This document shows positions 1 to 51,164 of a stretch of DNA of 51,164 bases, piece by piece; position 1 is the first letter of the stretch; each line of letters begins with the position of its first letter. The position numbers and the translations under genes were made by a program. The notes under the pieces were generated by a model. The model saw only the letters and a program-made list of their open reading frames with translations. It was not told the origin of the DNA and searched no databases. Source of the stretch: Lachnospiraceae bacterium (GTDB taxonomy: Bacteria > Bacillota > Clostridia > Lachnospirales > Lachnospiraceae); contig JAILQQ010000260.1 of NCBI GenBank assembly GCA_024698885.1, positions 1 through 51,164 on the forward strand. The letters run 5' to 3'.

Positions 1-72
1 CATGCCGATTCGGTCTGCTCGCAGACCGAATCATTTCCTTGTCTGCGCCGATCCGCATACGGATCATTTCCT
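1..72 (-). repeat. Three-hairpin repeat, partial tandem copy (Rep1)
   Basis: This is a piece of the dispersed palindromic element found throughout the window. Hairpin 1 is complete at 7-32 (arms GATTCGGTCTGC and GCAGACCGAATC) and is followed by the conserved ATTTCC edge. A second, shortened unit follows at 45-71, GCGCCGATCCGC then CGGATC and again ATTTCC. The second ATTTCC edge overlaps the stop codon of the adjacent RNase gene. The rest of the first unit lies outside the window. Confidence 0.85.
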
Positions 73-507
73 TGTTTTATCATACAGGAGAACAAAGGTC
101 TCGTAATGATCCCCGGTATAGTAGATCAGCCCGTCATTTGAGTAAATGAGACGTTTTGCCCCGCGCTTTTTCGCCCCCAGGGTATCAATATCACATTCAT
201 AATATATCCGGCCCTTTTTTTCCGGCAGCTTTCCTTCGTAATTGCCGAAATAAGTACCGCCGATACACTTTCCGGGGGCGTATTCCTCTAAGGAGCCGCC
301 GGGCCAGCCTAGCGCCTTTGCTTCTTTTTTCGTGATAAAGTTGGAAGGGAGTCTGTTATAGGTATAAAGATACAGAGAGACGTCTTCCTTTGAGGTATAG
401 CTGCCGTTTGGGTCGAGCGTCCGGGTTTTGTCCGTGCTCCCGCGCCCGAAGCCGCACAGCAGTAAAAGCAGTAATACTGCTAATAACAGATATCTACATT
501 TTTTCAT
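64..507 (-). CDS. Secreted barnase-type ribonuclease
   Basis: This 147-residue protein is a homolog of barnase, the extracellular guanyl-preferring RNase of Bacillus. Residues 1-22 form a hydrophobic signal peptide, so the enzyme should be exported. The barnase core is clear: the KLP/ITK helix region, LGW, APGK.IGG and EGKLP.K.GR are conserved. The catalytic set is intact: Glu104 (barnase Glu73), Arg115 (Arg83), Arg119 (Arg87) and His134 (His102), with a one-residue insertion between the Glu and the first Arg. The ATG lies 1 nt after the murG stop, so the gene is probably cotranscribed and translationally coupled with murG. No barstar inhibitor gene is visible in the window; one could lie beyond position 1. 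The last codons and the TGA fall in the edge of a palindromic repeat. Confidence 0.9.
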   Translation of the reverse strand: MKKCRYLLLAVLLLLLLCGFGRGSTDKTRTLDPNGSYTSKEDVSLYLYTYNRLPSNFITKKEAKALGWPGGSLEEYAPGKCIGGTYFGNYEGKLPEKKGRIYYECDIDTLGAKKRGAKRLIYSNDGLIYYTGDHYETFVLLYDKTRK

Positions 508-508
508 A

Positions 509-1591
509 TCAATTCTGTTTCTCGCATTCGCGGATCAGCTTCAGAATGATCTCAATCGCGTTATTCTGACCCTTTTCCGCCATTGCCTTTTGGTAGCTTT
601 CCCGGTTTTCATAGACTTCCCGTATTTTCTCAAGGAGCAGCTCCTTCGTCAGCTCCTCTTCCGCGATCACGACAGAGAAGCCCTGAGAGGCAAAGGATTC
701 CGCGTTTAAGATCTGATCGCCTCTGCTGCCCTTTTGCGACAGCGGGATCAGGATATTCGGCTTATTCAGTGCCAACAGCTCACAGATCGCGTTCGCGCCG
801 GCCCGGGAGATCATGAGCGTCGAAAGCGCTAACAGATCCTTCAGCTCGTCCTTGATATATTCATACTGTCTGTAGCCCTCGGTCTGCTCAAGAGACGGGT
901 CTGTCTTTCCCTTTCCGCAGAGGTGGACAACGTTAAACTGCTTTAAGAGCTCAGGCAGGATCATTCTGACCGCCTGATTTACGGCAACGGAGCCCTGGCT
1001 GCCGCCCATGATCATGATCACCGGCTTATCGTCGTGAAAACCGGTAAATTCCCTGGCTTTCTCCGGGTCTCCCTGCTTCAGCTCGTCCCGGATCGGCGTC
1101 CCCGTTAAAACTGCCTTTTTTTCCGGCAGCTTCGATAACGTTTCCGGGAAGTTGCAGCAGATCCTTTCCGCCGACGAGAAACAGAGCTTGTTTGCCAGTC
1201 CCGGCGTAATGTCGGATTCATGGATGATCACCGGGATCTTGTTTCTTTTTGCCGCAATCACCACCGGTACCGCCACAAAGCCGCCTTTTGAAAAAACGAT
1301 ATCCGGATCCAGGACCTTTAAGAGCTTATTCGCTTCCGCAAAGCCCTTTAGGACCCGGAACGGATCCGTAAAATTCTGAAGGGAAAAATAACGTCTGAGC
1401 TTTCCGGCGGCGATGCCCTGATAGGGGATTCCCATATCCTCCATTAAGGATCTTTCAATGCCCTGATAGGAGCCGATATAGTGGATATCGTAATCTCTTT
1501 CCCTGAGATACGGGATCAGTGCCATATTCGGCGTTACATGGCCGGCTGTTCCGCCCCCCGTTAATACTATTCGTTTTTTACCCGCTGCCAT
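509..1591 (-). CDS. murG: UDP-GlcNAc--lipid I GlcNAc transferase MurG
   Basis: MurG transfers GlcNAc from UDP-GlcNAc to lipid I on the inner face of the membrane to give lipid II, the peptidoglycan precursor. The 360-residue length is normal for the family. The N-terminal GGGTAGHV loop (about residues 12-19), the HESD segment (about 124) and the C-terminal nucleotide-sugar site (GGSQGS about 197, SRAGANAICE about 263, DQ.LNA about 292) are all present in the order of a GT28 two-domain enzyme. An alternative would be a MurG-like paralog outside the dcw cluster; in many Lachnospiraceae murG is separated from mraY/murD, so this is probably the working copy. The start ATG is preceded by an AGAGGG ribosome site. 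It leads a two-gene unit with the barnase gene. Confidence 0.92.
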   Translation of the reverse strand: MAAGKKRIVLTGGGTAGHVTPNMALIPYLRERDYDIHYIGSYQGIERSLMEDMGIPYQGIAAGKLRRYFSLQNFTDPFRVLKGFAEANKLLKVLDPDIVFSKGGFVAVPVVIAAKRNKIPVIIHESDITPGLANKLCFSSAERICCNFPETLSKLPEKKAVLTGTPIRDELKQGDPEKAREFTGFHDDKPVIMIMGGSQGSVAVNQAVRMILPELLKQFNVVHLCGKGKTDPSLEQTEGYRQYEYIKDELKDLLALSTLMISRAGANAICELLALNKPNILIPLSQKGSRGDQILNAESFASQGFSVVIAEEELTKELLLEKIREVYENRESYQKAMAEKGQNNAIEIILKLIRECEKQN

Positions 1592-1606
1592 ACCCTTTGA
1601 TCCCTC

Positions 1607-2242
1607 TTAAATATCGGCGGCGATATCGATGTTTTCGCCGGTAAGACCGACGTAAGCGCCGTCCTTTGCTTCGGCGGATTCCGCATGGGCTAACAGCCAT
1701 TTATTACAGGCGGTCATCCACTTATCCTCGTCGTTTAAGGCGTTAAGCTTCGGAACGGAGCCGTTGGTACCCTTGGGTAGAACGATCGTCACCTTGAAGC
1801 CGTCTCCCTTCTTTGCGGAGCAGGGCGCATAATGCAGGGTCGTCTCGTAGACCTGCACGACCTGACCGCGGGCTGCGCGGAAGGCCTTGACCTTAGCGGT
1901 ATCGAGCTTCCCGTCAACGATATCATCGGCCTTTGCCAACAGAAGGATGAAGTCCGTTGATCCGATATTCAGTTCACTGTCCCGGTGGTATTCCAGGCAG
2001 TTGAGCTTTGTATTATGGCCGTTGCAGTAGCCGATCTGGATCGGCATCCCGCCGTAGGCGTTATTCTGCAGCGCTCCGAAAATATCGGTATATTCAAGAG
2101 CTGCTTCGCTCATCACATATTCAACGCCGTCGGGAAGCGGCGTTTTTTCCTCGAGCGCCTTGAGAAGGCCCGCTGTATCATAACCGGTCAGGACTTTTCC
2201 ATAGGGCTTGAATTCTTCATCTGAAACAGAATAAATCTTCAT
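1607..2242 (-). CDS. DUF4867 family protein, cupin-like
   Basis: This 211-residue soluble protein matches the DUF4867 family seen mainly in Clostridia. The body has the alternating strand pattern and the GYCNGHN..LNCLEYHRDSELN segment (about residues 71-92), whose clustered His and Glu residues resemble a cupin or ureidoglycolate-lyase-like metal pocket. A second segment, Y.TTLHYAPC (about 134-142), has another His on a strand. No biochemical function is established, and I do not infer a substrate. The ATG has a strong AGGGAG site. The gene is divergent from the alpha/beta hydrolase, and the intergenic region holds promoters for both; its predicted 5' leader contains a 14-bp inverted repeat. 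Confidence 0.8.
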   Translation of the reverse strand: MKIYSVSDEEFKPYGKVLTGYDTAGLLKALEEKTPLPDGVEYVMSEAALEYTDIFGALQNNAYGGMPIQIGYCNGHNTKLNCLEYHRDSELNIGSTDFILLLAKADDIVDGKLDTAKVKAFRAARGQVVQVYETTLHYAPCSAKKGDGFKVTIVLPKGTNGSVPKLNALNDEDKWMTACNKWLLAHAESAEAKDGAYVGLTGENIDIAADI

Positions 2243-2285
2243 AGGTTTCTCCCTTCTTTTTCATCTTGCTTGTTTTGTCAATTCC

Positions 2286-2322
2286 GGGAAACGAACAAAA
2301 GCTTGTGTTTTGTTTGTTCCCC
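2286..2322 (-). promoter_or_regulatory. Inverted repeat in the DUF4867 leader
   Basis: The arms GGGAAACGAACAAAA and TTTTGTTTGTTCCC pair over about 14 bp with one bulge around a 7-nt loop. They lie between the predicted minus-strand promoter and the DUF4867 start. No T-run follows on the minus strand, so this is more like an operator or leader hairpin than a terminator. Confidence 0.5.
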
Positions 2323-2342
2323 GCACCGGATTCTATGAATCC

Positions 2343-2370
2343 ATCATACTATATCAGCGGGAATTTGCAA
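2343..2370 (-). promoter_or_regulatory. Predicted sigma-A promoter for DUF4867 gene
   Basis: On the minus strand TTGCAA (2365-2370) is followed by a 16-bp spacer and TATGAT (2343-2348). The same self-complementary TTGCAA serves as the -35 box of the divergent hydrolase promoter. Predicted leader about 90 nt. Confidence 0.5.
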
Positions 2371-2393
2371 GAGAAATCACGGTTTGCTATAAT
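2365..2393 (+). promoter_or_regulatory. Sigma-A promoter 7 nt before the hydrolase start
   Basis: TTGCAA (2365-2370), 17-bp spacer, then a perfect TATAAT (2388-2393). Exactly 7 nt separate the -10 box from the ATG at 2401, so transcription should start at or beside the A of the start codon. Confidence 0.7.
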
Positions 2394-2400
2394 CTGGATC

Positions 2401-3375
2401 ATGAAAACAAAAAAGAAAACGGTGCTGTGCGTGATCCTTGCGCTTTTGATCGCAGCGGATCTGATCATCAGCGAGATCCTGTTCCTTTTTGCGCTGGGAC
2501 GGCCGAAGAAGGTGCATTCCGATGTCATGCCGGATCCGGTTACCACCGAGGAGGTGCAGGATACTGTCAGCATGAACCGGAAGGCTCTTCACGAAAAGAC
2601 CGACGCATGGCTTGAGAGCGCGGAAAGAGAAAGGGTAACAATAGAATCGGAGGACGGCCTTTTACTGGTGGGAGAAATGTTTTTTACGGACAGATCCTCG
2701 CATCTTTGGGTGCTTGCGGCGCATGGATACGGCTATACCGGAACGAGGCAGGCCATGTATGACTATATGCTGCCCTATGCGGAACGCGGGTATAATGTAT
2801 TAACGCCGGACCTTCGCGCCCATGGCGAGAGTGAGGGCCGTTATATCGGCATGGGGTGGCTGGATCGAAAGGACCTGACCCGCTGGATCGATCAGATCCT
2901 TCTTGAGGATCCGGCAGCACAGATCGTTCTGCACGGGGTCTCCATGGGAGGCGCCGCCGTTATGATGACGGCAGGGGAGCCGCTTCCCGGGAATGTGAAG
3001 GCCGTCGTGGAGGACTGCGGCTATTCCTCGGTCTGGGATATGTTTTCGGACGAAGCGAAATATCTGTTTCATATTCCGGCGTTTCCGCTGCTTTATACCG
3101 CAAGCTTCCTCTCCGGACTCCAGGCTGGTTATACCTTTCAGGAGGCTTCTTCGCTTGACCAGATCAAAAAAGTGAAATGTCCTGTATTCTTTATCCATGG
3201 AGACCGGGATAATTTTGTGCATACGGATATGGTGATGAAGTTGTATGAGGCCTGCCCCACGGAAAAGGATCTGTTTGTGGCGGAGGGCGCCGGCCACGGC
3301 GATGCTTATTATATGGATCCGGACAGTTATATCCGGGCGGTTTTCTCTTTTCTTGATCGTTGCGGGATAGAGTGA
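2401..3375 (+). CDS. Membrane-anchored alpha/beta hydrolase
   Basis: From ATG 2401 the product has 324 residues. Residues 7-32 form a transmembrane anchor with a lysine-rich cytoplasmic start, so the catalytic domain should face outside. The fold is an alpha/beta hydrolase of the BEM46/ABHD13-like type: HGYGYTG oxyanion segment (108-114), nucleophile elbow HGVSMGG with Ser181, acid in HGDRDNFV (Asp270) and His299 in GAGHGD. The substrate is unknown; an esterase or lipase-like role is inference. The frame stays open upstream to 2266, but the residues there are not hydrophobic or conserved, and a consensus promoter sits just before 2401 with no Shine-Dalgarno sequence. The mRNA is therefore probably leaderless. 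A three-hairpin repeat follows the stop. Confidence 0.85.
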   Translation: MKTKKKTVLCVILALLIAADLIISEILFLFALGRPKKVHSDVMPDPVTTEEVQDTVSMNRKALHEKTDAWLESAERERVTIESEDGLLLVGEMFFTDRSSHLWVLAAHGYGYTGTRQAMYDYMLPYAERGYNVLTPDLRAHGESEGRYIGMGWLDRKDLTRWIDQILLEDPAAQIVLHGVSMGGAAVMMTAGEPLPGNVKAVVEDCGYSSVWDMFSDEAKYLFHIPAFPLLYTASFLSGLQAGYTFQEASSLDQIKKVKCPVFFIHGDRDNFVHTDMVMKLYEACPTEKDLFVAEGAGHGDAYYMDPDSYIRAVFSFLDRCGIE

Positions 3376-3383
3376 CGGCGCTA

Positions 3384-3479
3384 TAAGGAAATGATCCGGT
3401 CTGCCTGCAGACCGGATCGGCATGAACGAAGGTTCATGCCTAAGCGCACGATCTGCGAGCAGATCGGCGCAGTAAGGAA
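3384..3479 (+). repeat. Three-hairpin repeat, full copy (Rep2)
   Basis: This is a complete unit: edge GGAAAT, hairpin 1 (GATCCGGTCTGC/GCAGACCGGATC), hairpin 2 (GGCATGAAC/GTTCATGCC), the link TAAGCGCAC, and hairpin 3 (GATCTGC/GCAGATC) ending in GGCGCAG. TAAGGAA stands directly at both outer ends (3384-3390 and 3473-3479), and the right-hand TAAGGAA is the likely ribosome site of mutY. Confidence 0.92.
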
Positions 3480-3490
3480 TAATAAACATT

Positions 3491-4534
3491 ATGACAAGAA
3501 CAGAAATACTTCAAGAGATCATAGGGCCTCTGACAGGCTGGTACAGCATAAACGCAAGACCGCTGCCCTGGCGTGAGGCGCCATCGCCGTATCATGTCTG
3601 GCTTTCCGAGATCATGCTGCAGCAGACGAGGATCGAGGCGGTGATTCCCTATTATCACCGCTTTCTCTCTGCTTTTCCGGATATCGCTTCTCTAGCGGCG
3701 GCCGAAGAGGACAGTGTGTTAAAGCTCTGGCAGGGACTCGGCTATTACAGCCGCGCGAGAAATCTCCACCGGGCAGCAGGGCAGATCATGACAGAGCATG
3801 GCGGCGTATTTCCCGATTCCTATGAAAAAATAAAAAAGCTCGCCGGGATCGGCGAGTATACCGCAGGCGCCATTGCCTCCATTGCGTTCGGGATCCCGGT
3901 GCCGGCTGTCGACGGAAACGTTTTACGGGTCCTGAGCAGGCTGCTCTGCGATGAAAGGGATGTTCTGCTTCCGGAGACCAAAAAGGCGGTAACGGGGGAG
4001 CTTCTTGAGATCATGCCGAAAAAGGAGCCCGGTATCTTTAATGAAGCGCTCATGGAGCTTGGGGAAACCGTCTGCCTGCCAAACGGCATACCGCTTTGTC
4101 AGGAATGCCCGCTCAGAAACGATTGCCTCGCCTGTAAAGAAGGGCGGGAGAGCAGCCTGCCGGTGCGGACGGCAAAAAAAACGAGACGGATTGAGAAAAG
4201 GGTGGTATTCCTGATCCGAAACGGCGATCGTTTTGTTCTGCATAAACGGGAGAAAAAAGGACTTTTGGCGGGACTCTGGGAGCTGCCGGGAATAGAGGGA
4301 GAGGAGCCTGTTTTACCGAAAGAATGGGGTTTTTCCGTCATCTCGCTGACAAAGAGCATAGAAGCGCGTCATATCTTTACGCATCTCGAATGGCATATGC
4401 GGTTATATATTGCGGAAACAGCTGCGGATACCTTACCGGATCCGGAAAGCTGGGTTTTTACGGACAAGGCGTCGTTAACGGAAAGCTATGCGCTGCCTAG
4501 CGCCTTCCGGGCCTTTCTGCCCCTGTTACCCTGA
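3491..4534 (+). CDS. mutY: A/G-specific adenine glycosylase MutY
   Basis: MutY removes adenine mispaired with 8-oxoguanine in the GO base-excision repair pathway. The 347-residue protein has the HhH-GPD glycosylase domain with catalytic Glu40 (SEIMLQQT), the helix-hairpin-helix LAGIGEYTAGAI (117-128) and Asp141 in AVDGNVLRVLSR. The 4Fe-4S ligands are Cys195, Cys203, Cys206 and Cys212. The first spacing is seven residues, one more than the six in E. coli. Residues from about 228 form the NUDIX-like 8-oxoG recognition domain (GLLAGLWELPG). The start is set by the AAGGA site at 3475-3478, supplied by the edge of the preceding repeat. The gene converges with the DUF624 gene, with only 5 bp between stops. 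Confidence 0.96.
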   Translation: MTRTEILQEIIGPLTGWYSINARPLPWREAPSPYHVWLSEIMLQQTRIEAVIPYYHRFLSAFPDIASLAAAEEDSVLKLWQGLGYYSRARNLHRAAGQIMTEHGGVFPDSYEKIKKLAGIGEYTAGAIASIAFGIPVPAVDGNVLRVLSRLLCDERDVLLPETKKAVTGELLEIMPKKEPGIFNEALMELGETVCLPNGIPLCQECPLRNDCLACKEGRESSLPVRTAKKTRRIEKRVVFLIRNGDRFVLHKREKKGLLAGLWELPGIEGEEPVLPKEWGFSVISLTKSIEARHIFTHLEWHMRLYIAETAADTLPDPESWVFTDKASLTESYALPSAFRAFLPLLP

Positions 4535-4539
4535 ATGGT

Positions 4540-5331
4540 TCATACCGTTTCGGTCGGTTTTCCGGCCGGATCATTTCCTGCTTCCGCCGGTTTCCCCGTA
4601 AGCTCCTCCGGTGCTTTTTCCAAAACTCCTTCCGCCGGTTTTTCCGTAAGCTCTTCCGATGATCCTTCCAAAGACCCTTCCGATGACTCTTCCTCTTCCT
4701 TCGGGATATAATTGTCAAAGGCCTTTACGAACAAAAACGAGGCGCCGAAGGCTGCCAGCGAGAAAAGGATCAGGATATGCAGGATCAAAAGCCTCGGGAA
4801 CAGATAACCCGACAGAAACACGACAGCCCAGCAAATCACTGCCGTGACCGTTGTCAGCAAATGCCGGCAGCTCATTAAAAAGGAGTTGCGATAGGTATTT
4901 TTGATCGTATTGTCAAATTTCGCGAGGACCGGGAAAGAAAAGGTGACGGTAAATAAAAACAGGAGAGAGACGACCATGATCACAACCCGGACTACCGTAA
5001 AAACGGGAGTTCCCGGGTCGCTTATCCCGGGAACCTTCCCGTTCAGTACCGAAAAATCCAGGACCATAATGCCGAGGACCATCAGATCGAGGAGCCACAT
5101 GATAAGCCCCTGTCTGAAATTCTGCTTAAAGGAATGGAAATAACTCCTTACGATATAGGATTCCTCATTGCGGGTCATCTTCAGCGTAACATAGTAAAGC
5201 GCTGTTACAGCCGGTCCGATGGTGATGACCGGAAGACAGCAGACAATAAACAGCAGATTCAGGATCATCAGATCAGCGACCCGGTTCATGAATTGGACAA
5301 AGGGACTGTCCAGATTAAAAAATTTACCCAT
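4540..5331 (-). CDS. DUF624 (YesL-like) membrane protein
   Basis: This 263-residue protein belongs to the DUF624/YesL family of small membrane proteins often found near carbohydrate-uptake genes. About five hydrophobic segments are visible (residues 18-45, 78-98, 110-135, 155-180 and 182-205), with the family-typical N-terminus FFNLDSP and the CCLPVITIGPA segment. The last 55 residues are a low-complexity acidic tail built from EELT.KPAE repeats. The DNA near its end (around 4568) contains GGAAATGATCCGG, the same left edge as the three-hairpin repeat, so part of the tail may be repeat-derived. It overlaps the upstream GNAT gene by 8 bp. Function unknown. Confidence 0.85.
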   Translation of the reverse strand: MGKFFNLDSPFVQFMNRVADLMILNLLFIVCCLPVITIGPAVTALYYVTLKMTRNEESYIVRSYFHSFKQNFRQGLIMWLLDLMVLGIMVLDFSVLNGKVPGISDPGTPVFTVVRVVIMVVSLLFLFTVTFSFPVLAKFDNTIKNTYRNSFLMSCRHLLTTVTAVICWAVVFLSGYLFPRLLILHILILFSLAAFGASFLFVKAFDNYIPKEEEESSEGSLEGSSEELTEKPAEGVLEKAPEELTGKPAEAGNDPAGKPTETV

Positions 5332-5812
5332 AGCAGAATAGATACTCCATTGGTGTATAGCGGATACCGTCTGTTTCTATCTCGTGGTCCGTATCCTCAA
5401 AACCGATCTTATGATAAAAGCCTACGGCAAAAGGGGAGGAATTTACGGTCACGCCCCGTACCCGTTTCCTTTTGGCGTCGGAGAAAAAACGGTACATCAT
5501 GGCGCTGGCGATCCCGCGGTGGTGGAAGTCCGCCTGCACAAAGAGGAGGGATACGTGGGTGATCCCCCGGACGCCCAGCACCCCGATGATGTCGCCGGTA
5601 TCCCGTAAAAAGGCACCGTAGGCGATATATTCTCCCATGATGAACATCCGCTTTAACATCGGATCCCTGATAAAGCTTTTGAAGCTTTTGATGCCGGCCT
5701 TGCCGTAATCCGGCGCCTCAAAGATCAGAAAGGTATCCCATGCCAGCTGGATCGCGTCCTCCCAGTCCTTCCGCCCTAAGCTTCGGATTTCAAAATCATG
5801 GATATCCATCAC
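5324..5812 (-). CDS. GNAT family acetyltransferase
   Basis: The 162-residue protein shows the GNAT fold: the acetyl-CoA pyrophosphate loop is in VQADFHHRGIASAMM (about residues 93-107, the Q/RxxGxG/A region) and motif B is in NSSPFAVGFYHKIGFEDT (about 124-141). It should acetylate an amine with acetyl-CoA in the cytoplasm; the acceptor cannot be told from sequence. It sits between a DUF1002 secreted protein and DUF624, overlaps the latter, and ends no gene of obvious shared pathway. Confidence 0.88.
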   Translation of the reverse strand: MMDIHDFEIRSLGRKDWEDAIQLAWDTFLIFEAPDYGKAGIKSFKSFIRDPMLKRMFIMGEYIAYGAFLRDTGDIIGVLGVRGITHVSLLFVQADFHHRGIASAMMYRFFSDAKRKRVRGVTVNSSPFAVGFYHKIGFEDTDHEIETDGIRYTPMEYLFCYG

Positions 5813-5814
5813 GC

Positions 5815-6858
5815 TTACTTCTTTTTCCGGGAAAACAATCCGCTGAAAAAGTCCTTCACCGTCGTCGTCACGTTTTTGAAGAAATTTCCCGCCGCGTTGA
5901 CTACAAGCTTGCCAAGACCCAGATCCTCGAGCTTTACATCCTTGATATCGAAGGTGCCGGCATCGATCTGATCCTTGTATTTCGCGTAGATATCTTCTGC
6001 CTGGTCCGCCAGTACATCAAAGCTGATCCCCATATCCTTGATCCGCATCATCAGATTAACGATACTCTTGATATCCTCCTCGGAAAGCTCCGTATTGAAT
6101 TCCTTCATGCCCTTGCGGATCGCCGCCTCAATCTCCTCCGGCGTTTCAAGATCGTTGGCCGCGATCTGTGCCTTGATATAAGAGATCAGTTCCTCCGCTT
6201 CGGTGCTGGAATCGAGGGTCGCCGAGAGCTCACTGGTAGTGACTAACTCATTTAACGCGACATCTAATGTATTATCGGGAACGTCCTTGCCGGACATATC
6301 CTCATAAGCCTTCAGCGCGCCGATCAGGGCTGCCGTTCCGGATACGGAGGAAGGGGCTGCCACCGTGATATCCGCGTTCTGGACGCCCGCCGTGATCAGG
6401 GCGTTTCGGTACATATTTTCGGTACAGTAATTGATATTATGCGTATGGACGACGACGCCGTAGCCCTCTACCGCCGGCCGTACCAGAACGGAGGAAAGCG
6501 ATTTCGTACCGATCACGGCCGGTGAGATATAGGTATCCAGATTCGCGTGCTCCTCCGCGTTTGTGACGTAGACCACATGATATTTTTCCAGATCGGCCGG
6601 ATTGATGCCCATGAGCGTTAAGACCGTGTTCAGCTGCTCTCCCGAAAGATCGGCGCCGAGCGCGAGATAGGCTTTGTCATAGGCAACCGCCGCTTTGGTG
6701 TCTGCCGGTTTCTCAGAGCTTATTTCATTTCCGGAAACCGTGCCCTGGGACGCGTTTTCCACCGTGATCGTACCGGCATCGGACGCGCTTACGGGAATGA
6801 GATTCCCAAGCGTCATGACGCAGGCTAACAATAGTGCAATGCTTCTTTTTCCCTTCAT
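5815..6858 (-). CDS. Secreted DUF1002 (YpuA-like) protein
   Basis: From the ATG at 6858 the product has 347 residues and starts with a signal peptide (residues 1-23, ending VSA-SDA). The frame is open further upstream, but that part is only repeat sequence, and ATG 6858 has a clear AAGGAG site. The DUF1002 domain covers most of the mature protein, including the LGADL..EQL segment, the HTHNINYCTE region (about 140) and the central helical part with DVPDNTLDVALNEL. The C-terminus is basic (SRKKK). DUF1002 proteins are extracytoplasmic and of unknown role in Firmicutes. It is 2 bp upstream of the GNAT gene and likely cotranscribed with it. Confidence 0.88.
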   Translation of the reverse strand: MKGKRSIALLLACVMTLGNLIPVSASDAGTITVENASQGTVSGNEISSEKPADTKAAVAYDKAYLALGADLSGEQLNTVLTLMGINPADLEKYHVVYVTNAEEHANLDTYISPAVIGTKSLSSVLVRPAVEGYGVVVHTHNINYCTENMYRNALITAGVQNADITVAAPSSVSGTAALIGALKAYEDMSGKDVPDNTLDVALNELVTTSELSATLDSSTEAEELISYIKAQIAANDLETPEEIEAAIRKGMKEFNTELSEEDIKSIVNLMMRIKDMGISFDVLADQAEDIYAKYKDQIDAGTFDIKDVKLEDLGLGKLVVNAAGNFFKNVTTTVKDFFSGLFSRKKK

Positions 6859-6880
6859 ACTTATACTCTCCTTTCTCTTA

Positions 6881-6993
6881 GGAAATGATTCGGTCTGTTT
6901 ATCAGACCGAATCGGCATGAACAAGTTCATGCCTAAGCGCACGATTCGCTTTGCGAATCGGCGCAGTGCCGATCCGCTTGTGGAGTGTGCGCT
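6881..6993 (+). repeat. Three-hairpin repeat, full copy plus reversed half (Rep3)
   Basis: A full unit covers 6881-6966 (hairpin 1 GATTCGGTCTG/CAGACCGAATC, hairpin 2 GGCATGAAC/GTTCATGCC, hairpin 3 GATTCGC/GCGAATC). A degenerate hairpin-3 unit in the opposite orientation follows at 6966-6993. Its TAAAGCGCAC motif, read on the minus strand, coincides with the metG stop codon. Confidence 0.9.
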
Positions 6994-8988
6994 TTAACAG
7001 ATCTCCGCACCGGAGGGCATTTCGCTTTCCGGCGTCATCAGGGCAAGCTTCCCTTCCGCGTCTTCCGCGCAAAGCAGCATCCCTTCCGACATAAGTCCCG
7101 CCATTTTGGCAGGCTTTAAGTTCACTAAGACCATGACCTTCTTTCCGACCATTTCCTCCGGCGTGTAAAATGCCTTGATACCGGAAAGGATCTGTTTTAC
7201 CTCATTGCCGATCTTTACCTTCGAGCAGAGCAGCTTCTTTGACTTCGGCACTTCTTCGCAGGCGATGATCTCACCTACCTGAAACTGCAGTTTTGCGAAA
7301 TCATCATAGCTGATCTCAGGCTTTTTTTCGACCTGAGACGGTGCTTCCTCTTTCGCCGGCGCGGTTTCGGTTATGCCGTTTTCCTTTTCGTACTCTGCTT
7401 TCTGCTTTTTCTGGATCTCGGAAACCTGTGCCAGGATCTCCGCCGCATCGAGCCTCGCAAAGAGGATCTCCGGCTTGTCCGTGACCTTCGTGCCGGACGG
7501 TGTCAGGCCAAAGGAAGAAAGCGTTTCAAAGTCCCGTGCCTTTGTCTGCAGCTGTGCCATGATCTTTTCGGCCGTGACCGGCATGAACGGGGCTAACAGC
7601 GTACTGCCGATGCTGATGGCCTCGGTCAGATTATACAGAACCTCCTTTAACCTGGCGTGCTTTTGCTCATCTCTGGCCAGTACCCAGGGCTCCGTTTCAT
7701 CGATATATTTGTTGCAGCGGCGAAACAGCGTAAAGACTAAGGAGATCGCGTCCGCGATCCGAAGCTCCTCCATCTTTTCCTCCACCTGCCCTGCGGTCCC
7801 CGTTACGAGCTGTTTCAGCTCCTCGTCGACCGGTTCGGTAACACCTGTTTTTTCAACGATCCCGTCAAAATACTTATTGCTCATGGAAACCGTACGGTTC
7901 ACCAGATTCCCGAGCACATTGGCCAGATCGCTGTTAAAGCGCTCGATGACCAGCTCCCAGGTGATAATGCCGTCGTTTTCGTAAGGCATCTCATGGAGCA
8001 CGAAGTAGCGGACCGCGTCAACGCCGAAGAGCCTTACGAGATCATCGGCGTAAACCACGTTTCCGCGGGACTTGCTCATCTTTTCGCCGCCCTGTAAAAG
8101 CCAGGGATGTCCGAAGACCTGCTTCGGCAGCGGCTCTCCGAGCGCCATCAGGATGATCGGCCAGTAGATCGTATGGAAGCGGACAATATCCTTCCCGATC
8201 AGATGAAGATCCGCCGGCCAGTATTTCTTATATTTTTCACTGCTGTTTCCCTCCGCGTCGTAGCCGATACCGGTGATATAGTTGGAAAGCGCATCGATCC
8301 AGACGTAGACCACGTGCTTTTCGTCAAATTCCACCGGAATGCCCCATTTGAAGGAGGAGCGGGAGACGCAGAGATCCTGTAATCCCGGCAGTAAAAAGTT
8401 ATTCATCATCTCGTTCTTGCGGGAAACCGGCTGGATGAATTCGGGATGCGTGTTGATATGCTCGATCAGCCGGTCCGCGTATTTACTTAACTTTAAGAAG
8501 TAGGCCTCTTCCTTGGCCTTGGTCACGTCACGGCCGCAGTCCGGGCATTTGCCGTCAATGAGCTGCGCATTTGTCCAGAAGGCTTCGCACTCGGTACAGT
8601 ACATGCCCTCATAGGCACCCTTGTAGATATCGCCCTGTTCATAAAGCTTTGTAAAGATCTTCTGTACCTGTTTCTCATGATCCTCGTCTGTGGTGCGGAT
8701 AAAACGGTCATAGGAGGTATTCATCAGATCCCAGATACTTTTTACCGTTCCCGAGATCTCGTCCACATAAGCCTTGGGCGTGACATCCTTTGCCTTTGCC
8801 TTTGCCTCGATCTTCTGTCCGTGCTCGTCGGTGCCGGTCTGAAAATATACGTCATATCCCTGCAGCCTTTTAAACCGCACGATACTGTCTGCCATCACGG
8901 CCTCATAGGTATTGCCGATATGCGGCTTGCCCGAGGTATAGGTGATGGCTGTTGTCAGATAATACTTACCTTTACTGTTACTGCTCAT
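6994..8988 (-). CDS. metG: Methionyl-tRNA synthetase
   Basis: MetG charges tRNA-Met with methionine. The 664-residue protein has the class I signatures HIGN (23-26) and KMSKS (about 300). Two Cys pairs (CTEC and CPDCG, about 130-148) form the single zinc knuckle of the MetG2/Bacillus-type enzyme. The anticodon-binding helical domain follows, and residues from about 560 are the EMAP/Trbp111-like tRNA-binding and dimerization domain (LQFQVGEI, then LKPAKMAGLMSEGM). It is the last gene of the yaaR-holB-ricT-trmN6-rsmI run, 2 nt after rsmI, an order also known from Bacillus. Confidence 0.97.
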   Translation of the reverse strand: MSSNSKGKYYLTTAITYTSGKPHIGNTYEAVMADSIVRFKRLQGYDVYFQTGTDEHGQKIEAKAKAKDVTPKAYVDEISGTVKSIWDLMNTSYDRFIRTTDEDHEKQVQKIFTKLYEQGDIYKGAYEGMYCTECEAFWTNAQLIDGKCPDCGRDVTKAKEEAYFLKLSKYADRLIEHINTHPEFIQPVSRKNEMMNNFLLPGLQDLCVSRSSFKWGIPVEFDEKHVVYVWIDALSNYITGIGYDAEGNSSEKYKKYWPADLHLIGKDIVRFHTIYWPIILMALGEPLPKQVFGHPWLLQGGEKMSKSRGNVVYADDLVRLFGVDAVRYFVLHEMPYENDGIITWELVIERFNSDLANVLGNLVNRTVSMSNKYFDGIVEKTGVTEPVDEELKQLVTGTAGQVEEKMEELRIADAISLVFTLFRRCNKYIDETEPWVLARDEQKHARLKEVLYNLTEAISIGSTLLAPFMPVTAEKIMAQLQTKARDFETLSSFGLTPSGTKVTDKPEILFARLDAAEILAQVSEIQKKQKAEYEKENGITETAPAKEEAPSQVEKKPEISYDDFAKLQFQVGEIIACEEVPKSKKLLCSKVKIGNEVKQILSGIKAFYTPEEMVGKKVMVLVNLKPAKMAGLMSEGMLLCAEDAEGKLALMTPESEMPSGAEIC

Positions 8989-8990
8989 GT

Positions 8991-9833
8991 TTACGGTTCC
9001 TCCTTAGATAACAGCGCGCTGTAAATATCCCGCTTACTGACCCCCAGGTCCTTCGCGACGCGCTTCATGCATTCCTTTTGATCAAGGCCCTGTGCTTCGT
9101 AAAGAGCCATATGTTCCTTTAAGGAGAGGGAGCGGAAAGCTTCTGTCTCCTTCTTTTTTATTTCCGAGAGGCTTTTTCCCTCGATGACGAGGACATATTC
9201 TCCCCGCGGTTCCTTTGTTTCGAAAGCGTCCAGCGCTTCCTTTATGCTTGTCAGGCAGATCTCCTCATGCTTTTTCGTTAATTCCCGGCAGAGGGAAAGC
9301 CTTCTGTCTCCGAGGACAGTATATAACGCTTCTAACGTTTTGACCAGATGATGCGGCGCTTCATAGAGAATGATCGTCCGGGTTTCCGAGGAAAGCGCCT
9401 CCAGTATTTCCCGCCTCTCTTTCTTATCCGCCGGCAGAAAGCCTTCGAAGCAGAAGCGTCTTGCCGGCAGCCCGCAGGCGCTTAATGCCGTGATCAGCGC
9501 GCAGGGGCCGGGGAGTGAGGTCACGGGAATGCCCTGCTCGTGGCAGCGCCTGACCAACACCTCGCCGGGATCGGAAATGGCCGGCGTTCCGGCATCGGTC
9601 ACGAGCGCGATATGGGCGCCTGCCTCCATTTTACCGATCAGCTCCTCCGCCTTTTCAAATTTATTATACTCGTGATAACTCGTAAAAGGGGTGTTGATCG
9701 CAAAATGCGTGAACAGCTTCCGGCTGTTGCGCGTATCCTCGCAGGCGATCAGATCCGCCTCCCGTAATGTCGTGATGACCCGCTCGGAAATATCCGACAG
9801 ATTTCCGATGGGTGTTGCGCAAAGAAACAGCAT
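8991..9833 (-). CDS. rsmI: 16S rRNA 2'-O-methyltransferase RsmI
   Basis: RsmI methylates the 2'-hydroxyl of C1402 in 16S rRNA with SAM, tuning the P-site. The tetrapyrrole-methylase fold is clear: LCATPIGNLSDIS at the N-terminus, TDAGTPAISDPG (about 86-97), the LPGPCALITALSACGLP loop (about 109-125) and FEGFLP. The C-terminal 60 residues form the small helical RsmI domain ending in a VSKRDIYSALL helix. I chose ATG 9833 because MLFLCATPIGNL matches the family start; a TTG at 9842, directly after the trmN6-like stop, is also possible. Ribosome sites are ambiguous G-runs. Confidence 0.93.
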   Translation of the reverse strand: MLFLCATPIGNLSDISERVITTLREADLIACEDTRNSRKLFTHFAINTPFTSYHEYNKFEKAEELIGKMEAGAHIALVTDAGTPAISDPGEVLVRRCHEQGIPVTSLPGPCALITALSACGLPARRFCFEGFLPADKKERREILEALSSETRTIILYEAPHHLVKTLEALYTVLGDRRLSLCRELTKKHEEICLTSIKEALDAFETKEPRGEYVLVIEGKSLSEIKKKETEAFRSLSLKEHMALYEAQGLDQKECMKRVAKDLGVSKRDIYSALLSKEEP

Positions 9834-9842
9834 GCCCCCCAA

Positions 9843-10616
9843 TTAAAGGTTCCCCCCGTATATATCGATGATCTCTTGTGTATACACGTTTTTGCCCTGA
9901 TATATGATAAGCGGCTTTTCAACGGTTACCCGCGGCTTTGCGCCTTTTATGGCCTCGATCAGCACCATGTTCGGTTCCCTGTCCGCGTAAGGCTGTACAA
10001 AACGAAGCTTTTTCGGCTCAAGATGCACCGCGCACAGAGCAACCATCACCTCCGCTAACCGGAAGGGCCTGTGGATCAGATAAAGTCTGCCGCTTTCCTT
10101 CAGCATCCGCGCGCTCTCCCCTGCGATATCCGTAAAACGGCAGAGGATCTCATGCTTTGCGATGGCCATTTCGGGACTTTCATTCTTCAGGCCGTGGCCC
10201 GCGGCCATATAAGGCGGGTTTGAGACGATCACGTCAAAGGATTCATTCGGAAAAAGCTCTTTTGCGTTTCGGATATCGCCTTTAAGGATATCGATCTTTT
10301 CACCGAGGCCGTTTAAGGCAACGCTCCTTCCTGCCATTTCCACGCTTTCTTCCTGTATTTCAAGTCCCGTAAAATGACGGCCCTCTGTTTTTGCCGCAAG
10401 AAGGATCGGGATCACGCCGGTGCCGGTTCCGATATCGAGTACGTTTTCGCCCCGCCTGACCCGCGCGAAATCGCTTAAGAGCACGGCATCGATACCAAAG
10501 CAGAATTTATGCCGGTTCTGGATGATACGGTAGCCGCCGATCTGCAGATCGTCGATGCGCTCCGCCTCCCGAAGCGGCGTTTGCAACTCAGTCTTCGGTG
10601 AGCTTTGATTTGCCAT
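9843..10616 (-). CDS. TrmN6-like SAM methyltransferase
   Basis: This 257-residue protein (from ATG 10616) is a class I methyltransferase of the TrmN6/YabB type, which makes N6-methyladenosine in tRNA or related RNA substrates. Motif I is VLDIGTGTGVIP (about 57-68), and the catalytic N6-adenine motif NPPY is near residue 115. The N-terminal FGIDAVLLSDFA segment is typical of the family. The frame opens 7 codons earlier at 10637. Either start overlaps the end of ricT, as expected for translational coupling. Its position between ricT and rsmI matches yabB in Bacillus subtilis. Confidence 0.9.
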   Translation of the reverse strand: MANQSSPKTELQTPLREAERIDDLQIGGYRIIQNRHKFCFGIDAVLLSDFARVRRGENVLDIGTGTGVIPILLAAKTEGRHFTGLEIQEESVEMAGRSVALNGLGEKIDILKGDIRNAKELFPNESFDVIVSNPPYMAAGHGLKNESPEMAIAKHEILCRFTDIAGESARMLKESGRLYLIHRPFRLAEVMVALCAVHLEPKKLRFVQPYADREPNMVLIEAIKGAKPRVTVEKPLIIYQGKNVYTQEIIDIYGGNL

Positions 10617-11499
10617 CGCTCTTCTCCAGACGCTCAAGCTCCTTTAACTCTTCCTCGTTATCATCCTTTTTGCGATCCTTGCGGTGATGCGGCTTAAACT
10701 TAAGCTGTTCCACCTTGTATTCCCGGATCTCCTTTTCGTCGCCTTCCTCGATCACGACCTTGACGAGCTGGCGCAGAATATTGACGCTGCTCACCTCGCC
10801 CCTGAAGCCATCGTTTGTCGTAACGCTGTCGCCGACATTCGGCATTTTCCGATTCAGATATTCGTAGGTATCCTCTTCATTCTTCAGACAGCACATGAGC
10901 CGTCCGCAGATGCCCGAGATCTTCGTGGGGTTTAAGGAAAGATTCTGTTCCTTGGCCATCTTGATGGAAACCGGCGCGAAGTCGGACAGGAAGGTATGAC
11001 AGCATAGCGGCCGTCCGCAGAAGCCGATACCGCCGAGGATCTTCGTTTCATCCCTTACGCCGATCTGACGCAGCTCGATCCTCGTTTTAAAGACCGATGC
11101 CAGATCCTTCACCAGCTCCCGGAAATCGATCCGGCCGTCCGCGGTAAAATAAAACAGCAGCTTGTTATTGTCAAAGGTATATTCCGCCTCGATCAGCTTC
11201 ATTTCAAGCCCGTGCTTTTCGATCTTCTCCAGACAGATCTTAAAGGCCTCTTTTTCCCGCTTCCGGTTATTCGCTTCCACCTCGTCATCCCGGTTATTGG
11301 CCTTTCGGATCACCTCTTTTAAAGGAAGGACCACCTTCTCGTCCTCCACAAGCGTCGGCGGCAGTACAACGGTACCGTACTCTACGCCCCGGGCCGTTTC
11401 GACGATGACATGGTCTCCCCGGGAGATCTCCAGATTCTTCGGGTCAAAATAATAGACCTTCCCCGCGGTACGAAATCTGACTCCTATTACATTTATCAT
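10588..11499 (-). CDS. ricT: Regulatory iron-sulfur protein RicT (YaaT)
   Basis: RicT is part of the Y-complex (RicA-RicF-RicT), which carries Fe-S clusters and directs RNase Y processing, thereby affecting competence, biofilm and sporulation in Bacillus. The 303-residue protein has a PSP1 domain. The six family cysteines are present: Cys161, Cys166, Cys167, Cys198, Cys203 and Cys204, in the motifs CGRPLCC and CGRLMCC. The C-terminus from about 270 is a charged lysine/glutamate tail that overlaps the start of the next gene. RicA and RicF homologs are not in the window. Confidence 0.95.
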   Translation of the reverse strand: MINVIGVRFRTAGKVYYFDPKNLEISRGDHVIVETARGVEYGTVVLPPTLVEDEKVVLPLKEVIRKANNRDDEVEANNRKREKEAFKICLEKIEKHGLEMKLIEAEYTFDNNKLLFYFTADGRIDFRELVKDLASVFKTRIELRQIGVRDETKILGGIGFCGRPLCCHTFLSDFAPVSIKMAKEQNLSLNPTKISGICGRLMCCLKNEEDTYEYLNRKMPNVGDSVTTNDGFRGEVSSVNILRQLVKVVIEEGDEKEIREYKVEQLKFKPHHRKDRKKDDNEEELKELERLEKSDGKSKLTED

Positions 11500-11511
11500 G
11501 CTCTGACTCCT

Positions 11512-12378
11512 TTATTGACTGATATTGAAATATAAAAGCTCCATGACCGTCTCAAGACTGACATTGGCGTTTATCTGTTCCTTCGCCTTTTCGATCGCGG
11601 AAAGCTTCTCAGAAAGCGCCTCATAGCCTGATCCCTCCGCTTCCTTTTGCAGGAAGGCGAGCTCGTCCCGAAAGTACAGCTCCTCCTTTAGCTCCGCGGA
11701 TTTTAACAACAGCAGGTCCCGGTACCAGAGGGTCATCAGATTTAAGAACGCCGGAATATTTTCCTTTTCTTCCTTTAGGACGCGGATCGTATCGGTGACG
11801 AGGCTCATCCGCGGGTCCCCCGTGGTTTTCAAAAGCCGTACCGCTTCCGCCCGGAGAGAGGAGAGCTCTTCCTCCGTTTCCGCAAGTCTTAAGATCTGGC
11901 AGCGAGAAAGGATCGTGGGCAGCAGGCTTTCCGCGTTTTTTGTTAACAACAGTACGACCGCGTATTCCGGCGGCTCCTCCAGGGTCTTAAGCAGCGCGTT
12001 CTGCGCCTGCGGATTCATTTTTTCCGCTTCCGGCACCACATAGATCTTATGGCGGGAATAAAAGGGTTTGATCAGGATATCATTGACCACCTGTTCACGG
12101 ATATTGTCAACGGAAATGACGCCTGGCTTTTCATGGGTTACCCGGATCGTATCGGGGTTGTTCCCGGTTTCCGCCTGCCGGCAGGGGAGACAATCGTGAC
12201 ACGGGGGAAGTCCTCCTTTTTCGCATTGCAGCGCCGTCGAAAAGGCCGCTGCTAAAAGCGCCGCCGTATGACTGTCCTCTCCCTCCAGAATATAGGCGTG
12301 GCTGATATTTCCCTGCCGGATGGCGGTTTCGAGCCTTTCTATGATCTTATCCTGCCCTTTGATCTGCGAAAATGTCAT
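11512..12378 (-). CDS. holB: DNA polymerase III delta-prime subunit
   Basis: Delta-prime is the wrench subunit of the clamp loader that opens and loads the sliding clamp. The 288-residue protein keeps the AAA+ layout: IKGQDKIIERL at the start, a degenerate P-loop (LEGEDSHTAA, 31-40, lacking GKT, as expected for a non-ATPase delta-prime), the zinc module Cys52, Cys60, Cys63, Cys66, the NALLKTLEEPPE segment (about 128-139), and the SRC motif at about 158. It is about 40 residues shorter than Bacillus HolB, through a compact C-terminal collar domain. It overlaps yaaR by 4 bp (ATGA). Confidence 0.95.
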   Translation of the reverse strand: MTFSQIKGQDKIIERLETAIRQGNISHAYILEGEDSHTAALLAAAFSTALQCEKGGLPPCHDCLPCRQAETGNNPDTIRVTHEKPGVISVDNIREQVVNDILIKPFYSRHKIYVVPEAEKMNPQAQNALLKTLEEPPEYAVVLLLTKNAESLLPTILSRCQILRLAETEEELSSLRAEAVRLLKTTGDPRMSLVTDTIRVLKEEKENIPAFLNLMTLWYRDLLLLKSAELKEELYFRDELAFLQKEAEGSGYEALSEKLSAIEKAKEQINANVSLETVMELLYFNISQ

Positions 12379-12818
12379 GTGAAAATATCCAGGATCATTC
12401 CCCGGATCTCATCTACCTTTGAAAGTATCTCCAGGTTATCCTTTTCGTCCTTCATTAATTCCTCCGCCAGCGCGTCAAGGGCTTCATCGATCCTTCGAAT
12501 AATGCCGTAGACTCTGTGACGGCCCCGCCTGTCGAGAAAATTCTCACGGGAGAATTTATGGGAGCGGTTCGCGATCTCATTCATGAAATCCTTGATCAGC
12601 GCCCGGTATTTTTTCATATCCCGGATATCCGCATGCTTGGCAATTTTATTTCCCTGCATCGTGATATCCTGGAACATCAGATTCAGCCGTTCCGAAAGGC
12701 CCTCGTCCTCCAGACGGCTCATTAACGTAAAGCGAAAATTGTCGTCTGCCGGCTGGTTTTCCCGTACCTGTTCGCCGGTCTGCGCTGTCTGCGTCATCTG
12801 ATTGATCTTTAAATCCAT
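12375..12818 (-). CDS. yaaR: YaaR family protein (DUF327)
   Basis: This 147-residue, all-helical protein belongs to the YaaR/DUF327 family, which is of unknown function and almost always encoded next to holB. Recognisable are the SERLNLMFQDITMQG segment (about 42-56), the KYRALIKDFMNEI helix (about 70-82) and RRGRHRVYGIIRRIDEAL (about 97-114). The first 25 residues are polar and probably disordered. Its GGAGG ribosome site lies immediately at the right edge of a degenerate palindromic repeat. Confidence 0.9.
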   Translation of the reverse strand: MDLKINQMTQTAQTGEQVRENQPADDNFRFTLMSRLEDEGLSERLNLMFQDITMQGNKIAKHADIRDMKKYRALIKDFMNEIANRSHKFSRENFLDRRGRHRVYGIIRRIDEALDALAEELMKDEKDNLEILSKVDEIRGMILDIFT

Positions 12819-12827
12819 AGCGCCTCC

Positions 12828-12860
12828 TGCGTCGATCTGCCTGACGGAATCATTTCTGCG
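12828..12860 (-). repeat. Degenerate fused copy of the three-hairpin repeat (Rep4)
   Basis: On the minus strand the left edge AGAAATGATTC is joined almost directly to the right edge GCAGATCGACGCAG, and AGATCGACGCAG also stands just before it. The three inner hairpins are largely missing. The stop codon and last codons of the guanylate-kinase-like gene fall inside it. Confidence 0.6.
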
Positions 12861-13443
12861 TCGATCTGATATATTCCCGGATCTCGGAAAGGCAGCTGTT
12901 TAAGTCCTCGTTGACAAAGCGCCTTTCTATACCGGCTTTCTTAAGCTTTTCTTCACTGAAATCCTCATCATCTGCCAGAAAACGCCGGCACATTTCCTTA
13001 AAGCGTCTGTTTTCCGGCTGCATTTCCCGCGCAAGCGCCCGCGTAAGCCGAAGCCCGTCGTCAAGCTCGATATAGACCGGCAGTACCCGCTCTTTTCCGA
13101 AATAGTCCCTGACTGCAAGATAGGAGCTTAAGACGCCCCCCGTGACCAGATAATCATACCGGTCTATGGAAAGATGCTCATCCTTTACCATAAAATACCG
13201 CCAGAGGCCGTGGATCGTTTCATAGGCCCTGTCCTCGATGACAAGCCCTCCGCGTTTTAACGCCTGAAATTCCTCCTCCGTTTTAAACCGGTAGGGATCC
13301 CCGTCTTGCTCGCCCTCCCGCATCGGTCTGGTGGTATACAGGATGATGCTTTTTAAGGACAGGGAGGGATCCTCCATGAGGAGATGGTAGAGCGTATCCT
13401 TTCCGCTGGCACTTTTTCCGAAGATATAATAGATCCTTCCCAT
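12850..13443 (-). CDS. Guanylate-kinase-like P-loop protein
   Basis: The 197-residue protein has a guanylate-kinase P-loop (GKSASGKDT, 9-17) and the nucleotide-binding segment TTRPMREGEQDG (about 37-48), followed by a Tyr-containing lid (FKTEEEF) and a basic RALAREMQ..NRRFKEMCRRF helix. It differs from housekeeping Gmk in the GMP-site region (IEDRAYETIHGLWRYF instead of the usual hxGxxYGT). A separate canonical gmk is therefore likely elsewhere. Its place next to yaaR-holB suggests a link to this replication and RNA-processing operon; the substrate is unknown. It shares TAATG with the DUF308 stop. The last residues (STQK) and stop lie in repeat-derived sequence. Confidence 0.82.
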   Translation of the reverse strand: MGRIYYIFGKSASGKDTLYHLLMEDPSLSLKSIILYTTRPMREGEQDGDPYRFKTEEEFQALKRGGLVIEDRAYETIHGLWRYFMVKDEHLSIDRYDYLVTGGVLSSYLAVRDYFGKERVLPVYIELDDGLRLTRALAREMQPENRRFKEMCRRFLADDEDFSEEKLKKAGIERRFVNEDLNSCLSEIREYIRSTQK

Positions 13444-14156
13444 TATCTGCTTATCACGTCATCGGTCAGGTACTGCTTATCCTCCGCCGGACGGTCCTCA
13501 TCGACGATCTTATCCTCGGGAAGATATTCTCCCGGCACATCAATAGGCAGCCGTTTTTTGATCTCCTTGACCTGTCTTCCGAGAAGGATCAGGGTAATGA
13601 TATCCGTCACGCCGCCGAAGACCAGACTGATGCCGATGATCACGATGACCGCCTGGGCGATGAAATCCGGCTGCAGTATGATAAAAACGCCGACCGCCAT
13701 GCTCATCAGCGCAAACAGCAGGACGAAAACCCAGCCGTTGTAGCCGGTCCGTACCAGATCGATCGAGCGCTGGAGCTTGGTGACGCCGTTTCCGAAAACG
13801 AGCACGCCCATGATAATGGGGATCAGATTGATAAAGAGCTGGCTCCGCCAGATAAAGAGGATCGCCACGAGGATCATCATTACGCCGCTGACGAAGTCAT
13901 AGCGGTAAACATCCTTCAGGATATCCCGGGTAAAGTAGATGATCAGATTGAAAATGCCGAGTATCCCGAGAACGGCAGCAAACAGATAGCAGATCGTTTC
14001 CAGCGTGAACTGCGGAAAGAGGATCATAATAAGGCCCATGACCACGAAGGAAATGGAGAAAATATAGACGTTACGTTTGACCTTCTTTTCCAGAAAGACC
14101 TGCCGTTTTGCTTCTTCGTCAAGGGTTCTTTCACTTTTTCTGTTAAAAATTCCCAT
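13443..14156 (-). CDS. DUF308 (HdeD-like) membrane protein
   Basis: The 237-residue protein has six hydrophobic segments between residues about 29 and 190, arranged as three two-helix repeats, which is the DUF308/HdeD pattern. The N-terminal 28 residues and the C-terminal 45 are charged and probably cytoplasmic. HdeD in E. coli is linked to acid resistance, but DUF308 proteins in Clostridia have no set role. A GGAGG site precedes the start. It is the first gene of the run that leads to metG. Confidence 0.87.
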   Translation of the reverse strand: MGIFNRKSERTLDEEAKRQVFLEKKVKRNVYIFSISFVVMGLIMILFPQFTLETICYLFAAVLGILGIFNLIIYFTRDILKDVYRYDFVSGVMMILVAILFIWRSQLFINLIPIIMGVLVFGNGVTKLQRSIDLVRTGYNGWVFVLLFALMSMAVGVFIILQPDFIAQAVIVIIGISLVFGGVTDIITLILLGRQVKEIKKRLPIDVPGEYLPEDKIVDEDRPAEDKQYLTDDVISR

Positions 14157-14176
14157 AACCGTTTACCTCCTGTCTC

Positions 14177-14210
14177 TGCGCCGATTCGCTTGCGGATCGT
14201 GCACTTAGGC
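14177..14210 (-). repeat. Three-hairpin repeat, hairpin 3 only (Rep5)
   Basis: Only the third hairpin and the linking motif remain: TGCGCCGATTCGC, GCGGATCGTGCACTTAGG. The stem now has one T-G pair, and the link has GTGCAC where other copies have GTGCGC. Confidence 0.8.
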
Positions 14211-14212
14211 TT

Positions 14213-15823
14213 TTATTTCAATGTGCTTTCATATTCGTCGATCAGATGATCGTATTTTCCGAGATTGATATCGATCACAGCCCGGATCCGTACCGGATCA
14301 AACAGCTCTCCCCGCGTGATCAGACGGATGACATCATAATACTCATGAAGCGCTTCGTTTTCGATGACATTTTCCCCGAAAGCGGCGGTATCCTCATAGC
14401 CCTCGGGCGGTTTCCGATACATATGCCCGATCCGCCAGTTTTCTTCTTTTTCCGCCGGCAGCTTTGACAGAAACGGATCACCGAGAGCGTACCAGTCGTT
14501 TAAATACATATCGGAATTATAATAGATCGAAATACCGGGAACCATCGGTAAAATACCGCCTTTTAGGCCGCAGGCGCGGTATTCCTCGATCCCCTGTTCA
14601 TTCCAGGCATCCCGGATACAGAGATCGCCGGTGCGGATCAGAGAGAGTATGTTATTGTAAAGGCTCGTATAACGAAAATAGCCGGCCCGCTCATCGGCGA
14701 TCGGGGAGCTGTTTTCATGGCCGTATAAAAACTGGCTCGTGATCAGTCCCATCGTGGCGGAAAAAACCATACAGCCGAGCAGAAGCCCTGCTACCGTAAA
14801 ACGGAACCGTCTGTTCTTATAATCCGCCTCGAAGCCGTTTTCATTGATATATAACACTGTTATCAATGAGATCAGGAATGCCGTGGTGAAATGTCGCCCC
14901 AGCATAAAATCTCCGCCGATATAGAAAAGATAGATCAAATAGAGCAAAAGCCCGAGAGCCGTGAAGATGAGCCTTCCCTTTTTCAGCAGAAAGGCCGTCA
15001 CGATCACAAAAGCAATGAATACGATCAGGACCGGATCGCAGAGGGCGGAGGTCAGCAGATACTGAAGGCCTCTGTAGAGGTATTCCCGAAGGGCGATATC
15101 CGTCCCGAGCTTGACATAGGCCGTATTCGGAAACGGAAAGCCGTAATAAAAAAGCGAAAACAGCTCCCACAGAAAAAAAGGCAGCAGGCTTAGGAAGCCG
15201 ATCAGAACCGCCCTGCCGAAGGAAACGAGCTTTCTTCTTCCTATATAAATATAGACTACGGCGGGTACGAACATTAACACCGCGTCCATTCTTGTCAGGG
15301 CGATCAGGGAAATGAGAAGCCCCATATAAAAAAGCTGCCTGCCGTCGAAATCCTCATACGCGTAATAGTTTTTAAAAAACAGGGCCGCCAGAAAAAAGAG
15401 CAGGCTGTTTTCAAGGCCGCTGGTGGTATAGCTCATAAAGGAAACCGAAGTGATCATCGCAAGAAACAGAAACAGCACCTGCCTGATATTATGACAGAAA
15501 TGCCTGCAGATGATCCCGTAGGCCGCCGCCGAAAAAGCGATGCAGATAAACAGCGAAATAAAAAACATGTTCCGCACGACAAAATATCCGCAGGCGATGA
15601 CCAGCGTAAACAACGGACAGGAGGAGGCGCTTGCCCGCTCCCCGATATTATAGACGAAACCGTTTCCCTCTACGAGATGCTTTGCCATGACATAGGCATG
15701 ATAGGCATCGTCGCTCTGCCAGGCCACCGCGGTGATGATCAGGATAAAGCAAAGGAGCGAGAAAAACCGGTAACGATTCAGGCGATCACTGAAGTAATCG
15801 GCGATTTTTATCTTTAGTTTCAT
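14213..15823 (-). CDS. GT-C fold membrane glycosyltransferase
   Basis: This 536-residue protein has about ten transmembrane segments followed by a soluble C-terminal domain of about 150 residues. The first extracytoplasmic loop carries an acidic pair (Asp38-Asp39) in SDDAYHAYVMAKHLVEG and then GFVYNIGER, the arrangement of GT-C enzymes that use polyprenyl-phosphate sugars, with resemblance to mycobacterial AftB-like arabinofuranosyltransferases. It should act outside the membrane on a surface glycan. The neighbouring GT2 could make its lipid-linked donor and the UGM-like enzyme a furanose precursor; this pathway is inference. A 39-bp mobile repeat now separates it from the GT2 gene. Confidence 0.78.
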   Translation of the reverse strand: MKLKIKIADYFSDRLNRYRFFSLLCFILIITAVAWQSDDAYHAYVMAKHLVEGNGFVYNIGERASASSCPLFTLVIACGYFVVRNMFFISLFICIAFSAAAYGIICRHFCHNIRQVLFLFLAMITSVSFMSYTTSGLENSLLFFLAALFFKNYYAYEDFDGRQLFYMGLLISLIALTRMDAVLMFVPAVVYIYIGRRKLVSFGRAVLIGFLSLLPFFLWELFSLFYYGFPFPNTAYVKLGTDIALREYLYRGLQYLLTSALCDPVLIVFIAFVIVTAFLLKKGRLIFTALGLLLYLIYLFYIGGDFMLGRHFTTAFLISLITVLYINENGFEADYKNRRFRFTVAGLLLGCMVFSATMGLITSQFLYGHENSSPIADERAGYFRYTSLYNNILSLIRTGDLCIRDAWNEQGIEEYRACGLKGGILPMVPGISIYYNSDMYLNDWYALGDPFLSKLPAEKEENWRIGHMYRKPPEGYEDTAAFGENVIENEALHEYYDVIRLITRGELFDPVRIRAVIDINLGKYDHLIDEYESTLK

Positions 15824-15845
15824 TCTGTTATTCCATGACTTTTGC

Positions 15846-15884
15846 GTATTTGTTCAGAACCCTTTGGCTGTCCTGAACAACTAC
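15846..15884 (-). mobile_element. 39-bp MITE-like element with 8-bp target duplication
   Basis: The element is almost only its two terminal inverted repeats: GTATTTGTTCAGAAC (15846-15860) and GTCCTGAACAACTAC (15870-15884). The 8-bp direct repeat ACTTTTGC flanks it exactly (15838-15845 and 15885-15892), which is the mark of transposition. It supplies the TAG stop of the GT2 gene. Two other copies are in the window. Confidence 0.85.
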
Positions 15885-16585
15885 ACTTTTGCTTCGTTCT
15901 GCTTCAGATGAAACAAAACATAGAAGGCCTCCGTCACCGACTTGAACTTCAGGCTCGACTTGGAGCCCACATAGGAGATCGGGACCTCTACGGTTCGCAG
16001 ATTCCGGCAGTAGTAGCGCATTTCCGTCTGGTAAATATGGCCGCGTGACAAAAAGGCGTCCAGATTCATATTTTCGAGGACCTTCCGCTGAAAACCTTCA
16101 AAGCCGGAGGTCATATCCTTAAGCTTTGTTCCGAGCACCAGATTCGAAAGCACGGTGCCGCCCGCGCTTAAAAACCGTCTGTAAAGCGGCTGGTTCTGGA
16201 TCCCTCCCCCTTCGATAAAGCGGGAGCCGAAAACACAGTCGTAGCCTTCGTCCAGCTTTTCGATGAAGCGGGGGATCTCAGAGGGCAGGTGACTGCCGCC
16301 GCCGTCCATCTCTATGATCCGTTCCGCGCCGTCCTCAAGGGCCCGCTTAAAGCCGTAAAGATAACAGGTAATGACACCCTTCGATTCTTTGTGATAGATC
16401 AGCTTGACATGGGGATCTTCCGCGGCTTTTTTCTCAATGATCTCCTGCGTGCGGTCCTTCGAATACGCATCGATCACCGGGTAAATATATAAGTTATCGT
16501 ACGGAAGCGCGAGAATCTCTGACAGTACGGCTTCCATGGTGGCTTCTTCGTTGGCCACCGGCATAACGATGATGGTTTTTTTCAT
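15881..16585 (-). CDS. DPM1-like family 2 glycosyltransferase
   Basis: The 234-residue protein resembles dolichol/polyprenyl-phosphate mannosyl (hexosyl) synthases of the DPM1 type, which move a sugar from a nucleotide donor to a lipid phosphate at the cytoplasmic face. There is no C-terminal membrane domain, as in DPM1. MPVANEEAT starts the GT-A fold. The usual DxD site reads MDGGGSH (about 93-99) with Gly in place of the second Asp, a variant that other DPM-like subfamilies also have. The DMTSGFEGFQR segment (about 158-168) is the conserved DxxSG motif. The gene overlaps the UGM-like gene by 4 bp. Its stop codon comes from the inserted 39-bp element; without the insertion the frame would run two codons further. 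Confidence 0.85.
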   Translation of the reverse strand: MKKTIIVMPVANEEATMEAVLSEILALPYDNLYIYPVIDAYSKDRTQEIIEKKAAEDPHVKLIYHKESKGVITCYLYGFKRALEDGAERIIEMDGGGSHLPSEIPRFIEKLDEGYDCVFGSRFIEGGGIQNQPLYRRFLSAGGTVLSNLVLGTKLKDMTSGFEGFQRKVLENMNLDAFLSRGHIYQTEMRYYCRNLRTVEVPISYVGSKSSLKFKSVTEAFYVLFHLKQNEAKV

Positions 16586-17790
16586 GCTTTTTGTTTTTTT
16601 ATCAGTTTGTCTGCGAGCGCCATGCTCCGTTCCACGACCACGTCGGAATTATAATGCTGCCATTCGCCCCACCGCCCGAGTCCGTATACCCCTTTTTGCC
16701 GCGTAAACGAAAGCAGCTCCTCCATGGCTTCGTTCTTGCCGATGGTATTTAAGGGATAGGCATAGGGGTTGATGAAATACTGTCCTTTTTCGGCGGTACT
16801 CTCATCAAAACGCGTCAGATTCGTTTCCGTCCAGTAACCTGATGCGCCGGGGCAGAAATTATGCCTGACTAGGATCCTGTGATAGGAGAGCGCCGGATCC
16901 GGGTAATAGATCCAGTGGGCCTTTGTATCCAGATTTTCTGCTTTGTAGTCGACGACGATCGAGCTGTATTTTAAGAAGCCGATGCTTCGTTTAAACGTTT
17001 CCGGAAGCCCTATGATCTCGGAAAACCCGGTCCATGGTACGGTGGTAATGATCGTCTCCGCTTCGTAAGTCCCGTTCACCGTCTTTCTGTCAAGGTCAAG
17101 CGTTTCTGCCGTTACGTTAAGCTGCAGACGGTTTTCAAGCGCTTGCGCCATCCGGCGCCAGACCTCGCCGTAGCCAAAATGCTTCGGATAATAGAAGCGG
17201 GCATGGGCCGGCTGCTTTCCGTAGGCCTTTTTTTCAAGGCAGCTTAAAAGCGTTTCCTCAAAGGACACGTTCGGAAGCTTTTCCAGCCAGTAGGTTCCGA
17301 GCTCGTCAAGATTCTCCCCGAACATTTTACGGTTATACGGGATCATATAATCCTCGGCGATCCTTTTTCCGAGCTTCCAGTAGATCCAGTCCACGAACCG
17401 CTTCGGCATCGGCACCTCCAGATTACAGCCGGCGATGGCGATCGCCTTTAAATACGCCACCTGATCCGAAAGCTTCATCTGCCAGATATTGGCCTCGATG
17501 GGACTGCCGATCATCGTATCGTTTATGAAGATGCGGGAATCCCTTTCATAAAGGTCCCATTCCTCCTCCTTCATAAAACCGAAAAGAAAATCCAAAACAG
17601 GCTGCTTTTTGACATCCAGAAAATGTCCTCCGCCGATATCAAGCGGTGCGCCTCCTGTCAGGGCGCTTCGGCAGAGACCGCCGGCTTCGTCTTCCTTTTC
17701 CAGTACGAGAAAATCCTTTTCTCCATGCGCAAGAAGCCTGCAGGCAAAAGAGAGTCCCGCCGGCCCCGCACCAATGATCAAATATTTCAT
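16582..17790 (-). CDS. UDP-galactopyranose-mutase-like flavoprotein
   Basis: The 402-residue protein begins directly with the FAD-binding Rossmann motif (KYLIIGAGPAGLSFA, 2-16) and continues with GGLCRS and IGGGHFLD, the pattern of UDP-galactopyranose mutase and related amine-oxidase-type flavoproteins. The YGLGRWGEWQHYNSDVVV segment near the C-terminus (about 371-388) is the FAD-closing motif. If it is a mutase it would make a furanose nucleotide sugar for the two downstream glycosyltransferases. Sequence similarity alone cannot exclude a different oxidoreductase. The start must be at 17790, since the Rossmann strand begins at residue 2. A consensus promoter ends 7 nt before the ATG and no ribosome site is present. 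Confidence 0.82.
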   Translation of the reverse strand: MKYLIIGAGPAGLSFACRLLAHGEKDFLVLEKEDEAGGLCRSALTGGAPLDIGGGHFLDVKKQPVLDFLFGFMKEEEWDLYERDSRIFINDTMIGSPIEANIWQMKLSDQVAYLKAIAIAGCNLEVPMPKRFVDWIYWKLGKRIAEDYMIPYNRKMFGENLDELGTYWLEKLPNVSFEETLLSCLEKKAYGKQPAHARFYYPKHFGYGEVWRRMAQALENRLQLNVTAETLDLDRKTVNGTYEAETIITTVPWTGFSEIIGLPETFKRSIGFLKYSSIVVDYKAENLDTKAHWIYYPDPALSYHRILVRHNFCPGASGYWTETNLTRFDESTAEKGQYFINPYAYPLNTIGKNEAMEELLSFTRQKGVYGLGRWGEWQHYNSDVVVERSMALADKLIKKQKA

Positions 17791-17797
17791 GTACTAT

Positions 17798-17826
17798 AGT
17801 ATACAATTAAATAAGGGAGCCGTCAA
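17798..17826 (-). promoter_or_regulatory. Sigma-A promoter 7 nt before the UGM-like start
   Basis: On the minus strand TTGACG (17821-17826), a 17-bp spacer and TATACT (17798-17803). Seven nucleotides (17791-17797) separate the -10 box from the ATG, so the mRNA is predicted to be leaderless. Confidence 0.75.
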
Positions 17827-17902
17827 AAGAAGTTGTGTGTTTTTTATTTGTCGTTTTGAATATTTTGGCCAATTTTTTGGAATAATTTCGCTGACTATAG
17901 TA

Positions 17903-17931
17903 TTGACAAGCAAAAAAAGTACTGATATAAT
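17903..17931 (+). promoter_or_regulatory. Perfect consensus promoter of tRNA-Lys
   Basis: TTGACA (17903-17908), 17-bp spacer and TATAAT (17926-17931) match the sigma-A consensus in all twelve positions. Transcription should start near 17938, about 16 nt before the mature tRNA. Confidence 0.9.
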
Positions 17932-17954
17932 TCTGTTTGCTGTAAAAAGCGAAT

Positions 17955-18027
17955 GCGCGCTTAGCTCAGTTGGTAGAGCACCTGACTCTTAATCAGGGTG
18001 TCCAGGGTTCGAGCCCCTGATCGCGCA
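17955..18027 (+). tRNA. tRNA-Lys (anticodon CUU)
   Basis: The 73-nt gene folds as a cloverleaf: D arm GCTC/GAGC, anticodon arm CCTGA-CTCTTAA-TCAGG with anticodon CTT at positions 34-36, T arm CAGGG-TTCGAGC-CCCTG. CCA is not encoded. The acceptor stem is GCGCGCT against ATCGCGC, which leaves a C6-U67 mismatch; other tRNA-Lys of this group normally have a paired base there. It reads AAG codons. A consensus promoter stands upstream and a T-rich terminator follows. Confidence 0.95.
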
Positions 18028-18030
18028 GGA

Positions 18031-18077
18031 GACGTCGATTTTGTAGCTTTAGCTATGGGGTCGGCGTTTTTTTCATG
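18031..18077 (+). terminator. Terminator of the tRNA-Lys unit
   Basis: ACGTCGATTTTGTAGC pairs with GCTATGGGGTCGGCGT around a TTTA loop, with many G-U pairs, and a run of seven T follows. It ends the tRNA transcript. Confidence 0.85.
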
Positions 18078-18110
18078 CCGATCTGGTCAGCCGGCTGACC
18101 GGATCATTTC
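18074..18110 (-). repeat. Three-hairpin repeat, hairpin 1 copy (Rep6)
   Basis: Hairpin 1 with the ATTTCC edge: GATCTGGTCAGCC pairs with GGCTGACCGGATC. Relative to other copies the inner T-A pair is changed to A-T (GGTCAG/CTGACC), keeping the pairing. Confidence 0.85.
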
Positions 18111-18112
18111 CT

Positions 18113-18153
18113 GACAAAGACTGCCGCGTTTCGATCACGCGGCAGTCTTTGTC
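18113..18153. terminator. 17-bp perfect hairpin, probable bidirectional terminator
   Basis: GACAAAGACTGCCGCGT (18113-18129) and ACGCGGCAGTCTTTGTC (18137-18153) are perfectly complementary around a 7-nt loop. The GC-rich core has short A and T tracts outside it. It lies between the tRNA and the convergent lipoprotein gene, where a two-way terminator would be expected. It is sandwiched between copies of the three-hairpin repeat. Confidence 0.65.
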
Positions 18154-18158
18154 TGCGC

Positions 18159-18293
18159 CTGCGCCGATTTGCCTGCAAATCGTGCGCTTAGGCATGAACC
18201 TGTTCATGCCGATTCGGTCAGCTTGCTGATCGAATCATTTCCTCGCCTGCGCCGATTTGCCTGCAAATCGTGCGCTTAGGCATGAACCTGTTC
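18159..18293 (-). repeat. Three-hairpin repeat, one full and one truncated tandem unit (Rep7)
   Basis: A full unit covers 18159-18242: hairpin 3 GATTTGC/GCAAATC, hairpin 2 GGCATGAAC/GTTCATGCC and hairpin 1 GATTCGGTCAGC/GCTGATCGAATC. A second unit starts at 18247 with the same hairpin 3 and stops within hairpin 2 at 18293, eight bases before the lipoprotein stop codon. Confidence 0.92.
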
Positions 18294-18300
18294 TAAACAC

Positions 18301-19623
18301 TTACATCATCAGCTCATTAACTCTTTCCTGTACGGCAACCGGATCATAACCGGCTTCTTCCAGAGCTTCCACACGATCCACACCGTCTCCCCAGAGACCT
18401 CTGACGACTTCGTGCGCGATCTCGTCTACGGATTTATCGCCTTCGGCCGTTGCTTCGGTTTCCTCAGCTTCTTCGGCTTCTTCAGTCTCTATTTCCGTTT
18501 CGATCTCTTCCGCTTCTTCGATCACTTCTTCGGCCGCTTCCGCCGCCGCTTCACCGGTCACCGGAACGGTTTCCTCACCGGTGCTCAGGTAGTCGATCAT
18601 GGCCGCAGGGATCGCCGGCGTCGCGTAATCTTCATCCAGACCGTTTGCGATCGCGAAACTGAAGTTATCCGCGAGGCACTCCTCCGCTGCGATAACATAT
18701 TTCGTGTTGCTTCCGACAACTTCATAGAAATTATCCACGTCCTCAAGCGGGATGATGTGATCCGGGCTGTCGATCGGCACCAGGGCGGGTACCACATGCT
18801 CCAGCATGACATCACCGGATTGGTATTCACCGTCAAAGACTGTCACGATCGTAGCTTCCACCGGCTCGCCCTTCACGATAAAGGTGCCGTGATTGTTATA
18901 GCTCTCCACATCGGGATTACTGCATATCTGCGCCCTGACCTCCTCCGTGAAAGCAGGCTCCTTTTCATCTACCGTAAAGCCGATCAGACGATACATGTTC
19001 TCCTTGAATTCCGGATGGTTTCTGGTCAGCACATGGAACAGCTCATGTGCCATTGTCTGATCACAATAATGCACCTTTTTCGGTTCTCCGCTTTTCAGAA
19101 GCTCGAAAAAGAAATCGCTCAGATAGATCTCATCACCGTGGGTATAAGCAGCGCTTCCGCTTTCATCTGCTGTTCCGGTCTTGATAAAGGAAATCGTTTC
19201 CGTAGCCGGGAACAAAAACCCAAGCTCGTTAAAACGATTGCTGACTTTGGCTACGCAGGCGTCGAGATATTCCACATCCTCAGGCGTCATATCCATTACC
19301 TGATCCCGTGCGAGAGCGATAAGCTCCTCCTTGGTCGCGCCTTTCTTTCCGACCCGGTAGTCCAGATTTATCTGTGACATCCCATCATAATACGCCGTGT
19401 TGGCAACCTTCATGTCTGCGCCTCTTTCGGCATCGATGATATCGTAGGTAACCCCGCCGATCCCGAACAGACCGGATGCCTCCAGCCCCTCCAGAACACC
19501 GCGGACCACTGCCCCCTGATAGGTTTCGGTAATCTGCTGCATATCGCCGTTTGGGCCGCAGCCGGCTACCAGGGCAGCGGACATGACTGCTGCCAGTACC
19601 GCTGCCAGTTGCTTACTTCTCAT
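18301..19623 (-). CDS. Lipoprotein with HEXXH zinc-protease-like domain and CW_7 tail
   Basis: The 440-residue protein has a lipoprotein signal (lipobox LVAG-Cys22), so it should be anchored on the outer face of the membrane. HELFH (193-197) is a gluzincin-type zinc motif; EECLADNFSF (314-323) is a good candidate for the third-ligand helix, with Glu314 or Glu315. Residues 351-397 are an Ala/Glu linker. The last 42 residues (398-439) match the CW_7 repeat of the Cpl-7 phage lysozyme (VDEIAHEVVRGLWGDG, then AGYDPVAVQERVNEL), which binds peptidoglycan. The combination suggests a membrane-tethered protease held against the wall. I do not recognise the family of the catalytic domain and name no substrate. 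It has a strong AAGGAGG site and a palindrome-covered promoter. Confidence 0.85.
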   Translation of the reverse strand: MRSKQLAAVLAAVMSAALVAGCGPNGDMQQITETYQGAVVRGVLEGLEASGLFGIGGVTYDIIDAERGADMKVANTAYYDGMSQINLDYRVGKKGATKEELIALARDQVMDMTPEDVEYLDACVAKVSNRFNELGFLFPATETISFIKTGTADESGSAAYTHGDEIYLSDFFFELLKSGEPKKVHYCDQTMAHELFHVLTRNHPEFKENMYRLIGFTVDEKEPAFTEEVRAQICSNPDVESYNNHGTFIVKGEPVEATIVTVFDGEYQSGDVMLEHVVPALVPIDSPDHIIPLEDVDNFYEVVGSNTKYVIAAEECLADNFSFAIANGLDEDYATPAIPAAMIDYLSTGEETVPVTGEAAAEAAEEVIEEAEEIETEIETEEAEEAEETEATAEGDKSVDEIAHEVVRGLWGDGVDRVEALEEAGYDPVAVQERVNELMM

Positions 19624-19655
19624 ACTTCGTAACCCTCCTTCATATTTCTTTTATG

Positions 19656-19670
19656 GGGAATTCAATTCCC
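19656..19670. promoter_or_regulatory. Palindrome downstream of the lipoprotein promoter
   Basis: GGGAATTCAATTCCC is a perfect 7+1+7 palindrome located just inside the predicted transcription start of the HEXXH lipoprotein gene. It is a candidate operator. Confidence 0.5.
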
Positions 19671-19673
19671 TTG

Positions 19674-19699
19674 AGCGTTATTATAACGCGAATAACGCT
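19674..19699. promoter_or_regulatory. Palindrome overlapping the lipoprotein -10 box
   Basis: The arms AGCGTTATT (19674-19682) and AATAACGCT (19691-19699) are exact inverted repeats with an 8-bp centre. They cover the -10 box and part of the spacer of the promoter, a position typical of repressor operators. Confidence 0.6.
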
Positions 19700-19708
19700 T
19701 TTTAACAA
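19680..19708 (-). promoter_or_regulatory. Sigma-A promoter of the HEXXH lipoprotein gene
   Basis: On the minus strand TTGTTA (19703-19708), 17-bp spacer and perfect TATAAT (19680-19685). The predicted 5' leader is about 50 nt. Confidence 0.75.
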
Positions 19709-19723
19709 TTATGTACAGAGTTC

Positions 19724-21652
19724 CTAAAACAGGAAAACCGCGGCGCCGTAAGCCGGCAGCGGATAAGCGATGGAATAAGGCTGTCCGTCCCATGACTTCG
19801 CTTCCGCCGTATACAACGATTTTTTCGGCGTAAGGCCCGATCCGCCAAACCGCTTTTCGTCACTGTTTAAGAGCAGCTTGTAGCGTTTTTTCTTCGGAAC
19901 GCCGACCCGGTAATCATCTCTGGCGATCGGGGTAAAGTTCATGACAAACAGAAGGCTGTTTTTCCTGTCAGCGCTCTGGCGGTAAAAGCTGTAGATGCTT
20001 TTATAGGTATCATCCGCGTTGATCCAGCTGAATCCTTCCTGCGCGTTGTCCAGCTCATACATGCAGGGGTATTTCCGGTATATACCCAACAGCTCTCTTA
20101 CGTATGACTGCATCCCCGCATGAAGGTCATCGGAGAGCAGTGCCCAATCCAGTTCGCGCTCCTCGCTCCATTCGGAATCCTGCGCAAATTCCTGTCCCAT
20201 GAATAGAAGCTTTTTCCCGGCATGTCCCATCATGAAGGTATACCCAACACGGAGATTAGCAAACTTATCGATATAGTAACCGGGCATTTTATTCAACATC
20301 GAGCATTTCAGATGCACGACCTCATCGTGGGACAATACCAGGATATATCGCTCCGCGTAATTATAGCTCATGGCAAAGGTCATCTTGTAATGATTGTCCC
20401 GTCTGAAGATCGGATCGAGCTTCATATAATCGCAGAAATCATGCATCCAGCCCATGTTCCATTTGAAGGTAAAGCCGAGGCCGTCATTTTCCGGAAGATC
20501 CGTTACCTTCGGCCAGGCCGTGGACTCTTCGGCGATCATCATGGCACCCGGGAAAACGCCCCTGATATAGGAGTTAAGATGCTTGAAGAATTCGATCGCC
20601 TCAAGATTTTTATTTTCGCCGTATTTATTCGGGATCCACTGTCCGTCCCGTTTGCCGTAATCCAGATACAGCATGGAGGCTACCGCGTCAACCCGCAGCC
20701 CGTCAATATGAAATTCCTTCAGCCAGAAGATCGCGTTGGCGATCAGGAAATTTTTGACCTCACTCTTGCCGTAATCGAATATCTTGGTACCCCAGTCCGG
20801 ATGCTCGCCCTTCCGGGGATCGGCATACTCAAAAAGCGCACTTCCGTCAAAGTCCGCCAGTCCATGCGCGTCCTTGGGGAAATGAGCCGGTACCCAGTCA
20901 AGGATCACGCCGATGTGGTTCTCGTGGAGCTTATTGACCATATACATAAAGTCTTCCGGCGTTCCGTAGCGGGAGGTCGGCGCGTAATATCCCGTAACCT
21001 GATAGCCCCAGGATCCGTCGAAGGGATGCTCGGCGATCCCGATCAGCTCGATATGCGTATAGTGCATATCCAACAGATAATCCGTGATGCGGTCCGCAAA
21101 TTCCCGGTAACTGTAGAAACCCTCGTCTTCCCGTCCGGGGTGGCGCATCCAGGATCCGATATGGCATTCATAGATCGCGATCGGCGCTTTTTCGATATCT
21201 GTTTCGCTTCGCTCCTTCATCCATGCGGCATCACTCCAGTTCAGACCGGAAATATCTGTGGTGACCGAGGCGGTTCCCGGACGCAGTTCGCAATAGTTGG
21301 CAAAGGGATCCGCTTTGTAATGCCGTTCGCCGTCCGCGCCGATGATCAGATATTTATAGAGAGCGCCCTGTGAAAGCTCCGGGATAAAACAATCGTAAAT
21401 CCCTAAAGGCTCCTGCCGTTTCATAGGGATATCCTGCTCGTTCCAGTTATTAAAGCTTCCTATTAAAAAGACCTCTCTGGCGTTCGGCGCCCAGACCGCA
21501 AAATAATATCCCTTCTTTCCGTCCTTCTCCGCCGGATGCGCACCGAGCTTTTTATAGATTTCGTAATGCGTCCCCTGCCCGAAATAATACATATCCATTT
21601 CGGTGATGAAAGGAGTATTCTCTTCCTTCTTTTTCTTCTTTGCCGCTGCCAT
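19724..21652 (-). CDS. glgB: 1,4-alpha-glucan branching enzyme GlgB
   Basis: GlgB forms alpha-1,6 branches in glycogen. The 642-residue protein has the N-terminal CBM48 (AVWAPNAREVFLIGSFNNW, 52-70), the GH13 barrel with nucleophile Asp322 (GLRVDAVASMLYLDY) and acid/base Glu375 (AEESTAW), and the C-terminal all-beta domain. The conserved GVILDWVPAHFPKD (248-261) and LSHDEVVH are also present. It begins with a Lys-rich stretch. The ATG shares TAATG with the stop of the upstream TPR/AAA-like gene, so the two are tightly coupled. No other glycogen genes (glgC, glgA, glgP) are in the window. Confidence 0.96.
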   Translation of the reverse strand: MAAAKKKKKEENTPFITEMDMYYFGQGTHYEIYKKLGAHPAEKDGKKGYYFAVWAPNAREVFLIGSFNNWNEQDIPMKRQEPLGIYDCFIPELSQGALYKYLIIGADGERHYKADPFANYCELRPGTASVTTDISGLNWSDAAWMKERSETDIEKAPIAIYECHIGSWMRHPGREDEGFYSYREFADRITDYLLDMHYTHIELIGIAEHPFDGSWGYQVTGYYAPTSRYGTPEDFMYMVNKLHENHIGVILDWVPAHFPKDAHGLADFDGSALFEYADPRKGEHPDWGTKIFDYGKSEVKNFLIANAIFWLKEFHIDGLRVDAVASMLYLDYGKRDGQWIPNKYGENKNLEAIEFFKHLNSYIRGVFPGAMMIAEESTAWPKVTDLPENDGLGFTFKWNMGWMHDFCDYMKLDPIFRRDNHYKMTFAMSYNYAERYILVLSHDEVVHLKCSMLNKMPGYYIDKFANLRVGYTFMMGHAGKKLLFMGQEFAQDSEWSEERELDWALLSDDLHAGMQSYVRELLGIYRKYPCMYELDNAQEGFSWINADDTYKSIYSFYRQSADRKNSLLFVMNFTPIARDDYRVGVPKKKRYKLLLNSDEKRFGGSGLTPKKSLYTAEAKSWDGQPYSIAYPLPAYGAAVFLF

Positions 21653-24576
21653 TACTTACCCCCGTTTGATTTTGATTTTTTCTGCTTTTTTTTGAGCTTC
21701 TGCTGTTTTTTTCCGTTCAACAGGAAATCCTTTTCCCGAATGATGATAAAATCATCGTCGTCGTAGCGCTTCGCGACCAAAACATCCATCAGATGCGAGA
21801 AGGTCATTTTGTCAACATGCGCGATGGCCGTATCGATCAGATCCTTGATATCCTCCACCGTTACCTGATGATCGAGGGTCTGCAGCTCACCGATCCTTGT
21901 ATACAAGGCCAATGTTCCCATTTCATCGATACTGTGCTCCTGCTCCTTGGCATAACCCTTCGCGTAGGCCACCAGATCGTCATTGGTGAAGGGGCTGATA
22001 TCGACCCTTGTGTCAAATACCGCACCAAACAGGCGGGGATCGCTTTCGAGAAGCGGAAGCAGCGATTCCCGGGAGCCCTCCAACACGATCAGAACAGATT
22101 CCACATCATTTAGCAGGCTCTGGGCGATAATGGTAAGCGCCGCTGCCGAAAGGCCGCCGGCTTCCTCGATGATCAGGGCGCCGTTATCAAGCTTTCTTAA
22201 CGTGGCCGGTATGTTCTTTTTATTCAGCGCTTCGCCCGAGATCTTGGCCACCTTTCCCTTAAAGGTCGAATCCATGGACTGCATGGCCTTTACGATATCG
22301 ATGGAAAGCGTTTTGCGGCAGGAAACTTCATCGCCCATCAGAACAACGTTTCCATGGCCGGCGTCCATACTCATATCATCGAGCACGTCAACCAGCTGTG
22401 CCTTTATATCCTCTATCCCGTCATAGCGTCCGAACAGCTTATATTCATTTTTCTCGAAATTACGTCTTGCCGTCCGCGATTCCTCAAGGACCATATAGCT
22501 CGGATGTTTCATCCGGCCGAATTCATCATAATTGGACGGTAAAGGCTCCGGCTCTTTCGGCTCCGGATTCATCGCCATTTCTACCAACGCGTTGTATTCC
22601 GCGATCTCTTCGATCGGAAGATTGCTGGTCTTGATGATATCGTCCACCTCGTCCGGCTGCTCGATATCCTCGATCTCCTCTACCTCTCCGTAATCATCTA
22701 ACTCATAGAAACGGGGCGGCTCATCCTCCTGTTCCTCTTCGTCTGTTTTCTCTTCGTCAGCTTCTTCTTCGGATACTGCTTCGTCAGTTTCTTCCGCTTC
22801 TTCTGCCGATTCCCCGGTTTCTTCTTTCTCTTCGGTTTCCTCTTCTGCTTCTTCCTGCTTTTCCCCGGTCTCTTCTTCGGCGTCTGTTTCTTCGCTAACG
22901 CCGGTCTCTTCCTGAACGGCGGTTTCTGCCTCTTTTGCTTCTTCCTGCGGCATTTCGGGCGTTTCTGTCCCGGAAGTCTCTTCCCCAGTAACTTCCGCGC
23001 CTGTTTCGGTCTTTTCTTCTTCCTCTTCTTCCATCAGGGAGACAGTCGTCTGGGACGCATGTACCTGCTGCAGCCTCGGCTTGCTTTCCTCGAGGGTCTT
23101 AACAGAGGAATTGCTCTCCGCCGCCTGCGGGATAACGGTGCTTAACTGCGCGAAGAAATCATCGGTATTGCCAAGCCTTCTCTGCCGCTCTTCGTAGTTC
23201 TTCAAAACCTCTTCGAGATTAAGCTGTCCCGTGATCTGCCGCTCAACCATATCGGTATCGGGAAGGCTGAAGTGAAACTGCCCGTCGTAATCCTGCCTGA
23301 GCATGTTATCATATCTGCGGGAGATCTCATTCATTTTATCCCGGGAAGCGCCGGCAGGCCTTGCCAGATTATTCTCCGTCAGTCTGCTTGCAGTCTCCGT
23401 ATCTTCCGCTTCTTTTTCGGCTGTCTGTGCAGCTGCTTCCTCTGCCTCGCTGCCGTCATTTTCGATATTATCCTCTGCCTCGTTTTCTGCCTCTTCTCCG
23501 GGAACATTAATCTCTGTTTTTTCGGGGATCCCCATGTCAGGACCTGCTTGCGGGATATGGTCGGCAGGTGCTTCGGCGGGTTTTATCACGGACCCGGAGG
23601 TGTTTTCCTGAACAACGCTCTGCAGGCTGTTGTAAAATTGTTGTACAAAACTGTTTTCGGGGTCCAGAACGAATTCCTGTGTTTTTGCTGGAGAAGCTCC
23701 TTCCATCTGTTGTACAACCATACCCGGATGTTCTGTATCATTTTCGGGTAACTGAGCTTCTTCAGAGCTGCCGCTTTGTAACTGTTCTTCCTGGAAAAGC
23801 GCCTGCTCACCGGTCTGAGAATCCTGTCCCAGATATTTCTCCATGCTCTGCTCCAGCTCGTTCTGCAGATTCTGGGTGCTGAAGCGGTCCGCATTTTCGG
23901 AGGAGCCGGTATTTTCGGAAGATTTTCCCGGCTGCTCTCCCATGGCAGGAGCCTGATCGGATCCGTAGTAACTGCCGTTATATTTTGTCTGCTGATCAGA
24001 GGTAAGGTTTGCGTGCTGCATTTTCAGCTCCATGGCCTTTTTCACGTATTTTCCTTCCCCAAACCAAAGGATCAGCTCATCGCAGGCATCGATACAGAGA
24101 GCCTCCTGTCCGGTCTTATGGTAGAGCAGAGCCAGCTCATAGGCCCATCTTTCCCGATAATCCCGTTTTTTGAACTCCTCTAATACCTTGATCCTCTCTT
24201 CGATCGAGACATCCTGCGCTTCATAGATTTTGTACAACAAAATATAGCTTCCGGTATCACCGGGAGCCACGCGAACAAACTCTTTATAGTATTCTATCGC
24301 CTGTACAACATCATTCATCTTTATGGCAAGCTCGCATAAAGCATAAACGATCATCCTGCCATTCGGATAACGGTCATACGCAAGAAGCAGGATATCCCTG
24401 CTCTCTTCATAACGCTTATTGATCTTATAGATCTCACTGACGGTGCAGAGCATGGAAACGCTCTTCACCCGCCGCCAGTTAATGGTATCGGCGATCTCCG
24501 CCGCTTCTGCGTACTTTCGTTCGGCTATCAGATTTTTGATCTGGTCAGCACAGACCTGATATTCATACTTATCCAC
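21652..24576 (-). CDS. Large TPR / acidic-linker / AAA-like protein
   Basis: This 974-residue protein has three parts. Residues 1-190 are TPR-like helical repeats. Residues about 190-640 are low complexity, with a very Glu-rich block (about 520-640). Residues about 690-930 look like an AAA+ domain of the CbxX/SpoVK kind: GDEVSCRKT (748-756) stands where the Walker A should be, and ALIIEEAG (800-807) is a good Walker B. The P-loop glycines are not kept, so ATP binding is doubtful. A Lys-rich tail ends the protein. The start is GTG with a GGGGAG site. Stop and glgB start overlap, which ties it to glycogen branching, but no function is known to me. Confidence 0.75.
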   Translation of the reverse strand: MDKYEYQVCADQIKNLIAERKYAEAAEIADTINWRRVKSVSMLCTVSEIYKINKRYEESRDILLLAYDRYPNGRMIVYALCELAIKMNDVVQAIEYYKEFVRVAPGDTGSYILLYKIYEAQDVSIEERIKVLEEFKKRDYRERWAYELALLYHKTGQEALCIDACDELILWFGEGKYVKKAMELKMQHANLTSDQQTKYNGSYYGSDQAPAMGEQPGKSSENTGSSENADRFSTQNLQNELEQSMEKYLGQDSQTGEQALFQEEQLQSGSSEEAQLPENDTEHPGMVVQQMEGASPAKTQEFVLDPENSFVQQFYNSLQSVVQENTSGSVIKPAEAPADHIPQAGPDMGIPEKTEINVPGEEAENEAEDNIENDGSEAEEAAAQTAEKEAEDTETASRLTENNLARPAGASRDKMNEISRRYDNMLRQDYDGQFHFSLPDTDMVERQITGQLNLEEVLKNYEERQRRLGNTDDFFAQLSTVIPQAAESNSSVKTLEESKPRLQQVHASQTTVSLMEEEEEEKTETGAEVTGEETSGTETPEMPQEEAKEAETAVQEETGVSEETDAEEETGEKQEEAEEETEEKEETGESAEEAEETDEAVSEEEADEEKTDEEEQEDEPPRFYELDDYGEVEEIEDIEQPDEVDDIIKTSNLPIEEIAEYNALVEMAMNPEPKEPEPLPSNYDEFGRMKHPSYMVLEESRTARRNFEKNEYKLFGRYDGIEDIKAQLVDVLDDMSMDAGHGNVVLMGDEVSCRKTLSIDIVKAMQSMDSTFKGKVAKISGEALNKKNIPATLRKLDNGALIIEEAGGLSAAALTIIAQSLLNDVESVLIVLEGSRESLLPLLESDPRLFGAVFDTRVDISPFTNDDLVAYAKGYAKEQEHSIDEMGTLALYTRIGELQTLDHQVTVEDIKDLIDTAIAHVDKMTFSHLMDVLVAKRYDDDDFIIIREKDFLLNGKKQQKLKKKQKKSKSNGGK

Positions 24577-24600
24577 TGACTAATCTCCCCACTCAGTCAC

Positions 24601-24698
24601 ATTTCCTCACTGCGCCGATTTGCTCGCAAATCGTGCGCTTAGGCATGATCTTCAGATCATGCCGATCCGGTCTGTCTTTCAGACCGGATCATTTCCTC
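24601..24698 (-). repeat. Three-hairpin repeat, full copy (Rep8)
   Basis: All three hairpins are intact: hairpin 3 GATTTGC/GCAAATC, hairpin 2 GGCATGATC/GATCATGCC, hairpin 1 GATCCGGTCTG/CAGACCGGATC. Hairpin 2 shows a compensatory A-T to T-A change against the usual GAAC/GTTC. On the minus strand GAGGAAATG stands at both ends. The repeat sits upstream of the TPR/AAA-like gene start. From 24699 to 24761 the intergenic DNA is AT-rich with nothing I can name. Confidence 0.92.
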
Positions 24699-24769
24699 TT
24701 TCACATACAACATCTAGTATACCAGTTTAGCATAAAGACACAAGAATGTCAAAATATTGCGGGATTTCC

Positions 24770-24915
24770 GTAACTGTTCAGGACAGCCCGAAGCACTTGC
24801 TGCTGAGGGCGTACCAAAATGTGAGTTTTGCGATGCGGCCCGTCCTTTTGCGAAGCAAAACTTTCCATGACGGGCCGCGTATCTGTTCAGAAGCCAGAGG
24901 GTTCTGAACAGATAC
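24770..24915. mobile_element. 146-bp MITE-like element
   Basis: The ends are GTAACTGTTCAGGAC (24770-24784) and GTTCTGAACAGATAC (24901-24915), inverted repeats with 13 of 15 matches. GGATTTCC (24762-24769) and GGATTTCA (24916-24923) form a near-perfect 8-bp target duplication. Inside are a nested hairpin with 10-bp arms GCGGCCCGTC/GACGGGCCGC (24835-24844 and 24869-24878) and a 37-bp unit (24879-24915) that is itself a perfect 14-bp inverted repeat. It encodes no protein. Confidence 0.82.
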
Positions 24916-24970
24916 GGATTTCAAAGAATTATATATAGAAAAAAAACGATTTATACATTACACTGAAAGA

Positions 24971-25999
24971 ATGAAAAAACAAAAGATCAAAAAAAGCACA
25001 TCCTTTCGTTTTCTTTTCCTGTTTTTATGCGTTTCCTTAAGCTTTTTTCCGGGCTGCGGCCGTAAAGATACGATCCTTAAAGAAGCGGAATCCCCAGGCC
25101 CGTCCTCTGCCCCGCTTTCAGAGGAAAATACCTTTCATGATTTCAATATCCTGACCTGCTTAAGAAAGTTTGACGACCGATGGTTCCTGGTGGACTGCTA
25201 TCATAACCAGATTCTTTACAGCGATACGCTTGAGGCACCCCCGGAGGAATGGAAGGTGATGACCCGGGAGATCGCCCACGGCCATACGGTCGATACGGAC
25301 GGTCAGGTATATCTTGCCGATGACACAGAGAACAACAGGGTACTGGTCTTTGTTGAGCAGGATAATGGCTTTGTATTAAGCGGGATATTTAATGATATCG
25401 GAATTCTTCCGCATTATGTTGTGTATGATGCGCCAAGCGACCGTTTCTATGTTCTGAGCTCCATGACCGGTGAATTATATGTATTTCGCCATATTCGTGC
25501 GGAAGACGACAAAACCGGAGAGGAGAGCGCTTCCGGACGGGTTGTCCTTGAAAAGATTTTGTCTGTCCCGGAATTAAACGGCTGTTATGTCCGTTCCTTT
25601 ACGATTGAGGGAGAAGAGGTTTATTTTGTCTCGGGAAACCAGATGATCATAGAGGCGAGGCTTTCGGATCTGAAGATCCTCAGGCGGTATCCGGTGAGCC
25701 GGGAGATCAGCGGTATGGTGCAGCTTGAAAAGATAGAGGATTTCTATTATATCACGATCTCTACGGACGCGGATTTCAACCAGGAATACGCGACCATGAT
25801 CCGCGTGAAGGAGCTTTCGGATCTGAGCGAGAACCGGTATGAGGATATCTACGGATATTTTGCCGGCGGTGGGACCCCTTATTTTATCGGTCATGCGGAC
25901 GGACATTATTATCTGACGGAGCACAGGCTGCCCGAGCATAACCTCTGGCAGTTTGACGTGGAGGATAATGAGATCACCCATGTGATCTCCCTTCACTGA
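24971..25999 (+). CDS. Lipoprotein, probable beta-propeller
   Basis: The 342-residue protein has a basic N-terminus, a hydrophobic segment (14-27) and a cysteine in FFPGC (Cys29), consistent with a lipoprotein signal. The mature part contains repeated strand-turn units such as HTVDTDGQVYLADDTENNRVLVF, HYVVYDAPSDRFYVLSS and GELYVFRH, the layout of NHL/six-bladed propeller proteins. No catalytic motif is visible. It likely binds a ligand or protein at the cell surface. It converges with the ecfT remnant; the two frames overlap by 7 bp. The ribosome site (GAAAG) is weak. Function unknown. Confidence 0.78.
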   Translation: MKKQKIKKSTSFRFLFLFLCVSLSFFPGCGRKDTILKEAESPGPSSAPLSEENTFHDFNILTCLRKFDDRWFLVDCYHNQILYSDTLEAPPEEWKVMTREIAHGHTVDTDGQVYLADDTENNRVLVFVEQDNGFVLSGIFNDIGILPHYVVYDAPSDRFYVLSSMTGELYVFRHIRAEDDKTGEESASGRVVLEKILSVPELNGCYVRSFTIEGEEVYFVSGNQMIIEARLSDLKILRRYPVSREISGMVQLEKIEDFYYITISTDADFNQEYATMIRVKELSDLSENRYEDIYGYFAGGGTPYFIGHADGHYYLTEHRLPEHNLWQFDVEDNEITHVISLH

Positions 26000-26580
26000 A
26001 GGGAGACGGATAACAGGAAGGGATTATAGAAGCGGCTCCCCCTTATGATCGTAAGAAGTATGGTGCCAAGGGTAAAGAGCAAGATGAAGGCGATCACCAG
26101 ATAATCCGCTTTGACAAGAGGTCTGGCCGAATACCAGCTTCTTCTTTTCTTTTTGCCGAATCCGCGCAGCTCCATGGCATTGCTCACGACACTGATCCGT
26201 TCCATGGAGGAAAAAAGGAGCGGGAAAATGATGGTCGCGGTACGCCGGATCCGTGTCATTAAGCTGGCTTTTGCGCTCATTTCGATCCCTCTGGCTTCCT
26301 CGGCGTTTTTAATGCGGTGAAAATCATCCTGGATATCGGGGATATAGCGAAGAGCCAGCGCAAGGGAATAGGCAATGGTATAGGGTACCCCGACCCTGTT
26401 GACAGAAGCGGCGAGTTCACTTGGATCCGTTGTGGTCAGAAAGATGAAGGCCGCCGGGATCACGGTAAAATACTTGATCATGACGTTGAATTCATAAAAA
26501 AGCTGTTCCTTCGTCAGCGTATAGCCTCCAAACAGATGAAGAAGATCTGAACGGCTGCCGTAGATACCGCAACCGTGAGA
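25993..26580 (-). pseudogene. EcfT remnant (ECF transporter transmembrane subunit)
   Basis: The frame encodes the C-terminal two thirds of an energy-coupling-factor T subunit: LFGGYTLTKEQLFYEFNV, then PSELAASVNRVGVPYTIAYSLALALRY, and both coupling motifs (EEARGIEM and AMELRGFG). The usual first 70-100 residues, with two or three membrane helices, are missing. The frame runs backwards directly into the stop codon of the S-component gene, with no room for the expected ATPase gene. The next frame upstream codes a hydrophobic stretch (LTVAVSTAAVQIFFIC) that could be a frameshifted piece of the lost N-terminal part. A shorter product could start at ATG 26481, but it would lack the core membrane domain. 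Best read as a deletion remnant. Confidence 0.75.
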
Positions 26581-27138
26581 TCAATCCTCTTTTTTACAAC
26601 TCGATGATTTCCCGGAAATATTGGAATATACGGCAAGGAGTATTGTCCCGAGAATACCAATGACCAGGATATTCCCGAGAAACGTACCGACACCCTGTAT
26701 GAAAACCTTATCCGCAGTCTCTTCATAGAATACGATGTCAAGCACCGGCCCGAGACCGATCCAGGCGATGGCGTTTCCGATGACCTGCACGACGTTGAAC
26801 AGGATACAGTTGCTTTTATTGAAACCGCCCTCCTGCACCGCGAATTTCCGCGCGAACAATCCGATGGAAACACCGACGATGGCCTCCGGAATGACATAAC
26901 TCCACCAGATATCGCCGTAAATCCATTTAGAGCCCACGAGATATCCCAGTAAACCAATCACACCGCCGACAATGGGGCCGAAGACAGCGGCTAAAATGGC
27001 AAGAACAGCCCTTCGCGGTTCCAGACATATATTGATATTGGGAATATCCATAATGGGTATACTTACATCTGTTAGCACAACAAACAGGACGGTACCGATC
27101 CCGATTGTCACAATCTCCTTGATACCGAATTTTTTCAT
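26581..27138 (-). CDS. ECF transporter S component (UPF0397 family)
   Basis: The 185-residue membrane protein has about five to six helices and the UPF0397 pattern: VTIGIGTVLF, VLAILAAVFGPIVGGVIGLLGY and IWWSYVIPEAIVG. UPF0397 proteins are substrate-binding subunits of ECF transporters and are usually annotated as riboflavin-type, although the substrate here is unproven. The normal order in Clostridia is S component, fused double ATPase, EcfT. Here the ATPase is absent and EcfT is truncated, so the protein is either an orphan or uses a shared EcfAAT module encoded elsewhere. I see no FMN riboswitch in the roughly 100-nt upstream region. The ribosome site is AGGAGGGG. Confidence 0.85.
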   Translation of the reverse strand: MKKFGIKEIVTIGIGTVLFVVLTDVSIPIMDIPNINICLEPRRAVLAILAAVFGPIVGGVIGLLGYLVGSKWIYGDIWWSYVIPEAIVGVSIGLFARKFAVQEGGFNKSNCILFNVVQVIGNAIAWIGLGPVLDIVFYEETADKVFIQGVGTFLGNILVIGILGTILLAVYSNISGKSSSCKKED

Positions 27139-27205
27139 GATGCTACCCCTCCTATGTATAGGTTTCAGTAAACGAAATTAAATCATTTTTTTCTCCTTGT
27201 AATAC

Positions 27206-27235
27206 ATTTTAGCACATACTCCGGAAATAAAACAA
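27206..27235 (-). promoter_or_regulatory. Possible promoter of the ECF S-component gene
   Basis: TTGTTT, 18-bp spacer and TAAAAT on the minus strand. It is a weak match. The small palindrome CCTATACATAGG lies just before and partly over the ribosome site. Confidence 0.35.
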
Positions 27236-27242
27236 AAGGATT

Positions 27243-28037
27243 TTACAGCTCCCGCGAGCGGGCCGCGCAGGCGCGCATCGCTTCGATGATGGCAGAGCGG
27301 AAGCCGCATTCCTCCAGAACCTGTACCGCTTCGATGGTCGTACCTCCCGGGGAGCAGACCATATCCTTAAGTTCTCCCGGATGCTTTCCGGTCTCGAGGA
27401 CCATTTTCGCGCTGCCGTAGACGGCCTGCGCGGCAAAGGAATAGGCGCTCTGGCGCGGCATTCCTTCCGCGACCGCGGCATCCGCCATCGCTTCGATCAG
27501 CATGAAAACATAGGCAGGAGAGCTGCCGCTGACCGCGACCACCGCATCCATCATTTTTTCAGACACCTCATAGGCTTTTCCGAAGCAGTTTAAGAGCTCC
27601 AGTACGCGGGTAAATTCTTCATCGGAGACCGCGCTGTTTCGGCAGACGCCGGTACAGCCCTCCATGACGAGCGCCGGCGTATTCGGCATACAGCGGACAA
27701 GCTTAATCTCTCCCCCGAGCTCCTTTGTGAGCCAGGCGAGCGTTTTCCCGGGCGCTATGGAGATCACGACGGTTTCCTTCGGCAGGGTTTTCCGGATATC
27801 TTTCAGCACCGTTTCATAGACCTGGGGTTTTACCGCCAGGATCAGGATATCCGCATAGGCCGCCACCTCTTTATTTTCACCGGTGACGCGGATCGACAGG
27901 CTCTTTTCGATCTCCTGCCGCCTCTTTTCATCGGGTTCCGCGCCGAGCACCTCTTCGGGCTTTACAAGACCTTTTTTCAGAATGCCGGTCAGCATCGCGC
28001 TGCCCATATTGCCAAGTCCGATAATTCCAAGCTTCAT
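27243..28037 (-). CDS. proC: Pyrroline-5-carboxylate reductase
   Basis: ProC reduces pyrroline-5-carboxylate to proline with NAD(P)H, the last step of proline synthesis. The 264-residue length is normal. The N-terminal GIIGLGNMGSAML is the dinucleotide fold, VRCMPNTPA (about 112-120) the substrate loop, and SGSSPAYVFMLIEAMADAAV (about 164-183) and SPGGTTIEAV the dimer-domain signatures. It follows the TrmH-like gene by 28 bp on the same strand and has an AAGGAG site. proA and proB are not in the window. Confidence 0.96.
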   Translation of the reverse strand: MKLGIIGLGNMGSAMLTGILKKGLVKPEEVLGAEPDEKRRQEIEKSLSIRVTGENKEVAAYADILILAVKPQVYETVLKDIRKTLPKETVVISIAPGKTLAWLTKELGGEIKLVRCMPNTPALVMEGCTGVCRNSAVSDEEFTRVLELLNCFGKAYEVSEKMMDAVVAVSGSSPAYVFMLIEAMADAAVAEGMPRQSAYSFAAQAVYGSAKMVLETGKHPGELKDMVCSPGGTTIEAVQVLEECGFRSAIIEAMRACAARSREL

Positions 28038-28065
28038 GAATCTTCTCCTTTTTCTAATATTTTTG

Positions 28066-28845
28066 CTACCTGCTCTGATACATTAAGATCGCCGCTGCGA
28101 CCGCGGCATTCAGGGATTCGGTCTTTCCCTGCATGGGGATCTTTACGAGGACATCGGCGAAAGAGCTGATCTCATCGCTTAATCCCCGGCTTTCATTTCC
28201 GATCAGCAGTGCCGTTTTATCCGCGTAACGGATGGCATCATAGTTTTCTTTTCCTTTCAGATGCGCCGCGTAAAGGCATACGCCCCTTTCCTTCAGTCGC
28301 TCCACTGCCGCGGAGAGCGAGCCGACAGAGGAAAATCCGACCCGGAAAATGGCGCCCATGGTAGAGCGGATCACCTTGGGATTATAAAGGTCCGCGGTCT
28401 TACCATCTGCGATGACCCATTGATACCCGGCCGCTTCCGCGGTCCGTAACATCGTTCCGAGATTGCCCGGATCCTGGATCCCTTCCAATATAAGAAAACG
28501 GCAGTGATTTTCTGCCGTTTTCTTAAGTGCTTCCTCAAAAGGCGCAGAACCGCTCTTCAAAACGCATACGATCCCCTGCGGCGTAACGGTATCCGTGATC
28601 TTCTGAAAAACATGATCCGAAACGGTATCGAAACGTCCGAAAAGAGAAAGCTTTTCCCGCGCTTCCGGGGAGGCCTTCCCTTGAAAATCCTCCGTGATAT
28701 AAACAGCCTCGATCGCAGAGGAAGGCGCCTCGCAGAACAGCTTTTCCCCCTCGATCACGAAAAGCCCCTGCTCCCTGCGGGCCTTCGCGGACGAAAGGAG
28801 CTGCCTCACCTGTTTGATCTTTTCGTTGGACGTACTCTGGATCAT
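28066..28845 (-). CDS. TrmH/SpoU family RNA 2'-O-methyltransferase
   Basis: The 259-residue protein is a SPOUT methyltransferase. An N-terminal substrate-binding domain (FVIEGEKLFCEA, about 29-40) precedes the knotted catalytic domain with motif 1 (LILEGIQDPGNLGTMLRTAEAAG, about 115-137), motif 2 (LLIGNESRGLS) and motif 3 (IPMQGKTESLNAAVAAAILMY). It should methylate a ribose 2'-OH in rRNA or tRNA; it is closest to YsgA-type proteins, whose target nucleotide is not set. It overlaps pfkA by 4 bp (ATGA). Confidence 0.92.
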   Translation of the reverse strand: MIQSTSNEKIKQVRQLLSSAKARREQGLFVIEGEKLFCEAPSSAIEAVYITEDFQGKASPEAREKLSLFGRFDTVSDHVFQKITDTVTPQGIVCVLKSGSAPFEEALKKTAENHCRFLILEGIQDPGNLGTMLRTAEAAGYQWVIADGKTADLYNPKVIRSTMGAIFRVGFSSVGSLSAAVERLKERGVCLYAAHLKGKENYDAIRYADKTALLIGNESRGLSDEISSFADVLVKIPMQGKTESLNAAVAAAILMYQSR

Positions 28846-29816
28846 ATCGACAGCGACCGGCTGACGCCATACTCAAACTCGGAGATCTCCTTGTTCATCG
28901 CTAACGCTTCATCGATATCGAAATCCTTCCACTCCCCGTTTTTCTGGCCCACGACCCGGTTTGTCTTCCCTTCGCAGAGAAGATCCACTGCGTAAGCGCC
29001 CATCATCGACGCATAGAAACGATCCTTACAGGTAGGAGAGCCGCCCCGCTGCATGTAGCCTAAGATCGTCGCCCGGGTCTCGATCCCTGTCGCCGCCTCG
29101 ATCCTTCTGGCCATGGAGGTGGAATGTCCGATCCCTTCCGCGTTGACGATCAGATGGAAGGTTTTCCCCTTTTTCCGGTTATCGATGATATGATTGATGA
29201 TATCCTGTTCGTTATACTGATATTTTTCCGGCAGGAGGATATCCTCCGCGCCGTTGCTGACGCCGCACCAGAGAGCGATATAACCCGCGTTGCGGCCCAT
29301 TACCTCCACGATCGAGCAACGCTCGTGGGAGGAGGAGGTATCCCGGATCTTATCGATAGCCTGCATCGCGGTATTGATCGCGGTATCGAAACCGATGGTA
29401 TAGTCCGTGCAGGCGATATCCAGATCGATGGTCCCCGGCAGTCCTACCGTATTGATCCCGTGCTTGGAAAGCGCCTGCGCGCCCCGGTAGGAACCGTCGC
29501 CGCCGATCACGATCAGACCGTCGATCCCGTGCTTTTTACAGATCTTTGCCCCCAGGGTCTGGCCTTCGTCGGTCTTGAATTCCTCACAGCGGGCGGTTCT
29601 TAAGATCGTTCCGCCCTTCTGGATGATATCCGAAACGTCCCGGGCCGACATATCTATGATCTCATCGTTGATCAGTCCCTGATAGCCCTTTAAGATCCCC
29701 TTGACCTTCTTCCCGTTTGCGATCGCCCTTCTGACCACGGCACGGATCGCGGCGTTCATGCCCGGTGCGTCGCCGCCGCTCGTTAAAATACCGATTGTTT
29801 TCACTTCTTTACCCAT
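28842..29816 (-). CDS. pfkA: ATP-dependent 6-phosphofructokinase
   Basis: PfkA phosphorylates fructose 6-phosphate in the committed step of glycolysis. The 324-residue protein has TSGGDAPGMNAAIR (12-25), the ATP loop IGGDGSYRGA (about 102-111), where Gly rather than Asp after GGD indicates ATP rather than pyrophosphate use, and the catalytic PGTIDLDI. That last motif has Leu where E. coli has Asn. VEVMGRNAGY follows. The gene lies between dnaE and the TrmH-like gene with short gaps, so glycolytic flux and replication genes share one transcription unit here. Confidence 0.96.
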   Translation of the reverse strand: MGKEVKTIGILTSGGDAPGMNAAIRAVVRRAIANGKKVKGILKGYQGLINDEIIDMSARDVSDIIQKGGTILRTARCEEFKTDEGQTLGAKICKKHGIDGLIVIGGDGSYRGAQALSKHGINTVGLPGTIDLDIACTDYTIGFDTAINTAMQAIDKIRDTSSSHERCSIVEVMGRNAGYIALWCGVSNGAEDILLPEKYQYNEQDIINHIIDNRKKGKTFHLIVNAEGIGHSTSMARRIEAATGIETRATILGYMQRGGSPTCKDRFYASMMGAYAVDLLCEGKTNRVVGQKNGEWKDFDIDEALAMNKEISEFEYGVSRSLSI

Positions 29817-29836
29817 AACAGCCTCTCCTATTTCCT

Positions 29837-32800
29837 CTATACCAGTGCCACATTCTCCTGCCCGAACCGGTCCTTAAGCTTCATGATCAGCTCTCCGTCC
29901 GCCTTCACCCGCAGATGATCGGGCAGTATCTTCATCTTTTTGGTGGAAGCGTCATAGATCACTACCGTATCGTTGCCGTCGGACATTCTGATATCCTCAA
30001 GCAGCTCCGATTTATGAGATTCAAAATCCTTCAGTGTCGCAAACCGCACCCAGAGCCTCTTTGGTGCGTCCTCAAAGGGAATGACCCGGGAACAGATCAC
30101 CTGCGCGTCCCTGTCCTCATTTAACGAGGCTCTTCCCTCAATAAAGACCAGATTGTCCTCATGCAGGAACGAAACATTTTTTTCATAATCATCCGGCCAG
30201 ACGATCACCTCTGTTTCTCCCGACATATCCTCAAGGACGATCCGGGCCATGGTCTTGCCGTTCTTTGTATACAATACCCTGACGGTGCTTACGATCCCGC
30301 CGACCGTTACCTTTTCCCGGTCGGAAACCCTGACGGCCCCCGTCTCCTCATCTAACATAAAATCCGCCGCATAGCGGGTAATAGTCCTTTTCCAGAGATC
30401 CTTCCAGGCATCGAGCGGATGTCCGCTTACATAAACCCCGAGAAAGAACTTTTCAAACTGCAGCTTCGTATTCTGGTCAAATTCTCCGACGGGAGGCAGC
30501 TCGTCCTCGCCTGACTCGATCGAGTTCTCTCCCATGTCAAAAAGAGACATCTGTCCGGACATCCTGTCCTTCTGCTGTTTTGCCGCATCCTTTAAAAGCC
30601 CTGTATACACGTTCATATACTGCTTGCGCGTTCCGCCGAGACAGTCAAAGGCCCCGGATTTGATCAGGGATTCCACGGTTTTGCTGTTTAAGTTCTTATC
30701 CGCCATCCGCTCGATAAAATCACGGATATTCTTAAATTTCCCGCCGGCGTTCCGCTCCTCGACCAGAGCCTGTGTCACGCCCCGGCCTACGCTCTTGACG
30801 CAGGCAAGCCCGTACCGGATCCGGCGGCCGCTCACGGAAAAGCCCGCGAAGCTTTCGTTGACATCCGGCGGCAGCACCTCAATGCCCATACTGCGGCAGG
30901 TATAGATATAAAACGTTACTTTTTTGATATTGTCAATGACAGAGGTCATTAAGGCGGCCATGAATTCCACGGGATAGTAGTATTTTAACCAGGCCGTCTG
31001 GTACGCCACCACCGCGTATGCCGCCGCGTGGGATTTATTGAAGGCATACCGCGCGAAATCCATCATCTCGTCATAGATCTTATTGGCGGTTTTTTCGTCG
31101 ATTCCGTTTGCCACGCAGCCGGGAACGCCCTCTTCCTTATTTCCGTAAACAAAATTCTGACGTTCCTTGATCATGACGGATTCTTTTTTCTTAGACATGG
31201 CCCGTCTGACCAGGTCGCTGCGGCCAAGGGTGTAACCGCCCAGATCCCGGACGATCTGCATCACCTGCTCCTGATAGACGATACAGCCGTAGGTGGCTTT
31301 AAGGATCGGCTCTAACTGCGGACAGTCATATTTGATCTCGCCCTCCGCGTTTTTCCCCCGGATATATTTCGGGATAAAGTCCATCGGACCCGGCCGGTAG
31401 AGGGAAATACCCGCGATGATATCTTCCATGGAATGGGGCTTCAGTTCTTTCATGAAGGCCTTCATTCCCGCGCTCTCCAACTGGAAAACGCCCTCCGTAT
31501 GCCCTGTCCCGATGGCATCGTAAACGGCCTTGTCATCATAGGAGATCATATCGATATCAATCGGTTTTCCGTCGGAAGAGGACGCCATTTTCGCAGCGTT
31601 CTGGATCACCGTCAGCGTTCTGAGTCCCAGGAAATCCATCTTTAACAGACCGAGCTCCTCGAGGGGATCCTTTTCAAACTGGGTCACGATACTGCCGTCC
31701 GAGCCGCGGGAGAGCGGGACAAATTCATCCGCCGCTTCGGGACAGATCACAACGCCGGCCGCGTGCATGGAGGTATGGCGGGGAAGCCCCTCTAACTTAA
31801 AGCACATATCAATGAGCTTGTGCATGACCTCGTCTTCCCGGTACATCTTCCGGAAATCCTCGTTTTCCATCGCCGCTTTCAGCGTAATGTTGAGCTCTTC
31901 CGGCACCATCTTCGCGATGGCATCGCAATAAGAATAGGGCAGATCCATGACCCTTCCCACGTCCCGGATCACGCCTCTGGCCGCAAGCGTCCCGAAGGTG
32001 ACGATTTGTACGACCTTTTCCTTGCCGTATTTTTTTACCACATAATCGATGACCTCCTGCCGCCTTTCATAGCAGAAGTCGATATCGATATCCGGCATGG
32101 TTACTCTTTCGGGATTCAGGAACCGTTCAAACAGGAGATCATAACGGATCGGATCGATATTCGTAATACCGAGACAATAGGATACGATCGAACCGGCCGC
32201 GGAGCCGCGGCCCGGCCCTACGGCGATCCCGTTCTGCTTCGCGTAATGGATAAAGTCCCAGACGATCAGGAAATAGTCAACAAAGCCCATATCCTGTATC
32301 GTTTTTAATTCATAGGAAAGGCGGTCCGTAAGTCCTGCCGCTTGATCGGCCGGATAACGCGCCGTAAGTCCGTCGTTACAGAGCTTCTGCAGATAGGAAA
32401 ATGAGGTGAATCCTTCCGGAACTTCAAAATGCGGGAGCTTGCTCTTTCCGAATTCAATCTCCACATGACAGCGGTCCGCGATCTTCTGCGTGTTCTCGAT
32501 CGCCTCCGGGGCATAAGGAAAGAGGGAACGCATCTCCTCCTCGGATTTAACAAAATACTGCCCGCCTTCATACCGCAGTCTGTCCTCATCCTGCAGCTTC
32601 TTCCCGGTCTGCAGGCAGAGCAGGATATCATGCGCCTCATAGTCCTCTTTATAGGTATAATGGCAGTCATTTGTCGCCACCAGAGGAATATTCAGTTCAC
32701 TGCTCAGCTTAAGCAGCGCCTGATTTACCTTTTTCTGCACCGGAATACCGTGATCCTGCAGCTCTAAGAAGTAATTATTCTCCCCGAAGCAGTCCCGGTA

Positions 32801-33292
32801 ACGCAGAGCCGCTTCCTTCGCGGCTTCCAGATCGCCCCGGGCTATCTCCCGCTGCACCTGTCCCGCCAGACAGGCGGACAGGCAGATCAGACCCTCATGG
32901 AACTCCTCAAGCGTTTCCATATCTACCCGCGGCTTATAATAAAAGCCCTCGGTGAAGCCGCGGCTGACGATCCGCATCAGGTTGGCATAGCCCCGGTTGT
33001 TTTCGGCAAGCAGGATCAGATGATAATACCGGTCCGTTTCATCGCCCTTTAAAGCCGGTTCTCTGTCAAACCGCGATCCGGGCGCCACGTAGACCTCACA
33101 GCCGAGGATGGGATTGATACCCTGTGCCCTTGCTTCACGATAGAAATTGATGACACCATACATGACGCCGTGGTCCGTAATGGCCGCGGCGTTCATGCCA
33201 AGCTCCTTCACGCGCTTCACATATTCCGTGATTTTGTTGGAGCCGTCAAGAAGGCTGTATTCCGTATGCGTATGAAGGTGAACAAAGGACAT
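29837..33292 (-). CDS. dnaE: DNA polymerase III alpha subunit DnaE
   Basis: DnaE is a C-family replicative polymerase; in Firmicutes it usually works beside PolC, extending primers on the lagging strand. The 1151-residue protein begins with the PHP domain (FVHLHTHTEYSLLDG, 3-17) and has the palm catalytic motifs GPGRGSAAGS (about 359-368) and MPDIDIDF (about 395-402). The fingers, tandem HhH region and a C-terminal OB-fold (KVTVGGIVSTVR, then VIVWPDDYEK) follow. It is 28 bp downstream of metK with no terminator between them, so it probably shares the riboswitch-controlled transcript. Confidence 0.97.
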   Translation of the reverse strand: MSFVHLHTHTEYSLLDGSNKITEYVKRVKELGMNAAAITDHGVMYGVINFYREARAQGINPILGCEVYVAPGSRFDREPALKGDETDRYYHLILLAENNRGYANLMRIVSRGFTEGFYYKPRVDMETLEEFHEGLICLSACLAGQVQREIARGDLEAAKEAALRYRDCFGENNYFLELQDHGIPVQKKVNQALLKLSSELNIPLVATNDCHYTYKEDYEAHDILLCLQTGKKLQDEDRLRYEGGQYFVKSEEEMRSLFPYAPEAIENTQKIADRCHVEIEFGKSKLPHFEVPEGFTSFSYLQKLCNDGLTARYPADQAAGLTDRLSYELKTIQDMGFVDYFLIVWDFIHYAKQNGIAVGPGRGSAAGSIVSYCLGITNIDPIRYDLLFERFLNPERVTMPDIDIDFCYERRQEVIDYVVKKYGKEKVVQIVTFGTLAARGVIRDVGRVMDLPYSYCDAIAKMVPEELNITLKAAMENEDFRKMYREDEVMHKLIDMCFKLEGLPRHTSMHAAGVVICPEAADEFVPLSRGSDGSIVTQFEKDPLEELGLLKMDFLGLRTLTVIQNAAKMASSSDGKPIDIDMISYDDKAVYDAIGTGHTEGVFQLESAGMKAFMKELKPHSMEDIIAGISLYRPGPMDFIPKYIRGKNAEGEIKYDCPQLEPILKATYGCIVYQEQVMQIVRDLGGYTLGRSDLVRRAMSKKKESVMIKERQNFVYGNKEEGVPGCVANGIDEKTANKIYDEMMDFARYAFNKSHAAAYAVVAYQTAWLKYYYPVEFMAALMTSVIDNIKKVTFYIYTCRSMGIEVLPPDVNESFAGFSVSGRRIRYGLACVKSVGRGVTQALVEERNAGGKFKNIRDFIERMADKNLNSKTVESLIKSGAFDCLGGTRKQYMNVYTGLLKDAAKQQKDRMSGQMSLFDMGENSIESGEDELPPVGEFDQNTKLQFEKFFLGVYVSGHPLDAWKDLWKRTITRYAADFMLDEETGAVRVSDREKVTVGGIVSTVRVLYTKNGKTMARIVLEDMSGETEVIVWPDDYEKNVSFLHEDNLVFIEGRASLNEDRDAQVICSRVIPFEDAPKRLWVRFATLKDFESHKSELLEDIRMSDGNDTVVIYDASTKKMKILPDHLRVKADGELIMKLKDRFGQENVALV

Positions 33293-33320
33293 AGGGCATC
33301 CCTTTCCTTAAGGAACTGTT

Positions 33321-34508
<1,188 letters not shown>

Positions 34509-34519
34509 GCTGTCTCCTT

Positions 34520-34573
34520 TCTGCGCCGATCCGCCCTCGGATCGTGCGCTTAGGCATGAACTTCGGTTCATGT
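34520..34573 (-). repeat. Three-hairpin repeat, hairpins 2 and 3 (Rep9)
   Basis: Hairpin 3 (GATCCGCCCTCGGATC) and hairpin 2 (CATGAACTTCGGTTCATG, with a TTCG loop) remain; hairpin 1 is missing. The copy lies in the metK 5' leader, after the riboswitch terminator and before the ribosome site. Confidence 0.85.
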
Positions 34574-34582
34574 CATCATATA

Positions 34583-34616
34583 AAAAATCAGTCGGTTCGC
34601 AATAAGCGGACCGACC
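34583..34616 (-). terminator. Riboswitch-controlled terminator before metK
   Basis: On the minus strand GTCGGTCCGC pairs with GCGAACCGAC (one G-U pair) around TTATT, followed by TGATTTTTTAT. It stands just after the SAM-I aptamer, as an expression-platform terminator should. Confidence 0.88.
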
Positions 34617-34638
34617 CTGTATTTCAGCGCATCAAGTC

Positions 34639-34775
34639 CTCTTATTGTTCGAATACTTTCAATTCCGGACGGATCCGGAACCGCTCGCTCAGGTTGGCAC
34701 CTTCCTACCGGAAACCGGTCGCGGGGTTGCCGTGGCTTCATCGATCCTATGTATCTCCACCACTCTGAATAAGAG
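34639..34775 (-). promoter_or_regulatory. SAM-I (S-box) riboswitch
   Basis: On the minus strand the aptamer opens with CTCTTATTCAGAG, then GGTGGAG, GATGAAGCCACGGCAACC, GGAAGGTGCCAACCTGAGC and closes with AATAAGAG. These are the conserved S-box blocks in order. P1 pairs 34768-34775 with 34639-34646. SAM binding should favour the downstream terminator and lower metK expression. Confidence 0.95.
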
Positions 34776-34784
34776 TACAAATAC

Positions 34785-34813
34785 AGATTACTACCTTATC
34801 CTGCTCCCGTCAA
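34785..34813 (-). promoter_or_regulatory. Promoter of the metK riboswitch transcript
   Basis: On the minus strand TTGACG (34808-34813), 17-bp spacer and TAATCT (34785-34790). The -10 box is weak, but the position fits: transcription would begin a few bases before the riboswitch P1 stem. Confidence 0.55.
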
Positions 34814-34826
34814 GTTATTTCCCAGA

Positions 34827-34854
34827 TTGAATAATAAGGAAAAAGCGGTATAAT
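34827..34854 (+). promoter_or_regulatory. Promoter of the DUF1846 gene
   Basis: TTGAAT (34827-34832), 16-bp spacer and perfect TATAAT (34849-34854), about 65 nt before the start codon. It is divergent from the metK promoter. Confidence 0.65.
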
Positions 34855-34918
34855 GTATCTGATAAACATTGCTCTGGCATTTTATAACTAATAATAAGAA
34901 AAAAGAGGCGCAAAGGAT

Positions 34919-36403
34919 ATGAGCGGAAAAAAGCCCGGTTTTGACAATCAAAAATATCTGACGATGCAGTCGGAGCATATCAGAGAGCGGATCAGAAAAT
35001 TCGGGAATAAACTCTATCTGGAATTCGGCGGAAAGCTGTTTGACGACTATCATGCTTCGAGGGTCCTTCCGGGGTTTGAACCGGATTCCAAGCTGCGGAT
35101 GTTAATGCAGCTTTCGGAGCAGGCGGAGATCGTCATCGTGATCAATGCCGGCGATATCGAAAAGAATAAGATCCGAGGCGATCTGGGGATCACCTACGAC
35201 GAGGACGTGAAGCGTCTGATGCGGGAATTTGAAAGCCGCGGGCTCTATGTGGGCAGCGTTGTAATGACTCATTACACGGGGCAGGGCGCGGCAGACGTTT
35301 TCCGGGCCAAAATGGAGAAGCGGGGCGTGAAGGTATACCAGCATTATCTGATCGAGGGATATCCCTCGAATATCCCGCTGATCGTCAGTGACGAGGGCTT
35401 TGGCCGGAACGACTATATCGAGACCTCCAGACCGCTTGTGGTCGTGACCGCGCCGGGACCGGGCAGCGGCAAGATGGCGACCTGCCTTTCGCAGCTTTAT
35501 CATGAGAATAAACGGGGCATCAAGGCGGGCTATGCGAAATTCGAGACCTTCCCGGTCTGGAATATCCCGTTAAAGCATCCGATCAATCTGGCGTATGAGG
35601 CGGCGACCGCCGACCTGAACGACGTGAATATGATCGATCCGTTCCATTTAGACGCCTACGGGGAGACGACGGTCAATTACAATCGTGACATTGAGATCTT
35701 CCCCGTTCTGAACGCGATCTTTGAAGGAATATACGGAGAATGCCCTTATAAATCCCCGACGGATATGGGCGTCAATATGGCGGGCAACTGCATCATCGAT
35801 GACGACGTGGTCTGCGAGGCCTCAAAGCAGGAGATCATCCGCCGGTATTATATTACGAGAAATGCCTATATGAACGATAAGGCCGAGGAGAACGAGATCT
35901 ATAAGCTGGAGCTTTTGATGAAGCAGGCAAAGATCACGACGGACGACCGGAGGGTCACGGTGGCGGCCAATGACCGGGCAAAGAAGCTTGGCGTACCGAC
36001 GGCGGCTATCGAGCTGCCGGACGGGGAGATCATTACCTCCAAAACCACGGATCTGCTCGGCGCTTCGGCAGCGCTTCTGTTAAACGCGTTAAAGGCGTTA
36101 GCCGGTGTCGCCCACAAGCAGCATGTGATCTCACCGGAGGCCATCGAGCCGATCCAGAAGCTCAAGGTGGAGTATCTTGGCAGCAAAAACCCGAGGCTTC
36201 ATACGGACGAGGTGCTGATCGCCCTGGCGATCTCGGCAAAAACGGATGAGAACGCGAGAAAGGCGCTTGACCAGATGCCGAAGCTCTCGGGCTGTCCGGT
36301 GCATACCTCGGTCATGCTTTCCCAGGTGGATATCCATACCTTTAAGCGGTTAGGGGTCGACCTGACCAGCGAACCCATCAAAAAGGCACCGCAGGCGGAA
36401 TAA
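34919..36403 (+). CDS. DUF1846 (UPF0371) protein
   Basis: This 494-residue soluble protein is a full-length member of DUF1846, a family common in Firmicutes with known structures but no settled function. It contains a dinucleotide or P-loop-like segment PGPGSGKMATCLSQLYHE (about 180-197) and well conserved blocks such as KFETFPVWNIPLKHPINLAYEAATADL and TDMGVNMAGNCIIDD. An AAAGGA site precedes the ATG. It is divergent from metK and followed, 35 bp later, by the nucleotidyltransferase; whether the pair works together is unknown. Confidence 0.9.
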   Translation: MSGKKPGFDNQKYLTMQSEHIRERIRKFGNKLYLEFGGKLFDDYHASRVLPGFEPDSKLRMLMQLSEQAEIVIVINAGDIEKNKIRGDLGITYDEDVKRLMREFESRGLYVGSVVMTHYTGQGAADVFRAKMEKRGVKVYQHYLIEGYPSNIPLIVSDEGFGRNDYIETSRPLVVVTAPGPGSGKMATCLSQLYHENKRGIKAGYAKFETFPVWNIPLKHPINLAYEAATADLNDVNMIDPFHLDAYGETTVNYNRDIEIFPVLNAIFEGIYGECPYKSPTDMGVNMAGNCIIDDDVVCEASKQEIIRRYYITRNAYMNDKAEENEIYKLELLMKQAKITTDDRRVTVAANDRAKKLGVPTAAIELPDGEIITSKTTDLLGASAALLLNALKALAGVAHKQHVISPEAIEPIQKLKVEYLGSKNPRLHTDEVLIALAISAKTDENARKALDQMPKLSGCPVHTSVMLSQVDIHTFKRLGVDLTSEPIKKAPQAE

Positions 36404-36438
36404 TTCAGTCCGCCAGTGGATCGGCACAGGAGGAAAAT

Positions 36439-37371
36439 ATGAAAGAGAAGCAGCCGATATTAGTGATCTTAGCGGCGGGCATGGGTTCCCGCTACGGCGG
36501 ACTCAAGCAGATCGATCCGGTAGACGATAAAGGCCATAAGATCATTGATTTTTCTGTTTATGACGCGGTAAAGGCGGGCTTTCGCAAGGTCGTCTTTATC
36601 ATAAAGCGGGAAAACCTGCAGGATTTCAAAGAGGCCGTCGGCGATGCCGTTGAAAGATTTATTGAGGTAGCCTATGTTTTTCAGGATACCGCGATGCTGC
36701 CGGAGGGCTATACGGTCCCGGCGGGCAGGGAAAAGCCCTGGGGAACGGCGCATGCCGTACTCTGCGCGCAAGAGGAGATCGACGCGCCCTTTGCCGTCAT
36801 CAACGCGGACGATTTTTACGGACGGGATGCCTTTGAAAAGATCCATGCATTCCTGATGCGGCCCGAAGTCGGAAAGGACAGCGGAAAATATCTTTTTGCG
36901 ATGGTGGGCTATGCGCTGAAAAATACGCTGACCGAAAACGGCTATGTCTCCCGGGGTATCTGCGAGGTATCTCCTGACGGAGAGCTTTCGGATATCGTGG
37001 AGCGCACGAAGATCGAACGGGTGAAGGGGGAACCGGCCTATACCGAGGACGGTTCGCACTATATACCGGTTTCGGAGGACGCCGTGGTCTCGATGAATAT
37101 CTGGGGCTTTACAGAGGATTATTTTCCGGAGGCGAAACGGTTTTTCAGGGATTTTCTGGAAAACGAAGCAAAGGCGAACCCCCTGAAGGCCGAATTCTTC
37201 CTGCCTACCGTTGTAGACAGGCTGATCCGGGAGAACAAGGCCTCGGTGACTGTTTTAAAAACCGACGCGCGCTGGTTCGGCGTGACCTACAAGGAGGATA
37301 AGCCCTTCGTGACGGACTCGGTCCGGAAATTAAAGGAAGCCGGTGTTTATCCGGAGATCTTATGGGAGTAA
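36439..37371 (+). CDS. Sugar-phosphate nucleotidyltransferase
   Basis: The 310-residue protein has the NTP_transferase signature ILAAGMGSRYGGLKQIDPV (10-28) and the metal-binding NADDFYGRDAF (about 117-127). It should join a nucleoside triphosphate to a sugar 1-phosphate (UTP-glucose-type or related) in the cytoplasm. Substrate cannot be fixed from sequence. AGGAGG precedes the start. The next gene begins inside its last codons, and that gene is membrane-bound and glycan-modification-like, which suggests a role in making a surface polymer. Confidence 0.88.
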   Translation: MKEKQPILVILAAGMGSRYGGLKQIDPVDDKGHKIIDFSVYDAVKAGFRKVVFIIKRENLQDFKEAVGDAVERFIEVAYVFQDTAMLPEGYTVPAGREKPWGTAHAVLCAQEEIDAPFAVINADDFYGRDAFEKIHAFLMRPEVGKDSGKYLFAMVGYALKNTLTENGYVSRGICEVSPDGELSDIVERTKIERVKGEPAYTEDGSHYIPVSEDAVVSMNIWGFTEDYFPEAKRFFRDFLENEAKANPLKAEFFLPTVVDRLIRENKASVTVLKTDARWFGVTYKEDKPFVTDSVRKLKEAGVYPEILWE

Positions 37372-38429
37372 AAGCTTTACCTATGAATAGTAAGCAGTTT
37401 ACACAGAAAGCCGTTTTGTATACCGTCGCGGTATTGTTGTTTTTTACCGCGGCGGTCATTATCATAGACCCCTTCGTGCGCTATCATAAGCCATGGTTCG
37501 GCCTGGCGCCGGTAGAGACGGAGGAACGCTCCGCGGTGATCGGCATGGCGAGAAATCTTGATTATGATACGGCGTTAGTGGGATCCTCCATGTCCGAAAA
37601 TTTCATAGACAGCTGGTTTGAGGACGGGGTTTTCGGGGAGCACTGCCTGAAGGCGCCGCTGCAGGGCGGCTTTATGGTGGATTACGAGCCGCTTCTCGAG
37701 GAACTGACCGACCAGCCGAACCTGAAAAACCTGGTTTTCTGCCTGGATAATTATCTGATCGACCAGATGGAGACGACGAACTCCATCAGTATTCCCGACT
37801 ATTTTGTCAAGGAGCCTTCCATTACCGATATATACTATATTCTGAATAAATCCACGCTGCTTTTGTATCTGCCGATGTATCTGATCAACAATGTGCGGGA
37901 AGGCTTCAGTGACGATAATGCCTATGTCTGGGCGGACCGCTACGAGTATTCCAAATACGCGGCCCGGGCCGAATATCTCCCGAAACGCCGCATGGATACG
38001 TTGCCGGACAAGCCCTTTGACAGACTGTTTGATAAGGCGGATAAGCTGATCGAGCAGTTAAACTATTTTGTCGAAAAGCGGCCGGATGTTACCTTCTATT
38101 TATATGCCCCGCCCTACAGTATCCTGTTTTGGGACGTCTGCGTGCGGGAGGGGACGCTGACGTCTGAGATCTGCGCGTTGGAGCGGCTGTATAAGGAGCT
38201 TCTGTCCCATGATAACGTGCGGCTTTTCTATTTTCAGAATGACTATGATCTGATCACGGATCTTGACCATTACAGGGATTATTCCCATTACGACCAGGGT
38301 GTAAACCGCTTTATGTATGAGGCCATGCGGGACGGGGAATGGGAGCTGACGCCGGAGAATTACTACGATACGCTGCTTGATATGTTCTATTTTGCCAGGG
38401 ATTACAATTACGAGCAGTGCTTTCACTAA
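37362..38429 (+). CDS. Membrane-anchored SGNH-like (DltD/AlgJ-type) protein
   Basis: The 355-residue protein has an N-terminal membrane anchor (about residues 15-36) and an extracytoplasmic domain. ALVGSSMSEN (71-80) resembles the nucleophile block of SGNH-type enzymes, and DLDHYRDYSHYDQGVN near the C-terminus fits the Asp/His block. Proteins of this kind work with MBOAT acyltransferases to move acyl groups onto surface polysaccharides; a MBOAT gene lies next to it on the opposite strand. Catalytic residues are an inference. I used ATG 37362, which has GGAG 5 nt upstream and overlaps the previous gene by 10 bp; ATG 37383 is an alternative. Confidence 0.75.
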   Translation: MGVKALPMNSKQFTQKAVLYTVAVLLFFTAAVIIIDPFVRYHKPWFGLAPVETEERSAVIGMARNLDYDTALVGSSMSENFIDSWFEDGVFGEHCLKAPLQGGFMVDYEPLLEELTDQPNLKNLVFCLDNYLIDQMETTNSISIPDYFVKEPSITDIYYILNKSTLLLYLPMYLINNVREGFSDDNAYVWADRYEYSKYAARAEYLPKRRMDTLPDKPFDRLFDKADKLIEQLNYFVEKRPDVTFYLYAPPYSILFWDVCVREGTLTSEICALERLYKELLSHDNVRLFYFQNDYDLITDLDHYRDYSHYDQGVNRFMYEAMRDGEWELTPENYYDTLLDMFYFARDYNYEQCFH

Positions 38430-38430
38430 A

Positions 38431-38559
38431 CTTCATGCCTAAGCGCACGATTTGCAAGCAAATCGGCGCAAGAAGGAAATGATTCGGTCTGCGAGCAGAC
38501 CGAATCGGCATGAACTGAAGTTCATTCCTAAGCGCACGATTTGCAAGCAAATCGGCGCA
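38431..38559 (+). repeat. Three-hairpin repeat, one and a half tandem units (Rep10)
   Basis: A partial unit (38431-38470: TTCATGCC, TAAGCGCAC and hairpin 3) precedes a full unit (38475-38559). Both hairpin 3 copies are GATTTGCAAGCAAATC. The array fills almost all of the gap between the convergent SGNH-like and MBOAT genes and may act as their transcription end. Confidence 0.92.
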
Positions 38560-38562
38560 ATA

Positions 38563-40041
38563 TCAGAAGTTCGTGTAGATAAAGGTTGAAATGTCGGAAA
38601 GCGAGATAATGGACCAGACAAGCAGCAAAACGGTAGCTGCCAGGAGCTTTTTCGTCGGCTGAAATTGCCGGATCCGTTCCACGGGCGTTTTCATCAGGGT
38701 TGCGCAGAGTATGCCGATGATAAGCAGGACATAAAGCAGGACCAGTCCGACATAAACCGGCAGATCGGGGTCGCTTAAGGAAAGCAGCCATTCAAGGAGT
38801 CCGAATTCCGCCGGCGAGGCAGCGGCGACGTAGACCGCTTTATCGCTGATCGGCGTAAAATGAAAGGCAAAGAGTTTTTTGATCACATAAAAGGCCTGCT
38901 CGATCGTGGCAGAACGGAAAAAGACCCAGGTCAGATTGACATAGAAGAACATAAAGATGGCCCGGATCACTTTCGGAAGCTTTTGCGTATATTTTCCGAA
39001 GGCCTTGCTCAGGCATATCCCCACGCCATGCAGAAATCCCCAGAAAACAAAGGTATAATTCGCACCATGCCAGAGACCGCTTAACAGAAAAATGATCATG
39101 ATGTTTAAGTAGGTCCGCACCTTGCCCTTTCGGCTGCCGCCCAAGGGAAAATAGACATACTGTCTGAAAAAGCGGGTCAGCGTGATATGCCAGCGCTTCC
39201 AGAAATCATTGATGGACAGGGCCCGGTAGGGTGAGTCAAAATTGAGCGGCAGGGAGAGGTTTAACATCTGACAGATCCCCATCGCCATATCGCAGTAGCC
39301 GGAAAAATCAAAATAGATCTGCAGGGAATAGCCCACCACCATGAGAATGGCGATGGCGGAATCCGCCGAGGGCAGGTTATTGTAGCCCCAGTCCACGCAG
39401 GCAGCCAGACTGTCCGCCAGGATCGCTTTTTTTGCCAGGCCGAAGGAAAACAGCACCAGACCCTTTGCGATGTTTTCGAAATCTGCCTGCTTTTTCAGAT
39501 CGTCCGAAAAATCCGGGATCATTTCTTTGGCAAAAGCAATGGGACCAACCGATATTTTCGGGAAAAAAGCGGTAAACAGGGCATAATCGAGGAAACCGTA
39601 CCTGGTTTCGGGGTCGCGGTAGCTGTCAACTAAAAAGGCGATCTGTCCGAAGGTAAAAAAGCTGATGCCAAGCGGCAGGATAAGCGATTCAAACGTGAAG
39701 GTGGTTTGAAAAAGATGATTCAGCGTACGGAAGAAAAACCCGATGTATTTAAAATAGAACAGGCTGAGAAGATTCAGGGAGATGCCGAGAATTAACAGCG
39801 CTTTCCGGCCGGCCGGCTTTTTGACCCGGATAAAGCCAAAGACAGCGATCGCGTAGTTTACAAGGATGCTTGCGATCAGAACGATCACATTCCATGGCTC
39901 GCTGTAGCAGTAGAACCAGAGGGACATGGCAAGCAGAAAAACCTTCGCGGCCGTATATCTGCCGGCGCGGTTGATCAAAAAATAAATAACTATCGTTATT
40001 GGAAGAAACAGCAGTACGAAAATAAAGGAATTAAAAAGCAT
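38563..40041 (-). CDS. MBOAT family O-acyltransferase (AlgI-like)
   Basis: From ATG 40041 the protein has 492 residues and about ten to twelve membrane helices. MBOAT signatures are clear: YFDFSGYCDMAMG (243-255), NDFWKRWHITLTRFFRQYVY with His285, and LLSGLWHGANYTF with the catalytic His325. AlgI-like MBOATs pass acetyl groups across the membrane to polysaccharide or teichoic acid, with a DltD/AlgJ-like partner. The convergent SGNH-like gene is the probable partner. The open frame extends 33 codons upstream, but a promoter lies inside that part, so ATG 40041 is preferred. Confidence 0.92.
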   Translation of the reverse strand: MLFNSFIFVLLFLPITIVIYFLINRAGRYTAAKVFLLAMSLWFYCYSEPWNVIVLIASILVNYAIAVFGFIRVKKPAGRKALLILGISLNLLSLFYFKYIGFFFRTLNHLFQTTFTFESLILPLGISFFTFGQIAFLVDSYRDPETRYGFLDYALFTAFFPKISVGPIAFAKEMIPDFSDDLKKQADFENIAKGLVLFSFGLAKKAILADSLAACVDWGYNNLPSADSAIAILMVVGYSLQIYFDFSGYCDMAMGICQMLNLSLPLNFDSPYRALSINDFWKRWHITLTRFFRQYVYFPLGGSRKGKVRTYLNIMIIFLLSGLWHGANYTFVFWGFLHGVGICLSKAFGKYTQKLPKVIRAIFMFFYVNLTWVFFRSATIEQAFYVIKKLFAFHFTPISDKAVYVAAASPAEFGLLEWLLSLSDPDLPVYVGLVLLYVLLIIGILCATLMKTPVERIRQFQPTKKLLAATVLLLVWSIISLSDISTFIYTNF

Positions 40042-40080
40042 TTCCGACCTCGATTTTTGGCCGTCTGCGGCATTAGAGTG

Positions 40081-40103
40081 AACGACTGCTCTTTGTGGTC
40101 GTT
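40081..40103. promoter_or_regulatory. Inverted repeat at the MBOAT transcription start
   Basis: AACGAC (40081-40086) and GTCGTT (40098-40103) are inverted repeats, 11 bp apart, at the predicted start of the MBOAT transcript. It could be an operator or a leader hairpin. Confidence 0.35.
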
Positions 40104-40110
40104 TCTCATA

Positions 40111-40140
40111 AGTATACAATGATTTGAGAGCGGCTGTCAA
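40111..40140 (-). promoter_or_regulatory. Sigma-A promoter of the MBOAT gene
   Basis: On the minus strand TTGACA (40135-40140), 18-bp spacer and TATACT (40111-40116). The leader would be about 63 nt. Confidence 0.75.
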
Positions 40141-40187
40141 TTTGCCGGACTGAATGGTTAATTCAGACTTTTTTAAGAAAGACCGTA

Positions 40188-40216
40188 TTGATTAAAAGGA
40201 TTTGTATACATATAAT
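40188..40216 (+). promoter_or_regulatory. Sigma-A promoter of the ftsH operon
   Basis: TTGATT (40188-40193), 17-bp spacer and perfect TATAAT (40211-40216). The transcript would start near 40223 and have a leader of about 134 nt that contains the MITE-like hairpin. Confidence 0.75.
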
Positions 40217-40227
40217 GTTGTAGGGAT

Positions 40228-40318
40228 GTAACTGTTCAAAACAGCCCTCAGTAACAAGTGATCCGGGTGCGTAACCCCTGATCGCGCAGCGATCAACGGG
40301 GCTGTCCTGAATAGTTAC
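40228..40318. mobile_element. MITE-like element in the ftsH leader
   Basis: The arms GTAACTGTTCAAAACAGCC (40228-40246) and GGCTGTCCTGAATAGTTAC (40300-40318) pair over 19 bp with few mismatches and match the left terminus of the other two copies. Inside is a second hairpin, CCCCTGATCGC/GCGATCA..GGGG (40275-40301), with a perfect 7-bp stem and GCA loop. No clear target duplication is left, so it is probably older. Confidence 0.72.
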
Positions 40319-40356
40319 GCAGATAGGACCACGGATATTAAACGGAGTAAGTATGT

Positions 40357-42591
40357 ATGAGCGATAATAATTCAAATCGGAACAATAACGGCGACGGGCC
40401 GAAGATGCCGAAGAACCGGCAGACGATCATGATCCTTTTAGTGGCGGCGCTGATCACGCTGCTGTTTTTGTCATATCTGAGAGGAGTCGTCAATACGGCT
40501 TCAAATCAGAAGATCTCCTATGACGAATTTATAGAGATGGTGATGAGCGGCGACGTGGAGAGCGTAAAGATCTCAAGCGATATCATTACGATCACGCCGA
40601 AGGTTCAGGCAAATCCCTATGTCACGCAGACTTATTATACGGTAAGGGTGGAGGATCTGACGCTGCCGAACCGGCTGTTAGAAGCAGGCGTGCATTTTGA
40701 GCAGGAGGAGACCAGCTCCTCGGATACGATCATCTACATGATCGTCTCTTATATCCTGCCCATCGTACTGGTATGGGTCCTGCTCAGCTTTTTGATGAAC
40801 CGCATGAGCAAGGGCGGCGGGATCATGGGCGTCGGAAAGTCAAACGCCAAGGTTTACGTACAGAAGGAAACCGGCGTGACCTTTAAGGATGTCGCGGGTC
40901 AGGAGGAAGCCAAGGAATCTCTGCAGGAGGTCGTGGATTTCCTGCATAATCCCGGCAAGTATATCGAGATCGGCGCGAAGCTCCCCAAGGGCGCGCTGCT
41001 GGTCGGCCCTCCCGGAACCGGAAAAACGCTGCTTGCCAAGGCGGTAGCCGGAGAAGCGCATGTGCCCTTCTTTTCCCTGGCGGGCTCCGATTTTGTGGAA
41101 ATGTATGTCGGCGTCGGCGCATCCCGGGTAAGGGATCTGTTTAAGGACGCGACGAAAAACGCTCCTTGTATCATTTTCATCGATGAAGTCGATGCTATCG
41201 GAAAAAGCAGGGACTCCCGCTACGGCGGCAATGATGAACGGGAACAGACGCTGAATCAGCTGCTTTCCGAAATGGACGGCTTTGATACCTCCAAGGGTAT
41301 TTTTATCCTCGCGGCGACGAACCGGCCGGAGATTCTTGACAAGGCACTGCTCAGGCCCGGCCGCTTTGACCGGCGTATCATCGTCGACAAGCCGGATCTC
41401 AAGGGCCGTATCGATACGTTAAAGGTGCACTCCCGGGACGTTCATCTCGACGATACCGTGGATCTTGAGGAGATCGGCCTGGCGACGGCGGGCGCGGTTG
41501 GGTCGGATCTGGCCAATATGGTAAACGAGGCGGCGATCAATGCCGTGAAGCACAGAAGATCGGCCGTTAATCAGAAGGATCTGCTGGAAGCCATCGAAGT
41601 GGTCATGATGGGCAAGGAGAAAAAGGATCATATCATGAGCAAGGAGGAGCGCCGGATCGTTTCCTACCACGAGACCGGACACGCGCTGGCAAGCGCCCTG
41701 CAGAAAAATACCGATCCGATCCAGAAGATCACGATCGTTCCCCGTACCATGGGCGCGCTTGGCTATGCCTGGTACGTGCCGGACGAGGAAAAGCATCTGC
41801 GGTCGCAGAAGGAGCTTGAGGAGCGTATTATTACGGCGCTTGCGGGACGCGCGGCGGAGGAGATCGTTTTCAATTCCGTGACCACAGGCGCTTCCAACGA
41901 TATCGAGCAGGCCACGAATCTGGCGCGGGCCATGGTGACGCAGTACGGTATGTCCGAAAAATTCGGTCTGATCCAGCTTGTTACCGTGGAGGATCAGTAT
42001 TTAAGCGGCAGACAGGTCTTAAACTGCTCGGACGAGACGGCAGCCAGGGTCGATGAAGAGGTCATGCGGATCATCGCGTATTCCTATGAGGAAGCCAAGC
42101 GCTTATTGAACGAAAACAGAGAGCTGATGGAGGAACTGGCGCAGTATCTGCTTGAGAAGGAAAGCATCACCGGCAAGGAATTCATGAAGATCTTCCGGGA
42201 ATACCGGGGCGAGGAGCCGGAGGACGAAGAAAATCTGGAAAATTCGGAAAATCCGGAGACGGAGAAAGCGCCGAAGCTTCCCGAAACGGAAGGAGCTGTC
42301 ACGGAAGCGGAGGTTTCAGAGCCGGAATCCGGTCAGGCGGTTTCTGCGGAAGCGGAATCTTTCATGGAAGCGGAGGTTTTGGAGACGGAACCCGGCCAGG
42401 CAGTCTTTTCGGAAACAGGAAATGATCAGGCAGATCCTGTGGAAACGGAAAATATGCCGAATTTTACGCTTGTTGAAACGCCGGAGAAGAGGGAAGAAGC
42501 TGAAACGCCGGAAAACCGGGAAGAAGCGACGGACCCTTCCGGGGAGAAACCGACCGGGCAGATCGACGCAGACGGGAAAGAGACTTCATGA
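40357..42591 (+). CDS. ftsH: ATP-dependent zinc metalloprotease FtsH
   Basis: FtsH degrades misfolded membrane and short-lived regulatory proteins. The 744-residue protein has two membrane helices (about 23-42 and 124-147) around an extracytoplasmic loop, an AAA+ domain with Walker A GPPGTGKT (217-224), Walker [12 protein letters not shown], the [23 protein letters not shown], and the zinc site HETGH (438-442). A C-terminal acidic tail of about 125 residues is unusual; it contains a 21-residue tandem unit starting [13 protein letters not shown] and [13 protein letters not shown], and a 9-residue pair [18 protein letters not shown]. It starts the eight-gene operon and overlaps uvrC by 4 bp. 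Confidence 0.97.
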
Positions 42592-44447
42592 CGGATTTTG
42601 ATATCGAGGAGGAACTGAAGAAGCTTCCTGCCAAACCCGGCGTATATATCATGCATGACCAGAACGACGAGATCATCTATGTCGGCAAGGCGATCATCCT
42701 GAGAAATCGTGTGCGTTCCTATTTCCGGGAGAGCACGACGAAATCCTTAAAGATAAGACAGATGGTCACGCATATTTCCTGGTTTGAGTATGTGGTGACG
42801 GATTCGGAGCTTGAGGCCCTTGTTCTTGAAAACAATCTGATCAAGGAGCATCTTCCGAAGTATAATACGCTGTTAAAGGACGATAAGACCTATCCGTATA
42901 TCAAGGTAACGGTAAATGAGGATTTCCCCCGCATCTTTTCGACCAGGCAGGTAAAGAAGGATAACGCGAAGTATTACGGTCCCTTTACCTCGGCGAATGC
43001 GGTCAATGATACCATCGAGCTGTTAAGGAAGCTGTATCATATCAGAAGCTGCCAGAAGAGGCTCCGGTCAGGGGAGAGCGACCCGGACGAGACCTGCCTT
43101 TACTATCATATCGGCAGATGTTTAGCGCCCTGCGCGGGTCTTGTCTCAAAGGACGATTACCGGGAGGAGCTGTCAGGCGCGCTGAGTTTTTTAAATGGGA
43201 ATTACCGGCCGCTTTTAAAGGAGTTGAGCGACCGTATGACAGAAGCTTCCGAAGCGATGGATTATGAGAAGGCGATCGAATACCGGGAGCTTCTCGAAAA
43301 TGTGAGGCAGGTCGCCCAGAAGCAGCGGATCACCGACAGCTCTTCCGATGACAGGGATGTCCTCGCGATGGCACGGGACAAGGAATCCGTGATCATTCAG
43401 GTTTTCTATATCCGGGGCGGCAAGATCATCGGCAGAGAGCATCATTATATGAAGAACGCGGCGGACTCCACCGACGCGGAGATCATCCGGGATTTTATCG
43501 TCCAGTTTTACGCGGGAACGCCCTATATCCCGAAGGAACTGTTGATCCCCGTTGAAATCGAAGAAAAAGAGCTTTTAGAGGAATGGCTTTCAAATAAGCG
43601 GGGCAGCAGGCTGAGCCTTACGGCCCCGAAAAAGGGAAAAAAGGAAAAGCTGGTTGAACTGGCGGAGAAAAACGCGGCGATCGTTTTACGTCAGGATATT
43701 GAAAAAGTAAAGAGCGAAGAAGCCCGTACCACAGGCGCCGTGCGGGAATTAGAGGAACTGCTCTCCTTAGAAGGCATCGAGCGGATGGAGGCCTATGATA
43801 TCTCCAATATCAGCGGCTATGATTCGGTGGGCTCCATGGTCGTATATGAAAACGGCAGGCCGAAGCGGAACGATTACCGGAAATTCAGGATAAAAACCGT
43901 GGAGGGCCCGAACGATTACGCTTCGATGCAGGAGGTGCTTTCGAGACGGTTCGAGCACGGCCTCAGGGATATGACGGAACAGGCACTGAACAGCTTTACG
44001 AGATTCCCCGACCTGATCATGATGGACGGCGGCAGAGGGCAGGTGCATATCGCGCAAGAGGTACTGAAATCCTTAAATCTTCAGATCCCGATCTGCGGCA
44101 TGGTAAAGGATGACAATCACCGCACCAGAGGGCTTTACTATCAGGATCAGGAAATCCCGATCGATAAGAATTCCGAGGGTTTTAAGCTGATCACGCGGAT
44201 CCAGGACGAGGCGCACCGGTTTGCGATCACCTTCCACAGAAGCCTGCGGAGCAAGGGACAGGTACATTCGATCCTCGATGATATCCCGGGTATTGGGGAA
44301 AAAAGACGCAAGGCGTTGATGCATTATTTTGAATCCATAGAGGATATAAAAAACGCGGATATCCGTTTGCTGGCAGAGGTTCCGTCCATGAACGGGCCGT
44401 CCGCGGAAGCGGTTTATCATTTTTTTCATAAGGAGTCTGAATCATGA
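42588..44447 (+). CDS. uvrC: Excinuclease ABC subunit C
   Basis: UvrC makes both incisions in nucleotide-excision repair. The 619-residue protein has the GIY-YIG domain ([19 protein letters not shown], 17-35), the UVR/B-binding segment around residue 205-240, the RNase H-like endonuclease domain ([20 protein letters not shown], about 398-417, with its catalytic Asp) and the C-terminal tandem HhH ([14 protein letters not shown]). Start and stop overlap the neighbouring genes as ATGA, which fits strong translational coupling inside the ftsH operon. Confidence 0.97.
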
Positions 44448-45391
44448 GCGTGGAAACCACAGTAGCAGTCAGTCAACTGATCGAAAAATTCAAACTGAAA
44501 AACCTGACGCCGGAGATTGACGTGAAAAAGGTAAAGATCAAGCTCCCGGATATCAACAGGCCCGCGATCCAGCTGGCGGGTTTTCTGGAGAATTACGACG
44601 CGACCCGTGTACAGATCATCGGATATGTGGAATATTCCTATCTGCTGTCTTTAGATCCGGAAGAACGAAGAAAGCGTTATGACAAGGTCATCACGGAAAA
44701 GACGCCGGCCTTCATCTATGCCCGGAGCCTCATGCCCGGCGAGATCATGCTGCAGATGGCAAACGAGCGGGGCGTGCCGGTTTTGATCACCGAGATGGAG
44801 ACCTCGGCGCTGATGGCGGAGGTTATTAAATGGCTGAACGTGAAATTAGCCCCCTGCATTTCGGTCCATGGCGTTTTAGTGGATATTTTCGGCGAAGGCG
44901 TGCTGATCACCGGCGAAAGCGGTATCGGTAAATCCGAGGCGGCTCTTGAGCTGATCAAAAGAGGCCACAGACTGGTGACCGACGATGTGGTGGAGATCCG
45001 CAAGGTCAGCAATGATACGCTGATCGGCTCCGCGCCTGACGTTACCAAGCATCTGATCGAGCTCAGGGGTATCGGCATCGTCGATGTGAAAACGATGTTC
45101 GGTGTTTCGAGCGTCAGGGATACGCAGAATATCGATCTGGTGATCCGGCTCGAGGAATGGGATAAGGATAAGGATTACGACAGGATCGGCCTGGAGGAGG
45201 AATATACGGAGTATCTGGGCAATAAGGTGGTCTGCCACAATATTCCGATCCGGCCCGGCCGGAATCTGGCGATCATCTGCGAGGCCGCCGCAGTGAACTT
45301 CCGGCAGAAGAAGATGGGCTATAACGCCGCGCAGGAGCTTTATAAGCGGGTGCAGGAATCCATGAGAAAACATACCGAGGAGGCAGAGTAA
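44444..45391 (+). CDS. hprK: HPr kinase/phosphorylase
   Basis: HprK phosphorylates or dephosphorylates Ser46 of HPr and Crh to control carbon catabolite repression. The 315-residue protein has a MurF-like N-terminal domain and the C-terminal kinase with Walker A GESGIGKS (157-164), His142 in SVHGVLVD, and the family block [17 protein letters not shown]. Its likely substrate, the Crh-like HPr, is encoded at the end of the same operon. Confidence 0.97.
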
Positions 45392-45392
45392 C

Positions 45393-46334
45393 ATGGGAAA
45401 ATATTGTTTTGGGATCGATATCGGCGGTACGACGGTAAAGCTCGGTCTTTTTGAGGGAACCGACAGGCTTTTGGAAAAGTGGGAGATCCCCACAAGGACA
45501 GAGGATCAGGGCAGTCATATTCTGCCGGACATCGCGGCTTCCATAGAAGAAAAGATTTCGGAAAAGCAACTTAAGAAGGAGGATCTGATCGGGATCGGCC
45601 TGGATACGCCGGGACCGGTCGAGAAGAACGGCTTTATCCACCGGGCCGTGAATTTAAACTGGGAGGAATTTAATCTCGAGGAGACGCTTACGGCGCTGAC
45701 CGGACTAAAGGTCAAAGCCGGAAATGACGCGACGGTGGCGGCTCTCGGAGAGCTTTATGCCGGCGGGATGGAAGGATATCAGGATGTGGTGCTCGTGACC
45801 CTCGGTACCGGCATCGGCGGCGGCATCGTGACCGGCGGACAGCTGCTTTACGGCTCAAAGGGCGGCGGCGCGGAGATCGGGCATATGCATATAAACGATG
45901 ATGAGACCGAGTGCTGCGGCTGCGGAAACAAGGGCTGCTTTGAGCAGTACGGTTCGGCGACGGGCCTCGTTAGACTTGCCAAAAAGAAGTTAAGCGAATC
46001 TAAGGCCGACTCTGCTTTGCGCAAAACTGAGGTAACGGCCAAGGCGGTTTTCGACGCGGTGAAAGAGCAGGATCCCCTCGCCATGGAGATCGCGGAGGAA
46101 TACGGCAGGTATCTGGGGAAGGGACTTGCGATGATCGCGGCGGTCGTGGATCCGCAGGCGTTTATCATCGGCGGCGGGGTTTCAAAGGCCGGCGATATCC
46201 TCCTTTCTTATATCAAAAAGTATTACGGACAGTACGCGTTTCATATAAACCGGGACGTTGACTTCCGTCTGGCCCGTCTCGGAAATGACGCGGGCATATA
46301 CGGTGCAGCGAGGCTTTTATCGGGTGAAAACTGA
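45393..46334 (+). CDS. glk: ROK-family glucokinase
   Basis: This enzyme phosphorylates glucose to glucose 6-phosphate. The 313-residue protein has the ATP loop GIDIGGTTVKLGLF (7-20), the catalytic NDATVAALGE (about 107-116), GTGIGGGIV, the ROK EIGHMH and the zinc ligands CCGCGNKGCFEQ (about 172-183). It lies one nucleotide after hprK, joining sugar phosphorylation with the HPr control kinase. The murB start codon lies inside its last codons. Confidence 0.94.
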   Translation: MGKYCFGIDIGGTTVKLGLFEGTDRLLEKWEIPTRTEDQGSHILPDIAASIEEKISEKQLKKEDLIGIGLDTPGPVEKNGFIHRAVNLNWEEFNLEETLTALTGLKVKAGNDATVAALGELYAGGMEGYQDVVLVTLGTGIGGGIVTGGQLLYGSKGGGAEIGHMHINDDETECCGCGNKGCFEQYGSATGLVRLAKKKLSESKADSALRKTEVTAKAVFDAVKEQDPLAMEIAEEYGRYLGKGLAMIAAVVDPQAFIIGGGVSKAGDILLSYIKKYYGQYAFHINRDVDFRLARLGNDAGIYGAARLLSGEN

Positions 46335-47235
46335 AGCATTAGCGGAAAAGATCGGAAAAATAGCGGGAATCTCCCGGATCAGTCAGAATGAAAAGCTTTC
46401 GGGACATACCACGTTTCAGGCGGGCGGTCCCGCAAAGCTTTTTGCCGTGCCGGAGGAGCCGGACGCGTTAAAAGAGCTTTTACGGCTTCTGGCAGCGGAA
46501 AAGGAGCCTTTCTTTATTCTCGGAAACGGCAGCAATGTTCTTTTCCGGGATGAGGGCTTTTCGGGCGTTGTGATATCGATGAAGGCTCTTAACCGGATCA
46601 CCGTAGATCCGGATACCGGGATCCTGGAAGCAGAGGGCGGCGCAGCGCTTTCTACGGCGGCCGGGCAGGCAGCGGCAGCTTCGCTGACCGGCATGGAATT
46701 TGCGGCGGGGATCCCCGGGACCATAGGCGGCGCCGTTGTTATGAACGCCGGGGCCTATGGCGGGGAAATGAAGCATATCGTGGAAGAGGTTACGCTGCTT
46801 AACGAGGAAACCGGCGAGATCATGAAAAAAACCGGTGCCGAGATGCAATTTGGCTACCGGGAAAGCCTTCTTAAACGGGAACCGGCGGTTGTCCTGCGGG
46901 TAAGGCTCCGTCTTCAGGCAGGAGATCCGGAGAAGATCCGGGAAACCATGGCGGAGCTGTCCGAAAAACGGCGGGAAAAACAGCCTCTCGAATATCCCAG
47001 TGCCGGCAGTACCTTTAAGAGACCGGAGGGGTATTTTGCGGGAAAGCTGATCGAAGACGCCGGTCTTAAGGGATTTTCCGTGGGCGGCGCGTCTGTTTCC
47101 GAAAAGCACGCGGGCTTTGTGATCAACAGAGATCACGCGACTGCTTCAGAGCTTATTACCCTGATCCATGAGGTACAGCGGATCGTTCTGGAAAAACAGG
47201 GCGTTCTTTTGGAACCGGAGGTACTGATCCTATGA
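46324..47235 (+). CDS. murB: UDP-N-acetylenolpyruvoylglucosamine reductase
   Basis: MurB reduces UDP-GlcNAc-enolpyruvate to UDP-MurNAc, the second step of peptidoglycan precursor synthesis. From GTG 46324 the protein has 303 residues. The FAD domain shows GNGSNVLFRDEGFSGVVI (about 59-76), GIPGTIGGAVVMNAGAYGGEM and the C-terminal PSAGSTFKRP..YFAGKLIEDAGLKG. The GTG overlaps the glk stop by 11 bp and has GAGG 9 nt upstream; an ATG further up at 46258 would lie deep in glk and is not supported. Confidence 0.95.
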   Translation: MKTEALAEKIGKIAGISRISQNEKLSGHTTFQAGGPAKLFAVPEEPDALKELLRLLAAEKEPFFILGNGSNVLFRDEGFSGVVISMKALNRITVDPDTGILEAEGGAALSTAAGQAAAASLTGMEFAAGIPGTIGGAVVMNAGAYGGEMKHIVEEVTLLNEETGEIMKKTGAEMQFGYRESLLKREPAVVLRVRLRLQAGDPEKIRETMAELSEKRREKQPLEYPSAGSTFKRPEGYFAGKLIEDAGLKGFSVGGASVSEKHAGFVINRDHATASELITLIHEVQRIVLEKQGVLLEPEVLIL

Positions 47236-48089
47236 GAATCGTTATCGTGACCGGCATGTCGGGAGCCGGAAAGAGTACGACGTTAAAAATGCTGGAGGAT
47301 TTCGGCTATTACTGCGTCGATAATCTGCCGGTACCGCTCATCCCGATGTTTGCGGAGCTGATCACGGCTCCCTCGAGCGAGATAGAGAAGGCGGCTATCG
47401 GGGTAGATGCCAGGACGACCAGCGCCTTTTCCGATCTTGTCAATGTGCTGAAGCGGATGAAGGAGACCGGGATAGATTACGATGTTATTTTTTTGGAAGC
47501 AAACGACGATATCCTGATCAAACGCTATAAGGAAACAAGAAGGGTGCATCCTCTCGCCGGCGCCGACCGGGTGGATGCCGGCATCGCGAGAGAGCGGAAG
47601 AAGCTTTCGGCGATCAAAAAGTCAGCGCATTTCATTATCGATACCAGCTCCCTCTTGACCAGAGAGCTCAGGCAGGAGCTGGAGCGGATCTTTGTCAATA
47701 ATGAGAATTACAAGAGTCTTTTTGTTACGGTGGTATCCTTCGGCTTTAAATACGGGATCCCCCAGGATGCGGATCTGGTCTTTGACGTCCGCTTTCTGCC
47801 GAATCCCTATTATCTGGATGAACTGCGCAGCCTGACCGGCAATGACGATCCGGTGCGGGATTATGTCATGAGCTTTCAGGAGGCGCCGGTTTTTCTGGAA
47901 AAGCTTTCGGATATGATCGATTTTCTGCTGCCCCGGTATATCATTGAAGGAAAGAGCCAGTTAGTGATCGCCATCGGCTGTACAGGCGGCAAGCACAGAA
48001 GCGTTACGTTAGCGAACGCCTTCTATGAAAAAATGGCGGAGAATACGGATTACGGCTTCCGGATCGAGCATAGAGATGTCAACAGATAG
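47232..48089 (+). CDS. rapZ: RNase adapter / nucleotide-binding protein RapZ
   Basis: RapZ (YvcJ) binds GTP/ATP; in E. coli it brings the GlmZ sRNA to RNase E and thereby controls glucosamine-6-phosphate synthesis. The 285-residue protein has Walker A GMSGAGKS (8-15), the FGYYCVDNLP segment (24-33), the VDARTT strand and the C-terminal RNA-binding signature IGCTGGKHRSV (about 248-258). Its position after murB and before whiA is the usual one for Clostridia. It overlaps murB by 4 bp. Confidence 0.96.
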   Translation: MRIVIVTGMSGAGKSTTLKMLEDFGYYCVDNLPVPLIPMFAELITAPSSEIEKAAIGVDARTTSAFSDLVNVLKRMKETGIDYDVIFLEANDDILIKRYKETRRVHPLAGADRVDAGIARERKKLSAIKKSAHFIIDTSSLLTRELRQELERIFVNNENYKSLFVTVVSFGFKYGIPQDADLVFDVRFLPNPYYLDELRSLTGNDDPVRDYVMSFQEAPVFLEKLSDMIDFLLPRYIIEGKSQLVIAIGCTGGKHRSVTLANAFYEKMAENTDYGFRIEHRDVNR

Positions 48090-48951
48090 GTTATCCTTTT
48101 CCCATAAAGTAAAAGAAGAACTGTATAAGCAGATCAGTCCGGCCAGGCACTGCCAGCTGGCGGAGCTGTCAGCGTTACTCACCTTTTCGGGAGGGCTTAA
48201 GCGCATGGCGGTTCCTGCCGAAAATGAAATGTTTGTCAGAAAATGCTTTACATTGCTTGAAAAAACCTTTAAGATAACAGGGTATGTTTCTGACGGACAG
48301 GGCGGCCGCCATGACCTGATCGGGATCCCGGATCCTTCCGGAAAGATCAGGGAATCCCTGCGAAGCAGTGTACTGCTTGAGCGGGCCTGCTGCAAAAGAG
48401 CGTATCTGAGAGGCGCCTTTATCGCGGCGGGATCGGTCAGCGATCCGCAGAAATCCTATCATTTCGAGATAGCAGCGGCGGAGAAAGCGGAAGCTTTCGT
48501 TCTGACAGAGCTGTTTGATACCTTTGAGATCCCGGCCAAGATCACGCTCCGCAAGCACAGCCATCTTGTCTATATCAAGGACGGCGAGAAGATCGCGGAC
48601 GCGCTGAACGTCATGGAAGCGCCTGTGGCGTTAATGGCCTTTGAAAATACGCGGATCTACAAAAACGTAGCCAATACGATCAACCGGCAGGTGAACTGCG
48701 AAACCGCGAATCTGAGCAAGACGATCTCCGCCGCGGTAAAGCAGCGGGAAGCCATCGAATACGCGGTGAAGCTGCCGGCCTATGAAGAGCTGCCGGAGCC
48801 CGTCAGGGAGGTGGCAAGACTCAGGCTGCAGTTTCCGGATGTATCCCTGAAGGAGTTGGGAGAAATGTGCGACCCGAAGGTGGGAAAATCGGGCGTCAAT
48901 CATAGATTACGGAGAATTATGGAGCTGGCGGAGACCGGCTCTCAGAATTAG
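48076..48951 (+). CDS. whiA: DNA-binding protein WhiA
   Basis: WhiA combines a LAGLIDADG homing-endonuclease-like domain, without catalytic activity, with a C-terminal helix-turn-helix; it affects sporulation in Streptomyces and cell division and chromosome segregation in Bacillus. From ATG 48076 the protein has 291 residues. The YLRGAFIAAGSVSDPQKSYHFE block (about 115-136) is the LAGLIDADG part, and SLKELGEMCDPKVGKSGVNHRLRR (about 257-280) is the HTH. The ATG overlaps the rapZ stop by 14 bp. The gene yvcK, which in Bacillus sits between rapZ and whiA, is missing. Confidence 0.95.
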   Translation: MSTDRLSFSHKVKEELYKQISPARHCQLAELSALLTFSGGLKRMAVPAENEMFVRKCFTLLEKTFKITGYVSDGQGGRHDLIGIPDPSGKIRESLRSSVLLERACCKRAYLRGAFIAAGSVSDPQKSYHFEIAAAEKAEAFVLTELFDTFEIPAKITLRKHSHLVYIKDGEKIADALNVMEAPVALMAFENTRIYKNVANTINRQVNCETANLSKTISAAVKQREAIEYAVKLPAYEELPEPVREVARLRLQFPDVSLKELGEMCDPKVGKSGVNHRLRRIMELAETGSQN

Positions 48952-48980
48952 CAGGCAGATCGAAGCGGACTGAGGATCGC

Positions 48981-49016
48981 GCCTAAGCGCACACTTTGCT
49001 TCGCAAAATGGCGCAG
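48981..49016 (+). repeat. Three-hairpin repeat, hairpin 3 only (Rep11)
   Basis: The link CCTAAGCGCAC and a diverged hairpin 3 (ACTTTGCTTCGCAAAAT, ending GGCGCAG) remain, between whiA and the Crh-like gene. A GGAGGAG ribosome site follows. Confidence 0.8.
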
Positions 49017-49031
49017 ATATGGAGGAGCATT

Positions 49032-49295
49032 ATGAAATTGCAGGATGTGGAAATCAAGCTGAAAAATGGTCTGGAGGCCAGACCGATCGCGCTGCTTGTT
49101 CAGGTCGCTACCCAGTATGACAGCAGGATCTATATCCAGTCCGGAGAGAAGCGCGTCAACGCAAAGAGCATCATGGGAATGATGACGCTTGTGTTAGCGG
49201 CCGGAGACAAGGTGACTGTTTCGGCGGAGGGCGAAGACGAGGAGGCAGCGGTAGCTGCGATCGCTGAATATTTAAGCGGAAATGATGCGGTCTGA
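49032..49295 (+). CDS. Crh-like HPr protein with Glu15
   Basis: The 87-residue protein has the HPr fold and length. At the phosphocarrier site the usual GLHARPA reads GLEARPIA, so His15 is Glu and transfer of phosphate from enzyme I is not possible. The regulatory serine is kept (NAKSIMG, Ser46), as is GEDEEAA. Bacillus Crh is similar, with Gln15, and lies at the same place after whiA. The protein is therefore a probable regulatory partner for CcpA and target of HprK, whose gene is in this operon. GGAGGAG sets the start. The last residues (SGNDAV) and the stop are encoded by the left edge of a palindromic repeat. Confidence 0.9.
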   Translation: MKLQDVEIKLKNGLEARPIALLVQVATQYDSRIYIQSGEKRVNAKSIMGMMTLVLAAGDKVTVSAEGEDEEAAVAAIAEYLSGNDAV

Positions 49296-49456
49296 AATGC
49301 AGACCGCATCGGCATGAACAGGTTCATGCCTAAGCGCACGATCCGCAGACCGGATCGGCGCGGTGCGGAAATGATGCGGTCTGAAGCGCAGATCGCTTCG
49401 GCGCGGTGCGGAAACGATGCGGTCTGAAGCGCAGACCGGATCGGCGCAGTTTGGAA
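49278..49456 (+). repeat. Three-hairpin repeat, one full and two reduced tandem units (Rep12)
   Basis: The full unit (about 49278-49362) has hairpin 1 GATGCGGTCTG/CAGACCGCATC, hairpin 2 and hairpin 3. Two reduced units follow (49367-49405 and 49410-49449), each a hairpin 1 half joined to the GGCGCG edge, and a last GGAAATG at 49452. Hairpin 1 has G-C at the pair that is T-A or C-G elsewhere. Confidence 0.9.
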
Positions 49457-49469
49457 ATGCTGCTGAGAG

Positions 49470-49495
49470 GCCGATGGAAGCATCGGCTTCTTTTT
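49470..49495 (+). terminator. Terminator after the ftsH-crh operon
   Basis: GCCGATG (49470-49476) and CATCGGC (49481-49487) form a 7-bp stem with a GAAG loop, followed by TTCTTTTT. It should end the long operon after the repeat array. Confidence 0.85.
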
Positions 49496-49496
49496 A

Positions 49497-49525
49497 TGGA
49501 CGAAACAGATAATTACAGTTATAAT
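49497..49525 (+). promoter_or_regulatory. Promoter of the GtrB-like gene
   Basis: TGGACG (49497-49502), 17-bp spacer and perfect TATAAT (49520-49525). The leader would be about 65 nt and holds a 12-codon frame (49557-49592). Confidence 0.6.
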
Positions 49526-49597
49526 AAGAACGAAAATCAGGTCAGAGACAAAGGAAATGATCCGGTGTCAGAACAGAATCCCTGAATTTTGATCAAA

Positions 49598-50548
49598 ATG
49601 ATAAAATGTGCTATCGTAGTTCCCTGTTATAATGAAGAAGCGGTCCTGCCGGTTACGGTGGAAAAGCTGGACGGACTGTTACAGGATCTGATCGGTAAAA
49701 AGAAATTAACGCCGGACAGCTTTGTCATATATGTGGATGACGGAAGCCGGGACGATACCTGGAAACTGATCGAGCGCTTTCATGACGAGAAACCCCTTGT
49801 GGACGGACTGAAGCTTGCCGGCAACGTGGGGCATCAGAACGCGTTGCTTGCCGGCCTGCTCACAGTGCTCGACAGCGGGATTGATGCTGCCGTATCGATC
49901 GATGCCGATCTGCAGGATGATATCGCCGTGATCGAGGAAATGGTGGATCAGTTTATCGGTGGAACCGATATCGTTTACGGTGTCCGTTCCGGCCGTAAAA
50001 CCGATACCTTCTTTAAGCGTGCGACGGCCCAGGGCTTTTACAGGGTCATGCATCTGATGGGGGCAAAAAGTGTATACAATCACGCGGATTTCCGGCTTAT
50101 GAGCAGACGGGCCATAGAAGCCCTGTCGGAATATAAGGAGCGGAATCTCTTTTTGCGCGGCATTATTCCGATGATCGGATTTAAGACCGGCTGCGTTTAT
50201 TATGAGCGGAAGGAACGGATGGCCGGAGAATCCAAATATCCGGTCAGAAAGATGATGTCCTTCGCCTTTGACGGTATCACCTCCTTCAGCACGAAGCCGA
50301 TGACCTTTATCATGGATATCGGTCTTATTATGATCGTGATCGCGCTGCTTGCGGCCATTTACAGCCTGCATTCCTATCTGGTCGGCGATGTGGTCAGAGG
50401 CTGGACGACCCTGATCCTGTCCCTCTGGTTTATCGGCGGGATGTTAATGTTTTCTCTGGGATTAGTTGGGCAGTATATCGGAAAGATCTACCTTGAGGTA
50501 AAGGAACGGCCGCGGTATATCATAGAAAAAAGGCTGACGAATGAATAA
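49598..50548 (+). CDS. GtrB-like polyprenyl-phosphate glycosyltransferase
   Basis: The protein (316 residues from ATG 49598) has a cytoplasmic GT2 domain with VPCYNEE (about 8-14), DDGSRDD (about 48-54) and the metal site DADLQDD (about 100-106), then two membrane helices (about 228-252 and 262-286) in the GtrB/CsbB arrangement. It should load a hexose onto undecaprenyl phosphate for a surface-glycan transferase. A TTG at 49589 is another possible start. No good ribosome site stands before 49598; a mini-frame ends 5 nt upstream and may give coupling. The next gene starts inside its last codons. Confidence 0.9.
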   Translation: MIKCAIVVPCYNEEAVLPVTVEKLDGLLQDLIGKKKLTPDSFVIYVDDGSRDDTWKLIERFHDEKPLVDGLKLAGNVGHQNALLAGLLTVLDSGIDAAVSIDADLQDDIAVIEEMVDQFIGGTDIVYGVRSGRKTDTFFKRATAQGFYRVMHLMGAKSVYNHADFRLMSRRAIEALSEYKERNLFLRGIIPMIGFKTGCVYYERKERMAGESKYPVRKMMSFAFDGITSFSTKPMTFIMDIGLIMIVIALLAAIYSLHSYLVGDVVRGWTTLILSLWFIGGMLMFSLGLVGQYIGKIYLEVKERPRYIIEKRLTNE

Positions 50549-51164
50549 AGACGGTTACGAAGGAAAATTACTTCATGATATCGGCATCAGCATTACGTTA
50601 GCGGTGCTGTTTGCGTGCGCCCTGATGTTAGCGCTCACGGACGACGAGCTGTTCACCGAAAATCTTGTGATGTCCATTGCCGCGTTTATCACGGCACTGC
50701 TAGCCTATCTGCAGTTTGTGACATTAGCGATCGTTTTGGCCAGTGTTGCATCCGTGACCTATATCGGTATCAAGCTCTTCCTGCTTGTCTCCGCGGGAAA
50801 CAGTATTGAACCGTCCTGCTTTTTATGGCTGGTTCTGCCGGGACTCGTTGTGGTGGGCGGTGTTCTTTATGTGAAGGGACAGAAAAAGCTGCAGACGGAG
50901 AACGCGCTGTTAAAACGTCAGGTAGAGGAGCTTGTCATGATCGACCCGCTGACAAATCTGTATAATCTGCGCAGTATGTTCATGGATATGCAGACGCAGG
51001 TTTCCTTTGCGGAAAGAAATAACCAGCCGATCTCCTTAATGGTCATTAAGCTGAAATATCCGGCGGAGTTAAAACGGGCGCTGACGCAGGAACAGTATGA
51101 GAAAACCCTGATCAGGGTCTCCAAATACGTGGTGGATACCGTACGTCTGGAGGACCGGGTCTAT
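50541..51164 (+). CDS. Membrane protein with degenerate GGDEF-like domain (partial)
   Basis: The gene runs off the window; 208 residues are visible. The N-terminal part has three or four membrane helices (about 15-32, 42-62, 64-82 and 92-111), followed by a short coiled coil and a GGDEF-like start, MIDPLTNLYNLRSMF (about 133-147). The first metal-binding Asp of a cyclase (usual form hhDID) is missing, as the strand reads LMVIKLKY, and no NDxxGHxxGD motif follows. The GGDEF signature itself lies beyond the end. It is probably a c-di-GMP-related sensor or an inactive relative. It overlaps the GtrB-like gene by 8 bp. Confidence 0.7.
   Translation, partial: MNKDGYEGKLLHDIGISITLAVLFACALMLALTDDELFTENLVMSIAAFITALLAYLQFVTLAIVLASVASVTYIGIKLFLLVSAGNSIEPSCFLWLVLPGLVVVGGVLYVKGQKKLQTENALLKRQVEELVMIDPLTNLYNLRSMFMDMQTQVSFAERNNQPISLMVIKLKYPAELKRALTQEQYEKTLIRVSKYVVDTVRLEDRVY

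Follow-up and report, generated by a model that had tools for sequence, protein, structure and literature searches.

A dispersed three-hairpin repeat with covarying stems, located mostly in sense just before Shine-Dalgarno sites in a few genomes of one Lachnospiraceae genus

Introduction

Interspersed hairpin repeats of bacterial genomes are an old puzzle, and the mobiliser proposed for them, where there is any, is RAYT (available text of PMC2817692 and PMC3733652). The locus in front of mutY in a Lachnospiraceae genome raises this puzzle in a new form: what is the ~87-nt element found there, what keeps its stems paired, and how could it have come to lie before so many genes? A sequence-only reading of the window, i.e. 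the whole 51,164-nt stretch analysed, had described a dispersed unit of three hairpins. The window is one whole contig of a draft genome of 3.71 Mb in 266 contigs (G000). Beyond that reading, the present analysis adds the sense position before Shine-Dalgarno sites, the narrow range and a GCGC/GCGC foot of hairpin 3. The position just 5' of Shine-Dalgarno sites is new here; a literature search, outside which most subscription papers lay, returned no paper that deals with the element or describes repeats inserting at such sites.

Results

Structure of the element and its copies in the window

The copy that defines the element (3386-3475, plus strand) lies 5' of the Shine-Dalgarno motif and start of mutY (3491-4534, plus strand; NCBIfam). 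It opens with AGGAAAT, followed by hairpins of 11 and 9 pairs, TAA, hairpin 3 and AG, the third hairpin having 7 pairs and a foot extended by GCGC/GCGC. Folding predictions returned all three hairpins for RNA as well as for DNA, whichever strand was folded, with z of about -8.5 to -9.1 and none of 200 shuffles folding equally well, which bears out the hairpins previously read at this site. The two ends of the element are unlike, AGGAAATG on the left and GGCGCAG on the right (alignments A1 and A4).

The window was scanned with a covariance model, R1, built from 34 copies. Six full copies were found, with scores of 93-108 bits: the one before mutY (107.8 bits) and those at 6880-6969 (plus, 100.3 bits), 18156-18243 (minus, 102.3 bits, clustered with partial units on both sides), 24607-24697 (minus, 102.4 bits, in sense upstream of a 974-aa frame at 21652-24576, minus), 38474-38563 (plus, 98.0 bits, behind a partial unit) and 49277-49366 (plus, 93.3 bits, first in a degenerate tandem array). 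Seven weaker, partial matches scored 20-46 bits. They comprise the hairpin 1 side of a copy truncated by the contig end (1-39, minus, 39.7 bits), a degenerate hairpin 1 also returned by the repeat search (4504-4579, minus, 20.5 bits), a degenerate copy at 14173-14258 (minus, 31.0 bits), a hairpin 1 side at 18050-18112 (minus, 27.5 bits), hairpin 3 with part of hairpin 2 in tandem with the full copy 18156-18243 (18244-18293, minus; R1 match 18244-18329, 44.6 bits, and repeat search), hairpins 2 and 3 in front of metK (34518-34572, minus; R1 match 34518-34627, 46.3 bits) and a degenerate hairpin 3 side at 48926-49019 (plus, 26.0 bits). R1 gave 23 matches in total, the remainder being antisense echoes or fragments of these 13. 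The repeat search added two fragments, a hairpin 3 side (38432-38470, plus) before the copy at 38474-38563 and a run of degenerate head-to-tail units of ~43 bases each (49344-49472, plus; family D3). The count of twelve whole or partial loci given by the sequence-only reading agrees with the model and the repeat search, within how clusters are counted. No Rfam family matched at the window copies, and none matched at E<=1 in three further loci (L110, L043 and L035).

Separately from the element, two 56-nt direct repeats, 63 nt apart and 80% alike, lie inside a long frame at 42296-42414.

Linkers and loops were compared in alignment A2, which holds the best 150 of 252 matches, all of at least 78.5 bits and near-complete. 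These 252 matches (E<=0.001, partial copies and antisense echoes included) come from the window and 95 further stretches fetched from G000, 489,511 bases altogether. The unpaired GGAAAT, TAA, AC and final AG vary very little, each base being kept in 132 to 149 of the 150 copies; the loops and the three bases after CAG are variable. Given these linkers and the kept fold, it looks as if the shape of the element, together with the linkers, were what is recognised. In the window copies, one sense frame, beginning ATGATC, is open throughout the element, so that long frames read through copies and tandem arrays and confuse simple gene calling.

Covariation of the stems

Among 34 copies of G000, changes on both sides of a pair were seen in 10 of 31 pairs, in 48 cells against 13.1±2.6 in shuffled alignments (0/500 shuffles). 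With 55 copies from five genomes, both-sided changes extended to 24 of the 31 pairs (241 cells against 64.4±8.1 shuffled; 0/500), and 97.1% of cells were paired, compared with 27-46% when the partner was slid by one column. Significance was thus taken from both shuffle and partner-slide controls. The covarying pairs in the 55 copies number 7, 8 and 9 in the three helices, so that the compensatory changes claimed for every stem are present in every stem. Covariation is thus strong over many copies, and a process that keeps stems paired, in place of simple copy drift, is supported by both alignments.

Each G000 copy carries on average 2.36 compensated and 0.73 mismatched pairs. Few mismatches against many compensated pairs are what is expected if pairing is checked whenever a copy yields another, and this balance points to the fold having a part in propagation; the copies may affect expression as well. 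The same changes might be purely mutational, template switching within hairpins copying one arm onto the other with no selection on folding. The ratio of about three compensated pairs to one mismatch would suit such a process, as would mismatches that are roughly strand-symmetric and show no G.U preference, but near-invariant linkers beside variable loops, the spread of the element and its position are left unexplained by it. We regard template switching as a very unlikely sole cause, although it could act jointly with movement of the repeat.

Copy number and taxonomic range

The element is not restricted to the window: it occurs genome-wide in G000, where near-complete copies number at least 150, and has relatives in two congeners, G019 and G024. 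R1 gave at least 160 matches in G000, a lower bound since 150 of 4,197 first-look candidates were scored, 84 in G019, a figure that takes in partial copies and some antisense echoes, and 8 in G024. Searching with an exact pattern misses many copies and double-counts a few places; this pattern, whose reversed control gave no match, was found 127 times in G000, 18 times in G019 and 6 times in G024, and in none of the other 34 of the 37 genomes of the genus. Across 397 genomes of the family, a second model, R2, matched in G000 only (11 candidates scored per genome); across 392 genomes drawn from the order, a draw without G019 and G024, the exact pattern likewise occurred in G000 only. Among the matches listed, genome RUI134 has one full copy and RUI154 two full copies and one weak one, and further carriers may exist beyond those listed. 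The copies in these two rumen genomes (L063 in RUI134, L084 and L085 in RUI154) are very like those of G000 and lie partly at contig ends; they are either a recent arrival or binning contamination.

Neither 50,697 phage records nor 72,556 plasmid records gave a blastn match to a 96-base query. Two further pattern matches were taken as chance, one of them the only match among viral contigs (L060), where the hairpins are absent by eye, the other in a Nitrosomonadaceae sequence (L068) that the covariance model does not confirm.

Some matches in G019 are longer and were considered as a parent element; this was rejected, as each is the element itself, only lengthened by a short additional hairpin within it. 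A second hairpin of ~35-40 nt, CTTATTCGA...TCGAATTGG, is present inside or beside several G019 copies in either orientation (L222-L226, L232, L239, L074 and L081). Its pattern matched 10 times in 159 kb of G019 loci, some of which overlap, and nowhere in the 490 kb of G000 and 41 kb of G024 that were covered. This hairpin has the look of a further small repeat that is nested in the main one.

Position relative to Shine-Dalgarno sites and genes

Of 118 copies of G000 with no tandem copy behind them, 81 are followed in sense, within 45 nt, by a Shine-Dalgarno-like motif and the start codon of an open frame, and the distances peak at 10-18 nt; the other 37 are not at a start by this test. On the antisense side of the copies the test was positive in 4 of 86 cases, and at random positions in 527 of 4,000, a lax control in which internal starts within coding DNA are counted. 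With a separate set of copies taken by regular expression, the adjacency was found for 66/99 copies in G000, 17/28 in G019 and 2/6 in G024.

A placement test was meant to separate attraction from lack of room. Of 123 copies, 44 with no sense neighbour on both sides and 8 with the upstream stop inside the element were set aside; 46 of the 71 left end 8-19 nt before a start, against 18.1±3.0 under uniform placement in each gap (maximum 29 in 2,000 runs), and 13 of the 71 begin within 11 nt of the upstream stop. In gaps between co-directional genes the element is in sense 76 times and antisense 7 times, as counted with a crude frame caller by which 12 of 150 copies fall inside frames reading through the element. 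Among fifteen copies with no plausible downstream start, an RGGR motif stands within the first 8 nt in only 4 (background 0.09), which lends weak support to a choice of target independent of genes.

Ten G000 genes behind copies were scanned; nine matched below 1e-10 and one gave no match. The nine are mutY, metK, murD, a TRAP solute-binding subunit gene, proA, a gene for an MntR/DtxR-like regulator (below cut-off), ligA, mreB and an anti-sigma-factor antagonist gene. Judged by these matches, the downstream genes are unrelated to one another. None of 19 downstream genes of G019 and G024 was orthologous to any of 66 from G000, a single 29% paralogue being found.

These positions bear on whether the element is a cis-acting RNA whose sense transcript folds before the Shine-Dalgarno motif and is kept for its effect on translation or mRNA stability of the downstream gene. 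The sense orientation and the tight distance to start codons would fit such a function, and the partial copy at 34518-34572 stands between a SAM riboswitch (34639-34775, minus, 63.6 bits) and the ribosome-binding site of metK (33321-34508, minus; profile match), where the leader is very probably transcribed. A leader RNA would, however, be expected before the same genes in related species, and the sites of this element are not common to G000, G019 and G024; moreover, its downstream genes are unrelated and 34 of 37 congeners do without it.

The mismatches allow a further test. A sense RNA selected at its site should tolerate G.U better than A.C and be better paired beside start codons, and neither holds. 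In the sense strand of the 150 G000 copies, A.C mismatches outnumber G.U (G.T in the DNA) by 53 to 32 (p 0.03), and by 46 to 29 in 142 of the 150 copies when the loop-closing pair is left out (p 0.06); in copies of the relatives the figures are 30 and 18 (p 0.11; 46 of 62 distinct rows kept, 6 of the 46 being antisense echoes). Copies beside start codons have 0.75 mismatches each and those elsewhere 0.73 (n=83 and 59, p 0.95). Taken together, the missing G.U bias and the equal pairing speak against selection for a sense RNA at each host gene, and we consider a cis-acting RNA unlikely as the explanation of the element. The excess of A.C hints at folding of the antisense strand; related copies are not independent, however, and while hairpin 2 of one G019 subfamily carries a C.A pair that is fixed, other copies have G.T pairs in common, so no strand is assigned.

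Sites, junctions and search for a mobiliser

Two orthologous loci, L071 in G024 and L077 in G019, are without the element, its absence being confirmed by the model. At a third locus, L070 in G019, the element is likewise missing, but the gap there is about as long as with it, so that this is not a clean empty site. Of the 150 aligned copies, 27 have the start of another copy directly behind them. Target-site duplications were searched at 71 single copies: over the 288 registers scanned, identity was at best 0.44, compared with 0.38 for shuffles (z 3.5), and the best exact 3-mer 5 against 1.2, none of them convincing, and no true empty-site junction was in the comparison. As neither a mobilising gene of the classes searched nor a polymorphic insertion was found in the draft genomes of the carriers, movement is something that we infer.

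The sequence-only reading had seen no REP-associated tyrosine transposase in the window, and this holds also for the G000 assembly and for the other main carriers: Y1_Tnp (PF01797) had no match in G000, G019 or G024, drafts that are 98%, 85% and 94% complete, respectively. It was present in 28 of the 61 genomes searched, among them 18 of the 34 other congeners. With three carriers this amounts to no significant anticorrelation, but carrying the element does not require a detectable Y1 gene.

These data can be set against the possibility that the element is a REP-type repeat moved by a RAYT or IS200-IS605 Y1 transposase that is missing from the drafts or has been lost. REPs, too, are hairpins in high copy number that show complementary changes, and a RAYT gene is located between its REPs (both from the accessible part of PMC2817692), so that breaks of an assembly at repeats could cost it the contig with the RAYT; since the genomes are drafts and several copies are at contig ends, a mobiliser gene embedded among copies could be missing, and Y1 genes do occur in those 18 congeners. 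Against this, the Y1 domain is absent from all three main carriers, and the ends bear no GTAG or CGTC tag as defined in the available text of PMC3733652. We hold a RAYT-type mobiliser to be quite improbable.

Other candidates were tried and rejected. A single IS91-like Y2 transposase gene, found in G000 only among 15 genomes searched (L242, G000:C209:1936-2496), has no similar ends around it (best model score 5.9 bits, E 0.59) and is absent from G019 and G024; it stands behind a tyrosine-recombinase-like frame. A search for a multi-copy transposase near copies compared 512 frames, drawn from the window together with the fetched stretches and covering about 13% of the genome with about 87% outside it, and gave only frames reading through the element and three paralogue pairs.

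Discussion

In our judgement the element is probably a non-autonomous, structure-dependent mobile repeat, one that works like REPs or MITEs and settles next to Shine-Dalgarno motifs. What the moving machinery recognises would be the folded form, a row of three hairpins with near-invariant single-stranded linkers, and the enzyme would act in trans. Folding would be needed for movement, and only copies with intact stems would give new copies, so that pairing would be kept while the letters drift. Most new copies would come to lie in sense immediately 5' of AGGA/GGAG motifs that resemble a Shine-Dalgarno sequence, so that the ribosome-binding site stays intact; target choice, together with survival of harmless insertions, would account for the position. 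Because the left end, AGGAAATG, itself resembles such a motif, a new copy could land before an old one and build head-to-tail arrays. After insertion, copies would ride in the leaders and operon gaps of unrelated genes and then decay.

Single-strand transposons of the IS200/IS605 type have hairpins that are read as folded single strands, make no target duplication and keep a short motif beside one end. By analogy, the present element resembles them and their non-autonomous derivatives in its hairpins, in the lack of a target duplication and in the motif next to one end, but neither a Y1 transposase nor a parent element sharing its ends was found. Nor does it appear to derive from an IS91-type (Y2) element, as its ends are not around the Y2 gene of G000.

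The comparison with known repeats drew on the accessible parts of PMC2817692, PMC2267715, PMC3049150, PMC10969869 and PMC3733652. With REPs and BIMEs and their RAYTs (GTAG and CGTC super-families) the element shares high-copy extragenic hairpin repeats, complementary changes, tandem arrangement and a patchy, species-specific occurrence (PMC3733652, PMC2817692, as far as available); it is indeed a high-copy extragenic palindrome with complementary changes, one of the features that define REPs. For the CGTC REPs, no dedicated transposase is known either, according to the part of PMC3733652 consulted. It differs in being ~87 nt long with three hairpins and fixed linkers, whereas a REP is a palindrome of 20-40 bp, and in ending without the GTAG or CGTC tag by which the same text defines REPs. 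Its arrays run head to tail and do not alternate as in BIMEs; it lies before Shine-Dalgarno sites, whereas REPs are mostly downstream of genes (PMC3733652, same limits); and the draft carriers G000, G019 and G024 have no cognate Y1 gene (RAYT) flanked by repeats.

The MITE-like BOX, RUP and SPRITE repeats of pneumococcus are also short, structured and intergenic and have spread in one species and its close kin, and they are thought to be parasitic and likely to affect co-transcribed genes (PMC3049150, in the text available). MITEs are described there by terminal inverted repeats and target duplications. The element has no terminal inverted repeats but three separate internal hairpins between unlike ends, no target-site duplication was found at its copies, and, in contrast to BOX, RUP and SPRITE, it shows a strong bias in where it lies and how it is oriented with respect to start codons. 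It thus works like REP and MITE repeats, yet lacks the tag, the RAYT, the terminal inverted repeats and the target duplication that were looked for.

A bolder form of the mobile-repeat explanation is that the element represents a class of structured mobile element aimed at the Shine-Dalgarno sequence itself, moving as folded single-stranded DNA or as an RNA copy inserted at mRNA ribosome-binding sites, with an enzyme outside both the RAYTs and the recognised HUH transposases. We put this forward tentatively, as doubtful but possible. If true, integration aimed at the Shine-Dalgarno sequence would be a built-in safe-harbour strategy that spares the ribosome-binding site of each target gene.

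In contrast to REPs, this element stands in front of genes, in sense and at the ribosome-binding site, with three hairpins kept by compensatory change, and it occurs in few species of one genus whose main carriers have no RAYT. Two questions thereby become testable: which other enzyme is able to move folded repeats, and whether integration can be directed to Shine-Dalgarno sites.
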